Assembly (NCBI GenBank): GCA_030220185.1
Contig: JASPKZ010004202.1
Span: forward strand, 2,112,001 to 2,176,000
Length of the DNA stretch: 64,000 nucleotides
Direction: 5' to 3'
From: Diploptera punctata
Lineage: Eukaryota > Arthropoda > Insecta > Blattodea > Blaberidae
Part shown: one piece after another, positions 1 to 64,000 of the stretch
How positions within the stretch are numbered: the stretch's first letter is position 1
How the letters are laid out: each line of letters opens with the position of its first letter
Notes under the pieces: generated by a model
What the model was told of the DNA's origin: nothing
Seen by the model: the letters and a program-made list of their open reading frames with translations, nothing else
The model's database searches: none
Translations under genes and position numbers: made by a program

Positions 1-530
1 TATCAATTCTTATTAACCAGAACGCTAGTTTAAAATTTTAGGATGTAAGAGACTGCCAAACTTTACCATCTTTCAGAAACAAATTGAAAATAAAATTATT
101 AACAGAAACAACTCACTAATATTACTTTTTAAAAATTAATAATGTGTTTTTTCATTATTTAATAAAAATAGTTTTAAGATTAGTCAATATATTTACCTAA
201 TGCCTCGTATAATAAGCGATAGATTAATTCATTATAGTTTATTACTTTCTTTGTATTTTTTCTTTCTTTTCTTTTTATGTATAGTAGATTTGAGCTGTTA
301 TTCCTTTCTGTATTCATTCTATCATTAGTTTAATTTTAATTGTATTTTATTTTATTGTATTATTAGACAATATTTTCATTATTGTTCAATTTGACAGATA
401 ATTAATTCTTTAGTATGACTATTATTGTAATTTTTTATATTTGTATGTAACATATGTTTGTCCTGGTGAGTGGAAGAGAAGGCCACATGGCCTTAACTCC
501 ACCAGGCTAAATAAAATCTATTCTAAATCT
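1..530 (+). mobile_element. LINE-J 3' end (non-LTR retrotransposon)
   Basis: This is the 3' part of a non-LTR element. The first ~140 bases match the end of a coding region also seen at 42.4 kb (FQKQIENKIINRN). A long AT-rich UTR follows, then a conserved box at ~463-508 that starts CCTGGTGAGTGG, contains AAGGCCACATGGCCTT and ends CCACCAGGCTAAATAAA. The same box occurs at 20.5, 29.7, 33.6 and 43.7 kb. The copy runs off the left edge. From 531 to 831 I see only AT-rich intronic sequence. Confidence 0.8.
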
Positions 531-831
531 ACTATTCAGAAGATCTGTTTGTGATAATTGACATTTGTATGTTAACTTATTTCAACTGTAAATTTGTCAG
601 GAAATATTCTGAATAATAATTTGTGAATTTACAATTATTCATTTGAATTATTAATTTTTATTATTTTGTGAATCTCAAAATTCTTCTGAATCATCTCTGC
701 ATGATTTATTAAGGATTTTACAAAAGCCTTTGTAATATAGCAGCCATGAAAATGTTAGCCAGACTTGTTCTTTTATACGGTGATAATTAAATAACGTAGA
801 ATCTCCACTTTTTTCCTTCTAATGTTGGCAG

Positions 832-937
832 GCTTACATCATAGAGCCATTCACATCCACAAGAAGCTAATGTTAAGATTTCCTGATGAACCTGAGCATG
901 CGAATCAACTGGCTGTTACTTACCTCATGATAAACAG
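832..937 (+). CDS. Asph: Asph exon (first one in window)
   Basis: Acceptor TTGGCAG at 831, donor AACAG|GTTTGT at 938. The exon begins with the last two bases of a codon and reads LHHRAIHIHKKLMLRF...NQLAVTYLMIN, the TPR-like segment upstream of the oxygenase domain. It ends in phase 2; the split AG|G codon is completed by the next exon. Confidence 0.85.
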
Positions 938-3900
938 GTTTGTAATAGATTTAATTTTTTTTTTGTGAAACATATACAAAATAATACTAAGGAAAATTGA
1001 CATTAGTAAATACAGCCTGTAAAAAAAATAGTGTGTATGAATTCATGAAATTAGGCCTTTTGGCCTGTTTTCACATCAAGTGGAATTTAATGAATCCTCC
1101 CATCTAGTAAATGGGCGTCCAACATTTCTATGTCCTATTGGTTTGTATTTTAGTAACAGCTGAGGGATTCTATCTGTAGGCATTCTCTTGACATGTTCAT
1201 ACCAGTTGTTTCTCATGTTGTCAATTCTATTTGTTAAATTAAAAATATTTAAGTCCTTCCTAATATCCTCACCTCTTTTCTTGTCCAAAATTGTCACACC
1301 TGCTACTGAACGTAGGAACTTCATTTCTGCAGTTTCTATTTTCCTTCTGTCTGAATGGTTAAGAATCCAATTTTCACTTGCATATGTTAAGACAGGCACT
1401 GCCATAATTTTGTAAAATTTTAGTTGTGTGCTCCTCAAAGTTTTATTATGCAAATTTCTAATTGGATTTTCTTCAATAACTCAAAAACTTTTAAGCCTAG
1501 AAGGATGAAACTTAAGTATAATATTACTTATTATGACATGAATGTGTGTACAAAAAATCAAGTACGTAGCTTAAAAATGTAGAAAATAGAAATTTCACCC
1601 ATCACCCCCCTTAATTGCCCTATTTGTGTCTGTTTAGGATGAAGGAAGCTAAACAAGTGCTAGAGACAACACTGATGCGTTGGCCAAATAATGGATTTGC
1701 TCAAGTTCATTATGGCTTTATTCTAAAAACCAACGATAATAACTACACGGCAGCTGTCAATTATCTGTCTCAAGGTATTTCTTCAAGAGAGCCAGGCACT
1801 GTGGATGGACGTTTCTTCTTTCAGTTGGGTGATGCTCTCACTCGACTTGGTCGTCATGAAGAAGCTGTAGAGGTAGATAACTACATTATTTTGAAAAGAA
1901 AAATTAACGCTGTTAATAAATTAATGTTTTTATTACCTCACCTCATATCCTTTTTCTTCTAGACTGCAGTTTTGGAGCTTATCTCCATCATCAGTAGCCT
2001 CTGGTCAACCGGTGTTATGTTGTTTCTTGGCGGTTTTCTTTTTACTTCTATCAGTGGACCGATGAACCTCTGGATCAGGTCAAAATTTGCTTGTGTTTAG
2101 AAATTCATGAGTTTATCTTTCTTGTTTTTTTGGATGTGGATTTTTTCCCAGATCGTGAGTTCTTTTTGTTTATCTGTGTGTTTGATTAGGCTAGCTTTTG
2201 TATCGATTAAATGTTTTTCAGACCAAGCATGGGTTGCTACAGCTGACTTGTCCACTTTACCCTTTTTTACATTTCTAAGGTGTTCTTTCAATCTAGTTTT
2301 TAAATTTCTTTTTGTTTTTCCTATGTAGATTTTGTCGCAATCCTTACATTTGATCTGATATATTCCTGATTTGTATTCTTCTTCAATTTTTTCATGTTTA
2401 AAAACTAGATGGAAAGAACACCTTAGAAATGTAAAAAAGGGTGAAGTGGACAAGTCAGCTATAGCAGTCCATGCTTGGTCTGAAAAACATTTAATCGATA
2501 CAAAAGCTAGCCTAATCAAATACACAGATAAACAAAAAAAAACTCACAGTCTGGGAAAAAATCCACATCCAAAAAAACAAGAAAGATAAACTCATGAAAT
2601 TTTGACCTGATCCAGAGGTTCATTGGTCCACCGATAGAAGTAAAAAGAAAACCGCCAAGAAACAACATAATACCGTGAAATTAAATGTTTCTTACCTCTC
2701 CTCATATTAATTACTAAGTTGATCGCGATTTCGAGACTATAACTGTCTCATCATCAGAACTTTGTTGGCGACTGGTGTTATGTCGATCGGAAGAAACTCT
2801 TCTTCTTCCCTCTGTTGGTGGACCGATGAACCTCTGGATCCCGCAAATTTTGACCTGATCCAGAGGTTCATCGGTCCACCAACAGAGGGAAGAAGAACAG
2901 TTTCTTCCGTTCGACATAACACCAGTCGCCAACAAAGTTCTGATGATGAGACAGTTATAGTCTCGAAATTGCGATCAACTTAGTAAATTAATATGAGGAG
3001 AGGTAAGAAACATTTAATTTCACCATAAATTAAACCTCATAGTGATTATTTCCTATAAAAGTTAAACATAACACCGGTCGGCCAGAGGTTACTGATGATG
3101 GAGATAACCTCTGAAACTGCAGTCTCGAAGAAAAAGGGTATGAGATGAGGTAATAAAAACATTAATTTAATTCTTAAATTAAACCTCATAGTGTTCCTTC
3201 CCTGTGAAAGTTAAATAAATGCTGTTAATGTTCAAATAGTGTACCGTTCATGTGAAAGAGTTTGAGGTTAAGTTATGTCTGACTTGATAAGTTGTTTGTT
3301 GTTTAGATATATGAGCGAGGGGTGAAAGAAGGTCTGTTCCTGTCCAAGTATCAACGTTCCTTGTATAATGTGAACCGGCTACAGGCACAACCCTGGTGGA
3401 CACCCAATGAAACAACATATCGTGAAAATTTTCAGTAAGTAAGATTCCATTCTTTGGTTTTCAGATTTCTTTTTGTTTTCCCTGTGTACATTTTATCACA
3501 ATATCCGCATTTAATTTGGTAAATTTTTTAGTCGTGTAATTACTGAAGATGTAATCACTAAGGTTACAGTGTAATTAGATATATATAAGATGAGGTAAAA
3601 ATAATTTTATTTTAAATTAAATCTCATAGTGATATTTTAACTTACAATACTGTTTAACTTTGCACTTGAAAAATATGAATCCTGAAACTATCTGGACTGA
3701 AAATTCTAGCCAGTAATTGCAAGAAAATTATCTATCGAGGAACGATAAATGCAAGGTTTTTTTCTCAAAGTTTAAATGTGATTAGTACAGGGACTATAGA
3801 AATTCAATGGTGAATCCAGGAAAAGGATAAATATGTAGGTAGGAAATAACACTATGAGGTTTATTTTAATTTTGTTGAGTTGTTTCTTGACTCACCTCAT

Positions 3901-6900
3901 ACTTCTTAACTCCCTCACAGATCCAGATTTCGTTACTGTATTTGTGACATTCTCAATGCTGTTCACGTTCACAACTGACGTCCAGTGGTCAGTCTGCAGG
4001 AGAGGAGACCATTGGACATCAGTTGTGAACATGAACAGCATTGAGAATGTCGCAAATACAGTGACAAAATCTAGATCTGCAAGGGAGTTAAGAAGTATGA
4101 GGCGAATCAAAAAAAAAAAAGAAAAAAGAATGACAAAATTGAGTTTCACTGTAATTGATTTTCTTTCTATTATAATGTTCGGATTTTTCTTTTTAAAATA
4201 CTTATCTGTTTTTCATAAGTTATCTATTTATTTTTGCTGTTTTCCCATGGTTCTTCTTCTTCTTCTTCCTTCCAAGTATTGGGCCAAGGCCTGTTACGAT
4301 CCTATAGAAAATTTTCCCTCTAGCATTTCATAGGACAGCCCAGAGATCTTCGTCCTCTTGGTATATAATTATAAACAGCTTTGGGGATCCGATTTGAACT
4401 CATTCTTTCAAGATGGTAATTTTAACAAATGCCACAGTGAAAAATGTGAAACATTGATTATTTGATTGTTATTTATGTATACTATTGCAGAAAGCTGCAG
4501 GATAATTGGCAACAAATTAGAGCTGAAGGGTTGGCAGTTTTAGCTGGCAAAGTGTTCAAAGATGAGGCTGAGAATCTCAAACAAGTTGGAAACTGGAAAC
4601 AATTTGAATTATATGCAAGAGGTATGTTTAACAATTAAAAATATATATATATACATTTAAAAATGAATAACATTGTACATTAAATTCTTTGATATCTGTT
4701 AATAAGAAACATTTAGTCCCAATTAACATACAGAGTGTCCCAAATTGATGTATACCCTCTTTGAAACTTTATTTCTCAGCGACGAAATGAGACAGAAATA
4801 CAATTTTTGTTGTGTATGATCCGCAAGGCACTGGAAAAGCATAGCAACACGTTCATCGATCTTCATGTGTTTTATAAACAACAATGGCGACGAGATTATC
4901 ATTCAATGAACGTAAGTAGATACTGAAGTGTTATTGGGAAGTGGTGATTGTTGTTGAAGTGCAACAACGTTGGATGGTTGAATTTGGGGCACCACCACCA
5001 CAAGGGTAACAATAACAAGAATCCGAGACAAGTTTGAAGACGATGCAACAGTGCTCTCGTTATCAGTCGGACGTCTCTTTCTTCCGCACCGACCTTTCAA
5101 CACATCTTGCATCGTTCCATCATCTTCAACCTTGTCTCAGATTCTTGTTATTGTTAGCCTTGTTGGTGGTGGTGTCCCAAATTCAACCATCCAACGTCGT
5201 TGCACTTCAACAACAATCACCACTTCCCAATAACACTTCAGTATCCACTTACTCTCATGTAATGATAATCTCGCCGCCATTGTTGTTTATAAAGACGTGA
5301 AGATCGATGAACATGTTGCTATGCTTTTCCACTGCCTTGTGGATCAAACACAACAAAACTTGTATTTCTGTCTCATTTCGTTGCTGAGAAATAAAGTTTC
5401 AAAGAGTGTATACATCAATTTGGGACACTCTGTATATTTAATGTGAAAAAATTATATTTTTAATGACTCACCTCATATAATTTCAAATTTCTTTGATACC
5501 GGTGGTTTCAGACAACATCTTGTCCCTCTTCAGTCATGGCTTCCACTGAAGAGGGACAAGATATTATCTGAAACTGCCGGTATCAAAGAAATTTGAAATT
5601 ATATGAGGTGGGTCGTTAAAAATATGTTCTCCACTCACTATTAATGATATAATCTCATAATGTTTACTTCCCAATATTAATTTAAATGTATTTTCTTACC
5701 TCTCCTCATACAAATCTTCTAAGTAGACTTAGAAGATTTGAGAGATAAGAAACATTTGATTTTACCGTAAATTTTTCTCTTCAAATATAATGCTAATATT
5801 GTTGTAGCATATAGCACTAAGAATATTTTTATAATGAATAAACTATTCTCCTGCACATCACTATAATAGTGGACAGAATATAATTATATTTTTGGTACAC
5901 ACAGTTAATGGAGAAAGCTGAGATTAACTTCACTTTTAACGATGAACCTTGAGCCAGTAACAAAACGGGCTGTAGTAGAAAGGTAAGGAGATTTTTGAAG
6001 TTCAATCAAATTTACACATAATTTTGAGTAATTAAACATAAACAGGAAGATAGTTTTATTATTAAAAAAATATTAATCAACAAGATATGACACTATCAGG
6101 TAAATATAGACAAAATTTAATCAGAAATTTTACACCTCTACCTCAGATATAAATTTTTTTAGGATTAAATTAAAATGTTTTATACCTCACCTCATATACA
6201 GTCTTGTAACTAGACTGGTTTCAAAACCTGGGCAGCTTCATCTTCGGTAATTTCTCGTCGACTGATGTTATGTTGATCAGAAGAACTGCTGCTTCCTCCC
6301 TCTGTTGGTGGACCGATAAACCTCCGGTTCAACTCAGAATCCGCTGGAGTTTCGAAGTTCATAAGTTTTTCTTTCTTGTCAAATTGTGCTCTCTCTTATC
6401 AAGGAACTGTCAACTATTGCATGCTGAAATCTACCTAGAAATTTCTTTCAGAAAAGCTTTGTGATATACAAAGGCCATATATAAAAAAAAAAAATCTGCC
6501 TTTTTAAATGCAAGGCACTAAAATCCAGTGCCAAATATCTTATTTAAACTATGGGGAAATAATACAACACCTGAGTTGGTAGATTGGATAACCCTCACTA
6601 CCTGCCTCACTTCACACCACTCTTATTCATGCAGGGAAACCATCTGCTCTACTTTGGGTTGACATTGCTGGATTCTGGCTTTGACTTTTTTGCCTTGCTT
6701 CAATATGGAAAGAGATTAATAGTGAGTGGAGAACATATTTTTAACGACTCACCTCATATCATTTCAAATTTCTTTGATACCGGCGGTTTCAGACAATAAA
6801 TTGTCCCTCTTCAGTCATGGCTTCCACTGATGAAATTCTCTGAGAGTCGTTAAAAATATGTTCTCCACTCACTATTAATGATATAACCTCATAATGTTTG

Positions 6901-9253
6901 CTTCCCAATATTAATTTAAATATGGAAAGAGATATTGATTCCAAAATAAATACATTTCAGACGGTATGTGGAACAATGCAGAGAATGTTCAAAAATAAAA
7001 CTAAAAAGGGAATAAAAGTAAAAATGTATAAAGTTATGGCAATTCCAACAATATTGTGTGGGTGTGAAACTTGGACTCCAATGAAAAACAGAAAAATATA
7101 TACGACAGTGACAAGGTTCCTCATACAAGTTAAGGGATGTATAAAACTTGATATAATTAGAAATGAGGATATAAGAGAAGAATTGAAAGTGCAGCTTTTA
7201 TTGGATAAGATGACAAATTATAGACAAAAGTGGATTGGTCACATGAATGGAATGAGTAAGGAGAGATATCCATTGTTAACAAGAAATTATTTATTAAGAT
7301 ATGGTAGTGAAGCATGGACAATACGAAGAAGAGATGAAAGCTGAATAACAGCAAATGAGATGCGATTTATGCGCCGTACACAAAGTGGGACCATAAAAGA
7401 AATGATAAAATTATGGAAGAGTTGGATGTAGAACCCATTCTTCACCATATACAAAACTACCAGAACAACTGGAACACCCATCTTCAACAAATGCCATCTC
7501 ATAAAATTCCAAAAGCCATACTTCGTTATTGCCCCCAAGGCAAAAGATTGCTGGGACGTCCAAAAAAGCGCTGGATGGAAAATTCCTCTTTGAGACCGTA
7601 ACAGGCCACACGGCCTAATACTTGCATGGATGATGATGATGAACAAGAAATTATCAAGCAAGAGGAAGATGTGATGTCGGAAGACCTAGGAAACGTTGGG
7701 CTGATGCATTATGATATCGGAACGGATAATTGCCTAATCCTTGGAGTGACGATGATGATAATATTTTTTTTGGACATGGCCTTGGTACATCACGATGCTT
7801 CTCTGGGAGAAATTTGAAGGTAGGTTTCGACGTGCATTGGTTCCCTTTTAAGTACGAGAAGTTTATTTTGAATTTTTGTAGGGAGGAAGATAACATCGAA
7901 CTGTATGAAAGCTCCATTTACTTGCAAGTTGATAAGCGAGTTTCCTGCTGCTCGTGACTGCCGCCGTGGCCAAGTCAAATTCAGTGTGATGCAAGCAGGA
8001 ACACACGTGTGGCCACATTGTGGTCCCACCAACTGTCGACTACGATCTCATCTTGGTCTTGTTGTCCCACAAGGCACTTACATCAGAGTTGCTGAAGAAA
8101 CAAGGTAAGTTAATTTTAAAATTCATCGGAGAACATATTGTTTAAACAACTCACCTCATAGGATTCATGCTTCCATGATATCGCGATTTCAAACATAGTC
8201 ATGTTCATCGTCAGCCATAACTCCGACGATGAACATGACTATGTTTGAAATCGCGATATCATGGAAGCATGAATCCTATGAGGTGAGTTGTTTAAACAAT
8301 ATGTTCTCCGATGAATTTTAATGATTATACCTCATAATGTTTACTTCCCAACATTAATTAAATATAAGTTAATTTTGTTTAGTTGTTTCTTGACTCGCCT
8401 CATACTTCTTAACTTCCAAGCAGACTCAAGTTTTTTCACTTCATTTGTGACATTCTCAATGCTGTATTACTTTCACAACTGATGTCCAACGGCTTCTTCT
8501 CCTGCAGACTGACCTCCACGCCATCTGATGGCTGACCGACGAACTTCCAAATCAATCCCCTCTCCTTATCATCGGGTATTTCAAAATTCATAGTTGTGTT
8601 TTTATTCTTGTATATGTAAATTTTTTTCCCAAATTGGAAAAACTGAAGGAACTCACAATTTGGGAAAACATTTACATATGCAAGAATAAAAACATAACTA
8701 TGAATTTTGAAATACCCGGTGATAAGGAGAGGGGATTGATTTGGAAGTTCGTCGGTCAGCCATCAGATGGTGCGGAGATCAGTCTGCAGGGTAGGAGGCC
8801 GTTGAACATCAGTTGTGAACGTAATACAGCATTGAGAATGTCACAAATGAAGTGAAGAAACTCGAGTCTGCATGGGAGTTAAGAAGTATGAGGCGAGTGA
8901 AGAAACAACTGAACAATATGTTGTACTAAGCTAACAGTGTATGCAAAGAAAAGAAAGAAAAAAATGTTTTCGTGGAAATGGATAGTGGCTTTACAGACAT
9001 AGTTTTACATTCTAGTGCATTGACCACTACACTTCTTTTGGTTGGAAATTTTTCCCTCTCTTACACAAACCCACGCGAATAAATGATGTTTATATTTTTC
9101 AGATCATGGGAGGAAGGCAAACTTTTTATATTTGACGACAGCTTTGAACATGAAGTGTGGCACAACGGAACAAGCGTGAGACTTGTTCTTATTGTTGATG
9201 TGTGGCATCCGGAGCTGACATTAGAGGAAAGAAGGACCTTGCCTGCCATCTAA
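832..9253 (+). CDS. Asph: Aspartyl/asparaginyl beta-hydroxylase, C-terminal six exons (5' end outside window)
   Basis: Six exons (832-937, 1638-1872, 3307-3434, 4491-4621, 7882-8104, 9103-9253) join in frame to 323 residues plus TAA. The family hydroxylates Asp/Asn in EGF-like domains in the ER, using Fe(II) and 2-oxoglutarate. Visible features in order are TPR-like helices (exons 1-2, HYGFILK, DGRFFFQLGDA), the linker QPWWTP (exon 3), WKQFELYARGRK (exons 4-5), CRRGQVKFS, THVWPHCGPTNCRLR with the first iron histidine, and DDSFEHEVW with the second, then RLVLIVDVWHPEL and RRTLPAI at the stop. This matches the vertebrate ASPH C-terminus end to end. All introns are GT-AG. As known for the family, the usual acidic metal ligand is absent. 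The N-terminal membrane anchor and upstream TPRs must lie left of the window. No inactivating change is seen despite the heavy transposon load in every intron. Confidence 0.95.
1041..1470 (-). mobile_element. LINE-C fragment, C-terminal coding end
   Basis: The minus strand encodes MAVPVLTYASENW, AEMKFLRSVAG, WYEHVKRMP and VGRPFTRWED, then a stop. This is the tail typical of arthropod LINE reverse transcriptases. It lies in Asph intron 1, antisense to the gene, and is 5' truncated. Related 3' ends are at 13.2 and 35.4 kb. Confidence 0.85.
1638..1872 (+). CDS. Asph: Asph exon, TPR-like segment
   Basis: Acceptor TGTTTAG at 1637, donor GAG|GTAGAT at 1873. It reads MKEAKQVLETTLMRWPNNGF, then VHYGFILK and DGRFFFQLGDALTRLG, closely matching the family's conserved block. 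It ends in phase 0. An ATG-initiated reading from 1615 is an artefact: the first residues lie in the intron, and reading past 1872 runs into intron and a Penelope foldback. Confidence 0.93.
1961..1998 (-). ncRNA. Hammerhead ribozyme motif, decayed
   Basis: On the minus strand CTGATGA is followed by hairpin GGAG/CTCC, then CAAAA in place of GAAA, then CTGCAG and TC. The core A-run has lost its G, so this copy is probably inactive. It belongs to the left arm of PLE-1. Confidence 0.6.
2097..2395 (-). pseudogene. GIY-YIG endonuclease domain of Penelope-like element
   Basis: The minus strand reads SGIYQIKCKDCDKIYIGKTK, then LKEHLRNVKKGKVDKSAV, HAWSEKHLIDTKASLI and ELTIWEKIHIQKNKKDKLMNF. The GIYxIxC...YIGxT pattern with a following KEH is the GIY-YIG nuclease C-terminal to the Penelope reverse transcriptase. 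A short insertion (plus-strand 2083-2097) brings in a stop straight after MNF, so the usual tail is lost. Confidence 0.88.
2400..2600 (+). pseudogene. Truncated GIY-YIG fragment, right arm of PLE-1
   Basis: The plus strand reads TRWKEHLRNVKKGEVDKSAI, then HAWSEKHLIDTKASLIKYTD. It then frameshifts in an A-run near 2535-2542. It mirrors the left arm but begins later (at the KEHL block), so the right copy is more 5' truncated. Confidence 0.82.
2716..2762 (-). ncRNA. Hammerhead ribozyme motif, all core boxes intact
   Basis: Minus-strand order: AAGTT, CTGATGA, stem II GAGAC/GTCTC with a 7-nt loop, GAAA, palindrome TCGCGA, TC, AACTT. Helix I pairs AAGTT with AACTT (5 bp) and helix II has 5 bp. Helix III is a 6-nt palindrome too small to fold alone, as in the minimal hammerheads known from Penelope-like elements. 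Confidence 0.8.
2935..2981 (+). ncRNA. Hammerhead ribozyme motif, right arm of PLE-2
   Basis: This mirrors 2716-2762: AAGTT, CTGATGA, GAGAC/GTCTC, GAAA, TTGCGA, TC, AACTT. The helix III palindrome has one change (TCGCGA to TTGCGA); helices I and II are intact. Confidence 0.77.
3086..3128 (+). ncRNA. Hammerhead ribozyme motif, right arm of PLE-1
   Basis: CTGATGA at 3092-3098, stem II GGAG/CTCT (one wobble), GAAA at 3113-3116, palindrome CTGCAG, then TC. Helix I is weak here. Confidence 0.68.
3307..3434 (+). CDS. Asph: Asph exon, linker to oxygenase domain
   Basis: Acceptor TGTTTAG at 3306, donor CA|GTAAGT at 3435. It reads IYERGVKEGLFLSKYQRSLY, then NVNRLQAQPWWTPNETTY. The QRSLYNV and QPWWTP motifs are diagnostic for the family. 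Phase 2 at the end matches the next exon. Confidence 0.95.
3455..3665. mobile_element. Penelope-like remnant near the intron 3 donor
   Basis: The minus strand at ~3464-3530 reads YQIKCGYCDKMYTGKTKRNL, a GIY-YIG start. The plus strand from ~3535 carries a decayed hammerhead (CTGAAGA, GAAA lost) and the tail GATGAGGTAAAA...AAATCTCATAGTG. It begins only ~20 nt after the splice donor of Asph exon 3. Confidence 0.65.
3850..4112. mobile_element. Penelope-like foldback, tail-only (PLE-3)
   Basis: A ~260-bp inverted repeat with CACTATGAGG at the left end and TATGAGGCG at the right; centre ~3985 at CTGCAGG. Each arm has a hammerhead relative: minus TTGAGAA...CGAAATCTGGATC; plus TTGAGAA...AAAATCTAGATC. 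It lies in Asph intron 3. Confidence 0.75.
4251..4420 (-). mobile_element. LINE-E fragment (3' end)
   Basis: The minus strand reads ...YNYIPRG, GRPMKRW-like, ending ENFL-like, followed by GAAGAAGAAG. It is a shorter copy of the element at 13.8-14.5 kb. A third copy is at 15319-15409. Confidence 0.75.
4491..4621 (+). CDS. Asph: Asph exon, start of oxygenase domain
   Basis: Acceptor TATTGCAG at 4490, donor AGAG|GTATGT at 4622. It reads KLQDNWQQIRAEGLAVLAGK, then NLKQVGNWKQFELYAR. The last base joins GG of the next exon to give Gly. This start of the beta-hydroxylase fold precedes the GRK...CKLISEFP segment. Confidence 0.93.
4731..5432. mobile_element. Tc1/mariner-type foldback with TA duplication
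   Basis: This 702-bp inverted repeat begins CAGAGTGTCCCAAATTGATG and ends with its complement, flanked by TA (4729-4730, 5433-5434). Each arm runs ~330 bp to a centre near 5060. Each encodes the start of a transposase-like protein (left arm MATRLSFNERK, interrupted by TAG, then frameshifted; right arm equivalent). The domain resembles the N-terminal helix-turn-helix of mariner-like transposases. No catalytic part remains. Confidence 0.8.
5448..5690. mobile_element. Penelope-like foldback, tail-only (PLE-4)
   Basis: The inverted arms CTCACCTCATATAATTTCAA and complement meet at ~5545. Each holds a decayed hammerhead (CTGAAGA, GACA/TGTC, GAAA, ACCGG or CCGG, TATC). The tail ATATGAGGTGGG...AATCTCATAATG follows to the right. 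A related single copy is at 6.7-6.9 kb. Confidence 0.7.
5694..5760. repeat. Short inverted repeat of Penelope tail type
   Basis: TTACCTCTCCTCATACAAAT and an imperfect complement around AAGTAGACTT. It resembles the last bases of PLE-2 arms. From 5761 to 6180 I see AT-rich intron with nothing recognisable. Confidence 0.5.
6170..6383 (-). mobile_element. Penelope-like tail, single arm
   Basis: Reading from the right: GPPTEGG-like coding end, hammerhead relative (GAAGATGA...TTGAAACCAGTC), then TATATGAGGTGAGGTATAAA. The tail hairpin partner is mostly lost. It is closest to the arms at 20.16-20.46 kb. Bases 6384-6720 hold no recognised element. Confidence 0.65.
6722..6922. mobile_element. Penelope-like foldback remnant
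   Basis: It begins AACGACTCACCTCATATCATT and retains most of one PLE-4 arm. The second arm is largely deleted before GAGAGTCGTTAAAAATATG and the tail ending ACCTCATAATG. Confidence 0.65.
6925..7290 (+). mobile_element. LINE-C-like coding fragment
   Basis: It reads FQTVCGTMQRMFKNKTKKGI, KMYKVMAIPTILCGCETWTP, IIRNEDIREELKV and KWIGHMNGMSKERYPLLT. This is the GCETWT block of a LINE reverse transcriptase C-terminus, cut at ~7285 where a second LINE fragment begins. Confidence 0.8.
7286..7640 (+). mobile_element. LINE-E-like 3' end
   Basis: It reads LLRYGSEAWTIRRRDES, stop, then ANEMRFMRRT, WNTHLQQMPSHKIPKAILRY, GKRLLGRPKKRWMEN and a stop at ~7600. A conserved 3' end ...TAACAGGCCACACGGCCTAA and a GATGATGATG tail follow. 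One internal stop and a frameshift are visible. Confidence 0.82.
7641..7762 (+). mobile_element. LINE 3' end fragment
   Basis: In one frame it reads RCRRPRKRWADALEY-like, then PNPWSDDDDN, with a GATGATGATGAT tail. This is the end of yet another LINE family, truncated to ~120 bp. Confidence 0.6.
7763..7852 (-). mobile_element. Poly-A retroposon fragment
   Basis: Minus-strand sequence ends ...GGCCATGTCC followed by AAAAAAAA. A matching copy lies at 23728-23830. It ends ~30 bp before the acceptor of Asph exon 7882-8104. Confidence 0.5.
7882..8104 (+). CDS. Asph: Asph exon, first iron-binding histidine
   Basis: Acceptor TTTTTGTAG at 7881, donor AAG|GTAAGT at 8105. It reads GRKITSNCMKAPFTCKLISE, then CRRGQVKFSVMQAGTHVWPH and CGPTNCRLRSHLGLVVPQGT. 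The HVWPHxGPTN block contains the first Fe(II) histidine. The 3.3-kb intron before it is the largest in the visible part of the gene. A poly-A retroposon ends about 30 bp before the acceptor, and a Penelope foldback starts 13 nt after the donor. Confidence 0.96.
8118..8366. mobile_element. Young Penelope-like foldback next to a splice donor (PLE-5)
   Basis: Near-perfect ~95-bp arms (AATTCATCGGAGAACATATTG ... complement) meet at ~8218. A tail ending ACCTCATAATG follows. Target duplication AAGTTAATTTT at 8107-8117 and 8367-8377. The left duplication overlaps the GTAAGT donor of Asph exon 5. Each arm holds a hammerhead relative (GACGATGA, ACAT/ATGT, GAAA, TCGCGA, TA). Confidence 0.8.
8380..8918. 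mobile_element. Penelope-like foldback with C-terminal coding end (PLE-6)
   Basis: A ~540-bp inverted pair. The right arm reads KELTIWENIYICKNKNITMN, then FEIPGDKERGLIWKFVGQPS. The left arm reads the same in reverse but decayed. Each arm ends in a hammerhead relative with palindrome CTCGAG (right arm: TTGAGAA, TCAC/GTGA, GAAA, CTCGAG, TC). It shares its ends with PLE-3. Confidence 0.8.
9103..9253 (+). CDS. Asph: Asph terminal exon, second iron-binding histidine and stop
   Basis: Acceptor TATTTTTCAG at 9102. It reads SWEEGKLFIFDDSFEHEVWH, then VRLVLIVDVWHPELTLEERR and TLPAI, with TAA at 9251-9253. DDSFEHEVW holds the second metal histidine, and the downstream Arg lies in the 2-oxoglutarate pocket region. 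The protein ends at the family's usual C-terminus. Confidence 0.96.
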
Positions 9254-9484
9254 ACACCAGGAAGACAAAAAGATAAGCAGTATTTTATGAATCTTTAGTT
9301 GTATATGACAACGATCAGCGGGTGAAATTATTCCTGTGAGCAGTCATGTTTTGTCCACTAGAGTTGATTGAATGAAAAAGAAGGAATAATAACTGATAAA
9401 TATGGAATTGCAAAATTTACAAACTGTCAATACTAATAAAATTCATTGTTAAAATCATTGAGGTGGAGACTCATAAAATATAAC
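9254..9484 (+). other. Asph 3' UTR with candidate polyadenylation signal
   Basis: An AT-rich, non-coding stretch follows the stop codon. AATAAA at 9435-9440 is a good poly(A) signal candidate about 180 nt after the stop. A Penelope foldback starts at ~9485. The real cleavage site is unknown; AT-rich sequence continues to ~10060 after the foldback. Confidence 0.5.
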
Positions 9485-9806
9485 AAGTTAAAATATACCA
9501 TCTTAGGTAAAATCCGTCATCCTCAACTTATAAAATATGCAATCTTTATGCCTGTAGGCCTTTCAGAACATCCGTTCCATCTTCAGCAGGTCACTCTTCG
9601 CTACAACATCCAGTATGATGGTTGATGCTGCTGGTCGTGACAAAGCCACATTAGGACCAGCAGCATCAACCATCATACTGGATGTTGTAGCGAAGAGTGA
9701 CCTGCTGAAGATGGAACGGATGTTCTGAAAGGCCTACAGACATAAAGATTACATATTTTATAAGTTGAGGACGATGGATTTTACCTAAGAAGGTATATTT
9801 TAACTT
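9485..9806. mobile_element. Penelope-like foldback with paired hammerhead relatives (PLE-7)
   Basis: Arms AAGTTAAAATATACC and complement; centre ~9645 (GTGACAAAGCCACATTAGGA unpaired). Each arm encodes IILDVVAKSDLLKMERMF and stop. Hammerhead relatives: CTG, CTGAAGA, GAAC/GTTC, GAAA, GGCC, TA, CAG at 9702-9739 (+) and 9552-9589 (-). Bases 9807-10060 are AT-rich, with nothing recognised. Confidence 0.75.
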
Positions 9807-10059
9807 ATTTTATTACAAACTGTCAACCATTGACTTATAATATACATTTGTTATAACAAATATACATAAGCTCATACTGCCATCATGTAATATTGTCAAT
9901 TTTGAAGGATTGTTATTACAAATATTATGTGCCTATAATTTAAGTTGTACAAAGTGCCTTTTGGTGATTTATACCTGTACATGACAATTGTGTTGTAATT
10001 ATATTAAATTATTTGTACAAAAATAACTCCATTGTTGATCTATCTTAGGAAATATCACT

Positions 10060-10125
10060 ACGAGGTTTAATTTAAAATAAAATTCTTTACATCTCACCTC
10101 ATATCCTGTATTATTCCTTTTTCTT
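10060..10125 (-). repeat. Penelope tail remnant
   Basis: The minus strand gives ATATGAGGTGAGATG ... AACCTCGTAGTG, the terminal hairpin of the Penelope family without any upstream part. Confidence 0.6.
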
Positions 10126-10235
10126 GATTCTAATTCCAAATTATTTTGTCAGTTCTTTTTGTTTAATATTATTGTTAAGTTTATTTAACTTTCACAGGGG
10201 AAAACACTATGAGGTTTAATTTAAGAATTAAATTA

Positions 10236-10615
10236 GTCCACCACTGTGGTCTAGGTGTAGCGTGCTGCCTTGTCACGCAGCGGGCCCGGGTTTGATCCCT
10301 GGTCGGGACAGTTTTTCTGGGTGAGGTTTTTATCGGAGTTTTTCCTCACCTGTAAGACAAATGTCAGGAAAACTCTAAGGCCCAAACGGTCCCCGAAATC
10401 ATATGGCCAGCGCAATCATCTCATTCATATTCATCTTAGGTTAAGCTAAGGATTAGGGACTCTCCTCGTGCACCATTATCATCACGCATCATATCATCGG
10501 GGCAACGTAACCCCGCCTTCCAGGTGCCCCAACCTCAGAAGTGGGTTACAAGTATGCCATGCCAGGAGAGAAACAGGAATGTCGAAAGACAAACCCTGGG
10601 GCATTTGAAAAAAAA
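10236..10615 (+). mobile_element. SINE-A head with alternative tail
   Basis: tRNA-like head (box B GGTTTGATCCC), then the SINE-A body up to CCCGAAATCATATGGCCA. A different 3' part follows (GTGCACCATTATCATCACGC... CATTTGAAAAAAAAA). Target duplication AGAATTAAATTA at 10224-10235 and 10616-10627. Confidence 0.85.
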
Positions 10616-10836
10616 AGAATTAAATTAATGTTTTTATTACCTCACCTCATATCCTTTTTCTTCTAGACTGCAGTTTCGGAGCTTATTTCCATCAGTAGGG
10701 TGAAGTGGACAAGTCAGCTGTAGCAGCCCATGCTTGGTCTGAAAAACATTTAATTGATACTAAAGCTAGCCTAATCAAACAAAAAGAACTCACGGTCTGG
10801 GAAAAAATCCACATCCAAAAGAACAAGAAAGATAAA

Positions 10837-10975
10837 TTATATTTGAAGAGAAAATTTTTTTGCCTAGACCGAGACTCGAACCCGGGACCTATGGCTTGCC
10901 GGGCCAAATGCTCTACCAACTGAGCTACCGAGGCAAGTTGCAATCTAGACGCAAATTTTTCTCTTATATATGTTG
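10837..10975 (-). mobile_element. tRNA-like sequence within inverted repeats
   Basis: Minus-strand 10934-10862 is a 73-nt cloverleaf-like sequence: acceptor GCCTCGG/TCTAGGC, D arm GCTC/GAGC, T arm CCGGG/TCTCGG with GGTTCGAGTCT. Flanks AAGAGAAAA and TTTTTCTCTT form an inverted repeat that also takes in the T-arm sequence. It could be scored as a tRNA, but the mismatched anticodon arm and repeated context argue for a mobile element. Confidence 0.65.
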
Positions 10976-10984
10976 TAAACTCAT

Positions 10985-11207
10985 AAAAAATTGTAGACTA
11001 TCACGGCAGGTATTTTTATTCATGTATTTTATGTCTTTCGTGCTAAATGGCCGTGGTCTGGTTTTATTAACTCTCGACGTTTCGTCTACTACTGCGGTAG
11101 AATCTCAGAATCTCCTGAGGATGTCTACCGCAGTAGTAGACGAAAACGTCGAGTTTTAATAAAACCAGACCACGGCCATTTAGCCCGAAAGACATAAAAT
11201 ACATGAA
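10985..11207. mobile_element. Foldback element with 9-bp target duplication
   Basis: ~85-bp arms (ATTCATGTATTTTATGTC...) meet near 11113. Target duplication TAAACTCAT at 10976-10984 and 11208-11216. The central GAGGATGTCTACCGC is like a tail of a further Penelope-type family, but no ORF confirms this. Confidence 0.7.
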
Positions 11208-11323
11208 TAAACTCATGAATTTCGAAACTACCGCAAATTTTAACCTGATCCAGAGGTTCATTGGTCCACCGATAGAAGGAAGAAGAAAACCGCCAAGAAA
11301 CAACATAACAGCGGTTCACCAGA

Positions 11324-11364
11324 GGCTATTGATGATGGAGATAAACTCCGAAACTGCAGTCTAG
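11324..11364 (+). ncRNA. Hammerhead ribozyme motif with one core change
   Basis: GGCTA, TTGATGA (C to T at the first core base), stem II GGAG/CTCC, GAAA, CTGCAG, TC, TAG. Helix I CTA/TAG has 3 bp. Confidence 0.6.
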
Positions 11365-11528
11365 AAGAAAAGGGATATGAGGTGAGGTAATGCAAACATT
11401 AAAGTCCTCCTGGCTTTATATAAAGTAGTGTTAAATTCCCAATAAATGTCTTCTTAACTAAAAAGCCGCCATTTGCAAAGATAGAAGCAAAGGTTTCAAG
11501 CATTTGGCACGAGGGAATTACAACGTAT

Positions 11529-11652
11529 ATAAGAGAAAAATTTGCGTCTAGATCGCAACTCGCCTTGGTACCTCAGTTGGTAGAGCACTTGGCCAGGAAA
11601 GCCAAGGGTCCCGGGTTCGAGTCTCGGTCTAGAACATTTTTCTCTTCAAACA
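11529..11652 (+). mobile_element. tRNA-like sequence within inverted repeats, second copy
   Basis: 73-nt tRNA-like core at 11562-11634 (GCCTTGG start, GGTTCGAGTCT box B, GGTAGAGC) between AAGAGAAAAATTT and ATTTTTCTCTTC. Same family as 10837-10975 but plus strand; the acceptor 3' half is mutated. Bases 11653-11715 have no recognised content. Confidence 0.65.
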
Positions 11653-11714
11653 TAATTAAATTAATTGTTAAGTTTGTTGAAAACTTCTCTTCTAGCCTTT
11701 CCTAATAAAATTTT

Positions 11715-12000
11715 CCTGCATTTTTGGTGATTTTTAAATGGAGAAAATATAACTTCGTGTCCAGATTACTAATAATTTTGTAATTTTATTTTTCTCCGTA
11801 TTTAAAATTTTCTTTTTAACGGTTTTTTGTTCTTTGGTTCCATTATCATCTGTAATTGTTGTTCTTACAAATTTAGGTACTACATCCAATTCTGAACATT
11901 TTTTGATAATTTCAATATCAGTCATCTTTTTTCTCTTAAATTCATGAACCTTTTAATATCCTTGTTTAAACCCAGAAAATTTACATTGAAATCTAATGTC
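11715..12000 (-). pseudogene. Penelope-like N-terminal coding fragment
   Basis: The minus strand reads NFLGLNKDIKRFMNL, then MTDIEIIKKCSELDVVPKFV, then KKKILNTEKNKITKLL. The 'KKC.ELDVVPKFVR' pattern resembles the region upstream of the reverse transcriptase in Penelope-like elements. No catalytic motif is present. Confidence 0.5.
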
Positions 12001-12001
12001 G

Positions 12002-12555
12002 CGGTTACCATATTTTACGGACTTATAAGATGCACTTTTTTCTTCGAAAAATTGCCTCCAAAATTCAGGTGCATCTTATACTTGAAATTAATCAAATTTA
12101 ACATAAAAATGTCCAGTGTTTGATTTAAAATTCCCGTCAGTCTTAAAAATGACCATATATTCAATCTGCGGGAAACCTATCTCCATCTGGCAACATTGGA
12201 TTCAACTGGCAGCAGCAGTGCACAGATGCAACAAACATGAGTTGCGGGGATTCATAAGCTTGTTAACACTGTCTCCCTCCCACCCCACCATCACAAATCC
12301 AGAACACTGTCTAGTCTATGATGCGTCATTGCAGTCTACGATGTCAGTGAACTTGAACTAATGGATGATGGATGAAACCCAACATGAATTCACACCGAAG
12401 AGAGTTTTAAAACGACATATAATCAAACAAGTGTGTCAGTGGATAAAACAGTCGTGGTCTAGAGTGAGAGAAGACATTATTGTTAAATCTTTCAAGAAGT
12501 GCAGCGTATGTGATGCTCTCGATGGCAGTGAAGACCACCTTATATATGAATAATA
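12002..12555 (+). pseudogene. pogo/Tigger-type transposase remnant
   Basis: Starts with GGTTACCATATTTTACGG, like a pogo TIR region. The end reads RHIIKQVCQWIKQSWSRVRE, then KSFKKCSVCDALDGSEDHLI. The KSFKKC...NALDGTED block is typical of the C-terminal end of arthropod pogo/Tigger transposases. The DDE core is missing. Confidence 0.65.
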
Positions 12556-12735
12556 GGTTCATGGCTGCACAGACATAAGCTCTCCATACATCCCTATCCT
12601 GAGCTTATGTTTCCCAATCATCCCCTGTATAATCTACTTCCCTCAAAACAAAGTTAATATTATTCTGCCACCTCATTCTTGGTCTACCAACTGGGTATTT
12701 TCCCTCTGCTTCCATGCATGTCTTTCCATAAGTGA
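12556..12735 (-). mobile_element. LINE-A 3' end
   Basis: The minus strand encodes GRPRMRW, then ...AQDRDVWRAYV-like and ends near AGGTTCATGGCTGC. Short, 5'-truncated copy. Confidence 0.75.
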
Positions 12736-12854
12736 AGGATATTTATCAGTAAGGTAAGAAAATAAAAACTAAATTTTATTGATTTAGAATTTAATGTTAG
12801 TATTATTATTTTTGTATAATAAACCCTTGTGTTTCTCTCAACAAGATTTAGGTG

Positions 12855-13134
12855 TTGTCCCCCTACAAGGGGAGAAATTCAAACCATACTAATTTAGTTA
12901 CATTTGTTTTCGGGTAGATGTCTTTGAGTGGCCTAGGGTTAGCGTTCCACCTCATAGAAAACCAAGGTAGTTCTAGGATGGGAACATTTGGTAAATTTTG
13001 CACAGAGGCCTTTTTATTCAGACTTGTTGTTCTTTTAAAAGCCTGAAAATCTTCAGACCCACGGCTTCCAGGTTCAAATCTGCATTCCATGGAACTGGAG
13101 ACAAGCAACGTAACCACTAGCCAACCATGGCCGA
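12855..13134 (-). mobile_element. SINE-C copy
   Basis: Antisense SINE-C: 3' end CCCCCTACAAGGGGAGA at the left, CACGGCTT...AATCTTCAG in the middle, decayed tRNA-like head near 13075-13134. An ATT run (13138-13167) follows. Confidence 0.75.
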
Positions 13135-13171
13135 TCATAATATTACTATTATTATTATTATTATTATTCTG

Positions 13172-13255
13172 CTTCATGAAATTAGGCCTTTTGACCTGTT
13201 TTCACATCAAGTGGGATTTAATGAATCCTCCCATCTAGTAAATGGGCGTCCAACA
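13172..13255 (-). mobile_element. LINE-C 3' end fragment
   Basis: Matches the 3' end at 1041-1125 (GAAATTAGGCCTTTTGACCTG ... AATGGGCGTCCAACATT). Confidence 0.7.
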
Positions 13256-13269
13256 TTATTCACTTGATG

Positions 13270-13780
13270 GTTGCCAGTAATGTAAATGTCTCCTGGTCAC
13301 GTTACGAGCGTTACGCAGGACAAGTCTAGTGGTGGGGCTGCCACCTTAGAGCCTCCGGACGTGCTCTTCTGTGTATAATCCCCGCAGAAAGGGTTGCTCC
13401 TTCCGACTTAAGTCGTTGGAGACTTCACTCCTGTTACCCCGAGTATGGCTCCTTTTAAACTCTGGAGAAAGAGTTGCCACTTCTGCCAGTTCCGCTGAGT
13501 TGAAATTTTCCTCCTCTGCCAGTTCGGTCGAGTCGTAATATTATCTTCCTCGCCTTCTCTGCCATTGTGGTCTTCATCTGTAACCCTGGACAACGGTAAA
13601 GTGTTATACCCCGCAATACGGGGTCCTTAGCAGAACTTAGTCACCGACTTAGAGTCGGGTCCACCCCTGCGTCTTGGACGCGCCTGCTAAGAGTTACCTA
13701 AGTGGGTTCAAGGAAGATGTCCCTGGTTCCCCTTAGGTCGGGTTAATGTCCGTGTATGATGCCACGAACAAAGGCATTAT
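13270..13780. other. Unassigned GC-rich block
   Basis: About 500 bp, clearly richer in G+C than its surroundings, between two minus-strand LINE 3' ends. It contains internal inverted pieces (GGTCCTTAGCAG ... CTGCTAAGAG; CGACTTAGAGTCG). No convincing long ORF. It may be the 5' region of an unrecognised LINE. Confidence 0.4.
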
Positions 13781-13796
13781 TATTATTGTCTTCTTC

Positions 13797-14470
13797 TTCT
13801 TCTTCCTTCCAAGTATTAGCCCAAGGCCTGTTACGATCCTATAGAAAATTTTCCCTCCAGCGTTTCATAGGACGGCCCAGAGATCTTCGTCCTCTTGGTA
13901 TATAATTATAAACAGCTTTGGGGATCTGATTTGAACTCATTCTTTCAAGATGGTGTTTCCAATTTAGTTGGTACTGTTTAATATATTCCAAAATTGGCAT
14001 AGTCTTCAATTCTTTTAAGATATCGGTGTTCCTTTTCCGATCCCATCTGGTGTAACCCGCTGTTCTGCGCATGAATCTCATTTCACAAGCCATTATTCTG
14101 CTTTCATGTTGTTTTCTTAGTGTCCATGCTTCACTACCATAGGTCAACACTGGTCTAGCCAAAGTGTTATATAAACGTAATCTGGTGTTTTTTTTGTACA
14201 AGGGATGGTTTCATAACTTGATTAATAATTCCTAAACTTTTATTGTAACTAGTAACTTTTTCAGGGATATCCTTTTCATCCCAGATAGAGAGATAATATC
14301 CAAGATATTTAAATTGATTAGATCTCTCTAAATTTTTTTCTGGAGACAGATTTTACTTTGTATGGGGTCCTTCCCATGAAATGCCATAATTTTAGTTTTG
14401 TTAATTGGTATTTCCATATTAAATTTGGCACCTATTTTTTGTAAATTATAAATTGATCGTTGCAAATCAT
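13797..14470 (-). mobile_element. LINE-E 3' part
   Basis: The minus strand reads RLRLYNTLARPVLTYGSEAW, CEMRFMRRTAGYTRWDRKRN, LEYIKQYQLNWKHHLERM, GRRSLGRPMKRWRENFL, then stop. Further upstream sequence (14210-14470) encodes decayed reverse transcriptase C-terminal residues. Confidence 0.85.
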
Positions 14471-14750
14471 TTTTGGAAAGTGCCATATTATTATTGTTTA
14501 TTATTATTATTATTATTATAATTATTGTTTATTATTGCCATTTTCAGCATTGTTATTCCCACTACCACAGCAACTTCTATGACTATCAAAATCGCCGTTG
14601 TCATTTCATCAACATAATCATTAATTATTTACTTTTAGAAACCACGCTGGGATCAGTTATTTTTTCAGGAAGTTTAGTGGCCAACATGCACAATTTATTG
14701 AATATCAATAAGAAATCAGGGCTGGATGTAAACATAAATAAAACTAGTAG

Positions 14751-15168
14751 CAGTAGGACTTTATTAGACAAAAAGTAAGATATTTACAATATTATTTACA
14801 AATATGGGTCGCACGGGCAGTAAGCCGTACGTGCTGTTGACAGTCCGTTACAATAAAGTAATAATTGGTACTAGTGTAAAGAAAAATAAACAACAAAAAA
14901 AGCAATAACATTACAATTACATAAAGAAAACACAATAATATTACAATTAAATAATAACACAATAGCATTATACACTAATTAATTTATATATAATTGTTAA
15001 GAATTAATGGTATTGCATTTTGATAACATATATTTATTCATGAATGAGTGTTGTCCTTATCTTCCGCGTTTTGTCCAGAAATTTACCGAGGTTTATCCAA
15101 TTTTCTAGATTTACCAATAACTCGTAGCATGCCGATCTTTCCCGATTTGAATTTAGAAATCTTTTCGA
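14751..15168. other. Unassigned insertion in LINE-A
   Basis: AT-rich sequence with one GC-richer patch (GGGTCGCACGGGCAGTAAGC). It separates two pieces of LINE-A that are contiguous at 52.3 kb. No inverted ends, tRNA-like head or ORF was recognised. Confidence 0.45.
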
Positions 15169-15504
15169 ATATATGTTCACATATAGAAATGCATTATATA
15201 ATGGAAATGGACAGTTAATGAAAAATGAGGGAAATTTTGAAGAAGTAACTGAATTCAAATATCTAGGAATAATGATTACAAATAGGAATGAGATGAACAA
15301 AGAAATTAAACATAGGTTCTTCTTCTTCCTTCCAAATATTAGGCAAAGGCCTGTTACGATCCTATAGAAAATTTTCCCTCCAGCATTTCATAGGACGGCC
15401 CAGTGATCTTCAATTCTGGAAATACATGCTATTATGCATTACAGAGGTTCTTGTCGTCCCAACTTCTCAAAAAAAAAATTAATAAATTAAAAATATATCA
15501 TCAT

Positions 15505-16125
15505 CATTCGGTATCATGGCAGCTGCCGCCGTCTTCCGGAAACCAAACGCCATTCCTCTCTATCCATCCATTGATCTTCCTCCATTCCTCTGATATTCAT
15601 AGCTGCTTGTACCCCTTCTATCCAAGTTTTCTTTGGTCTTCCTCCTTTCCATTGGGATCCATTCCATAACAATTTTTGGCAATCTTTGCTCTGGCATTCG
15701 TTTGACATGACCATACCACTGCAATCTTTTCTTGTCTATGATGTCCGGCTCCTCTTGTACACCCATAATTTCCCTTACTTCTTTATTTCGTATTCTATCC
15801 ATTCTAGATTTTCCAGCTGATCTTCTTAAAACATCCATTTCTGTACTTAAAATTCTTTTCATTTCCCTGGTAGGAATTTGCCACACTTCAGCACCATATG
15901 TTAAAATGCTCTGAATTATGGTTTGATATATTTGTAATTTTCTATTTTTTGTAATATTTTTGCTCCACCAAACAGAGTTTAAAGCATTTATTGCTTATTT
16001 TGTTTGTGTGATTCTATTTTTAATTTCCACTGTGTTACCGCCTGAATAGTCTAATTTTGATCCTAAATAAGTGCATTCAATACTAGGTTTTAGTTCTTCT
16101 CCATTGTTGAAATTTATATTTATAT
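15505..16125 (-). mobile_element. LINE-B copy
   Basis: The minus strand reads WQIPTREMKRILSTEMDVLR, SAGKSRMDRIRNKEVREIMG, LQWYGHVKRMPEQRLPKIVM and GGRPKKTWIEGVQAAMNIRG, ending GRRRQLP near 15520. Further copies are at 37.7 and 60.5 kb. Confidence 0.87.
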
Positions 16126-16868
16126 TTTTATATATATAAAATTGTTATTCTTCCAGTTACATTATATGGATGCAAAACATAGACTCTTATTTTAAGGGAG
16201 GAGAAAAGATTATGAGTATTTAAGAATAAAGTTCTTAAGAACATTTTTTGACCAAAGAAAAGTAAACAGACAGGCAAATGATAAGACTATGTGATCTTTA
16301 TGGGAAACTGGATTTAATAACAGTTAAGTCATGTAGACTGCGATGGGCAGGACATGTGGCACGAATGAAGAATGAAAGAGGAGCATGGAAGCTTGTTGTA
16401 GGAAAGCAGAGGGAAAGTGTCCATTAGGTAGACCAAGAATGAGGTGGGAGAATAACATTAACCATGATTTGAGGAAACGATTGGAAAAAAACTCAGGACA
16501 GGGAAGTATGGAAAACGTATTCCGTGCGGCCATGAACCTATGCAATCGATAGGGTGAGTGAGTTGATTAGACAAAATCCTTAATATGGCTTTCTTCAGAA
16601 GAAGAGTGAAGCCGTTTTTCTATATCGTGTATTCATGGTATATGAAAGGAACTTAAAACTATAATGAAAGTGTTTAGCAAAATGTGTCAACTCTGAGCCG
16701 CAGCTTTGAATCTCAATGATAGCAACATGAGAACGCTAAAGCCTTCAGTAATTAAACCGATACTAGGCTCTACCATTGACCCTTAAATTCGCATGTATCC
16801 AATGGAATATATCTATTAGTTTATTTTATTTTATGTTCTTAAGAAAACGAACGAGTAGAAATTACTTA

Positions 16869-17005
16869 TAAGATAAAAACTTAAAACGTGTACCTTTTTG
16901 GCAGGTGCCGTCTTCTTCAACTATGTTAAAATATCTGGAGGCCTTTCGGAAGTTAACTTCCATCATCAGCAGGATGAGCTTCTGCTACTAGTTGCTGTTG
17001 TTGTT
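16869..17005 (-). mobile_element. Tail-only Penelope-like insertion with intact hammerhead
   Basis: 137 bp, with target duplication ATTACTTA at 16861-16868 and 17006-17013. On the minus strand it carries the hammerhead motif, then GAAGAAGACGGCACCTGCC and TACACGTTTTAAG. This shows how short a Penelope insertion can be and still keep the ribozyme. Confidence 0.82.
16935..16972 (-). ncRNA. Hammerhead ribozyme motif, best conserved core
   Basis: Minus strand: CTG, CTGATGA, stem II GGAAG/CTTCC around TTAA with one base before it, GAAA, GGCC, TC, CAG. Helix I is CTG/CAG, helix II has 5 bp, and helix III is the palindrome GGCC. All conserved core bases are present. Confidence 0.82.
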
Positions 17006-17051
17006 ATTACTTAAATATGTGTAGAATTACACAATATACCCAACAATAATA

Positions 17052-18466
17052 CAGTAAAACTTGTTTAATTCGGAATGTGAATAATGCAGAAATCTGTCCA
17101 ATGTGAACAAATTTATTGGTCCCGGCAAAATAATAGTAATTTTACGTGTATTTATTTTGTAGAAAACGGAATCTGTCCAACGCGAAAACAGAAGGATATT
17201 TCTATACAATTCATGAAAAAAAAAAAATGTTATAAGGCGGAAACGTAGAGTGAGAAATAAATTAGTTTCCACTTCACTGAATTCGCGTTAGGCGAATTAA
17301 CAATAAGTGATGATTCCTGCCGCCGCGTCGTAGAAGTAGAGTTTCTACCTGTATCTGGAATTTCCTTTCGGTCTCACTGCACACCCGTTTTGCGAAATAC
17401 AGGTTCGTTTAACTATAACACATATTTGGCGTGCGACATCTGTCTTACTAGTAACCAGTGCACTGTAAAATCTTAAACTAGTTTAAGATGTGAGACCGAT
17501 TGTATACGTATCTTTTATGGGTAGCGTTCTGAATTTACGGAATAAAGGTGGCTAAATCGTATGTATCATTGTCATTAAACGAAATAGTGAATGTGGATGA
17601 AGGTAAAGAAAAACAAACTCTCAGTACGCGAAATAATGACCAAATTTAAATGTGAAAAAATCCAAGTTTATGAGATTTTAAAACGCAAAAAAAAAAAATC
17701 CAATTATCCGGACCGATGCTCCAAATTGAAGCTCTTGATGTTGCTACATCTCTATGGAATAACGATTTCAAGGTAGTTCAGGTTGGTTGAGGACAGTTTT
17801 AAAAGACGACACAATGTAGTGTGGAATGAAATTTGCGGGGAATCAAAGGATGTGGACGAAAGTATAGTTAGTGAGTGGGAAAAGAAACTGCTTACTTTAA
17901 TTTCAGGATACGCACCTAAGAGACATTTTTAACGCTGACGACATGAGACTTTTTTTTTTCGCGTGTTACCGTCGAAGTCGCCCGTACATACTATACTTCA
18001 GTTTCCAACGGCAGCGGAACTACAATTAATCCAAGGTACATAAACGATGCTCTATAATCTAAGAGCCCACCGCTGTGGTCTCGAGGTAGCGGGCCCGGGT
18101 TCGATCCCCTGTCGGGACAGTTTTTCTGGGCGAGGTTTTTATCGTGGGTTTTCCTCGCCTGTAAGACAAATGTCAGGAAAACTTTAAGGTCCCCGAAATC
18201 ATATGGCCATGATCGTCCTTATTACCATTATCAATATCATCCTTCACCGGTGTGGAAAGCAACGGGAAGCTACCACAAATACAATTCCCTAGTAAAGCTG
18301 CAAAGCATAGCATGAAAATGCTGTGATTGCAGTGAAAGACCTGCCCTCGGACAGAATTACTATGGATGGATAATCTAAGATTGGTTAATATTTTTTTAAT
18401 GCGGAATGTTGTCTAATGTGGAAAAAAATTCGTCCCATGCTATTCCGCTTTGAACAAGTTTTATTG
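17052..18466 (+). mobile_element. pogo/Tigger-type transposon, decayed
   Basis: TIRs CAGTAAAACTTGTTTAATTC and complement (AACAAGTTTTATTG), with TA at 17050-17051 and 18467-18468. The N-terminal HTH reads KKNKLSVREIMTKFKCEKIQ, then VYEILKRKKK (17591-17700). Further on in another frame is IFNADDMRLFF, the 'FNADETGLFF' block around the first catalytic Asp. Frameshifts and loss of the rest make it a dead copy. A SINE-A (18065-18370) sits inside it. Confidence 0.82.
18065..18370 (+). mobile_element. SINE-A copy (5' deletion in head)
   Basis: Target duplication TAATCTAAGA at 18055-18064 and 18371-18380. The head lacks ~19 bp of the anticodon region but keeps GGTTCGATCCC. The 3' end is ACTATGGATGGA. 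Confidence 0.87.
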
Positions 18467-18672
18467 TAGTTATGTATGATACCGTTTTCAGTGCGGTCCG
18501 CAACATTCAAATAAGTGACACGAGAAATTAGTGCTTTGCTAATTTAAGGGTTAAGGAATATTCTGTTTGTTTAGTATTCTTGTTAACATCATTCCTCACT
18601 GGCCAGGGAACATTTGGCCAATACCTCCAGAGATTCAACATCAGAAAGAAAGCAAGTTGTAATTGTGGTATT

Positions 18673-18983
18673 GGGGCACGCCGTAGCGTAGTGGTTAAGG
18701 CACTGAGCTACAAGCCGGAGGGTCGAGGGTTCAAGCCCCGTTGGGGTCAGGATTTTTAAAACTGACCCAAACCCCCTGGCGGCACCATGGTCCTCGGGTC
18801 GACTCAGCCTCTAACGAAAATGAGTACCAGACGCTTGTTCTGGGGGTAAAGGCGGCCGTCACGCAGGGCTGACAACCCGGATGACATAAAGTGCCGATTG
18901 TCTAGAAAAAAGTGGGAGCCTTAACCTCCTACTACCGCAAGGGCCTCCGGGCCTGTTGTGGGGTCACTTTACTTTACTTTTTT
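18673..18983 (+). mobile_element. SINE-B full-length copy
   Basis: tRNA-like head (GCGTAGTGGTTAAGGCACTG, box B GGTTCAAGCCC), body CTGGCGGCACCATGG and CAGCCTCTAACG, 3' end CACTTTACTTTACTTTTTT. Target duplication AATTGTGGTAT at 18661-18671 and 18984-18994. Confidence 0.9.
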
Positions 18984-19329
18984 AATTGTGGTATCAGCAG
19001 CCAAAGTGTTGAACGTACTAGGTCTATATTTGATTGTCATCTGTTCTGGAATGAAAGGTTCCTAAATAACACCACCTGTTTCACCACTCAGTGCCACGAA
19101 AGTGCTTTTGACAGAAAATAACTAAAAAAAAAAGTAATGTCTTTATAAATAAGATTCATAAAGAAACTTAAGTTTTAGATAAAATTATGTAATGTACCAC
19201 CACAATTTTGGCACAAACTATAACCTGATATACCTTTGGTGAAATAAGGATAATAATAATAATACTTCAATTTCCTGATTGATTATCCCTGATAAGTTTT
19301 TTGAAACAAGTGAGAAAATTAAAACTAAA

Positions 19330-19400
19330 TTAAAATGTTTCTTCATACCTCACCTCATATCTATACCCCAGCCGCCATATCTCTGAAGTTTAGGTTATAC
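19330..19400 (-). mobile_element. Penelope tail fragment
   Basis: CATACCTCACCTCATATC end on the minus strand. It may be the left arm of the foldback whose right arm is at 20.16-20.46 kb. Confidence 0.5.
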
Positions 19401-19402
19401 GA

Positions 19403-19710
19403 GGGGTAAAGTAAAAGTAAAGTGATCCCACAACAGGCCCGGATGCCCTTGGGGTAGTAGGAGGTTAAGGCTCCCACTTTTTTCTAGACAATCGGCACTT
19501 TATGTCAGCCGGGTTGTCAGCCCTGCGTGACGGCCGCCTTTACCCCAGAACAAGCGTCTGGTACTCATTTCAGTTAGAGGCTGAGTCGACCCCAGGGCCA
19601 TAGTGCCGCCAGAGGGTGTGGGTCAGTTTAAAAATCCTGACCCCAACGGGACTTGAACCCTCGACCCTCCGGCTTGTAGCTCAGTGCCTTAACCACTACG
19701 CTACGGCGTG
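19403..19710 (-). mobile_element. SINE-B copy
   Basis: Antisense of 18673-18983, from GTAAAGTAAAAGTAAAGTGA to CTACGCTACGGCGTG. The head keeps GGGACTTGAACCCTCGA (box B complement). Two SINE-B copies thus lie ~0.4 kb apart in inverted orientation. Confidence 0.88.
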
Positions 19711-20160
19711 AAGGAAGAATTCGCTATCTATTGCCAATAAGGATATGGTTGTAATGAGAGTAGATGTCTGTCACAACCAATCACTGCTTTTGATGCAGCT
19801 ATAGCGCGCTAGTAAAGTTTGAAATTGCTGAAGTGTTGTCAGTTATATATCTGCTAACCGCATAAATAAGCGGCCACTCCCACTGAATATTCATATCTGC
19901 AACACTGTCGTGAAAACGTGAAGGCCGGAGAATCAGTGGCTGCAGTTTATAGTCTCTCTGGTTTAACTTTAAGAGAAATTTGTAGAATGAGACAACTGTA
20001 CTCACCTCTCTCACTCGCACCAGTGTTGTCGATGTTTCTTCACCAGATGTTAATAGGGGGAAATGGAAAACTGACAACAGGGTGGGTTATTTCTTTTGTA
20101 GTTGGACTAAAGTGGTCAACGATCTACCCTTGTATCTCCATCACTCTCTCTGCCAAGTTA
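19711..20160. other. No recognised element
   Basis: Moderate-GC sequence with short open frames on both strands. None carries a domain I know. It could be the unpaired centre of a Penelope foldback. Confidence 0.3.
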
Positions 20161-20462
20161 AGCCAGCTATACAATCGTATTCTAACCACACCGGTTTCAA
20201 AGCTTTGGCAGCTTCATCTTCATTACTATCTCGTCGACTGATGTTATGTCGATCAGAAGAACTGCTTCTTCCTTCCTCTGTTGGTGGACCGATGAACCTC
20301 CGGATTAACTCAGAATCAGTCGACGAGAAATTATTGAAGATGAAGCTGCCCAGACTTTGAAACCGGTCTAGTTAGAAGACTGGATATGAGGTGAGGTATG
20401 AACCTATTAATTCAATCTTAAATTAAACCTCATAGTGATTTTTTCCCTTTAAAAGTTCAATA
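20160..20462 (+). mobile_element. Penelope-like foldback (PLE-9)
   Basis: Left arm ACCGGTTTCAAAGCTTTGGC..., right arm GCCCAGACTTTGAAACCGGT. Centre ~20290 at GGTGGACCGATGAACCTCCG. The right end ATATGAGGTGAGGTA...AACCTCATAGTG is complete. Its hammerhead relative has GAAA, palindrome ACCGGT and TC, but the CUGAUGA box is decayed. Confidence 0.7.
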
Positions 20463-20474
20463 TAAGTGAGAAAA

Positions 20475-20535
20475 TGTTTGTCCTGGAGAGTGGAAGAGGA
20501 GACCACATGTCCTTTTCTCCACCAGGCTACATAAA
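20475..20535 (+). mobile_element. LINE-J terminal box
   Basis: CCTGGAGAGTGGAAGAGGAG ... CTCCACCAGG and an AAATAAAG tail; only the last ~60 bp of the LINE-J family. Confidence 0.65.
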
Positions 20536-20622
20536 TAAAGAGAATATCAAGAAATCAAATATTTTTTTAAAAGTCAAATTATCTTCGTCTTCTTATTATT
20601 AATTTCATACATCTCAATGATG

Positions 20623-20773
20623 GATAAATCATATTTGAAGAGAAAAATTATACGCTCAGACCGGGACTTGCTCAGGTAGCTCAAATGGTAGAGCACTTGG
20701 ACTAGAAATCCAAGGGTCCCGGGTTCAAGTCCCGGTCTGAGCGTATAATTTTTCTCTTCAAATATGATTTATC
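20623..20773 (+). mobile_element. tRNA-like palindrome element, cleanest copy
   Basis: A 73-nt cloverleaf-like core at 20670-20742: acceptor GCTCAGG/TCTGAGC, D arm GCTC/GAGC, anticodon arm TTGGA/TCCAA with loop CTAGAAA, T arm CCGGG/CCCGG. The left flank is a perfect inverted copy of the T arm, 3' acceptor and AT-rich right flank (arms 20623-20670 and 20723-20773, ~48 bp). The loop would read AGA (Ser), but the class I variable loop is wrong for tRNA-Ser. A true tRNA gene is the alternative. Confidence 0.7.
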
Positions 20774-21300
20774 TTCGTCTTATTTAACTATTCGATTATT
20801 CAAAGCTATTGTCATCCATATGCGTCCGAAGCGACGGTCTCTGGCCTTATTAGGTGTATTATTGAGTAAAACATTTTTTTTTTCCGGAGTTTGGAGACTT
20901 TTTAAAGAAAATGTATATGTAAGTGGAATGCAGTGAAATAGAAATTAAATCGAACGCGGAAATGCAGTAAAAGGTAATAGATGTTAACTCCGAAAGACAG
21001 GAGTGTACCGGGTCTGGTGAAGCCCAAGTTAATGGTTTAATGATATTGCAGAGTCGAAAGCGCAGCTGGGTCTCCTGTGTATCGATCTATGTCCCACCCT
21101 TCATGCACTTCTAGATCTGACGTTGTGTATAAAATACCAAAGTTATGTTGTGAGCCTTTGAACAATACCTACCTCAGCTGCGAATGGTGCAAAGGGTTTT
21201 ATTCTTGGAATTTTTTTCTCTGCTTCTTAATTTCGCTTTCGTTACCATGGAAACCGACAGATTCTCAATACAGATATTACACTATTTGATGTTTTTATGT
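20774..21300. other. No recognised element
   Basis: AT-balanced sequence with a short frame at 21077-21289 that shows no known motif. Confidence 0.3.
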
Positions 21301-21304
21301 AGAG

Positions 21305-21625
21305 AAAAAAGCTGAAATGAAGATGTTGAGAGCAATAGCAGGATACCAAAGGACCAATAAAAAGAAAAACGAAGATGTAAGAACAGAACTTAATATATTT
21401 AATCTCTGTGAAAGAATAAAATATTATCAAAATGCTTATCTTCAGCACGTATTACGAATGAATGAACAGCGCATAGCAAGAAAAATGTATAATTATAAAC
21501 CAAAAGGGAGAAGATTGTTGGGAAGACCATTGAAGAGATGGAAGGACCAATTCGACCTATAATGAGATCGGAACAGGTCATTAGGCTTAATCCTTGTTGT
21601 TGTTGATGATGATGATGATGTAGAG
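21305..21625 (+). mobile_element. LINE-D 3' end
   Basis: Reads AEMKMLRAIAGYQRTNKKKN, NIFNLCERIKYYQNAYLQHV, GRRLLGRPLKRWKDQFDL, stop; 3' tail GATGATGATGATGATG. A second copy is at 25.65 kb. An AAT run (21728-21752) follows. Confidence 0.85.
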
Positions 21626-21835
21626 AAAAATCTGCGTTTGGATCATCATTATGGTAAACAGCAGCGTTGACCATTTCGAATTAATCGACGTTTTCTGAAG
21701 GAGCTTTGACAATGATGATGATAATAGTAATAATAATAATAATAATAATTTATTTTACGTGATGGAGTTAATGCCGCAAGGTCTTCTTTTCCAACTCACC
21801 AGGATTAAATTATAGGCTACTAACTTACTGGCACT

Positions 21836-22400
21836 ATCGAACCCTAGGTTCATGGCCGCGCGGATACAAGTTCTCCATACATCCCTATCCTGAGCTAACG
21901 TTTTCCAATCATTCCCCAACTACATTATAGGAACATTAATAAATGTAATTCTTCCCACTATAACAGCCTTTAATAATCTATGTATATATATTTAAAACAA
22001 CTTAAGTTGAGGAGACGGACCTACAAGGTAACTATTTTATAGTTTTTAACCGTAAATTATATTACTTTAATAATCTACTTCCCTCAAATCACAGTTAATG
22101 TTATTCTCCCACCTCTTTCTTGGTCTACCAACTGGGCGTTTTCCCTCTGGTTTTCCTTCAAGAAATGTCCATGCCCTCTTTAATTCCCCATTCTTGCCAC
22201 ATGTCCTGCCCATCGCAGTCTACGAGACTGAACTGTTATTACATCTGGTTTCCTATACGTACATATCGTGTAGCTTACTGGTATAATGCCTTCTCCATTC
22301 ACCTGTCTGTTCATTTTTTTTTTGCTCCAAAATTTTTCCTAAGAACTTTATTTACAAATACTCGTAATCTCCTTTCCTCCCTTAAAGCAAGCTATTAATA
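21836..22400 (-). mobile_element. LINE-A copy with nested Penelope tail
   Basis: Antisense LINE-A: 3' end near CTATCGAACCCTAGG, then GRPTRKR-like and LREEXRLRVFVNKVLRK-like coding to ~22395. It is interrupted by 21917-22070. Confidence 0.78.
21980..22064 (+). mobile_element. 85-bp Penelope tail with target duplication
   Basis: Contains ACTTAAGTTGAGGAGACGG and ACCTACAAGGTAACTATTTT, like the tail at 31.8 kb. Target duplication CTTTAATAATCT at 21968-21979 and 22065-22076. The ribozyme part is already truncated away. Confidence 0.65.
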
Positions 22401-22409
22401 ATATTATGG

Positions 22410-22875
22410 ACTGGCTAATACCCGGCATGCGTTGCTACGCCTAAATAAATTAAACTAATGTTATCTTATGTGATAATTGCCAATTTAAGCGTTAATGTTA
22501 AACTATATGGTAGGGCTATACATTGCGACGAACCAAACATGGCGATTTCTAGAGTTAGTTTTTAATTTTGGTTTTCAGTTAAACCTCCACTTATAATGAT
22601 CGGATTTAACTGATGTTTTAAAAAATCAACCTAGGTTTGTTTTAATAGTATAAATTGAGTTCCGTTGTAATACATCGAAAATTACGACTGCTAGAGCGAT
22701 TTCTAAATTTTTGTGTCAGGTGAACTCCTACATCTAGTAGTTTTAGAGCCTAATAGATAGCGGATAAACACTCTCAGTGCCTGAGAAATTGTATGTACAA
22801 ATTTTCATATTAATCGGTTGAGCGGTTTAGAAGTTAATTCACAAATATACATACATTCGATTGTATTAGGCCTAT
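22410..22875 (+). repeat. Dispersed repeat R copy 1
   Basis: Starts ACTGGCTAATACCCGGCATG, ends ATCGGTTGAGCGGTTTAGAA and ACATACATTCGATTGTATTA. The same start is at 58.51 kb; an end-type copy is at 54.13 kb. It is non-coding and class unknown. Confidence 0.6.
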
Positions 22876-23154
22876 AATATTTCTAATATCAATTACATAC
22901 CGTAAAAGCTATGCTATTTCCTTTATTTGACGGGATAATCGTGGGAAATAAATACAACTATTTTAAAATAAAGTAATCTAACTTTAAATGGTTTGGCCTA
23001 TTTTATTGAAGGACTGTCTTATTCCAAGCTTCTCGAGATCATTTTTTTAAGGGGAGAAGGTACCTTATAAATGGGCAAAAATTTGAATTTTTATTTTTTC
23101 GCTCATATTCATACCTTGGTTTTGCACCACAAACTTATTTAAAGTTCCTAAGTG

Positions 23155-23722
23155 TGGGTCAATTCTGGAAATGCGTGCTATTATGCATTGCAGAGACTTT
23201 TGATGTCCCAACTCCTTTCAAAAAACGTTAAAATTAAAATATATAAAACTATTATTCTACCAGTTATATTATATGGATGCGAAACATGGACTCTTACTTT
23301 AAGGGAGGAAAGGAGATTACGAGTATTTGAGAATAAAGTTCTTAGGAAAATGTTTGGACCAAAGACAGATGAACAGACAGGTGAATGGAGAAGACTACAT
23401 AACAATTAACTATATGGTCTTTATAGGAAGCCAGATATAATAAGAATAGTTAAGTCTCATAGACTGCGATGGACAGGACATGTGGCACGTATGGGGAATG
23501 AAAGACTTGCATGGATGCTTCTTGTAGGAAAGCCAGAGGGAAAACGCCCAGTTGGTAGACCAAGAATGAGGTGGGAGAATAACATTAACTATGGTTTGAG
23601 AGAAATAGATTATACAGGGAATGATTGGAAAACATTAGCTCAGGATAGGGATGTATGGAGAGCTTATGCCCGCGCGGCCATGAACCTACGGGTTCGATAG
23701 TGCCAGTGAGTAAGTAAGTAAG
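23155..23722 (+). mobile_element. LINE-A 3' part
   Basis: Reads NSGNACYYALQRLLMSQLL, ILYGCETWTLTLREERRLRV, a stop in LHNN*L, then RWTGHVARMGNERLAWMLLV, GRPRMRWENNINYGLREIDY, AAMNLRVR, stop, and a GTAAGTAAGTAAG tail. Near-complete C-terminal end with one nonsense change. Bases 22876-23150 have nothing recognised. Confidence 0.88.
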
Positions 23723-23727
23723 ATATT

Positions 23728-23830
23728 TTTTTTTTGGACACGGTCTCTGTACACGACAACGCTTCTCCGGAATTAATTTCAAGGTAGGTTTTGACATGCA
23801 TTTGTTGACAGTTCCTTGTAAGAATATTTG
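23728..23830 (-). mobile_element. Poly-A retroposon fragment, second copy
   Basis: Minus-strand end ...GACCGTGTCC then A-run. It matches 7763-7852. Confidence 0.5.
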
Positions 23831-24329
23831 CTCCCTAAAATACCGTCCACTTTGAACTTGGTTTGAACCCAAGAATCTAGGATTGTGAGCATGGACTTGG
23901 AATGGTCCATGTTGATGTTTATTGATTTGTTTCCAAGGGGTTGATTTAATAACATAACTTTTTAAATGGCTATTTTTATTCATAATGTTTATAAATGTAA
24001 CATAAAATAATGCTAATAAACAATTATACATCACATAACAGTTTGTAACATACAAATCACAAAACATACGAGGGCATTTATTTCGCATGTCCATTTAGTA
24101 TTATATTAATGTAGAACAGTTCTTTTTTTCGAGTGCGATACTCTACTCGAAACAGTCTTATAACGATTTCCTAATTCTAATGAAAAATTTGGCACAAGGA
24201 ATTGTATTTTTCTACATGAAACATGAGAGATAAGAAAAGGCTGTGGATTTTTAGTCTACGTTGATATTTTGAAGTTGTAATTAATAAAAAAAACCATTAA
24301 CTTGAAACAAGATTTCTCTATATTTTATT

Positions 24330-24580
24330 TTAGGAAGTAATATTTTGAGGTTATTTTAATTAAATTAATTTTAGTCTGTTTTTTCATCTTACCTCAATAT
24401 TAATGTTGATTTGTTCTTGAACATGTATATCATAATATCATCAGCATCTTGCCCAGACTGGTTGAATTTATGTTGTATGCCCTGGATGTTGATGTCAGCT
24501 CCATCCTGGCCTAAGTGGAAAGCTATTTTCTTTCTCACAGAAATTTGGCTGAAGTAAAAAAAGCGATAACACAAATACTC
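24330..24580 (-). mobile_element. Diverged Penelope-like tail
   Basis: Minus strand has CTGATGATATTATGATATAC, then TATTGAGGTAAG ... AATAACCTCAAAATATTAC. The terminal stem has changed on both sides (TTGAGGT with ACCTCAA). Open frame 24574-24389 reads DGADINIQGIQHKFNQSGQD and may be coding tail. An exon of an unknown gene is the alternative. Bases 23870-24320 are AT-rich with nothing recognised. Confidence 0.45.
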
Positions 24581-24668
24581 AAAATCCGCAGCCTAAACCA
24601 AAACAAAACGCAAATGTAATTCGTGTTGTTTTACGTAGAATTTCACAAAAGTAAAATAATTGTGAATT

Positions 24669-24909
24669 TTATACGTCTAAAACATGATTTAGATATGCGA
24701 TGTAACATATAGCGAGCTTGAGGATTTCTATTTTGGAGAGTTTCTTGTCTGGAGGCAAAGTCGGAAGAAGCTTCCGTAGCTCGGAAAACGCCACGTTGAA
24801 TGCTTCTACCCTAATTCTTTCTCGTGTTGCGTGTGCTGTTCTATATTTCTGCGTCGCTCGGCGTCGACGTCGTCTTTCTTCTCGGGTAAGAGCGCCCATA
24901 TCCTTTTCC
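24669..24909 (-). CDS. bHLH transcription factor, NHLH/HEN (HLH4C-like), terminal exon
   Basis: Reads [79 protein letters not shown] and stop. The basic region, helix 1, PP-containing loop and helix 2 are all complete. The end [12 protein letters not shown] is the exact C-terminus of vertebrate NHLH1/2 and their insect homologue. These neuronal factors bind E-boxes as dimers. The acceptor TGTCGCAG at 24917-24910 suggests the exon starts at 24909 in a split codon. The open frame continues to a Met at 25001, but that part is unlike the family. The 5' exon lies to the right, unidentified, possibly outside the window. A single-exon gene starting at the Met at 24899 cannot be excluded. Confidence 0.9.
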
Positions 24910-25017
24910 CTGCGACAGACAAAAGTTATAGGCCTAATTTTCCTCAGTATAAAGTGACTAAAGGGCGAAAAATATGTATCATTCCTCAGATTGAATATCA
25001 ATGGATCATACTGTATA

Positions 25018-25143
25018 CTGTGGAAAGCAATGGGAAGCTACCACACTTACAATTCCCTAGTAAAGCTGCAAGCATGGCATGAAAATGCTATGATTGCAGT
25101 GAAGGACCTGCCTTCGGGCAGAATTACTATGGATGGATGGATA
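25018..25143 (+). mobile_element. SINE-A 3' fragment
   Basis: From GTGGAAAGCAATGGGAAGC to ACTATGGATGGATGG; head and body missing. Inserted just upstream of the bHLH exon. Confidence 0.8.
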
Positions 25144-25184
25144 CTGTATACATTAGTTCACATAAACGGCGGCAAAAAAGAGTA

Positions 25185-25480
25185 CCGTAAACGGGGCTAC
25201 TTTGACATATTTTGAAGGTTTTTAAGGTCTAACTCGTATGATTTATGCCGAAAAAATTGAATGATTTATTGTACCAATTGAACCTTAGACTACAAATCCC
25301 ATTTGGTGCTGTTCTCCTCAAACAAAAACTTAGTAGGACAACAATGAGTTTTGTTTAGGTCTGTTTTGCCCATGTGCTGGGGCTACTTTGACATCACATT
25401 TGTTTTCACTATAATTCAAAGTAGACCCACTGTAGGTACTACTTTGACACCAATTTATCTTTTTATAAAAGCCTGAAATT
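25185..25480 (+). mobile_element. pogo-type element, left end only
   Basis: Begins ACCGTAAACGGGGCTACTTT and matches the left ~290 bp of 46973-47809; the right end is missing. Confidence 0.7.
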
Positions 25481-25508
25481 CACGACCAATTATAAATTAT
25501 GTTCTTTG

Positions 25509-25649
25509 TAACTAGAGACTATAAGATATGGTATTAGATACAAAAGTGTTCCGGAGACCAGAAATTGAATCAGATCACTATGTTCTTGTTACCACTGTAC
25601 GTATGAAACCAAGATGGATTAAAATATAAAAAAAGTTCATAATTTGGAT
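25509..25649 (+). repeat. ~140-bp direct repeat, left copy
   Basis: GTAACTAGAGACTATAAGAT...TCATAATTTGGATTTGAA. The second copy follows a LINE-D insertion at 26044-26125 and continues at 27426-27490 after a mariner. Confidence 0.75.
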
Positions 25650-26043
25650 TTGAAAAAAACTATTTTGAAGTTTTACAAAGTATTGGCAGTTCCATCTCTT
25701 ATCTATGGATGTGAAACCTGGACATTAACAAAGGCAGATAGTAAACAAATAGAGGCTGCTGAAATGAAGATGTTGAGAGCAATAGCAGGATACCAAAGGA
25801 CAGATAAAAAGAAAAACGAAGATATATTTAATATCTGTGAAAGAATAAAATATTAAAATGCTTATCTTCAGCACGTATTAGGAATGAATGAACATCGCAT
25901 ACCAAGAAGAATGTATAATTATAAACCAAAAGGGAGAAGAATGTTGGGAAGACCATTGAAGAGATTGAAAGACCAATTCGACCTATAATGAAATCGGAAC
26001 AGGCCATTGGGCTTAATCCTTCTTGTTAATGATGATGATGATG
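25650..26043 (+). mobile_element. LINE-D 3' half between long direct repeats
   Basis: Reads ILKFYKVLAVPSLIYGCETW, AEMKMLRAIAGYQRTDKKKN, then frame breaks and GRRMLGRPLKRLKDQFDL, stop, with a GATGATGATGATG tail. 5' truncated. Confidence 0.85.
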
Positions 26044-26125
26044 TAACCAGAAACTATAAGATATGGTATTAGATACAAAAGTGTTCAGGGACCAGAAATT
26101 GAATCAGATCTTCTTGTCACCACTA

Positions 26126-27425
26126 CGGAGGGTTGTTTCCGATCTCTGATAACGATTTGCCAAGTAGATTATGACGTTGGAGTGTGAGTCATCAGGGCAG
26201 GAGCGTGCGAGGTGATCAAACCAGTCAGTGTGCTGCTTCTGTTACACTCACACGCGTGTTGCTCTCATAATGCCTAAGCAGATAGACCCGTTTTGGGAAG
26301 GGTACATTACTGCTCTTTCCGACGCTAATTATAGTTATTACGCGATTATTGAGGCTTGCAAAAACGTAATTTTATGGTGTCAAAGTGTGGAATTAGCTCA
26401 GTGCTTAATAAAAAGGGAAAGAGTCGCTTGGGATTAATTCCAAAAGGAAAAAAAAACGGGCAAATCCACGACCTGCTACTACCCGCACCCCAGATGTAAT
26501 CAGAAAGGTCAAGGTCCTTACCTCTGGTGGTAACCCTGCCACACAAAGAGTGATTGCGAATAGATTGGGAATATCCCTTAAAACTGTAAACACCATAATA
26601 AACAAAGATTTAAACATGGAGAAGCGCCACAAAAGCAGGGTTCATAAATTGTTGCCACGTCACATTGCCGAATGCCGCACCAACAGCAGGAAACTATGAA
26701 AAGCACCTGGCAGTAGAACAATGGAAAATTTTGGTCACACTTGATGAAGCATATGTTTATCTAGGATACTGCAACAAACCCTGGGCAATTTACTATAGAG
26801 AAAGGGGTGAAAAAAATTTTCAAACGTGGTATGCCGAATGCAGAGAAAGTTTCTCCAATGGATTTATGTTTATCGCGGGATATTGCTACAATGAAAAACT
26901 GACCATTCGTAGAGTAGCTAAAAAGGCAAAAATCAACTCCCAGTACTACCAGGAAGAAGTTTCTCACCCCAATTTACCCGACTGAAATCCCAGCTCTCTA
27001 TGGTACAGACAAAAACCAAGTCTGGGTGCACCAACACAAGGCCTGCAGTCACACTTCGGGTTCAACCCTGACATTCCTGGAGAAATGGAACAGGAAACTG
27101 GAATACATGCTATTCCATTCAGCAACATCCAAGTGAAGTCTCCTGATGTATCACCGATGGACTTTGTGTCTTTGGATTCTTCAAAAGGGCACTGGGAAAC
27201 AGGCGTCCTCGAACAATAGACGGTCTCTGGAAAGCATATAAAGAGGAGTGGGAACTTCTAGACGTGGCTGTGCTGCGTAAGAGTCTTCTGCAGCGGAAAC
27301 TCCGATGCCGAACCATAGCTCGGGTGAAGAGCTATCAATTAGAGCATGCTCGATGGTGGAGACACGGCTTTTTTTAAGGTAAAACTTAAAAATAATTTGT
27401 TATCAGAGATCAGAAACAACCCTCG
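26126..27425 (+). mobile_element. mariner-like transposon, full length but dead
   Basis: 1.3 kb with TIRs (GAGGGTTGTTTCCGATCTCT / complement) and TA at 26124-26125 and 27427-27428. It lies in the right copy of the 140-bp repeat. N-terminus MPKQIDPFWEGYITALSDAN at 26270. First catalytic Asp in LVTLDEAYVYL (~26743). The second Asp is replaced by His (WVHQHKACSH, ~27034). Third Asp in SPDVSPMDF (~27145). Stops and frameshifts break the ORF. Confidence 0.88.
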
Positions 27426-27829
27426 ATATATGTATGTCACCAAGATGGATTAAAATATTAAACAACTTCATAATTTTGATTTGAACTTCAAATTAAGCTC
27501 CCTCGGAGATCCCAGCACAGCTTAGCTTTATAAGACAAGAGTGCAAAATATTATGAAGTGACCATCCTAAAATGGTCAAAAGATTACCTTCTTCTCTGAT
27601 GCAATGTATTGTGTTGATTGACACGATTATAGTTATCAGAATGTGGTGCAGATGTCAGGAAATCACAGTTCATCCCTTCTCCGCTCCAGCCTGTAATTAA
27701 TTTAACAATATTTTAGTCACTTGGTATTACAATTCTTATGCGAAACTTTTCCTGCTGTAAATTGTTACTGCACTAAAATTCAAGGTTTCGTTTCAGAAGA
27801 ACATTTTAAAGTATAGCATTTAACAAGAA

Positions 27830-28050
27830 GAAAGGTTGCTCAGAAAATCATTGGAATGGTGTTCACCTGGAAGAAGAAAGAGAGGAAGATCTAGAAACTC
27901 GTGGATGGAAATGAGAACTGGAATGAGGACTGTAGGACATGGAGTGAATGGATAGAGACGAGTGGAGAAGGAAAATAAAACTTTAGGTACAGAAAGATGT
28001 GTAAACTTGAAAATCTGTATATAAATAAAAACATTATTATTATTATGATT
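27830..28050 (+). mobile_element. LINE 3' end, further family
   Basis: Reads RSLEWCSPGRRKRGRSRNSW then MEMRTGM, a degenerate 'RGRPRNSW' tail; followed by an ATT run. Bases 27430-27830 hold the rest of the 140-bp repeat and AT-rich sequence. Confidence 0.55.
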
Positions 28051-28056
28051 ATTATA

Positions 28057-28475
28057 TCGGCCGCGGTGGACTAGTGCTTATCCTCCTTGCCTCTGGTCCC
28101 GAAGGTCGCGGGTTCAAACCCGGCCAGGGTCGATGGATTTTTTTAGGATGGAAAAATTCAAGGAGAAACTTCTCCGGGAGGGACTTTAAGCCGTGGGTCC
28201 CGAGTCTGAAGATTTTCAGGCTCGTAAAAGATCCTTAAGTCTGAATGAAAAGGCCTCTAAGCAAAATGTACCGAATTTTCCCGTCCTAGTACTACCTTGG
28301 TTTCCTGGATGTCAGTATGAGGCGGAACGCTGACCGCTGACCACGGACCACTCAAATGACATCTATAGGAAAACAAGTGTAACTAAATTAGTATGGTTCA
28401 AATTCTTCCCTGTAGGGGGAGAGCCGGGGGAGAGCGCTTAAAACCCCTGTTAAGGGAAACATGGGCTTACAAGAA
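28057..28475 (+). mobile_element. SINE-C copy, full head
   Basis: Head CGGCCGCGGTGGACTAGTGC, box B GGTTCAAACCC, body GGGAGGGACTTTAAGCCGTG and TTTTCAGGCTCGTAAAAGAT, 3' end GGGGGAGAGCGC...ATGGGCTTACAAG. Other copies: 49402 (+), 12855, 39668 and 48085 (-). Confidence 0.88.
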
Positions 28476-28864
28476 GATTATGATTATTTCGAAACACCCT
28501 GTAAACGGTACCTCGGTCTTTGTTAGCGCGCCGTATGTTACGCGGCAAGTAGCCTGTTTATCTTGTAAAACACGATAGGATTACAAGTAATATCAATAAT
28601 AAAACAGTTGCTTACACAAAAGTAATATATCATCCCTTAACTAAGGGCATTAATATTTACATTGGTACCGGCCGGACGACACAGCTGTCTGGCAATTTGA
28701 CTGAGTGAGCCCTGTTCCCCGAGGAGTAATTCCGTCACCCTTCTTTTCATCCCCATTCTATAGGAATTGATCGCCAGTCCTTATCAGGAAGTCATCATGC
28801 TTTCAAAAATGTAACATAACTTCTGTTAGCCATATTTATATGAGCCATATTAGTATATAGGCCT

Positions 28865-29725
28865 ATTAATGTATTGTTGTTACACCAGTAGTGGTTTTTG
28901 TCTTCCAATTAAACTATATGTTCATAATTCTTGCGCACGTTTTATTTGTGGTATTCGCAAATTTGACCATGTTACACCGTCCCTGGAACAATTATCGTGG
29001 CTTCGTCTAAGAGAACGTAGAACAGTTCATTCCTTATCCCTTCTCTATAAAATACTTCACACATCATCGCCTAATTATTTATCACGCCGCTTCATCAGAC
29101 TATCCGACACACATAATCTTGACACTCGATCCCATCAGCACATTGTCCTTTATATCCCTCCTCATCACACTGTATATTATTCATTGTCTTTTACGGTCTC
29201 ACTTACCAAAACATGGAATTCCCTTCCGTCCTATGTCAGAGTCTGTCAAACTATAACATCCTTCAAAAACAAACTAAAGAATTATTTAATAACAAACTAA
29301 CTTATACACCTCACTGATAATATTCTTTTAGCAATATTAATATATTAAATTATTTATGAAAATAATATTAAGAATAGCAAATATTTTTATTTGTTTTGTT
29401 TTAAATATTGTATAATCGTAAAATTAGTTTTCTATATCTCATTATTTTCCTTTGTTTTTTATATACACTAGACAGGGACAATTTAATATGTATTGCTTGT
29501 ATACATTTTATTATTAGTTTTAGTCTTAATTTTAACTAACATTAACTGGTTGTATTATAGATCGTAATATATTAGATATTATCTTTTGATCAAATTTTTA
29601 CTTAGTATTTAATATTAGAGTTAATTGAGATTGTTATATTCTGATGTAATATATGTTTGTCCTGGTGAGTGGAAGAGAAGGCCACATGGCCTTAACTCCA
29701 CCAGATTAAATAAATATAATCTATA
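28865..29725 (+). mobile_element. LINE-J copy with C-terminal coding end
   Basis: Reads NSCARFICGIRKFDHVTPSL, EQLSWLRLRERRTVHSLSLL, YKILHTSSPNYLSRRF and KTWNSLPSYVRVCQTITSFK, NKLKNYLITN stop (~29300). UTR and the CCTGGTGAGTGG...CCACCAG box follow at ~29660-29705. This 'R..R...L..LYKIL' and 'WNSLP' ending is typical of CR1/L2/Jockey-group LINEs; the clade is not resolved. Confidence 0.85.
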
Positions 29726-29729
29726 ATCT

Positions 29730-30083
29730 ATGTAAGTCTAGAGCAAGATAATGGTAGCACTAACGTTCACTTTTAAAATTAATGTTTTTTGTAAGTAACA
29801 GTTGAATAATATATACCATCTGCATTACAATCTTACCTTTTATTACATAGAAATCACAGCTCTATTTATGACTGAAGGTTGGCATCATCCTTATATCACG
29901 TCTTGCAGTAAAAAATATTTTTTTGCGCGATAGTGCGTTTAGACATACTTACAGCAATGGTAACCATGATTGAAAGTTCAACTTCGTACATTTTGGGGTT
30001 GCCAACCTAAATAACTATACTGTAATATTACATTTACATCCACGTGCGGGAAATAAAACCACTGCCCTCTATGTATACTACGT

Positions 30084-30124
<41 letters not shown>

Positions 30125-30540
30125 AGAAAAAAGGATTTGAACTCCCGACTCAAGCATTCTTTTTTCTTTTCATATCATATTTGCCTTCATTGCCAAATGT
30201 CAAAAATATATTTATAATATATATATATACAAAAAATATCCATAAGGTAGTGATAATATACATTATACGAAACAAATCACTGCATTTTAAATGAACTGAA
30301 CTTTATTTGAAACAATATAAAACAATAAAATACGTACTTGCGGCCATGTTATCAATAATAATGGTCTCACGGCCTCCTGTACTTTCAACTAATAAACATT
30401 GCCCACACTGTTAACGTTACTCAATTGTTTATAATGAAAGGAAATATTTCCAACAAAGATGTTATTATTTTACTATTATTTATTATTTTGAAAATATATC
30501 GCGCAAAACATAATGTACAACGCACGTTAGTGAAGTGTTT
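29730..30540. other. AT-rich sequence with tRNA-like foldback remnant
   Basis: Holds an AT microsatellite (30088-30120) and the inverted repeat 30118-30176 (ATATGAAAAGAAAAAAGGAT ... complement) around TTTGAACTCCCGAC, a box-B-like core on the minus strand. Otherwise nothing recognised. Confidence 0.5.
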
Positions 30541-30542
30541 TA

Positions 30543-30645
30543 CAGAATATCGGAAATTAAAAACCTCGTTATCGCTCGGTTTTTAAACATTTTCCTCGAT
30601 TCTGTAAATACCACTTTCCAACCTTGCATCGTAATATACTATTGA
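30543..30645 (-). repeat. Dispersed repeat S copy 1
   Basis: CGTTATCGCTCGGTTTTTAA ... CGATTCTGTAAATACCACTT. The inverted copy is at 35025-35115. Bases 30650-31020 have nothing recognised. Confidence 0.55.
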
Positions 30646-31019
30646 ATGTTGGAAATAAGTGAGAACCATTCAGATTTAGAAATACAAATCACATAGGCTT
30701 CTATAGAGTTGGGGATGAAAGTTGTAGAAATAACAAGAATTGCTTCTAGTTTTATGACATCGGTAAATCTGAGTACGTCAACAAGGCTTTTCACTGCTTT
30801 CACCGATACAAGTTTAATGTTATAAGAGTTCCTTCTGAACAAAGGGTACATATTAAATGAAATCAGGAGACCCGCTCAAATTTTGGTCTTGTTTTGTGGT
30901 TTTAGAGTACCTATATTATTTTTAAACCTCCATGATATTTTTAACTTGTCGTGGTGGAGTGGCTTGCGTGCTTAAATTATTTAAAATATAATTCATAACT
31001 AAGATAAACTAACATAAAA

Positions 31020-31862
31020 TCAGCACATTTAATAGTTTAATCAACAGGATGTTAAAACTACCCTTGAACAAAACAAATTATAACAAATAACTACAATATC
31101 TTAAAAACATGGCGAAAAGCAACGGATTCAACAAACAAATCATTGATAAGCTTATAAAGAAACAAAAAAGAAAACATGATGCAAACAATATAACAAAACT
31201 TGAAAGAGAATCTAATGATAACAAAACATGGGTAACATACACAGGAAATGAAACCACAAAACTAGCCAGAACTTTGAAAAAGATAAATAAAAACATTAAC
31301 ATAGCTTATGAAACAGGAAACAAATTAAACAACATAATATACAATTACATAGAAGAACACAACAAATTCAACAACAAGGGAGGGAGTCTACAAACTAACA
31401 TGTAAAGATTGTAATACATTTTATATTGGTAGGAAGCAGAAATTTCAATACAAGATATAAAGAACACCTAAAAGATTTCATACACGCGGATGATAAATCA
31501 AGCTTTGCTAAACATCTCATTAACGCAGGTCATCGAATGAACACAATTGAAAATACTCTCACGATAATCCACCGAGAAAACATTCCAGCTATGAATTGAA
31601 ATTATAAAGGAAACAAACAACACCTCACTTCTTAATGAGAACGCACCCAGTCAAACCCATTATACGAGATCGTCAAAAACAAGTCAGTTGCTGCTACAAA
31701 CAGTTGGAGTATACATCACCGTACACAACAACAACCTGCAGAAGATGGAAGATAACTTGCGAAAGCGTTCCAGTTAATTTTATATACAATATTTTAACAA
31801 AGTTGAGGACGACGGCACCTACCAACAGGTACAATTTAATTTTTAACTTTCATCATATGACT
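31020..31862 (+). mobile_element. Penelope-like element, reverse transcriptase end to tail (PLE-10)
   Basis: Coding remnant: SLINRMLKLPLNKTNYNK (31025 on), MAKSNGFNKQIIDKLIKKQK, KTWVTYTGNETTKLARTLKK, EHNKFNNKGG, then frame-shifted GVYKLTCKDCNTFYIG and RYKEHLKDFIHADDKSSFAK in other frames. A hammerhead relative (31736-31773) and tail CAAAGTTGAGGACGACGGC follow. The 'GVYKLTCKDC..YIG' block is the GIY-YIG nuclease. Broken by several frameshifts. Confidence 0.85.
31736..31773 (+). ncRNA. Hammerhead relative, decayed core
   Basis: CTG, CAGAAGA (for CTGATGA), stem II GGAAG/CTTGC, GAAA, GCGT, TC, CAG. Same layout as 16935-16972 with three changed positions, so probably inactive. Confidence 0.6.
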
Positions 31863-31984
31863 TCACCTCAACGGAATTTGATATGAATTTTATTAGTGTT
31901 GATAAGATAAACTAAGAAAGAATGTAGAATTAAGTAGAATGAAAATACAATACATTCTAATCATTCATAATCAAGAAACGACAA

Positions 31985-32340
31985 TTTTTATTAATTAATA
32001 TAACAATGCACCACCCTCCGAGAGCTATGCCGGTGGTAGCATTGCTGCCGAAAGGTCGAAGGCGATAAGCTGTAAAAATATAATCGTCAAAAAACGCTCG
32101 AACATTTGTTCCATTGGGGCAAAATTTTGCGGAAGTAAAATAGTCTCCCTTTAGATTCTTCGGGCGGGGACTACTTCAGGAATGAACAGAGAAGTGAATG
32201 GAGAAGGCTACACAATAGTGAGCTACATGATCTTTATAGGAAGCCAGATATAATAAGAACAGTTAAGTCTCGTAGACTTCAATGGGCAGGACATGTGGTA
32301 CGAATGGGAAATGTAAGACATGCATGGAAGCTTCAAGGAT
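31985..32340 (+). mobile_element. LINE-A internal-deletion derivative (1)
   Basis: 5' UTR-like part GGTGGTAGCATTGCTGCCGA ... GGGCGGGGACTACTTCAGG is joined at ~32180 to the 3' coding region (AACAGAGAAGTGAATGGAGA, RLQWAGHVVRMGN). The whole middle of the element is absent. Confidence 0.75.
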
Positions 32341-32555
32341 TAAAAAAAATAATTTACAATGAGCAACCTCTATTGGCCAGAAAAGTTGGAAGACCTAAAT
32401 TAAGATGGGAGGATGGTATAATTCAAGACATTAAGATTTTAAAAATAAAAAACTGGAAGAATGAAGCTCAGAACAGGGAAGTCTGGCATAATCTTCTGAG
32501 GGCGGCCAAGGCTCACATGGGGCTGTCGAACCATTGATGATGATGATGCATTGAA
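32341..32555 (+). mobile_element. LINE 3' end spliced into LINE-A
   Basis: Reads NEQPLLARKVGRPKLRWEDG, IKNWKNEAQNREVWHNLLRA, AKAHMGLSNH stop and GATGATGATG. A different family from the LINE-A sequence that resumes at 32556 (LEASCRKTRG...). Confidence 0.75.
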
Positions 32556-32755
32556 GCTTCTTGTAGGAAAACCAGAGGAAAAACGCCCAGTTAGTAGACC
32601 AAGAATGAGGTGGGAGAATAGCATTAAACATGATTTGAGGGATGTAGTTCATACATGAAACGATTGGAAAACATCTCGGGATAGGGATGTATAGAGAGCT
32701 TATGTCTTGTAGGTATGAACCTACGGGTTCGATAATGACAGTGAGTTAGTTACCC
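32556..32755 (+). mobile_element. LINE-A 3' end
   Basis: Continues LINE-A: GRPRMRW in frame-shifted form, end CTACGGGTTCGATAATGACAGTGAG. Bases 32756-33190 contain no recognised element. Confidence 0.7.
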
Positions 32756-33194
32756 GCGTAACAATAAATTCACATTTACCACAACTTACGACTGTTAGTT
32801 GTAGATTTGTAAGGTATACTTGTTTCTTTCGTTCCCTTCAGTTCATATCCTGGTGTAGATTTATCTGCATTTCTAGAGTTATGCCAAATTCCCTCCAGGG
32901 CTTACGAGGGTTGAATCTCAGGAGGCTCATCTTGTTTTGTGGACTTACAAGTCTGTAAATGACGCAGGCCTGTTTTCGATATTTTACATAATATTAGTTA
33001 CATTTTTTATTACCTGTTATCAGCATAATAATTGATATTTTACTAGCTATATAGATAGATAGATAGATCATCGGTTGATTAATGTCTTTGACATCGTTCG
33101 ATTCCCAATAGCCAATTTTGCCGGTCCATCCAATCTCCTGTTCGTAGATGTTTCTTCTTCATATGAAGGAAGATATATATATAAATATATATAA

Positions 33195-33605
33195 AATAGA
33201 TCGTAATATAATAGATATTTTCTTTTTGATCAAATTTTTATTTCGTATTTAATATTAGAGTTAATTTAGCTTGTTATATTCTGATGTAACATATGTTTGA
33301 CGTATGGGGAATGAAAGACTTGCATGGAAGCTTCTTGTAGGAAAGCCAGAAGGAAAACGCCCAGTTCGTAGACCAAGAATGAGGTGGGAGAATAACATTA
33401 ACTATGATTTGAGGGAAGTAGATTATACAGGGAATGATTGGAAAGCATTAGCTCTGAATAGGGATGTATGGAGAGCTTATGTCTGCGCGGCCATGAACCT
33501 ACGGGTTCGATAGTGCTAGTGAGTAAGTAAGTAAGTAACATATGTTTGTCCTGGTGAGTGGGAGAGAAGGCCACATGGCCTTAACTCCACCAGGCTAAAT
33601 AAATA
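33195..33605 (+). mobile_element. LINE-J 3' end interrupted by LINE-A
   Basis: UTR 33195-33299, then after the insertion the box TGTTTGTCCTGGTGAGTGGG...CCACCAGGCTAAATAAATAA to 33605. Confidence 0.8.
33300..33535 (+). mobile_element. LINE-A, 236-bp truncated insertion with target duplication
   Basis: Target duplication TAACATATGTTTG at 33287-33299 and 33536-33548. Reads MGNERLAWKLLVGKPEGKRP, GNDWKALALNRDVWRAYVCA, stop, tail GTAAGTAAG. Clear evidence that the GTAA repeat is the LINE-A 3' terminus. Confidence 0.92.
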
Positions 33606-33614
33606 AATCTAAAT

Positions 33615-33935
33615 CTATATTCCCTTACTCCAGGAGGTCTTCCCTCAGGTTTCCATTCCAAAAAACATTTTGGTAGCCGATCTTTTTTCATTCGCTGGAC
33701 ATGTCCGTACCATCTTAATTGCTGAGTTTTAATATAATCTAAAATAGTGTCTTCAATCTTCATTTTCTCCCTTATAACTGAGTTCCTAATTTTCTCTCTT
33801 CTTGAAATTCTTGCTGCCCTTCGTATAAAATCCATTTCCGTTGCAAAATATACTTATTTGTTTTTGTTGTTAACGGCCAAAGTTCCGCCCCATAAGTAAT
33901 GATGCTTTCAACAATTGTATGATATATATATATAT
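33615..33935 (-). mobile_element. LINE-F 3' end
   Basis: Minus strand: MDFIRRAARISRREKIRNSV, IKTQQLRWYGHVQRMKKDRL, PKCFLEWKPEGRPPG. The other copy is at 59.07-59.51 kb. Confidence 0.8.
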
Positions 33936-33943
33936 ATATATAT

Positions 33944-34229
33944 AAATAAGTGATCCCACAACAGGCCCGGAGGCCCTTGGGGTAGTAGGAGGTTAAGGCT
34001 CCCACTTTTTTCTAGACAATCGGCACTTTGTCAGCCGGGCGTGACGGCCGCCTTTACTCCCAGAACAAGCGTCTGGTACTCATTTCCATTAGAGGCTGAG
34101 TCGACCCCAGGACCATAGTGCCGCCAGAGGGTTTGGGTCAGTTTAAAAATCCTGACCCCAACGGGACTTGAACCCTCGACCCTCCGGCTTGTAGCTCAGT
34201 TTCTTAACCACTACGCTACGGCGTGCCCC
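33944..34229 (-). mobile_element. SINE-B copy
   Basis: Antisense; AAGTGATCCCACAACAGGCC ... CTACGCTACGGCGTGCCCC. Lies between AT microsatellites (33918-33943, 34230-34252). Confidence 0.87.
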
Positions 34230-34255
34230 TATATATATATATATATATATATAAT

Positions 34256-34580
34256 GTCCACCGCTGTGGTCTCGAGGTAGCGTGCTGCCTTGTCACGCAG
34301 CGGGCCCGGGTTCGATCCCCGGTCGGGGCAGTTTTTCTGGGTGAGGTTTTTATCGGGATTTTCCTCACCTGTAAGACAAATGTCGGGAAAACTTTAAGGC
34401 CCAAACGGTCCCCGAAATCATATGGCCATCATCCTTATCATTATCATTATCATCATCATCCTTCACCGGTGTGGAAAGCAACTGGAAGCTACCACACCTA
34501 CACAATTAGTAAAGCTGCAAGCATAGCATGAAAATGCTACGATTGCAGTGAAGGACCTGCCTTCGGGCAGAATTACTATG

Positions 34581-34583
<3 letters not shown>
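34256..34583 (+). mobile_element. SINE-A copy, complete head
   Basis: GTCCACCGCTGTGGTCTCGA, GCTGCCTTGTCACGCAG, box B GGTTCGATCCCC, internal ATC repeats, end ACTATGGATG followed by an AT run (34584-34624). The anticodon region CTTGTCACG and T arm match tRNA-Asp(GTC). Confidence 0.9.
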
Positions 34584-34626
<43 letters not shown>

Positions 34627-35024
34627 GTATACAGTAATTCAGCCTGCGATGTTTGTCCTCGCAAAACTCGGAAAGTAGTTGACCGGTTGTTATGAGAGTT
34701 TGTAAATACAGGTTTTCAAATACGGAGAGAGTTTATTCGCTATAAAATAATTAGGTGTAGTTAACCTGAAACGAACATTTAAACATCCCACTTGCGGTCG
34801 CAATTTTTGAAGTTTCACAACGAAACTCAGTGAATTATATGCGATTAAAACAAACCGAAGTAGATATTGTCAAAAAATCAGCGAAATATGGTAATTAATT
34901 GTTTGGATTTTTGTGAAATCGAAATTAAATATTGACTCTAGCAACCGCCATGTTTGGTTCGTCGCAATGTATGGCATACAATTTAATGAACCCGTAATTT
35001 TTTTCAACTTATTCAACTATAATT

Positions 35025-35115
35025 AAAATAGTGCATTACGATGTGAGGTTGGGAAGTGGTTTTTACAGAATCGAGGGAAAGTGTTTAAAAACCGAGCGAT
35101 AGCGAAACGTTAAGG
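35025..35115 (+). repeat. Dispersed repeat S copy 2
   Basis: Inverted relative of 30543-30645 (AAGTGTTTAAAAACCGAGCG). Upstream 34935-34980 shares CCATGTTTGGTTCGTCGCAA with repeat R copy 1. The rest of 34590-35340 holds nothing recognised. Confidence 0.55.
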
Positions 35116-35394
35116 CTAAAACTTGTATGTTTGCTTAATGTCTGTAACATCGTTTTATCGAAAGAAATTTATCTTACATAGCGCGGTTCCCTGTAGATCT
35201 GAGAGTTGTTCCACTATTCGCCACCTGCGGTCTGTTCCCACAGGACTTGTAATTCAAAAGGGATCCTGCAATTTGACAGCATCTTCTTTTTAAAATACGT
35301 TTCTTTACAAAATTAGCATTTTCCTGAGTTTTTTTTTGTGTGACATGAATGGCATTTAATGTTTATACTAATCTTCTTCTTCTTCTTCTTCTAC

Positions 35395-35690
35395 TACTTC
35401 ATGAAATCAGGCCTTTTGACCTGTTTTCACATCAAGTGGGATTTAATGAATCTTCCCATCTAGTAAATGGCGTCCAGCACTTCTATGTCCTATTGGTTTG
35501 TACTTTAATAACAGCTGGGGGATTCTATCTGTAGGAATTATTTTAACATGTTCATACCAGTTGTTTCTCATATTGTTGACTCTTTCTTAAATTAAAAATA
35601 TTGAATTTTTTTAATATCTTCATCTCTTTTTCTGTCCAAAATTGTCACACCTGCTACTGAACGTAAGAACTTGTTTTTACTAATAATTTA
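35395..35690 (-). mobile_element. LINE-C 3' end
   Basis: Same 3' end as 1041-1470 (CATGAAATCAGGCCTTTTGA); coding decayed, VAGVTILDRKRDEDI-like on the minus strand. Confidence 0.75.
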
Positions 35691-35709
35691 TTTATTTATA
35701 CAAATGCAG

Positions 35710-36035
35710 GTCCAACGCTATGGTCTCGAGGTAGCGTGCTGCCTTGTCACGCAGCGGGCCCAGGTTCGATCCCCGGTCGGTAATGTTTTTCTGGGTGAGG
35801 TTTTTACCGGGGATTTTCCTCACCTCTAAGACAAATGTCAGGAAAGCTTTAAGGCCCAAACGGTCCCCGAAATCATATGGCCATCATCATCATCATCGTC
35901 ATCATCCTTCACTGGTGTGGAAAGCAACGGGAAGCTAGCACACCTACAATTCCCTAGTAAAGCTGCAAAGCATAGTATGGAAATGCTATGATTGCAGTGA
36001 AAGACCTGCCCTCGGGTAGAATTACTATGGATGGA
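35710..36035 (+). mobile_element. SINE-A copy with target duplication
   Basis: Target duplication TACAAATGCAG at 35699-35709 and 36036-36046. Head GTCCAACGCTATGGTCTCGA, box B GGTTCGATCCCC, 3' end ACTATGGATGG. Confidence 0.92.
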
Positions 36036-36284
36036 TACAAATGCAGGTGATTTGACAAAAGTCAGTGTCCATATTTATGAGTAAACAACTGACTGATAAC
36101 AGTAAAATAAAACATAGGCCTAATAGCAAAACAGAAAGTTTGGCTCTTGCTTCCCAGTATCTGTCCTTCAGCATAGCAGAGTGAAGTGCCTGACACTGTA
36201 GCAGGTGGTTTCTGTGGAGCACAGTGGGCAATGAGGACTTCCGTCTTCAGACAAATAAGTTATAACGTTGATTCAGAAAAGGAT

Positions 36285-36362
36285 TACCCATGCCGGATAG
36301 GTCAAAGACGATAAGCCAGACGCTACCATGAACCTACAGGTTCGATAGAGTCATTAAGTTAA
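36285..36362 (+). mobile_element. LINE-A internal-deletion derivative (2), minimal
   Basis: 5' part GGATTACCCATGCCGGATAG ... GATAAGCCAGACG is joined to 3' end ACCATGAACCTACAGGTTCG at ~36324. Under 80 bp remain, from both extremes of the element. Bases 36047-36284 have nothing recognised. Confidence 0.65.
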
Positions 36363-36482
36363 TTAGTTATAGGCATAATAATTCATTCATTTCGAGAATT
36401 TTCCTCATCATTGAGGGGTTTCTCCAACCAATCTTAGCAATTGACATGAATTAAAAAAATATAGATATATAAATGGAAAGGG

Positions 36483-36785
36483 GGGCACGCCGTAGCGTAG
36501 TGGTTAAGGCACTGAGCTACAAGCCAGAGGGTCGAGGGTTCAAGTCCCGTTGGGGTCAGGATTTTTAAACTGACCCAAACCCTCTGGCGGCACTATGGCC
36601 CTGGGGTCGACTCAGCCTCTAACGGAAATGAGTACCAGACGCTTGTTCTGGGGGTAAAGGCGGCCGTCACGCAGGGCTGACAACCCGGCTGACATAAAGT
36701 GTCGATTGTCTAGAAAAAGTGGGAACCTTAACCTCCTACTACCCCAAGGGCCTCCTGAGGCCTGTTGTGGGATCACTTTACTTTT
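36483..36785 (+). mobile_element. SINE-B copy with target duplication
   Basis: Target duplication ATATAAATGGA flanks it (about 36467-36477 and 36786-36796). Full head and body; 3' end GGGATCACTTTACTTTT. Confidence 0.88.
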
Positions 36786-37302
36786 ATATAAATGGAATTT
36801 ATTGCCTTTTTTTCAGAAGAAAGAAAAGACATATGCATTTACATTGCACACGGGCCTTCTTGGCCGTACGTGCATTATTTTTCCATGAGTAAAAAAATAA
36901 AACTAACCATAATATAAACAAATACCTACAAATACACCTGTATCAAAAACAATAACAGGCTACATATAAGTAAAATCTATGTCTACACTACATCACAATA
37001 ATACATATCTGCACTCATCCATGAAAAGACAATGTGTATAAATAAATAATAAAAAAAAGTTCCATTCCGTACATTAATATTAAAAAAAATGCTAGAAAAC
37101 AAATTAGAAAAAAAACACACACACACCCACACATATACACACGCGCACGCTCATACCCCCCTCCCCGTCCCTGAAGACATCAAATGCACTATCAGACTAT
37201 TCAACTTATCAGACCTACTTATTATATAATATAATTAAAGATCGAAAACAAAAACCATATATAATATAGGCCTATTCTTTATATTATTACTATTATGTTT
37301 AA

Positions 37303-37523
37303 CCCTTAAATTCATAATGTATCCTTTTGGAAACATCGGTTGGTTTAAATTAATTTAATATTTTACATGAATCAGAAGAAAATGAACAAAAGAAGCTACT
37401 TACATGTGTATCAATTTATACAATATACATAATAATAACAGTTATGCAAGATTTCGTTTTCACTGCGGTCCGCCACATTCAAATATCTAACAGAAGAAAT
37501 TTGTGTTTTGCCAATTTAAGGGG
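37303..37523 (+). mobile_element. piggyBac-type MITE
   Basis: TTAA at 37299-37302, then CCCTTAAATTCATAATGTAT ... CCAATTTAAGGGG. The right TTAA is mutated to GTAA. 36800-37300 is AT-rich, with a CA-rich patch (37110-37145). Confidence 0.8.
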
Positions 37524-37645
37524 TAAAATAATGAAAACAATCTATAATAAATAAGATGCAAGTTTTATGAGGTAGGCCTATGATACAACACTCACCTGAT
37601 AATGTTACTTCCTATTGTAATTTTATAATAAACTATGTCTAACAT

Positions 37646-37650
37646 ATACA

Positions 37651-37705
<55 letters not shown>
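37646..37705 (+). repeat. ATT microsatellite
   Basis: (ATT)n of ~60 bp next to the LINE-B copy's 3' end; probably grown from its tail. Confidence 0.9.
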
Positions 37706-37707
<2 letters not shown>

Positions 37708-38278
37708 TCCGGTATCATGACAGCTGTCGCCGTCTTCCGGAAACCAAACGCCATTCCTCTCTGTTCATCCATTGATCTTCCTCCAATCTTCTGATATTCA
37801 TAGCTGCTTGTACCCCTTCTATCCAAGTTTTTTTCGGTCTTCCTCTCTTTCTCCTTTCCATTGTGATCCATTCCATAACAATTTTAGGTAATCTTTGCTC
37901 TGGCATTCTTTTGACATGGCCATACCACTGTAAACTTTTCTTTTCTATGATGTCCGGCTCCTCTTGTACACCCATAATTTCCCTTATTTCTTTATTTCGT
38001 ATTCTATCCATTCCAGATTTTCCAGCTGATCTTCTTAAAACATCCATTTCTGTACTTAAAATTCTTTTCATTTCCCTGGTAGGAATTTGCCAGACTTCAG
38101 CACCATATGTTAAAATGCTCTGAATTATGGTTTGATATATTTGTAATTTTCTATTTTTTGTAATATTTTTGCTCCATCAAACAGAGTTTAAAGCATTTAT
38201 TGCTTGTTTTGTTTGTGCGATTCTATTTTTAATTTCCACCGTGTTATCGCCTGAATGGTCTAATTTTGTTCCTAAATA
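37706..38278 (-). mobile_element. LINE-B copy
   Basis: Minus strand: MKRILSTEMDVLRRSAGKSG, IMGVQEEPDIIEKKSLQWYG, ERRKRGRPKKTWIEGVQAAM, ending GRRRQLS. It extends upstream as far as NTVEIKNRIAQTKQ-like. Confidence 0.88.
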
Positions 38279-38280
38279 AG

Positions 38281-38378
<98 letters not shown>
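38279..38378 (+). repeat. ATT microsatellite
   Basis: Uninterrupted (ATT)n of ~100 bp between LINE-B and SINE-A. Confidence 0.95.
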
Positions 38379-38730
38379 GTCCAGCGCTGTGGTCTCGAGG
38401 TAGCGTGCTGCCTTGTCACGCTGCAGGCCCGGGTTCGATCCCCGGTCGGGGCAGTTTTTCTGGGTGAGGTTTTTATCGGGGTTTTTCCTCACCTGTAAGA
38501 CAAATGTCAGGAAAACTTTAAGGTCCAAACGGTCCCCGAAATCATATGGCCATCATCCTTATCATTATCATCCTTACCATTATCATTATCATCATCATCC
38601 TTCACCAGTGTGGAAAGCAACGGGAAGCTACCACACCTACACAATTCCCTAGTAAAGCTGCAAGCATTGCATGAAAGTGCTATGATTGCAGTGAAGGACC
38701 TGCCTTCGGGTAGAATTACTATGGATGGAT
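38379..38730 (+). mobile_element. SINE-A copy
   Basis: Head GTCCAGCGCTGTGGTCTCGA, box B GGTTCGATCCCC, internal TTATCATTATCATC run, end ACTATGGATGGATTATTATT. Inserted within the ATT repeat. Confidence 0.88.
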
Positions 38731-38794
38731 TATTATTATTAATATTAATTATTACATCTAGAATATTGTCATGGTTATATGATGTAAGCGCGTA

Positions 38795-39000
38795 AACTTT
38801 CCATATGTTCATATCCTGAGCTAATGTTTTTCATTTATCCTCTGTATAATTTACCTGACTCAATCATCGTTAATGTTATTCTCTCACCTCATTCCTGGTC
38901 TACCTACTGGCTGCTTCCCTCTGCTTTTCCTACAAGAAGTTTCAATGCCCCTGTTTTCACTCTCCTGCCCATCCCAATCTACGAGACTTAAATGCTTTTG
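38795..39000 (-). mobile_element. LINE-A 3' part, diverged
   Basis: Antisense LINE-A: TCATTCCTGGTCTACCTACT and TACAAGAAGTTTCAATGCCC; ends at ~39000. Confidence 0.65.
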
Positions 39001-39189
39001 TAAGTGTTAATGTTGCGAATTCAGTTAAGGTTTCAAAAAATGAATTCAGTTATTTTGAAAAATCTATTCGCAGGTCTAAATAATAAAAAAAACACCCCCT
39101 CGGATTATCTTAATTTTTTTTTTGGTATCCAAAAAAATTATGATAAAAAACTTAAGTGTAAAGCGTTATTATTTATAAATGTGAATTAA

Positions 39190-39380
39190 GCCTAGGCCTA
39201 TTAGCTCACCTGTTTGCTGTGTGAGGAAGCCCGCCACAGGCCTATCCAGGCAACTGTTGTCTGTTTCCATCAGGAGCACCACTGGCTTGGAGAGAACACG
39301 CCTACTGGCCAATAGCAAGCAGACCCGCCCCTCCAAGTGTCAAATCAATCCCTTGCACATTTATACACATATTTGCATCT
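39190..39380. other. GC-richer unique patch, possible promoter
   Basis: Contains CCAATAG, GACCCGCCCCTCC and GCCCGCCAC within 150 bp, unlike the surrounding AT-rich DNA. No repeat match inside the window, no coding signal. Promoter status is a guess. 39400-39665 is AT-rich, empty. Confidence 0.2.
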
Positions 39381-39667
39381 TTGTATTAAAGCCCTTACAT
39401 CTGAAATGGCGTCCATTAATTAAGCCTAATTCTCGTAATTTGATGTATACATTTTTTTTCCTGAGGAAATGGAATATTCCCCAATTTTAATCCTTGCTCC
39501 ATATTTAAAAATCAGATAGAGCCTAAAGGAATCCTAGATTTTTGGTATTAATACTTTTACTAAAATTCCATTTAGAAACTTAAATTTTGATACTCTCTAA
39601 TTGGAAACTTGTTAACAAATTAATTTCGTTACGCTCATTTAATCACTGATGTCGGGCTGGCGCCTAG

Positions 39668-39896
39668 ATGAGATATCTATAGGGTAACTAAGGTATTACT
39701 GGATGGGAAACGGTCGGTAAATTTTTCACAGAGCCCTTTTCATTCAGGCTTGTGGTTCTTTTACGAGCCTGAAAATATTCAGAACTTGTTCCTTCGATTT
39801 TTCCATCCTAAAAATCCATCGAACACGGTCGGGTTTGAACCCGCGACCCCCAGAACCAGAGGCAAGGAACATAACTACTAGCCCACCGAGGTCGAA
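39668..39896 (-). mobile_element. SINE-C copy
   Basis: Antisense; TTTTACGAGCCTGAAAATAT, TCGGGTTTGAACCCGCGACC, AGCCCACCGAGGTCG head at right. Confidence 0.8.
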
Positions 39897-40129
39897 TTCA
39901 TGAACATTTTTTACTCCTTATAGACAAAATTTTGAAATAAATAGTATATGGCAATACATAGGTATAGCCTGGATTCCTCTGCAACATTTCCGACTTCTGT
40001 GCATCGCGGGGTAATAGTAATTCAGGCGAACTTGCAACAATTTTTTTTTTATTGTCGCCTATTTCTCCCTTGAAAATAACCGCATTTTAGCGGGTTTGGG
40101 TTCCTGTATTCTGCAATATTGTTGGTGTT

Positions 40130-40275
40130 TATATCTCTATCTATCTTCGGTTTTTACACCTCCAAAGCCTACGATCTTGGGCATCTTCAATGCTTAGCCC
40201 TCTTGCTTGCATTAATGTCTTCATGTTTTCCTTCCATGATAACTTTGGTCTCCCTCTTTTCTGGACACTTTCTTA
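40130..40275 (-). mobile_element. LINE 3' fragment
   Basis: Minus strand encodes KRGRPKLSWKENMKTLMQ-like and EDAQDRRLWR-like residues. Bases 39900-40130 and 40276-40880 hold nothing recognised. Confidence 0.5.
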
Positions 40276-40869
40276 TTTAGAACCATTGTTGTTGATTTCC
40301 TTTAGAATTTTAATTTTTTTACAGTATATATATTTCCCTTCCGCATTTTTAAAGTCTTGAAGATTTATTTAAATCTTACGTTAAAACTTGCGCTGGTTCT
40401 TCCTATATAACATTTATTGCACTATTTACACGATCATTTTTTTTTACTCTTTTGTTGTTAAAATATTTTTCAATGTTATTTTTATTTAAAATAAAAAATG
40501 AATCTACGTCGCATCCAAAGAAAATAATACTAAACATTAGTCTTATAAAAAATAACTCTTGCATATTCAGTCAAAAAATCAATGCAACTCCCCCTCTTTT
40601 ATATTCAGTATTAAAACTGCACACGTGGATGTGAGGCCAACTTGCTGATGTTACGTCAAGAATGTCACGCAATATAGTTTGGAATATTTTATTGTAAGGT
40701 TATTCTTATGGTTCTATAAAAAAACTTCAACTCGGTCCGACACAGGACTGGATCGAGGCTGAGATGCGATAAAGCCCTTTACATTGAAGGTCTGTGACTT
40801 ATAAGGATGCCAGCCGACTATACCTGAGAGATGAAATTCAATTAAACAAAATTATTTGATAGGATACAC

Positions 40870-41135
40870 GTTCAGAAATTAAAGACAAATGCCAAATTCA
40901 AGACATAACCAAATTTATTATAGACAAACGAAAATATTGGAAAGATCGAATTGAAACAATGGAAGACAACAGACTTGCAAAAAAAGAGCAGTGGACGGGA
41001 GAAGAGCAAGAGGAAGACCAGCCAAGAGATGGATGAACAGTGGCTCCACATCCAATAGGCTACGTCTTCTTCCGAGGAGTGATTTAGGATGAAAATCCTA
41101 TAAATAAAAAATAATAATAATAATAAGAAAAAATG
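40870..41135 (+). mobile_element. LINE 3' end, further family
   Basis: Reads KCQIQDITKFIIDKRKYWKD, RIETMEDNRLAK then GRRARGRPAKRW-like in a shifted frame; ends in an AAT run (41111-41126). Confidence 0.65.
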
Positions 41136-41139
41136 AATG

Positions 41140-41284
41140 AGATGATTGTAAAGAAATAGTGGAGTAAAATTTGTGGCAGGGGAAAACGGGAGAAACCTCG
41201 TGAAAAACCTGCCCAGAATCCGTTTCTTCCACCACGAAAGAGAAGTTGGGACTCTAGCGGCGAGAGACAAGCGTCTGACCTCTT
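41140..41284 (-). mobile_element. SINE-D fragment
   Basis: GGGGAAAACGGGAGAAACCT ... GAGACAAGCGTCTGACC, antisense of the SINE also at 58035-58278. Bases 41285-41767 have nothing recognised. Confidence 0.7.
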
Positions 41285-41780
41285 GCACACATCCCCATTT
41301 TTGTAAGAAAACTAAAGTAATTTGCAATTGAAATCTATAATTAGTTAGCATTCATCTTGCTCTCTAAAATATGGAAGTATGATTATTTTTTCTGAACTTT
41401 ACGAGTTTGAAACTTTTCAATAGATGGAGATGTTAACAATTGTAACAAATGAAAAGTGTCTTGGATTAGTATTGAATAAGAATTAGTTGTTGAAGTTGCC
41501 GATAGGAGCGGTTGCCTAGGAACAACATTGTTTACACTTCTCCATGACAGCGATTTGAGTAAACAATGTCGTGCAACTTCAGTGCCAATCAGGTACGTGA
41601 CAATTCTTAAATGTCTCGCAATGTCCTCTTCATCACGTTTCTAACATTTACATTCTCCCTACATTATCATTGTTTGAGTAAAACTGCCTGTGCCATTTAT
41701 TGTTAGTAGTTTTTTTGAGCTTGTTGTATGTCATTTTGTACGCAAGGTAGTTAGAAATTTACTTTGTACATGATACTTGT

Positions 41781-42119
41781 ACAGAGTGAACCCTTGATAG
41801 AGGTCCACTCCAGGGAGTAAGCGCCCCTGCCCTTTTGTGAGCTCCAGGTCCCATTCGCCCAGTGGGTAGTACCTGGGTAGGGCCCCGCCCACAGGGTTAC
41901 GTGGGGAGAAGAGAAGTCCCCAAAGCCGTAGTGAAGGCAACTTCTCTAGGAGACGAACACTCCGAAATTCCAGTTCCCTGCCCTCCAGGAAGAGGGGTTT
42001 GGCTAGAGGCTGGTAACCTCTACTAGTAAAAAATAACTTACTCATAAACTTCAGCAGAAAGAGATGGGCTGAAGTCGGAACGGGTCAACAGACCTAATCC
42101 ATGAATGCAGATGATGATG
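41781..42119 (+). mobile_element. Non-autonomous retroposon with 13-bp target duplication
   Basis: Target duplication ACATGATACTTGT at 41768-41780 and 42120-42132. GC-rich 5' body, then a LINE-like 3' end GTCGGAACGGGTCAACAGAC...GATGATGATG similar to LINE-D/E ends. Probably a deletion derivative of a LINE that keeps only the 5' UTR and 3' end. Confidence 0.8.
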
Positions 42120-42531
42120 ACATGATACTTGTCACGATGTTATGCACATATGATATTTCGTCTTCTGCTGTCCTTAAGCATTTCATTTGAGGGAAAGGTA
42201 ACTAAAAAAAAGTTGGAACTTACAATATAATTTGTTGTGTTATCAGTTGATATTAGTGTAGGCCTCAGAACGCATTTTCGATTCTAGCTGTTGTCAAACA
42301 CCGCCTTCACTAGACTGTCTGATACACATAAATTAGATACCCGATCCCCTGAGCACACAGTGTCCTTTATATCCCTCCTCTTCACACTACCTATTATTCG
42401 AAAATCTCTTACAATTTCTCTTGCTAGAACATGGAATTCCCTTTCATCCTTTGTCAGAGACTGAAAACTTTACCATCTTTCAGAAACAAATTGAAAATAA
42501 AATTATTAACAGAAACAACTCGCTAATATTA

Positions 42532-42630
42532 CTTACTTACTTCCTCACTGGCACTATCGAACCCGTAGGTTCATGGCGCGCGGACATAAACTCTCCATAC
42601 ATCCCTATCCTGAGCTAATGCTTTCCAATC
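42532..42630 (-). mobile_element. LINE-A 99-bp end with target duplication
   Basis: CTTACTTAC tail, then CCTCACTGGCACTATCGAAC ... CTAATGCTTTCCAATC. Target duplication AACTCGCTAATATTA / AACTCACTAATATTA (42517-42531, 42631-42645), one mismatch. Confidence 0.9.
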
Positions 42631-42914
42631 AACTCACTAATATTACTTTTTAATAATTAATAATTTGTTTTTTACATTATTTAATAAACATAGTTTTAAG
42701 AATTGTCAATATATTTACCTAATGCCTTGTATAATAAGCGATAGATTAATTCATTATAGTTTATTACTTTCTTTGTATTTTTTTTCTTTTCTTTTTATGT
42801 ATATAGATTCAAGCTGTTATTCCTTTCTGTATTCATTCTATCATTAATTTAATTTTAATTGTATTTTATTTTATTATTAGACATTATTTTCATTATTATT
42901 CAATTTGACAGACT

Positions 42915-43656
42915 ATTTAACTCATGCCCCAAATGGGAGTCAATGGCCAATCACGTTTCAATGATTTCTGTTTTACAACCAATCAGAATCGTGTTTCACG
43001 AAATATTTATCAGTGTTATAATTACCATATTAAAGAAAGCTCCTCCTTTTTAATATTCTGAACAGGTCTGACCATTATTTTGCAGTGACTGAACCCGTAA
43101 GAAATACGGCTACCAGATTGTATATATAGTGCATGAATGTCAACACATGCCGCATGCGGGAGTTAATATAAAAACATTTGTAGCAATTTATTATACCACC
43201 AAAAATAGAAACCACTGTTTGCACTTTCTTAAATGTATTTTTTTCCAGGTAACAATCCAGAAAAATATAATTGTCATTTTTACATCTTACATCAGAAATG
43301 AATTAATATACAGTTTGATGTTTCATTTTTTCTTCACTAGAGAGCATTCTTACAATATTGCGTTCCTTTGGCAATAAATAGTATGATCTGGTTGCAGTGA
43401 TAAACAAAAGAAGCAGATGAAGCGTACCTATAGTTTCTCATTTGTTTTCAAACATCGCCGTTTACATTAAATATATAAATATTTTAAAATAACTATAGTT
43501 AAATAATGATTTGTGAGTATACAGCTTAATTTTATTCGTTAAATAGTCCTAACAAATGCCGCTCTTGATTTCCAAATTCTCTAGATAAATTCACTCCTCA
43601 CTTCGTGAGTCGTGAATTTATCGATAATTTGGAAATCACTCGTGGCATTACTTATG
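42915..43656 (-). mobile_element. Element X, copy 1 (Helitron-like or unclassified)
   Basis: ~742 bp inserted in LINE-J exactly where the uninserted copy at ~393-402 reads GACAGATAATT. Minus-strand ends: TCATAAGTAATGCCACG ... GGGCATGAGTTAAATAG. Near the TC end a large hairpin pairs GTGATTTCCAAATTATCGAT... with its complement. No ORF of note. A reverse copy is at 62432-63182. Confidence 0.8.
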
Positions 43657-43959
43657 ATAATTAATTGTTTAGTATGACTATTATTGTAATTTTTTGTATT
43701 TATATGTAACATATGTTTGTCCTGGTGAGTGGAAGAGAAGGCCACATGGCCTTAACTCCGCCAGGCTAAATAAATCTACTCTAAATTATTTTTTATTCAT
43801 TTATTTATTTGTTTATTTTTTGAGTGATCGTAATTCGAGCAGCTTCATTCGGATGGGAAAGTAAATTCACCGATCCCTTATTATCGTGATATGTAGTTTT
43901 TTTAAATAAACCTAAGATATAAAAAAAGTCCACAAATATTTTTTAATTGACAGATTAAA

Positions 43960-44290
43960 AAAATAACAGTGAGCTATATGATCTTTATAGGAAGCCGGAT
44001 ATAATAAGAACAGATAAGTCTCGTAGACTGTGATAGGCAGGACATGTTGCACGAATGGGGAATGAAAGACGTGCATGAAAGCTTCTTATAGGAAACCCAG
44101 AGGGAAAACACCCAGTTGGTAGACCAAGAATGAGGTGGGAGAACAACATTAACCATGATTTGAGCGAAGTAGATTATACAGGGGATGATTGGAAAGCATT
44201 AGCGCAGGATAGCGATGAATGTAGAGCTTATGTTCGCTCAGCCATGAACCTACGGGTTCGATAGGGCCAGTGAGTTAGTTAGGTGTTTTT
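43960..44290 (+). mobile_element. LINE-A 3' end
   Basis: Antisense neighbours none; plus strand reads IRTDKSRRL, GRPRMRWENNINHDLSEVDY, GDDWKALAQDSDECRAYVRS, end CTACGGGTTCGATAGGGCCA. Confidence 0.8.
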
Positions 44291-44657
44291 ATGAAAGTTA
44301 CAGGAATATTCAACCACCGGTTTTCAAATAACTTACCCTTTCCCTATTTAAATGTTAAATATACATATATAGTGTAGACCTAATATAAAGGAGCTGTTAA
44401 TATGTTATTTCCAACACGCGGAGACCAAGCCGTGAAGAGGGTCTGCTACAGCGAGTACATTTCTTGTTGTTTCTGAGCGCGCATGTCTCTTCTCCTTCGT
44501 AAAACCTGAGTGTTTAGGAATGATCTAATTTGCAGTCTCGTACATGTGTAGGCCTACTGGTGCTTTTAACATATGAATGAAGTCGCCCTTGAAACTCTCA
44601 ATTATTTATTATAAATATAGACAATGCAAATATAAAGGTTGGAAATGTGAACAATTA

Positions 44658-44660
<3 letters not shown>

Positions 44661-44709
<49 letters not shown>
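44661..44709 (+). repeat. AT microsatellite
   Basis: (AT)n of ~48 bp abutting the next SINE. Bases 44295-44660 hold nothing recognised. Confidence 0.95.
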
Positions 44710-44713
<4 letters not shown>

Positions 44714-45038
44714 CATCCATCCATAGTCATTCTGCCCGAAGGTAGGTCCTTCTCTGCAATCATAGCATTTTCATGCAATGCTTGCAGCTTTACTAGGGAA
44801 TTTTAGGTGTGGTAGCTTCCTGTTGCTTTCCACGCCGGTGAAGGATGATAATGATAAGGATGATGAAGGTGATGATGGCCATATGATTTCGGGGACCGTT
44901 TGGGCCTTAAAGTTTTCCTGACATTTCTTACAGGTGAGGAAAAACCCCGATAAAAACCTCACGCAGAAAAACTGCCGGGGATTGAACCCGGTCCCGCTGC
45001 ATGACAAGGCAGCACGCTACCTCGAGACCACAGCGGTG
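44710..45038 (-). mobile_element. SINE-A copy
   Basis: Antisense: ATCCATCCATCCATAGTCAT ... GGGGATTGAACCCGGTCCCG ... CGAGACCACAGCGGTG. Followed by CA/TA/TG repeats. Confidence 0.9.

Positions 45039-45099
<61 letters not shown>
45039..45099 (+). repeat. (CA)n(TA)n(TG)n palindromic microsatellite
   Basis: CACACA..., TATATA..., TGTGTG... in series, so the CA and TG runs are complementary and could extrude as a hairpin. Confidence 0.92.
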
Positions 45100-45395
45100 A
45101 TACTACCAAAGCCTGTCTATGCATGGGAAATTGAAAGAAGGAGCAGAAAATGAGGACCAAGAACAAGCTGGAAGAAAAACATTAAACATTAAATGAGAAA
45201 ATGTGATGTAACAGATGAAGATACAGAGGACAGAGAACGATGGAGAACTTTAATTAAGGGGAATTTGTGAATGTTTGTTGCAAACTGATAGTCTATAGTC
45301 CGTTATGTATTTGTTAAAATTGATGTTAATTACTATGATTGGTTGGAGAAAACCCTCAATGATGAGGAAAATTCTCAAAATGAATGAATATATAA
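45100..45395 (+). mobile_element. LINE-H 3' end
   Basis: Reads LKEGAENEDQEQAGRKTLNI-like in the shifted frame, TDEDTEDRERWRTLIKGNL stop, and end GGTTGGAGAAAACCCTCAAT...GAATGAAT. The better copy is at 54.57-55.03 kb. Confidence 0.7.
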
Positions 45396-45610
45396 CTTTT
45401 TTTTTTTTTCAATGTGAGCGGAAGTTGAAGGCAATTTTTGAATCGCATGATTGCTTGTTGATCGTTTTCATTTCTTTGCTGCATGTTCCCTAGAATCAGA
45501 TCGTAATTTCCTTCTTGTTTTCCAGCTTCCGCCACATTTTCTATGTCAGAATTTCCAAATTCGCGTATTTTAAACCGATTTCGTGACAGTTTTCTTGCAA
45601 CATGCATCAA
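45396..45610 (-). other. Open frame of unknown origin next to an A-run
   Basis: Minus strand reads MHVARKLSRNRFKIREFGNS, DIENVAEAGKQEGNYDLILG, NMQQRNENDQQAIMRFKNCL, then directly an A-run. No domain recognised. It could be a truncated retrocopy or chance. Confidence 0.3.
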
Positions 45611-45724
45611 CTTAGACGTGTTGCAACACTAACGGTGATCAATGTAACCAACTCGATAGCAACAAAAAATAATCAATTTGAAATATAACCATTGCAATGA
45701 CTTCTGAATAAAAAATACTTCATA

Positions 45725-45976
45725 ATAATTGAATGAGTCATTTCGAAAAGGGATCATCTACAGCTGATCAAATTTTACAGGAGAGGGAAAAGAAACTGAT
45801 TCAACTTGTTCAGAATAAAGCATTGAATCTAAAATTGCTACTGAATAAAGTCAGAAAGTGGTAAAGGAATAATGCACACGCGAAAGTAGGTACGGCATGT
45901 AAATATGGAATAATGAAAAAAATGACTTTCAGAAAATAGTAGATTATCCCTTTTCAAAATGATTCATTCAATTATT
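45725..45976. mobile_element. Small TIR element (MITE)
   Basis: 252 bp with ~30-bp inverted ends AATAATTGAATGAGTCATTT and complement (AATGATTCATTCAATTATT). No clear target duplication; internal sequence non-coding. Confidence 0.7.
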
Positions 45977-46007
45977 TTTTCTCTTGTGGCGTCTTATTAT
46001 TACATAA

Positions 46008-46850
46008 CCACGTTCTGCTACCATTTTGCACCCACGCAGGGTTATATTGTTGATCACTATTTTGATTGGAAAGTGTAGATTGTTCAAATTTGTGACATCT
46101 TCGCCCGGGCCCATAGAGGCAAAGATGAATTCAACTTTCTTTACTAAATTCTCCCAATATGTAATGTTTACTGACTTATAAAATACAATCGTGGAAGCTT
46201 TGGGATAAAGGAACTAACACACGCTTGAGCAAGCTTTTGGAATTTGACTTTGATATCTGACTTATGCTAACTACTGAATGAATAGGCATAGAGTAAGTAA
46301 AAAGCACAACTAAAGCTTTTAATGCAAGTCAAAATATAGTCAGATATAATATAAAGATAAATAAATAAATATTCAATTTACAAAGAAAATAAATCATAAT
46401 AGATCATCTATACAAAAAGAAAATATGATATAAATCAACATACATACATACATACATTATCACTCACTCTAGTCCAGCCTCGGGTTGGGGGAAATACTGT
46501 CCTAGCGTCCCCACCCTGGCTTACTGGACTAAACAAACAAAACCAGCTCTCCTGAGCTGCTCTGACCAGACTCCAATGGTGACTGAGTAGATGATGATTC
46601 GATGTTACAAAACACAGCTATTTATGAGAGTTCCCAGGGAGAGGGGGAATGCGCGATAGCACAGGGTGCGCACTAGGAAAGGAAGGGATAGATAGGAAAG
46701 CATTTGGCACTGTTCATAAAGATGACACTCGAGATGGAGACGCGATGACGTATAGTTTGCGCAGTAAGACGTAATTCCTGTACCGAAGTGTCCATTTCGG
46801 TACACTCTGCTCATTAAAATGTCTTCAACTCTTCCGAAAAATGTGTTAGC
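46008..46850 (-). repeat. Repeat Y, uninterrupted copy
   Basis: Matches 61660-62431 plus 63183-63240 in reverse. It reads through GTTGATCACTATTTTGATTG at ~46074-46094, the site where element X sits in the other copy. Conserved stretch CCAGCCTCGGGTTGGGGG and GACGCGATGACGTATAG. Its own ends lack the TIRs of 61242-63303. Confidence 0.72.
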
Positions 46851-46972
46851 ACAGCATACCTACTCCGTATTTACGGCAGTCTTAAATATTGGAACTGCTC
46901 TCGTCGGTAGATTATGTTCAAGTCTGGTGTTTAAATCGCTCCCTTTTCGCAACTTATGACTTAAATAACTAC

Positions 46973-47809
46973 CGTAAAACGGGGCTACTTTGACATATTT
47001 TTGAAGGTTTTTAAGGTCTAACTCGTATGATTTATGCCGAAAAAATTGAATGTATGATTTATTGTACCAATTGAACCTTAGACTACAAATCCCATTTGGT
47101 ACTGTTCTCCTCAAATAAAAACTTAGTAGGACAACAATGAGTTTTGTTTAGGTCTGTTTTGCCCATGTGCTGGGGCTACTTTGGCATCACATTTGTTTTC
47201 ACTATAATTCAAAGTAGTACATAGGTACTACATTCACACCAATTTATATTTTTATAAATATTTTTATTGTAAACAACCTTATTACAAATGTTTTTATAAC
47301 TGTAATTTGATAAAATAAACTTAAACTTCTTTATCAATTCTGACACGCAACAGAACACAAAAATTATATAATTATTGTAGTTAGACAATCAGGAATTAAT
47401 TAGAAAATATGAATTTTTGAAACAACAGTAGAAAAAAAAAACAGATTTTCACATCTCATCTTCACATAGTTCACATTCATATTGAGAATTGTTCGATCCT
47501 CTGTTACACACACCACAGACCCAGAGCTTGCATCTTACACAACAAATCCAGTCCTTACTCCTGTAAAACCGAAAATCACAATTTTATCCTTGCTGGGAAT
47601 TCATTGTTGTTGAAAGTGACACAGATGTGTCTCCAACAATTAACACCCTCTTTTAAAACAACTTAATTATTCGTGCGCCTTCAAGGAAATGTCTACACCA
47701 TTGAATTGTTGTCAAAATAGCCCAAAACACGCAAGAAATTTAAAATGTCAAAGAAGCCCCAATTCTGTCAAAGTTGCCCCTCGAATCAAAGTTTTACGGT
47801 ACCTTACAG
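46973..47809 (-). mobile_element. pogo-type deletion derivative with zinc-binding C-terminus
   Basis: TIRs CCGTAAAACGGGGCTACTTT and complement-like AAAGTTTTACGG, flanked by TA. On the minus strand ~47450-47570 reads DWICCVRCKLWVCGVCNRGS, then YECELCEDEM stop: a CxxC...CxxC zinc-binding tail known at the end of many insect pogo/Tigger transposases. The DDE domain is deleted. A left-end copy is at 25.19 kb. Confidence 0.75.
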
Positions 47810-47811
47810 GT

Positions 47812-47930
47812 GAGAAAAAACCGAAAATACCTCGCCACTAAACAAAACTTGTTCTAACCGAGTACTGAACCCGGAACCGCTGCGTCCGAGGCAACGACAT
47901 TACCTCGAGACAATAGCGGCAAGCTGTCAT
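47812..47930 (-). mobile_element. SINE-A head, degenerate
   Basis: ACAGGTGAGAAAAAACCGAA ... TACCTCGAGACAATAGCGG; only the 5' third is present. Confidence 0.65.
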
Positions 47931-48084
47931 TGAAACTAATTTCTATCTATCTATCTATATATCCTGTACTTTCCCGTGTGGGGATTAGAGTGCTCCCTTG
48001 TGGAGTGTTTTAACCAAGCTTATTTATTTACGCTTATTTACCCATAGATGTCAATGAATTATATGGGGTCGGCATATTGCCTCA

Positions 48085-48262
48085 GTAAGACAGTTTAGAG
48101 GCCCCTTTATTCAGTGTTGCGGTTCTTATACGAGCCTGAAAATATTTAGACTCGGGACCCACGGCTTAAAATCTCTCCGGGAGGACTTGTCCCTTGATTT
48201 TTTTTTCCTTCCTAGAAATCCATCGATCCCGAGTTTGAACCCGCGTCCCTCGGAACTATAGG
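48085..48262 (-). mobile_element. SINE-C fragment
   Basis: TTATACGAGCCTGAAAATAT, CACGGCTTAAAATCTCTCCG, GAGTTTGAACCCGCGTCCC. 48265-48690 holds nothing recognised. Confidence 0.78.
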
Positions 48263-48689
48263 AACGGAACATATTGAAACTAATTTAATAATTTTATTAT
48301 TGTTTATCTTGAATCAAGAAAGTTCAAAATCTCGCTTTAATCGATAAAATTTGCATAATAGTGATATTGGTTTGAACGTAAATAGCATTCCAGAGGTCTA
48401 CCACGCCCATAGACCAATCACATAATAGTCCGTGAGTCGGAGCACAAGTAATTACAATCAGGATCGATGTTCTTCTGTCATTCAGTTTTTGTGTAGCTTC
48501 TGGAACGGCCAGGAATTCCAAGCGCTGGCGTAAGTCTGAACTTTTTTCAACTTTTTGCGAAGACGTAGGGAGGGGCTACGCTTACGTGTAGTAATAATTA
48601 ATTTATACTTTTTGTACACCTTTGCGAAATTTTAAACTTAAAAAAATTAATTATTTATAATTAATTAAAAGAAAATAAAACTTTGTGTT

Positions 48690-49145
48690 ATTTGATTTTC
48701 ATATTTATTAAGATATAATTCAGTGACAGCTGTTTCGGTACACTGTACCTTCTTCAGACATGTTAACAAATTATGAATTGTGTTCCAACTGATCTAAGCA
48801 GCAATACAACAATGATTTATTTAAATTTTTTAATTTAACAAAGGCGATTCATTCAAATCAAGTTGAGAATTTAACAGTTTATTACTACTTTTCAGTTTAT
48901 TTATTTCTACAGCCTCCAAAAGATCTAACTTCTTACCCTTATCACAAACATGTAAAATTTCAAAATTTGGATCGAAACAATGATTAAATTGGAATAGGTG
49001 GTTAGCATATTTTGAATATTCTAAATTTCTGTTATATGCTCTCATGTGTTCCTTTATCCGAGAGATAAAAGGTCTACCAGTTTGTCCTATATAGACATTG
49101 TTACATGTGCCACACTTCAATTTATATACACCTGATAATTATTTT
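48690..49145 (-). mobile_element. Penelope-like element end with GIY-YIG domain (PLE-11)
   Basis: Minus strand: MKCGTCNNVYIGQTGRPFIS, RIKEHMRAYNRNLEYSKYAN, HLFQFNHCFDPNFEILHVCD, KGKKLDLLEAVEINKLKSSN, stop, then a hammerhead relative. VYIGQTGR...RIKEH is a clear GIY-YIG signature; this subfamily differs from the others here. Confidence 0.87.
48722..48760 (-). ncRNA. Hammerhead ribozyme motif, one core change
   Basis: Minus strand: CTGAAGA (T to A in the core), stem II GGTAC/GTACC around AGT, GAAA, palindrome CAGCTG, TC, AC. Stem II and helix III are perfect. Confidence 0.68.
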
Positions 49146-49401
49146 TAAAGTAGCAGAATTCACTAGCGTCTTATAATTATATTTTCATTTTTTTAGAATA
49201 TAATATTTTTTCTATCAATATAATAGACCGAACATTTGTATAGCCGTCCATATAAAAGTCGTGGTATTAATTTGTTCTTCCAAAATTTATTTTTACAATT
49301 AGAATGTCCCAAGTGTCATTATTAACCCTTTTCATGTTGACGGAATATATATATAAGCCTCAACGGTACATTACCTTTCCCTTCATATTCCATAGTATAT
49401 T

Positions 49402-49768
49402 CTGCCGAGGGTCGCGGGTTCAAACCCAGCCGGGGTCGATGGATTTTTTAGGACGCAAAAATCCAAGGAGCAAGTCCTCCGGGAGGGACTTTAAGCCGTG
49501 GGTCCCGAGTCTGAAGATTTTCAGGCTCGTAAAAAATCCTTAAGCCTGAATGAAAAGGCCTCTACGCAAAATTTACCGAATTTTCCCGTCCTAGTACTAC
49601 CTTGGTTTCCTAGATGTCAGTATGAGGCGGAACGCTGACCACGGACCACTCAAAATGACATCTATACGAAAACAAGTGTAACTAAATTAGTATGGTTCAA
49701 ATTTTTCCCTGTAGGGGGAGAGCGCCTAATCTCTGTAAAGGGATAACATAGGCTTACAATACAATACA
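49402..49768 (+). mobile_element. SINE-C copy, head truncated
   Basis: Begins CCGAGGGTCGCGGGTTCAAA (box B retained); full body; 3' end GGCTTACAATACAATACAAT. Intervals 49150-49400 and 49770-50298 are empty of recognised elements. Confidence 0.87.
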
Positions 49769-50298
49769 ATATTCTGTTACTCTACATACTTCTTCAGTCT
49801 TTACTAACATTTTATATTTTAAAAGTTTTTCAACCATAGTTATAACATTATTTTATAATTTTAAAGTGTTTATTTATTTACGAGAAACATGTTAACATTA
49901 CGACATTTTTAGACAATATTGTGATACTCACTATTTTCCCCTCTTTTTTTTTGCAATGTTGCCACCATCGACAACTCAATTACGCTATTTTAGTTAGGTT
50001 AGTGTTAGTATTTGTTAGTGCACATCAGATTAGTGTACACTTCAGTAAATAATATGCATGTAATTTATTTTGTTAGGTTAGGAAGGGAGAAGTTAGTGTA
50101 CGTCCATTTCTAATAAACGTTAGGACTTAGAAAGTATATTGGGAAAGGCAAAGAACTCTTTTTCCATACATACATAATATATAAGCGACTATGCTAGAAA
50201 GTAAAAATATTCTCTTTAATTTGCTTACTTGTTATAGTAGCTACTAGGTGGCAGTGGAGACCGAGTTCCCGCTACATTTGGTAATAATAGAGAATATG

Positions 50299-50413
50299 TA
50301 TAGGAAAAATAAATGTTCGTTCTGGATTCGCCTGGTAGCGTAAGTGATAGCGCACTGATATATCAACTCAGAGGTCCGGGTTTAAATCCCGTCCAGACAT
50401 TTATTTTTCTTAT
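50299..50413 (+). mobile_element. tRNA-like sequence within inverted repeats, third type
   Basis: Core with TCTGGA/TCCAGA acceptor-like pairing, GGTAGCG...GATAGCGC, box B GGTTTAAATCC. Flanks TAGGAAAAATAAATG and CATTTATTTTTCTTA are inverted. The same layout as 20623-20773 with different AT arms. Confidence 0.6.
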
Positions 50414-50457
50414 CTTGTCATATATATCTTTTGTTAAATTGGAGAAACTCAATTTCT

Positions 50458-50530
50458 GATGGGACACGGCGTAGCGTAGTTGGTTAAGACAATACGCTAC
50501 AAATCGGGAGGTTAAGGGTTCGCCCATTTT
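50458..50530 (+). mobile_element. SINE-B head fragment
   Basis: GGACACGGCGTAGCGTAGTT ... GGGAGGTTAAGGGTTCG; decayed. Bases 50531-50875 hold nothing recognised. Confidence 0.6.
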
Positions 50531-50879
50531 CTCAACCAAACTTGCCCACTAATGTAGGTGGACTCTTGGGATAGAATCACTATATATGTAAGCAAAGATG
50601 TTGGCAAGTGGCTCTAGTGGGAACGTATGTTATCGCATTGACCAACACGACGCTAAAAATCACTTGTTCCTCTATCGAATATTCACTGGTGACGTAGAAC
50701 ATCCCACAGTTAGTGTTGAATCTTGAAGAGCACGAAGGGTAATTATTTTAACGTGACACTAAAATTTCTGCATTTTCTACGATCTAAATGTTTTTCTGAT
50801 AAATGAGCAATAGTGTACAGGACTTAATATAACTCAAAATATCCAAATTCCAAACCTCTATTTACTATTCCCTCCATGG

Positions 50880-51395
50880 TATATTTACCTTGTCGTGGTG
50901 GAATGGCTTGCGTGCTTAAATGATCCTGACAGCTATCCCGGCGGTAGCATTGCTACCGATAGGGTTACCCATGCCGGACTGGTCGAAGGTGATAAGCCAG
51001 ACGAAAAAAGTACCTTGGGCGAAAGAGTGACGATCTTTCACTGTAAAAATACAACAGTCAAGAAATGCGGACATGGGTTCATCTGGGGTAAAATTTTCCG
51101 GAGGTCAAATAGTCCCCCATTCGGTTCTCCGGGCGGGGACTACTTCAGGGAACCCATGCCAAAGGCTCAAACATAGGGACATGTTCCTAGGAACATGGAA
51201 TGTTAGGACTTTACACAATAGACCAAGAATGAGGTGGGAGAACAACATTAACTATGATTTGAGGGAAGTAGATTATACAGGGAATGATTGGAAAGCATTG
51301 GCTGAGGATAGGGATGTATGGAGAGCTTATGTCCGCGCGGCCATGAACCTAAGGGTTCGATAGTGCCAGTGAGTAAGTAAGTAAGTACTATTTAC
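50880..51395 (+). mobile_element. LINE-A internal-deletion derivative (3)
   Basis: 5' UTR, then the start of the endonuclease (MFLGTWNVRTLHN at ~51180), fused at ~51221 to the 3' coding end (RPRMRWENNINYDLREVDYT ... AAMNLRVR stop) and GTAAGTAAG tail. The 'GTWNVRTL' motif is the N-terminus of APE-type LINE endonucleases, so the fusion removes nearly all of the ORF. Confidence 0.85.
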
Positions 51396-51663
51396 TATCT
51401 CGTAAATAATAAATCTAGCGCATACGTGTATGTATTGTATTTCATGTTACAATGCGGCAGACATGGCTCAAGCAAAAACAAATTATCTACCAATTCGCTC
51501 GTTTATCAACATCCCTATGAACCAGCTAATATATTACAGTACCATTCTCCAAGTAACATGATATAGTCTACATATCTGGTCTGAGATATGCAGTGTGTAC
51601 ACAGTATAGAATTTAAACCTCCCTCTCTGTACGATATTTCGTATAATAAAATAGTCTAACATT

Positions 51664-52745
51664 ACTTCACTTACTCACTGGCACTATCGAACCCGTAGGT
51701 TCATGGCCGCGCGGACATAAGCTCTCCATACATCCCTATCCTAAGCTAATGCTTTGCAATCATTCCCTGTATAATCTACTTCCTTCAAATCATAGTTAAT
51801 GTTATTCTCCCACCTCATTCTTGGTCTACCAACTGGGCGTTTTCCCTCTGGCTTTCTACAAGAAGCTTCCACTCACGTCTTTCATTCCCCATTCGTGCTT
51901 CATGTCCTGCCCATCGCAGTCTACGAGACTTAACTTTTTTCATTATATCTGGCTTCCTATAAAGACCATGTAGTTCACTGTTATGTAGTCTTCTCCATTC
52001 ACCTGTCCGTTCATCTCTCTTTGTCCCAAAAATTTTCGCAAGTACTTTATTCTCAAATACTCGTAATCTGCTTTCCTCCCTTAAAGTAAGAGTCCATGTT
52101 TCGCACCCATGTAATATGACTGGTAGAATAATATTTTTATATATTTTCAGTTTAACATTTTTTTTAAAGAGTTGGGACGTCAAGAGTCTCTGTAATGCAT
52201 AATAGCACGCATTTCCAGAATTGAGCCTATGTTTAATTTCTTTGTGCATCTCATTCCTATTTGTGATTATTGTTCCTAGGTATTTGAATTCAGCCACTTC
52301 CTCAAAATTTCCCTCATTTGTCATTAGCTGTCCATTTTCATTAGGCCTATATAATGTATTTTCTACGTGTGACCATATATTTAGTTTTATTGATATTTAC
52401 TTCCAGTCCTAATTTTTTAGTGTTACTCAATAGTGTGTGCGTGTTGTCCTTTAGTATCTCCTCGCTATCGGCCAATAGTACTACATCATCAGCATAAACT
52501 AACAGCTTATTAATACAATTGAGTTGTAAGCCTTGCTCATTCTCTAAAGATTTAACGGCATGCTCTAGTACAAAATTAAATAGTAGAGGAGATAGTGCAT
52601 CTCCTTGCTTCAACCCATTCTGGATTTCAAAAGTGTCCGAAAACTGTTTGCCTACACGCACCCTACTCTTTCTGCCATTTAGACACATTCGTATAAGTCT
52701 AACTAACTTTTTAGGAATTCCAAACTCCGAAGAGCGTCTCTCCGT
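51664..52745 (-). mobile_element. LINE-A, longest copy, with reverse transcriptase palm
   Basis: Minus strand: FGIPKKLVRLIRMCLNGRKS, FEIQNGLKQGDALSPLLFNF, KLLVYADDVVLLADSEEILK, LGLEVNINKTK, MTNEGNFEEVAEFKYLGTII, NSGNACYYALQRLLTSQLFK, ILHGCETWTLTLREESRLRV, ending with the tail at 51664. LKQGDALSPLLF and YADD are the motifs around the catalytic Asp pair. Two or more frame breaks, so inactive. Confidence 0.92.
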
Positions 52746-53555
52746 GGTTAATTATGTAGGTCATGCAGAACCTACTCTAACTGGCTCACTCTGTTCAACA
52801 TCATGTGATTTTTATTAAAAAAAGTTTCCGGGAACAATTGAAAGATGGGAGCCTCAGCTTACGGAAGACTGAGATGGCGTGGCCTAGAGAGCTTGGTTCT
52901 TGAATATCGGCCTTAAACATATTGGTGGTTTGCTGATGGACGATTCCGTGACTCCGTCAGTTTAAAAATCTACCTCCATCATTTTGTTGAGTAATCTGAT
53001 TTCATAATGGATACTGCATTATTACAGAAATAATGGAAACGCACGCGAAACCAGGATTTTGGCCATAATCAATATTTGTTCTGACATGCAGACTTTACCT
53101 CCATCTTGACAGTTTTGATTTATAACTGTTAAAGGATTCTACGTATTTTCATTGTTATTCAATTCACTAATAGACACTTGAAGCTTTTGTCATTTTAGTT
53201 CTTTACAAATCTGAAATCTTTTTTTAAGTGTTGTGAATCAAAAACCAATGACAGCTCACTTAAATAAGATGATTTATAATCTTTGCATTCTGTTCCAATG
53301 ATTGTAGCCTATTAAACGTATTGTGAAGAATTACGGACATTGTTACCAACCTTTCTCGAAACTTCTGTTTCCGAAGGTCTCCCACAACACATAATAGAGG
53401 TATAAGCTCGCTTCTTTAAAAAGTTGGTTATGTTTTTGTTCGGTTTTATTTTGAGAAACTTTGAACACTTTCGTGGACTTATATCGCGTATGTCTATAGT
53501 TTTGCGCATTTTTTTAATCTTCTTCTTCTTGCAAGGAATGAACATTTTTGGTTCG
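52746..53555. other. No recognised element
   Basis: Mixed-composition DNA. A minus-strand open frame (53593-53312) overlaps the MITE and has no recognisable domain. Confidence 0.3.
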
Positions 53556-53559
53556 TTAA

Positions 53560-53779
53560 CCCTTAAATTCATAATGTATCCTTTTGGATACACCAGTTGG
53601 TTTAATTAATTTAATATTTTTAATAAATCAGAAGAAAACGAACTAAAATAAACCACTTAAATATGTGTCTAATTATACAAAATACCTAATAATAACAGTT
53701 ATAAAAGATTCCGTTTTCAGTGCGGTCCGCCACATTCAAATAACTGACACAAGACATTTGTCTTTTGCCAATTTAAGGG
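53560..53779 (+). mobile_element. piggyBac-type MITE, intact
   Basis: 220 bp, CCCTTAAATT at the left and AATTTAAGGG at the right, TTAA at 53556-53559 and 53780-53783. TTAA duplication with CCC ends is the piggyBac hallmark. Confidence 0.9.
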
Positions 53780-53784
53780 TTAAG

Positions 53785-54130
53785 GCTCCGAGTATTATAG
53801 CTGCTGTGGCCATTTCTTTCGTGGGCGTCCCCGATCTCTTTTTCCTCCTCTTGGTTGATAGTTCAGACTTTTCCTAGACAATCTGTTGGTATCCATTCTG
53901 TAGACATGTTCATACCGTTTTCTCCTATATTCTTCTATTTTATCTGTCAAACTGAATATTTGTAGTTTTTTTTACGGATATCTTCACTTCGTTTTTTATC
54001 CATTAAAGTATATCCTGTCACAAATCGTAAATATTTCATTTCTGCGGCTTCTATTCTTTTAATTGTCTGTTTATTCAGAGTCCATATTTCTGAGCCATAC
54101 AATATTGCAGGTACAGCCAATACTTTATAT
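53785..54130 (-). mobile_element. LINE-G 3' end
   Basis: Minus strand: YKVLAVPAILYGSEIWTLNK, AAEMKYLRFVTGYTLMDKKR, SEDIRK, then decayed KR..RGRPRKKW-like region. Same superfamily as LINE-C/D. Confidence 0.78.
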
Positions 54131-54300
54131 ATAAAAATGAATTAATGTTTGTTCGTACTTTATGCGCGGCCATACCGTTGAACCGATTGTGATGGGGCTT
54201 TTTGCAAATTGTTCAGGAAATTCCCAGGATGAACATATGCTAGAAGAGAGTTATGATACTCAGTTCCTACACCTTAAAATCACCCTTTATAGTGGAAAAC
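54131..54300 (-). repeat. Dispersed repeat R, partial copy
   Basis: Matches the right part of 58510-58985 in reverse (GCGGCCATACCGTTGAACCG). Confidence 0.65.
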
Positions 54301-54310
54301 GTGAGTGCCT

Positions 54311-54428
54311 CCTAATGCAGTATGTCCGGGTTCGATCCCCGGTCGGGACATCCAGGGTGATGTTTATTTCAGCTGTAAGACAAATATCAGGAAACTTTAT
54401 GGTCCAAATGACCTCGAATATAATCTGT
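54311..54428 (+). mobile_element. SINE-A-related fragment
   Basis: GGGTTCGATCCCCGGTCGGG then a short body GTAAGACAAATATCAGGAAA; diverged subfamily. Confidence 0.65.
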
Positions 54429-54544
54429 CTATCGTAATCATCGTTATCACATTCGCCATGTTTAGTATGAGATGGTGTGTTTCGTCCGAAAGTGTGGAGC
54501 ACATAAAGGAAGAAATTGAACTAAGGAAAAGAGAAAGTAGATCC

Positions 54545-55030
54545 TGACACAACAACATGCGAACAGAATAACTTCAGTTGAAATGGATTTTTGGAGAATA
54601 GCTGCCAGAAAATCTCGACTGAAAAAAATTAGAAATACGAAATTAGAAAATGCAGAAAGAAATATAATGGATGAGATTGAATACAGAAGGCTAAAATGGT
54701 ATGAACACGTAAGAAGAATGCAGGATGGAAGACTACCAAAGGCTGTCTATGCATAGAAAATTGAAAGAAGAAACAGAAAAGGAAGACCAAGAACAACCTG
54801 GAAGGACAACATTCAAAATTCAATGAGAGAATTTGGTGCAACAGATGAAGACACAGAGGACAGAGAACGATGGAACATTTTAATTAAGGGAAATTTGTGA
54901 ATGTTTGTTGCAGACCGATAGTCTATAAGTCCGTAGTCATTTATATTTACTTATTTATTTTTATTTCATGTTAATTACTAAGATTGGTTGGAGAAAACCC
55001 TCAATGATGAAATGCACAAAATGAATGAAT
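54545..55030 (+). mobile_element. LINE-H 3' end
   Basis: In shifting frames: MDFWRIAARKSRLKKIR, NIMDEIEYRRLKWYEHVRRM, GRPRTTWKDNIQNSMREFGA, TDEDTEDRERWNILIKGNL, stop; end ATTGGTTGGAGAAAACCCTC...GAATGAATGAA. Confidence 0.82.
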
Positions 55031-55060
55031 GAAGATCCTTTTATTATTTTTAATTATTTA

Positions 55061-55452
55061 CTTACTTACTTACTTACTGGCACTATCGAACCCGTAGGTT
55101 CATGGCCGCGCGGACATAAGCTCTCCATACATCCCTATCCTGAGCTTTCCAATCATTCCCTGTATAATATACTTCCCTCAAATCATAGTTACTGTTGTTC
55201 TCCCACCTCATTCTTGGTCTACCAACTGGACGTTTTCCTTCTGGCTTTCCTACAAGAAGTTTCCATGCACGTCTTTCATTCCCCATACGCGCAACATGTC
55301 CTGCCCATCGCAGTCTACGAGACTTAACTGTTCTTATTATATCTGGCTTCCTATAAAGACCATGTAGTTCATTGTTATGAAGTCTTCTCCATTCACCTAT
55401 CTGTTCATCTCTCTTTGGTCCAAAAATTTTTCTAAGAACTTTATTCCCAAAA
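55061..55452 (-). mobile_element. LINE-A, 392-bp insertion with target duplication
   Basis: Target duplication TTTTTAATTATTTA at 55047-55060 and 55453-55466. TTAC tail, AAMNLRVR end; MGNERRAWKLLVGKPEGKRP on the minus strand. Confidence 0.92.
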
Positions 55453-55568
55453 TTTTTAATTATTTATTTTTCTAAATTATGAATTCTTGCTATACTTGCA
55501 GAGAATCAATATGGCAATTGATTCAAAATTTATCAGAGCAAGCTGTAAGAAATGGTGTAGTTTTTTAA

Positions 55569-55789
55569 CCCTTAACTTCACAATGTATCTTTTAAGATAC
55601 ATTTATTTATTAGTATTGTTAATAAAACAATAAAAAACAAATTACTATAAATTACTTAAGTTTGTGTCCAATTACGTAATAATGTAACCTACAATAATAA
55701 CTTAGAGAGTTTTACATGATTTTGTTTTCTTTGCGGTCCTAAACATTTGAATAACTGGCACGAGAAATTATTGTTTTGCCAATTTAAGA
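55569..55789 (+). mobile_element. piggyBac-type MITE, diverged
   Basis: TTAA, CCCTTAACTTCACAATGTAT ... GCCAATTTAAGA, TTAA at 55790-55793. Third near-complete copy. Confidence 0.82.
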
Positions 55790-55953
55790 TTAAACTTTCC
55801 TCAAAAATGGGGTACTTGGAGTTTCCTCCCTTTACAACTCAGTGATTCAATTGGTAAGTCCTTTGAATTTGATTAGACAAAATCGGAAATCTCGGATCTC
55901 GAGGTGAACTCTGCTTCGAGACCATAAAAATCCACGTTATGTAACCTTATTAA

Positions 55954-56718
55954 TAGGGCAAGGCATTTAATTACCTATAAATTGGTAAAAAATGCAAAAA
56001 TGAATTTATGACCTTAAAATGCAAAAAATGACCAATAAAGTAATAAATGACAAATAAAAATTTAAGAATTACCAATAAAATACTATTTATTAGATTAAGT
56101 ACTCACTTGATTACTGAATTACATAAAATTTAACTTAACATCAAAATATTAAAAGAAAAGTATTTAAAACATACACATTACAGTACCTTTTATTGCAGAA
56201 ATCCATTTCAATTACATAGTGCACTTTTTACAGCGATTTTGAGTTGCAGTTAACAATCAGAATAAGGCTAGAAGCTAGCATAAGCTCTAAGAAATTGAAT
56301 AAAATTCCTAGAAGTGGGCAAGTTCATTATGCACATACCTTGAAAAATAGGGGTAGTAGTTAGCAAAACAACTACTTAATTCCAAGAAATTGTATTGACA
56401 AGGAAAAATACTGAATTATAATAAAAATCTTAAATCAAATACAAATAATGTCACAGCCTTCCGGAAAAGTGTAAAAAATGCTCAAAATGGCCCAAAAATT
56501 GCCAAAAAAGACCTATCCCTAAAAAAGTTAAGAAAATGCAAAAAAAAAAATGCCCTAACAAATTGTTTTTATTTAATCCGTTTTTTAATGCCGTACATTT
56601 TCATATATGCACAAGCAATGTTTCAACCTTCATAAGAAATTAAAATATAAAATTATGGAATCTTATAAAAGTTTACTTCATAAGAAAAATATGCAAAATC
56701 ATTAATTGCCTCGCCCTA
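55954..56718 (+). mobile_element. hAT-type non-autonomous element
   Basis: 765 bp, ends TAGGGCAAGGCATTTAAT and complement of TAGGGCGAGGCAATTAAT. 8-bp target duplication CTTATTAA (55946-55953, 56719-56726). AT-rich interior without transposase. The 8-bp duplication and TAGGG ends fit hAT. Confidence 0.87.
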
Positions 56719-56726
56719 CTTATTAA

Positions 56727-57221
56727 TTAGCTCATACATATAAATGTTAGGGGAGTATGAGAACAGGTTAGGGGAAGACTTGCGAAGAAATTGGAGGAAA
56801 AGCTATATGTTTCGCCCTAACACTTGGGAAATCGGTTGAGCGGAAAATGAAAAGAAGATAGAATAAAATTGGAAGAAGGGCGGGGGGGGGGTGGAGTTGA
56901 CAGATGTGCCAACAATTAGCGGGGGAGTGACGCATGGACACCTGCACCACCACGTGCTGGTCCTGATTGTCTTAAGCCTGTCGCAATTTGTCACCACTGA
57001 CGTTTTAAGCCTGGATTACACTAATAACCTCTCGATTTGATTACAATGGATGAGGGCGTCCACATATGGTATGGTGTCGTCCCTATTAAACAACAGGGGA
57101 CACATCGACAAGTGTAATGGGAGGGAAATGCGTGTGCACGTGGTCCAATGCAACAAGAATGTCGAGTATGTTGTATGCATTCATTTTTATTGTTCCATAA
57201 TTAAATTGAATAATAATAATA

Positions 57222-57225
<4 letters not shown>
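56727..57225. other. Unique-looking sequence
   Basis: Includes a G-run (56882-56891) and moderate-GC stretch 56920-57180 with no repeat match inside the window and no convincing frame. Possible host DNA. Confidence 0.3.
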
Positions 57226-57309
<84 letters not shown>

Positions 57310-57311
57310 TA
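57226..57311 (+). repeat. ATT microsatellite
   Basis: (ATT)n of ~85 bp next to a LINE 3' end. Confidence 0.95.
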
Positions 57312-57317
57312 TTTAGG

Positions 57318-57570
57318 AATATTCCACAATACAATGTTTCTCCTTCAACCCAAAGTGATTTGTCACCAGAGGTTCCTGTATAAAGCATCTTCTTCCCTCA
57401 TATCTCTAGCTTCCATACTTCTCATCACTCCATCTATCCAACGTTCTCTAGGTCTGCCTCTTCCATTAGCTTTCCAATCAAGTATCTTCTTTGGTATTCT
57501 CTCCTCTTCCATTCTTATGAGGTGTCCATACCATTTCAAACTTTTTTTTTTCCTATTTTTGCTAACATGT
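57318..57570 (-). mobile_element. LINE 3' end, further family
   Basis: Minus strand: KFEMVWTPHKNGRGENTKED-like, LIGKLMEEADLENVGWMEGV-like. ATT/AAT runs on both sides (57577-57632). Confidence 0.6.
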
Positions 57571-57575
57571 TTATA

Positions 57576-57619
<44 letters not shown>

Positions 57620-57642
57620 GTAATAATAATAATTATTGTTTT

Positions 57643-57939
57643 GTTGATCCCATGACAGGCCTCAGGAGGCCCTTGGGGTAGTAGGAGGTTAAGGCTCCCA
57701 CTTTTTTTCTAGACAATCGGCACTTGATGTCAGCCGGGTTGTCAGCCCTGCGTGACGGCCGCCTTTACCACCAGAACAATCGTCTGGTACTCATTTCCGT
57801 TAGAGGCTGAGTCGACACCAGGGCCACAGTGCCGCCAGAAAGTTTGGGTCAGTTTAAAAATTCTGACCCCACCGGGACTTGAACCCGCGACCTTCTGGCT
57901 TGTAGCGCAGTACCTTAACCACTACGCTACGGCGTGCCC
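57643..57939 (-). mobile_element. SINE-B copy
   Basis: Antisense; GATCCCATGACAGGCCTCAG ... GGGACTTGAACCCGCGACC ... CTACGGCGTGCCCC, then an AAT run (57940-57977). Confidence 0.9.
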
Positions 57940-57940
57940 C

Positions 57941-57981
<41 letters not shown>

Positions 57982-58034
57982 TCAATTCGTGTTCAACTCA
58001 AGGTCGGGTCGAGCGATGACATGAGATGAAAGCT

Positions 58035-58278
58035 TTCATATAGATGTCTCTGAATGGCAAAGGTACCGGCCGACCACGCCTGACGCCCCTTCACATGGGC
58101 AGATGAATAAAATGAAACGAAATGGATGAGTTGAGTATGGTGGAATGATATTGTGGCAGGGAAAACGAGAGAAACCCCGAGAAAACCCTGCCCAAGCTCC
58201 GTTTCGTGTATCACCAAACCCACATGGAGTTACCGGGACTTGATCTCGGGACTCCAGCGGTGAGAGGCGAGCGTCTAA
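58035..58278 (-). mobile_element. SINE-D copy
   Basis: Head at the right: GTTAGACGCTCGCCTCTCAC on the minus strand, box B GAGATCAAGTCCC. A second, shorter copy is at 41140. Confidence 0.78.
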
Positions 58279-58325
58279 CAACAACAATAATTTAATACAC
58301 TAATGATCTTCTTGGTGATAAAATC

Positions 58326-58500
58326 GTAAAATATACAGTCAATATGCCCAATTCACCAAATAATAATTAAAATAGTCAACATGCATTGTCATCAGTCAAT
58401 ACTTAGTCTTGAAAATGACGGCTTCGCTGTTGAAACATGTTGACTATTTTAATTATTATTTGGTGGATTGAGCATATTGACTGTATATTTTAACAACAAT
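58326..58500. mobile_element. Penelope-like foldback, tail-only
   Basis: AAAATATACAGTCAATATGC and complement; the right arm has TTGAAAATGACGGC, stem ACGGC/GCTGT, GAAA, CATG, TT: a hammerhead relative with a palindromic helix III. Confidence 0.65.
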
Positions 58501-58509
58501 AATATTAAA

Positions 58510-58985
58510 TACTAGCTAATACCCGGTGTGCGCTGCTACTCCTAAATAAATGTTAATGTGTTTTTACCACCAGCCGTGCGCTGTTATACTTGCCCGAGAA
58601 TCTGCTTATCCCGATCTTCTTGTCGTCAGTGAAAGACAAAAATGGTTATTGTGAGTTATCCATAGAAGATAAACATATGCTGTCGCGGACTTTTTTGTAG
58701 AGTTTTTTTGAGATATTCAGTTCTGTGTACATTAATTTGGTGTATTTGTTATGGTTTATGCAGCGTAAGCCATTCAAGCGTCAAAATAGGGGCTTTATTT
58801 CACGTTTTTCACTACAAAGGGTGATTTTAGGGGTGAAGGGGTTGAATATCACAACTTTATTATAGCCTGTGTTCTTCCCGGGAATCTCCTGAACATTTTG
58901 CAAAAACCCATCAAAATCGGATCAACGATATGGCCGCACATAGAATACGTACAAACAAACAAACATTGATTTTTATGTATTAGAT
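58510..58985 (+). repeat. Dispersed repeat R copy 2
   Basis: Starts ACTAGCTAATACCCGGTGTG; ends GCCGCACATAGAATACGTAC and TTTTATGTATTAGATAATG. The AAT/ATT runs at 58985-59055 follow. Confidence 0.65.
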
Positions 58986-58989
58986 AATG

Positions 58990-59055
<66 letters not shown>

Positions 59056-59067
59056 ACAATAATAGAT

Positions 59068-59512
59068 AGATAGATCATCGGTTGATTAATGTCTTTGACA
59101 TCGTCCGATTCCTAATAGCCAGTTTTGTCGGTCCATCCAATCTCCTGGTTGTAGATGTTTCTCCTTCATATATAAACATATTCCCTGACTCCAGGAGGTT
59201 TTAGGTCTTCCTCTGCTTCGTCTTCCCTCAGGTTTCCATTCCAAAACAGATTTTGGTAGTCGATCCTCTTCCATTCGCTGGACATGTCCGTACCATCTTA
59301 ATTGCTGAGTTTTAATATAATCTAAAAATAGTGTCTTCAATCTTCATTTTCTCCCTTATAACTGAGTTCCTAATTTTTTCTCTTCTTGAAATTCTTGCTG
59401 CCCTTCGTATAAAACCCATTTCCGTTGCCAAAAGGTACTTATTTGTTTTTGTTGTTAATGGCCAAAGTTATGCTCCATAAGTAATGATGCTTTTAACAAT
59501 TGTATGATATAA
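59068..59512 (-). mobile_element. LINE-F 3' end
   Basis: Minus strand: YIKTQQLRWYGHVQRMEEDR, LPKSVLEWKPEGRRSRGRPK, TSWSQGICLYMKEKHLQPGD. TAGATAGATAGATC tail at the left. Confidence 0.85.
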
Positions 59513-59519
59513 TACCATT

Positions 59520-60115
59520 ATTTTTCATGGCAGAGTAAAGGCCTTGTTTACCACTCGACACGTACAAACCTTTGTTCACCCCTGATATTTGTTTCAAACG
59601 ATTCGTAATAAATTTGTGGAGATATCGTGACATCGTCGGATGAATACATCAGTGACATGCAATCGGTTCTGTTCCATCTTCACTTCTAACTTTAATAGTT
59701 GTTGCCTGTTATCATTTCTTTATAACTACACAAAAACTTTATGTTTCAAGTTACTGCCAACTTGCTAGAATGATAATTACTTCCCCTATTACTTTAATTT
59801 ATTCCCTGCGATTTTAAGACAATTGACGTCTCGATGGATCAGTGCAGCGACTTGAAGCCGTTTCCGAATGATCTCTAGTTCGAGTATCGATGAAGCTCAG
59901 TGGATACGGAAGTCAAATTGAACACTATATAGGAGCCTATAGGTATATATCATTGTAGTTCTCTTCTGAGTTACAAACATAGGGACTATACAGAGTGTAA
60001 ACGAACTATACAAAAAGCTTTCAGATATTTGTTGAGATCTTTATACACAAGAACAGTGTAGGAATTAATCTTCTCTCGAAAAATAGACAAAAACGAAAAT
60101 AAACAAACTGGGGAA
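59520..60115. other. No recognised element
   Basis: Mixed sequence without repeat matches in the window or coding signal; possible unique host DNA. Confidence 0.3.
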
Positions 60116-60119
60116 TATA

Positions 60120-60460
60120 TCCATCCATATCCATCCATAGTAATTCTGCTCGAAGGCAGGTCCTTCACTGCAATCATAGTATTTTCATGCTATGCTTGCA
60201 GCTTTACTAGGGAATTGTAGGTGTGGTAGCTTCCCGTTGCTTTCCACACCAGTGAAGGATGATGATGATGATGATGATGATGATGTTGGCCATATGATTT
60301 CGGGAACCGTTTGGGCCTTAAAGTTTCTCTGACATTTGTCTTACAGGTGAGGAAAAACCCCGATAAAAACTTCACCCAGAAAAATTGCCCCAACCGGGGA
60401 TCGAACCCGGGCTCGCTGCGTGACAAGGCAGCACGCTACCTCGAGACAACAGCGGTGGAT
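60120..60460 (-). mobile_element. SINE-A copy
   Basis: Antisense: CCATCCATAGTAATTCTGCT ... GATGATGATG run ... GGGGATCGAACCCGGGCTCG ... CGAGACAACAGCGGTGGA. Confidence 0.92.
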
Positions 60461-60474
60461 TATATATAGAACAA

Positions 60475-60489
<15 letters not shown>

Positions 60490-60506
<17 letters not shown>

Positions 60507-61235
60507 CATAGAATATATGGCAAGAAAACTAAAAGAGGAATATTAAAAATGGAGATTTTATATAAATATTGAGAAAACTAAATACCTGTGTATAGGAGAA
60601 GAAATGGGAAATATGAATTTCAACAATGGAGAGGAACTAAAACCTAGATTGAATGCATTTATTTAGGAACAAAATTAGACCGTTCAGGCGATAACACAGT
60701 GGAAATTAAAAATAGATTCGCAGAAACAAAGCAAGCAATAAATTCTTTAAACTCTGTTTGGTGGAGCAAGAATATTACAAAAAATATATAATTACAAATA
60801 TATCAAAGCATAATTCAGAGCATTTTAACATATGGTGCTGAAGTTTGGCAAATTCCTACCAGGGAAACGAAAATAATTTAAAGTACAGAAATGGATGTTT
60901 TAGAAGATCAGCTGGAAAATCTAGAATGGATAGAATACGAAATAAAGAAATAAAGGGAATGATGGGTGTACAAGAGGAGCCGGACATCATAGAAAAGAAA
61001 AGATTACAGTGGTATGGCCATGCCAAAAGAATTCCAGAGCAAATATTGCCTAAAATTGTTATGGAATGGATCCCAATGGAAAGGAGGAAGAAAGGAAAAC
61101 CAAAGAAAACCTGGATAGAAGGTGTGCAAGCGGCTATGATTATCAGAGGATTGGAAGAAGATCAATGGATGGACAGAGAGGGATGGCGTTTGGTTTCCGG
61201 AAGACGGCGGCAGCTGTCAATAAACTGGATGATTA
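60490..61235 (+). mobile_element. LINE-B copy, longest
   Basis: Reads DIEYMARKLKEEY, stop, NIEKTKYLCIGEEMGNMNFN, SGDNTVEIKNRFAETKQAIN, TYGAEVWQIPTRET, then MDRIRNKEIKGMMGVQEEPD, LQWYGHAKRIPEQILPKIVM, KGKPKKTWIEGVQAAMIIRG, GRRRQLS. Frameshift near 60880. Confidence 0.88.
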
Positions 61236-61284
61236 CATATACAAGGTGTTACAAAAAAACACCGACAAAAGGGGTGATGTGGTA

Positions 61285-61695
61285 TATTGAGATACGCTGA
61301 TCATTTTTTAATAACGTACCCATGTCCGGAAATGATGCGTTTTCGCACTATGAGTAGCTAACTTCTCAAGAGTTCCGTTAGTTGGATTTCAAGACTCAGT
61401 ACTTGATTGTTGTGACTCAAGAAGCGTACATGATGACGTCACATTGTATTCGCGCGGAATATGTCGATAATGCAGATGACTGCACATCTAACATAAAAGG
61501 TGTAGTGATTGGCGCACACGTTCAAATAAGCCTATGTACGCTCTGCATGTGGAGGCGGATATTTTGAAAACTTGATGTGACTGTGACGGTATTGAGTCTT
61601 GAAATCAACTAACGGATCTCTTGAGAAGTTAGCTACCCATAGTGTGAAAACGCATCATTTCCGGACATGGGTACCTCATTAAAATGATCAGCATT
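61285..61695. repeat. Inverted repeat inside the TIR element
   Basis: TGATCATTTTTTAATAACGT, CCCATGTCCGGAAATGATGC, TAGCTAACTTCTCAAGAG and their complements, ~110-bp arms around a 180-bp centre. Confidence 0.8.
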
Positions 61696-62431
61696 TACCG
61701 AAATCAAGATTTAGATACAAGGAATTCCGTCATACTGCGCAACCTATACGTCATCGCGTCTCCATTTCGTGTATGTTCTTTGTGAACAGTGCCAAATGCT
61801 CCCCTACCTACCCCTTCCCTTCCTAGTGCGCGCCGTGTGCTATCGCGCATTCTCCCCTCTCCTTGTGAACTCTCATAAATAGCTGTGTTTTGTAACATCA
61901 GATCATCATCTATTGAGTTATCGTCGGAGTCTGGTCAGTATAGCTCAGAACAGCTTGTTTGGTTTGTTAGTCCTCTAGGCCAGGGTGGGGCCGCAAGGAC
62001 TGTATACCCAAACCCTAGGCTGGACTAGTGTGAGTGTAAATGTATGTATGTTTATTAATATTATTTTTGTATAGATGATCAATGATAGCATTATTTTCTT
62101 TGTTAAACTAATTATTTATTCATTTATTTTTAATGTTATATCTGCCTATCTTTCTGACTCGCATTAAAACTTTAGTTGTCTATTTTACTAACTTATGCCT
62201 ATTCATTTTGTAGCTAGCTATGCCAGATATGATGGTAAAATTCCAAAGCTTACTCAAGCGTGTGTGAGTTCCTCTTTACTTAAAGCTTCCACGATTATAG
62301 CTTGTAGCTCACTGCACATTACATGTTTGATAATTTATTAAGGAAAGTTGAATTAATCTTTGTCTTTTATGGGCCCAGGCAAAGATATCTTAATTTGAGC
62401 AGTCTATGTTTTCTATTCAAAATATTTATCA
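61660..62431 (+). repeat. Repeat Y, second copy
   Basis: Reverse relative of 46072-46850 (GCGCAACCTATACGTCATCG, CCAAACCCTAGGCTGGACTA). Confidence 0.75.
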
Positions 62432-63182
62432 TAAGTAATGCCACGAGTGATTTCCAAATTATCGATAAATTCACGACTCAAGAAGTGAGGAGTGAATTTA
62501 TCTAGAGAATTTGGAAATCAAGAGTGGCATTTGTTAGGCCTATTTAACGAATAAAATTAAGCTGTTTACTCACAAATCATTATTTAACTATGGTTATTTT
62601 AAAATATTTATATATTTAATGTAAACGGCGATGTTTGAAAACAAATGAGAAGCGATAGGTATGCTTCATCTGCTTCTTTTGTCTGTCACTGCAACCAGAT
62701 CATACTATTTATTGCCAAAGGAACGCAATATTGTAAGAATGCTCTCTAGTGGAGAAAAAATGAAACACATCAAACTGCATATTAATTCATTTCTGATGTC
62801 GTATGATGTAAATATGACAATTATATTTTTCTGGATTGTTACCTGGGAAAAAATACATTTAAGAAAGTACAAACAGTGGTTTCTTTTTTTTTGGTGGTAT
62901 AATCAATTGCTACAAATATGTTTATATTAACTCCCGCATGCGGCATGTGTTGACATTCATGAACTATATATACAATCTGGTAGCCGTATTTCTTACGGGC
63001 TCAGTCACTGCAAAATAATGGCCAGACCTGTTCAGAATATTAAAAAGGAGGAGCTTTCTTTAATATGGTAATTATAACACTGATAAATATTTCGTGAAAC
63101 ACGACTCTGATTGGTTGTAAAACAGAAATCATTGAAACGTGATTGGTCATTGAGTCCCATTTGGGGCATGAGTTAAATAGTC
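62432..63182 (+). mobile_element. Element X, copy 2
   Basis: Same ends as copy 1: TCATAAGTAATGCCACGAGT ... GGCATGAGTTAAATAG, then TC. Terminal hairpin GTGATTTCCAAATTATC... with ...GAATTTGGAAATCAAGAG. The other Y copy (46.07 kb) shows the empty site. Confidence 0.8.
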
Positions 63183-63657
63183 AACACCAATGGTTTGATC
63201 CAGCACCAACACGCCGGTGCAAAATGGTAGCAGTCAGCGTGGTTATACTGCACAAGCATATCTCAATATACCACCTCACCTCCGTTGTGGGTGTTTTTTC
63301 AAGTAGGAGGGGCCATATTAAGATGGTTAATTTTTCCTACTCCTTCATTAATTTGTTTACCTCTATACTTGAAATTATTGGTAATTTTTGTTAGAATCGT
63401 AGGGGGTTGAATTGGGTTTGAAATTTCTAGAAATGAGTCTTCAAATCTTTCGAACTAACACTGATCTTGAAACTACTATAATTTCAGATCTTAGTATTAA
63501 TTCCGAGACACATCAACAACGTTTATAAACTATTGGCTTATCAAATTCCTTGAAATGTCGAATTTATCAGACGATTGCACGCCACTGTACTATTTACAGA
63601 AGAATCGGTGCACAATGAGAACCTTAGCTCAGAATAAAACACGCAGACTCTGTGTAG

Positions 63658-63735
63658 TTAACGTGTGGCTTAATGGTTAAAGCTATGTATTTGAGATTCG
63701 AATACTGATGGTTCAAATCACGACAGGCCACCTTT
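63658..63735 (+). mobile_element. tRNA-like SINE head, unassigned
   Basis: GTGGCTTAATGGTTAAAGCT (box A) and GGTTCAAATCAC (box B) ~35 nt apart, then CACCTTTTTTATTT. Bases 63306-63657 and 63736-63975 show nothing recognised. Confidence 0.5.
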
Positions 63736-63976
63736 TTTATTTGTTTTATTTTACGTGTGTACTGTGATTTGATGACACTGAGATGCGCAAAATATCTATT
63801 CCCGTATTGGTGATTACATTAACATCTGATTAGAAGTTACTTCAGTATCAGTCGCATGACATGAAAGCATCATGGAACATCTTAACTTGACGATATGCAA
63901 CTGATTTATGGTGCAGAACAAGGTAATGGTGAAAGGAGCTGCTGTCATGTACGCCATCCTCAACGAACAACTTTCA

Positions 63977-64000
63977 AGTGTCCGGCGCCGTGGCGTAGTC
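63977..64000 (+). mobile_element. Start of a tRNA-like SINE, cut by window edge
   Basis: GTGTCCGGCGCCGTGGCGTA resembles the first bases of SINE-B/SINE-C heads. Confidence 0.4.

Follow-up and report, generated by a model that had tools for sequence, protein, structure and literature searches.

Penelope-like elements in the Diploptera punctata genome carry short motifs that, judged from their sequences, are the known Penelope-type minimal hammerhead ribozyme, predicted to act as a dimer and distinguished in this genome by one additional nucleotide ahead of helix II, and these elements are inserted as head-to-head pairs of arms of which nearly always just one bears a tail. The overall explanation that we consider probable joins minimal type I hammerheads, in which helix III would form between two RNAs, to a scheme in which two RNAs serve one insertion. 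The conserved pairing, with its register, and the anatomy of the insertions are direct observations. The ribozymes add members to a known group, and it is the insertion anatomy that matters more: that an insertion almost always pairs a tailed arm with an untailed one gives a new handle on how Penelope elements integrate.

Hammerhead motifs in the window and their structure

Two intact motifs were found in PLE-2, a near-perfect palindrome of inverted arms (family A; about 2671-3066) that is nested in another element, PLE-1, in the window, the 64,000-nucleotide stretch of DNA analyzed, which comes from an assembly of 3.12 Gb. PLE-2 has the duplication AACATAA(T/C)ACC at both ends (seven bases exact, the rest by eye). 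One motif occupies its untailed arm (2716-2762, minus strand, predicted cut between 2721 and 2720) and the other its tailed arm (2935-2981, plus strand, predicted cut between 2976 and 2977), and both were identified by pattern, covariance model and dimer fold. Each contains CTGATGA, one extra T, the hairpin GAGAC/GTCTC, GAAA, TC and a six-nucleotide self-complementary sequence, which is TCGCGA or, with G.U pairs, TTGCGA; the perfect helix I AAGTT/AACTT described in an earlier sequence-only reading was borne out at both sites. The tail of PLE-2 (3024-3066, plus strand) is present in one arm only and starts in the loop of the terminal hairpin (TTTAATTT/AAATTAAA).

PLE-1 (about 1917-3215), a head-to-head 5'-truncated Penelope-like insertion recognized by its inverted arms and GIY-YIG sequence, has an untailed left arm on the minus strand and a tailed right arm on the plus strand, the tail being assigned by homology to 3008-3066. 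The sequence-only reading had listed four motif sites, of which the two in PLE-2 are intact and the two in PLE-1 are broken, each differently, because helix I was lost in one and the G of GAAA in the other. At 3086-3128 (plus strand; pattern match; model match 3082-3134, 31.8 bits), the core and CTGCAG are intact, with helix I reduced to one pair and helix II reading GGAG/CTCT with a G.U pair. The hairpin GGAG/CTCC, which had been offered as the alternative hairpin, belongs to the decayed copy at 1961-1998 (minus strand; read from the sequence; model match 1952-2004, minus strand, 20.0 bits), whose GAAA reads AAAA.

A loose hammerhead pattern matched nine times in the window as against 1.84 expected, a count reached by none of 100 shuffles, and with pairing of helices I and II required there were nine window sites compared with a mean of 0.01 over 100 shuffles; one of these paired matches, at 11115 (plus strand), has a helix III of 3 nt and may be a chance match. 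Pattern and model together identified family F hammerheads as a head-to-head pair at 5487-5592 (5487-5543, minus; 5536-5592, plus) and a family D hammerhead at 48717-48767 (minus; helix III CAGCTG, helix I of only two pairs), whose motif recurs in L027, one of the loci fetched from the genome. The pattern with pairing, along with the model, identified a further family F hammerhead (6768-6824, minus), family J hammerheads within 9545-9746 (9545-9596, minus; 9695-9746, plus) and a family K hammerhead (16928-16979, minus; helix III GGCC). A family B palindrome with a right-hand tail (8116-8364) contains a hammerhead at 8169-8224 (minus) and, at 8211-8268 (plus), an arm without the start of the core; a mini-palindrome of the family A group (5692-5773), recognized from repeats, has its axis near the predicted cut and has lost the core; and a pair within 20179-20378 (20179-20233, minus; 20324-20378, plus) was found by model matches alone.

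A covariance-model search with the Rfam hammerheads, which the sequence-only reading had put forward as a check, did not go its way: there was no match in the window at the gathering score and none at E values up to 10 in positions 1-6000 or 2925-2995. The Rfam families that were listed were unrelated, being mostly microRNA-family hairpins under gathering scores, plus tRNAs. This miss is read here as a gap in the Rfam models, and because the Rfam hammerheads gave no match, the structure was tested independently of them. A covariance model built on the MAFFT alignment A1 from 14 motifs of this genome, three of them from the window itself, matched 20 window sites at E < 0.05.

Because alignment A1 is imperfect in helix III, pairing was tested in anchored segments. 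The set was drawn from the window and the loci fetched by then and comprised each CTGANGA that had GAAA 10-24 nt after it and, farther downstream, an ATGAG-like anchor, irrespective of pairing; its 100 matches formed 21 clusters. With one nucleotide skipped after CTGANGA, 88 of 105 possible helix II pairs were formed, as against a mean of 66.7 and a maximum of 78 when partners were permuted 5000 times, while skipping zero or two nucleotides gave no signal in the 21 clusters. As helix II pairs in the +1 register only, the extra nucleotide before it is general in the cluster set. The hammerhead of chrysanthemum chlorotic mottle viroid reportedly likewise has one additional nucleotide separating A9 from helix II, but that is a viroid RNA and the nucleotide is reportedly an A, whereas here it is mostly T (U). 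Helix I gave a pairing sum of 39 compared with 25.0 for permuted partners, a value reached in 28 of 5000 permutations; in many clusters this helix is weak. Of the 21 clusters, 10 show a perfect palindrome after GAAA, versus 32 of 1089 GAAA sites in the window, so it is absent from some clusters.

The motifs thus combine the CUGANGA...GAAA core and NUH cleavage triplet of type I hammerheads with three helices in type I order, helix II being strong, helix I weaker and helix III available only between two RNAs, and they have the self-complementary helix III of Penelope-type dimeric hammerheads, though not in every cluster. When seven motifs were cofolded, helix II was retained and helix III formed between the molecules for both PLE-2 copies (eight pairs) and for J, which gave a double hammerhead; B and H gave a mixture of intermolecular helix III and other pairs, and for K and D the preferred fold was an extended duplex unlike a hammerhead. 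Retrozymes, which are non-coding units with two tandem hammerheads, were considered and rejected, as the inspected copies occur singly or as head-to-head pairs and have coding elements as relatives.

Position 7 is the single free core position in hammerheads. In family A (64 arms of 32 palindromes), variation averages 0.021 over 12 core sites and is 0.587 at position 7, and the extra T is invariant. Flank sites average 0.046, and when they were drawn at random 2184 of 20000 draws came out as low as the core, so that low core variation by itself is weak evidence. The terminal base pair of helix I changes between T-A and A-T, with the same state in both arms at 32 of 32 loci. The earlier suggestion that these copies are functional or recently functional stands only as a statement about conservation, in that 42 of the 64 family A arms keep a motif that is intact by our criteria.

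Minimal hammerheads of Penelope elements are described in passages of two reviews as having type I order, a minimal or absent helix III and a palindrome for dimer formation (PMC6155905; PMC6466107). As far as those passages go, the dimer-cleaving Penelope hammerheads (Cervera and De la Pena, 2014; Lunse, Weinberg and Breaker, 2017) resemble the present motifs in order, helix III, palindrome and location in Penelope elements and differ in that the clusters here carry the extra nucleotide between A9 and helix II.

Head-to-head insertions and their single tail

Arm pairs were scanned automatically in the window and 115 loci, a set that excludes reverse and nested locus copies, L131 and L132; the genome searches behind these loci took the best 40 candidates each, and nearly all measured pairs are of family A. 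The scan yielded 78 distinct family A pairs plus seven duplicates, and with two pairs cut by a locus end, 76 were scored. One tailed and one untailed arm were found in 70 of the 76 automatically and in 73 after three had been read by eye: in L125 one side is untailed, although the alignment had extended into the duplication there, while L041 and L042 each combine an untailed arm with an arm whose tail is cut short. The exceptions, all from the mini-palindrome query, are L059 with two tails and L058 and L074 with none. By query, 33 of 35 pairs were one-tailed automatically with the first, which lacks the tail (the other two being L041 and L042), 14 of 17 with the mini-palindrome query (one of them, L056, a duplicate), and 24 of 25 with the third, which contains the tail and so demands one (the remaining pair being L125). 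A repeat scan with a fuzzy duplicate check gave 79 pairs, 71 of them one-tailed, the extra pair being L056; the figure of 70 of 76 was retained because L056 is, by eye, the same locus as L055.

Outside family A, 11 palindromes were considered, nine from a listing of palindromes, after L029, which is tRNA-like, and a couple of overlapping rows had been set aside, and another two from the window, and 10 of the 11 had exactly one tail by the automatic test. With L027 left uncounted for having only nine flank bases on one side, and window palindrome 6752 read by eye as one-tailed, the count becomes 10 of 10 scorable.

The target duplication flanks the whole head-to-head unit, the longest stretch shared by the two flanks having a median of 12 bp in 60 listed units and being at least 8 bp in 49 of the 60, as against 5.25% with re-paired flanks; this list was made by hand from pairs already one-tailed and bears on the duplication, not on the tail rule. 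Inverted pLTR-like arms with an optional tail, together with a target duplication, place these insertions among Penelope-like elements. Available passages on Penelope of Adineta vaga (PMC3846280) likewise describe inverted pLTRs with an optional tail at one, duplications of 8-10 bp and junction palindromes, and the present insertions share inverted arms, a tail on one, short duplications and palindromic junctions. Self-priming on antisense RNA was proposed there, according to the same passages, unlike the two-template reading favored here.

By overall sequence identity the partner arm does not stand out, being strictly nearest in 21 of 64 cases with five ties, and lineage marks were used for that reason. 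At 32 of 32 loci both arms carry matching marks (with a gap at position 7 in one L035 arm). Junction sequences vary between loci, with filler in some, as in L059, and short self-complementary overlaps in others, as with GATC in L055, while L071 is joined without overlap. Six mini-palindromes (L060, L062, L063, L065, by eye, L066 and L067) share a junction through AAATC/GATTT self-complementarity, which suggests annealing of two cDNA ends.

Some of this anatomy is what would be expected if the palindromes arose when a single cDNA, or an antisense RNA, folded back and primed itself, so that only one RNA would be used, as proposed for rotifer Penelope and discussed in the available text of PMC3846280. 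The arms are head-to-head with short spacers, both arms are of one lineage at all 32 loci, and some junctions have self-complementary overlaps (GATC in L055; AAATC in six loci). However, annealing of two cDNAs would also give such overlaps, and simple fold-back puts the tail in both arms, yet 73 of 76 pairs are one-tailed; the filler in L059 and the overlap-free join in L071 also argue against it. Fold-back is therefore regarded as unlikely.

Several pairs of loci have the same flanks (L004/L005, L039/L040, L055/L056, by eye, L066/L068, L071/L072 and L095/L108) and are probably uncollapsed alleles in the assembly.

Copy starts and the templates used for insertion

Where copies begin relative to the predicted cut was read in a tail-anchored genome search, of which the best 40 of 636 candidates were scored, all 40 being full-length matches. 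Thirty-seven of these were newly fetched, the other three being the window, L013 and L053, which had already been read, and the 37 tailed arms represent 36 loci, as L095 and L108 are apparently a single locus. Of these 37 arms, drawn from the best 40 of 636, not one starts exactly at the predicted cut. All reach past it, five of them extending beyond the fetched stretch, and the nearest starts are at -3 (L122) and -6 (L111). Among the 25 untailed partners seen to their outer end, that of L097 starts at -4 and that of L114 at +3, and the untailed partner of L119, seen in L132, starts within about 2 nt of the cut; it is possible that L122, L097, L114 and the L119 partner began at the cut and have a few matching bases. 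Of 62 arms, 15 begin a little upstream of the hammerhead, between -56 and -36, and five of these (L100, L101, L102, L111 and L120) begin at or near a common GTCGCCAAC. A scan with 18 motif templates gave no pile-up at the cut, with one end at 0. With no tailed arm of the 37 starting at the cut, the insertion templates appear to have been mostly uncut RNA.

The opposite reading, that hammerhead-cleaved RNAs are the usual templates and the ribozyme sets the 5' end of copies, draws on the earlier loci, in which 6 of 49 truncated arms start exactly at the cut, and on the few arms of the tail-anchored set that start within 4 nt of it. The six exact starts are all in mini-palindromes (both arms of L058 and L071; L059; L061), whose query had its axis at the predicted cut, and in the same 49 arms starts at -4 (six), -11 (five) and +8 (six) are equally common. 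A footprint of cleavage in vivo, promising in the mini-palindromes, failed in the tail-anchored set, in which no arm of 37 starts exactly at the cut and all extend past it, and cleaved RNAs as the usual templates are thus quite improbable.

Mostly uncut templates are also a feature of Poseidon PAc of Anolis carolinensis (Frangieh et al., 2024; PMC11167929), for which the available passages describe two adjacent starts of reverse transcription with the tail between them and, in vitro, extension of both DNA strands with uncut RNA as the main template. The present elements are similar in having two start sites with the tail between and in their mostly uncut templates, which here are read from insertions. 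In those passages, the start sites used by PAc in vitro are alike between strands, whereas here nearly every insertion has one of each, and the PAc hammerhead overlaps the start of the frame, whereas that of L044 overlaps its end (PMC11167929). An optional tail at one inverted pLTR, two adjacent start sites and extension of both strands are thus already described in the portions consulted (PMC3846280; PMC11167929), and the passages from the open-licence literature gave no figure for the strictness with which the tail keeps to a single arm.

The near-rule of one tail, the single lineage of each pair and the mostly uncut hammerheads together argue that two templates and two start sites are used in a coupled manner. 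In the scheme that we favor, two RNA copies of one lineage would serve a single insertion, and a staggered cut would supply two primers. The start of one cDNA would lie at the far end of the tail and that of the other within the terminal hairpin's loop, some 40 nt farther upstream; most cDNAs would continue through the uncut hammerhead and end at various points, and their free ends would then be joined head to head. The ribozyme itself, with less certainty, would cut other transcripts, such as tandem co-transcripts, rather than the template RNAs. In hammerheads of this kind, helix III has too few pairs to close by itself and would form between two RNAs through the palindrome.

The palindrome and the need for two templates gave rise to the idea that the ribozyme dimer supplies both RNAs. 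As a speculation to which we give only a small chance, the palindromic helix III might be primarily a dimerization signal that holds two RNAs of the same lineage in one particle, with self-cleavage held back there and used elsewhere. If this were true, one cDNA would be primed at the end of the tail and the other at the internal hairpin, and the one-tail rule would be explained. That the palindromes are instead ready-made units spreading as such is very improbable: many loci are near-equal in length, but the search query favored that length, and junction sequences vary between loci while lineage marks agree within them.

Two copies have lost the hammerhead. An apparent start at -1 in L094 was rejected when the sequence was read, as the copy has its hammerhead deleted, and L046 is similar. 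Both ends of the deletion lie at the base of helix I (L046:3493-3670; L094:41-131), as if reverse transcriptase had skipped the folded hammerhead.

Coding context and neighboring sequence

The assignment of the hammerheads to Penelope-like elements, made in the sequence-only reading, is backed by GIY-YIG domains, by pairing and palindromes across clusters and by the variation at position 7. GIY-YIG domains above the Pfam cut-off, placing the motifs in a Penelope-like location, were found in L044 and at 2112-2399 (minus) of the window, a fragment of the PLE-1 endonuclease (PF01541, E = 6e-10). A GIY-YIG-like frame at 48830-49138 (minus; E = 3.9e-4) is under the cut-off, and the family D hammerhead lies downstream of it. 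The motif had been placed between the coding end and the terminal hairpin, which does not hold in the longer relative L044, where its sequence coincides in part with the final codons and stop codon of the endonuclease frame. The two long arms examined contain only short frames, the family A copies in the comparison lack their 5' ends, and the fetched loci include no full-length element.

Because the L044 motif reads in frame through to the stop, its core might be conserved for the acidic SSDDE end of the endonuclease rather than for RNA structure. In the codon phase taken from L044, however, third positions in the core (U4, the extra U, G12 and A15.1) vary by 0 to 0.09, and the third position at hammerhead position 7 varies by 0.587; in family B the same phase stops within the core (by eye), yet GAAA, the palindrome and helix I continue, and helix II pairing is kept across clusters. 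Conservation for protein coding is accordingly most unlikely.

Downstream of the motif, many copies share ATGAG and then GTRAG (L044:4519-4977; window 2992-3000), which looks like a start codon with the 5' splice site of a next tandem copy.

Exon-like stretches at 830-940, 1640-1870, 3310-3430 and 4490-4620 of the window may be parts of an aspartyl beta-hydroxylase gene, which they resemble in by-eye translation; if they are its exons, the insertions would sit in introns of that gene. A further large inverted repeat at 4711-5452, with ends like CAGAGTGTCCCAAATTGATGTATACCC, has no Penelope features by eye, and frames with a YADD motif at 51815-52751 (minus) are, by eye, probably a fragment of a non-LTR reverse transcriptase. 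Rfam tRNA matches at 10861-10934 (minus), 20670-20743 (plus) and 50329-50400 (plus), together with a tRNA-like stretch seen by eye within the L029 palindrome, suggest the presence of tRNA-derived repeats.
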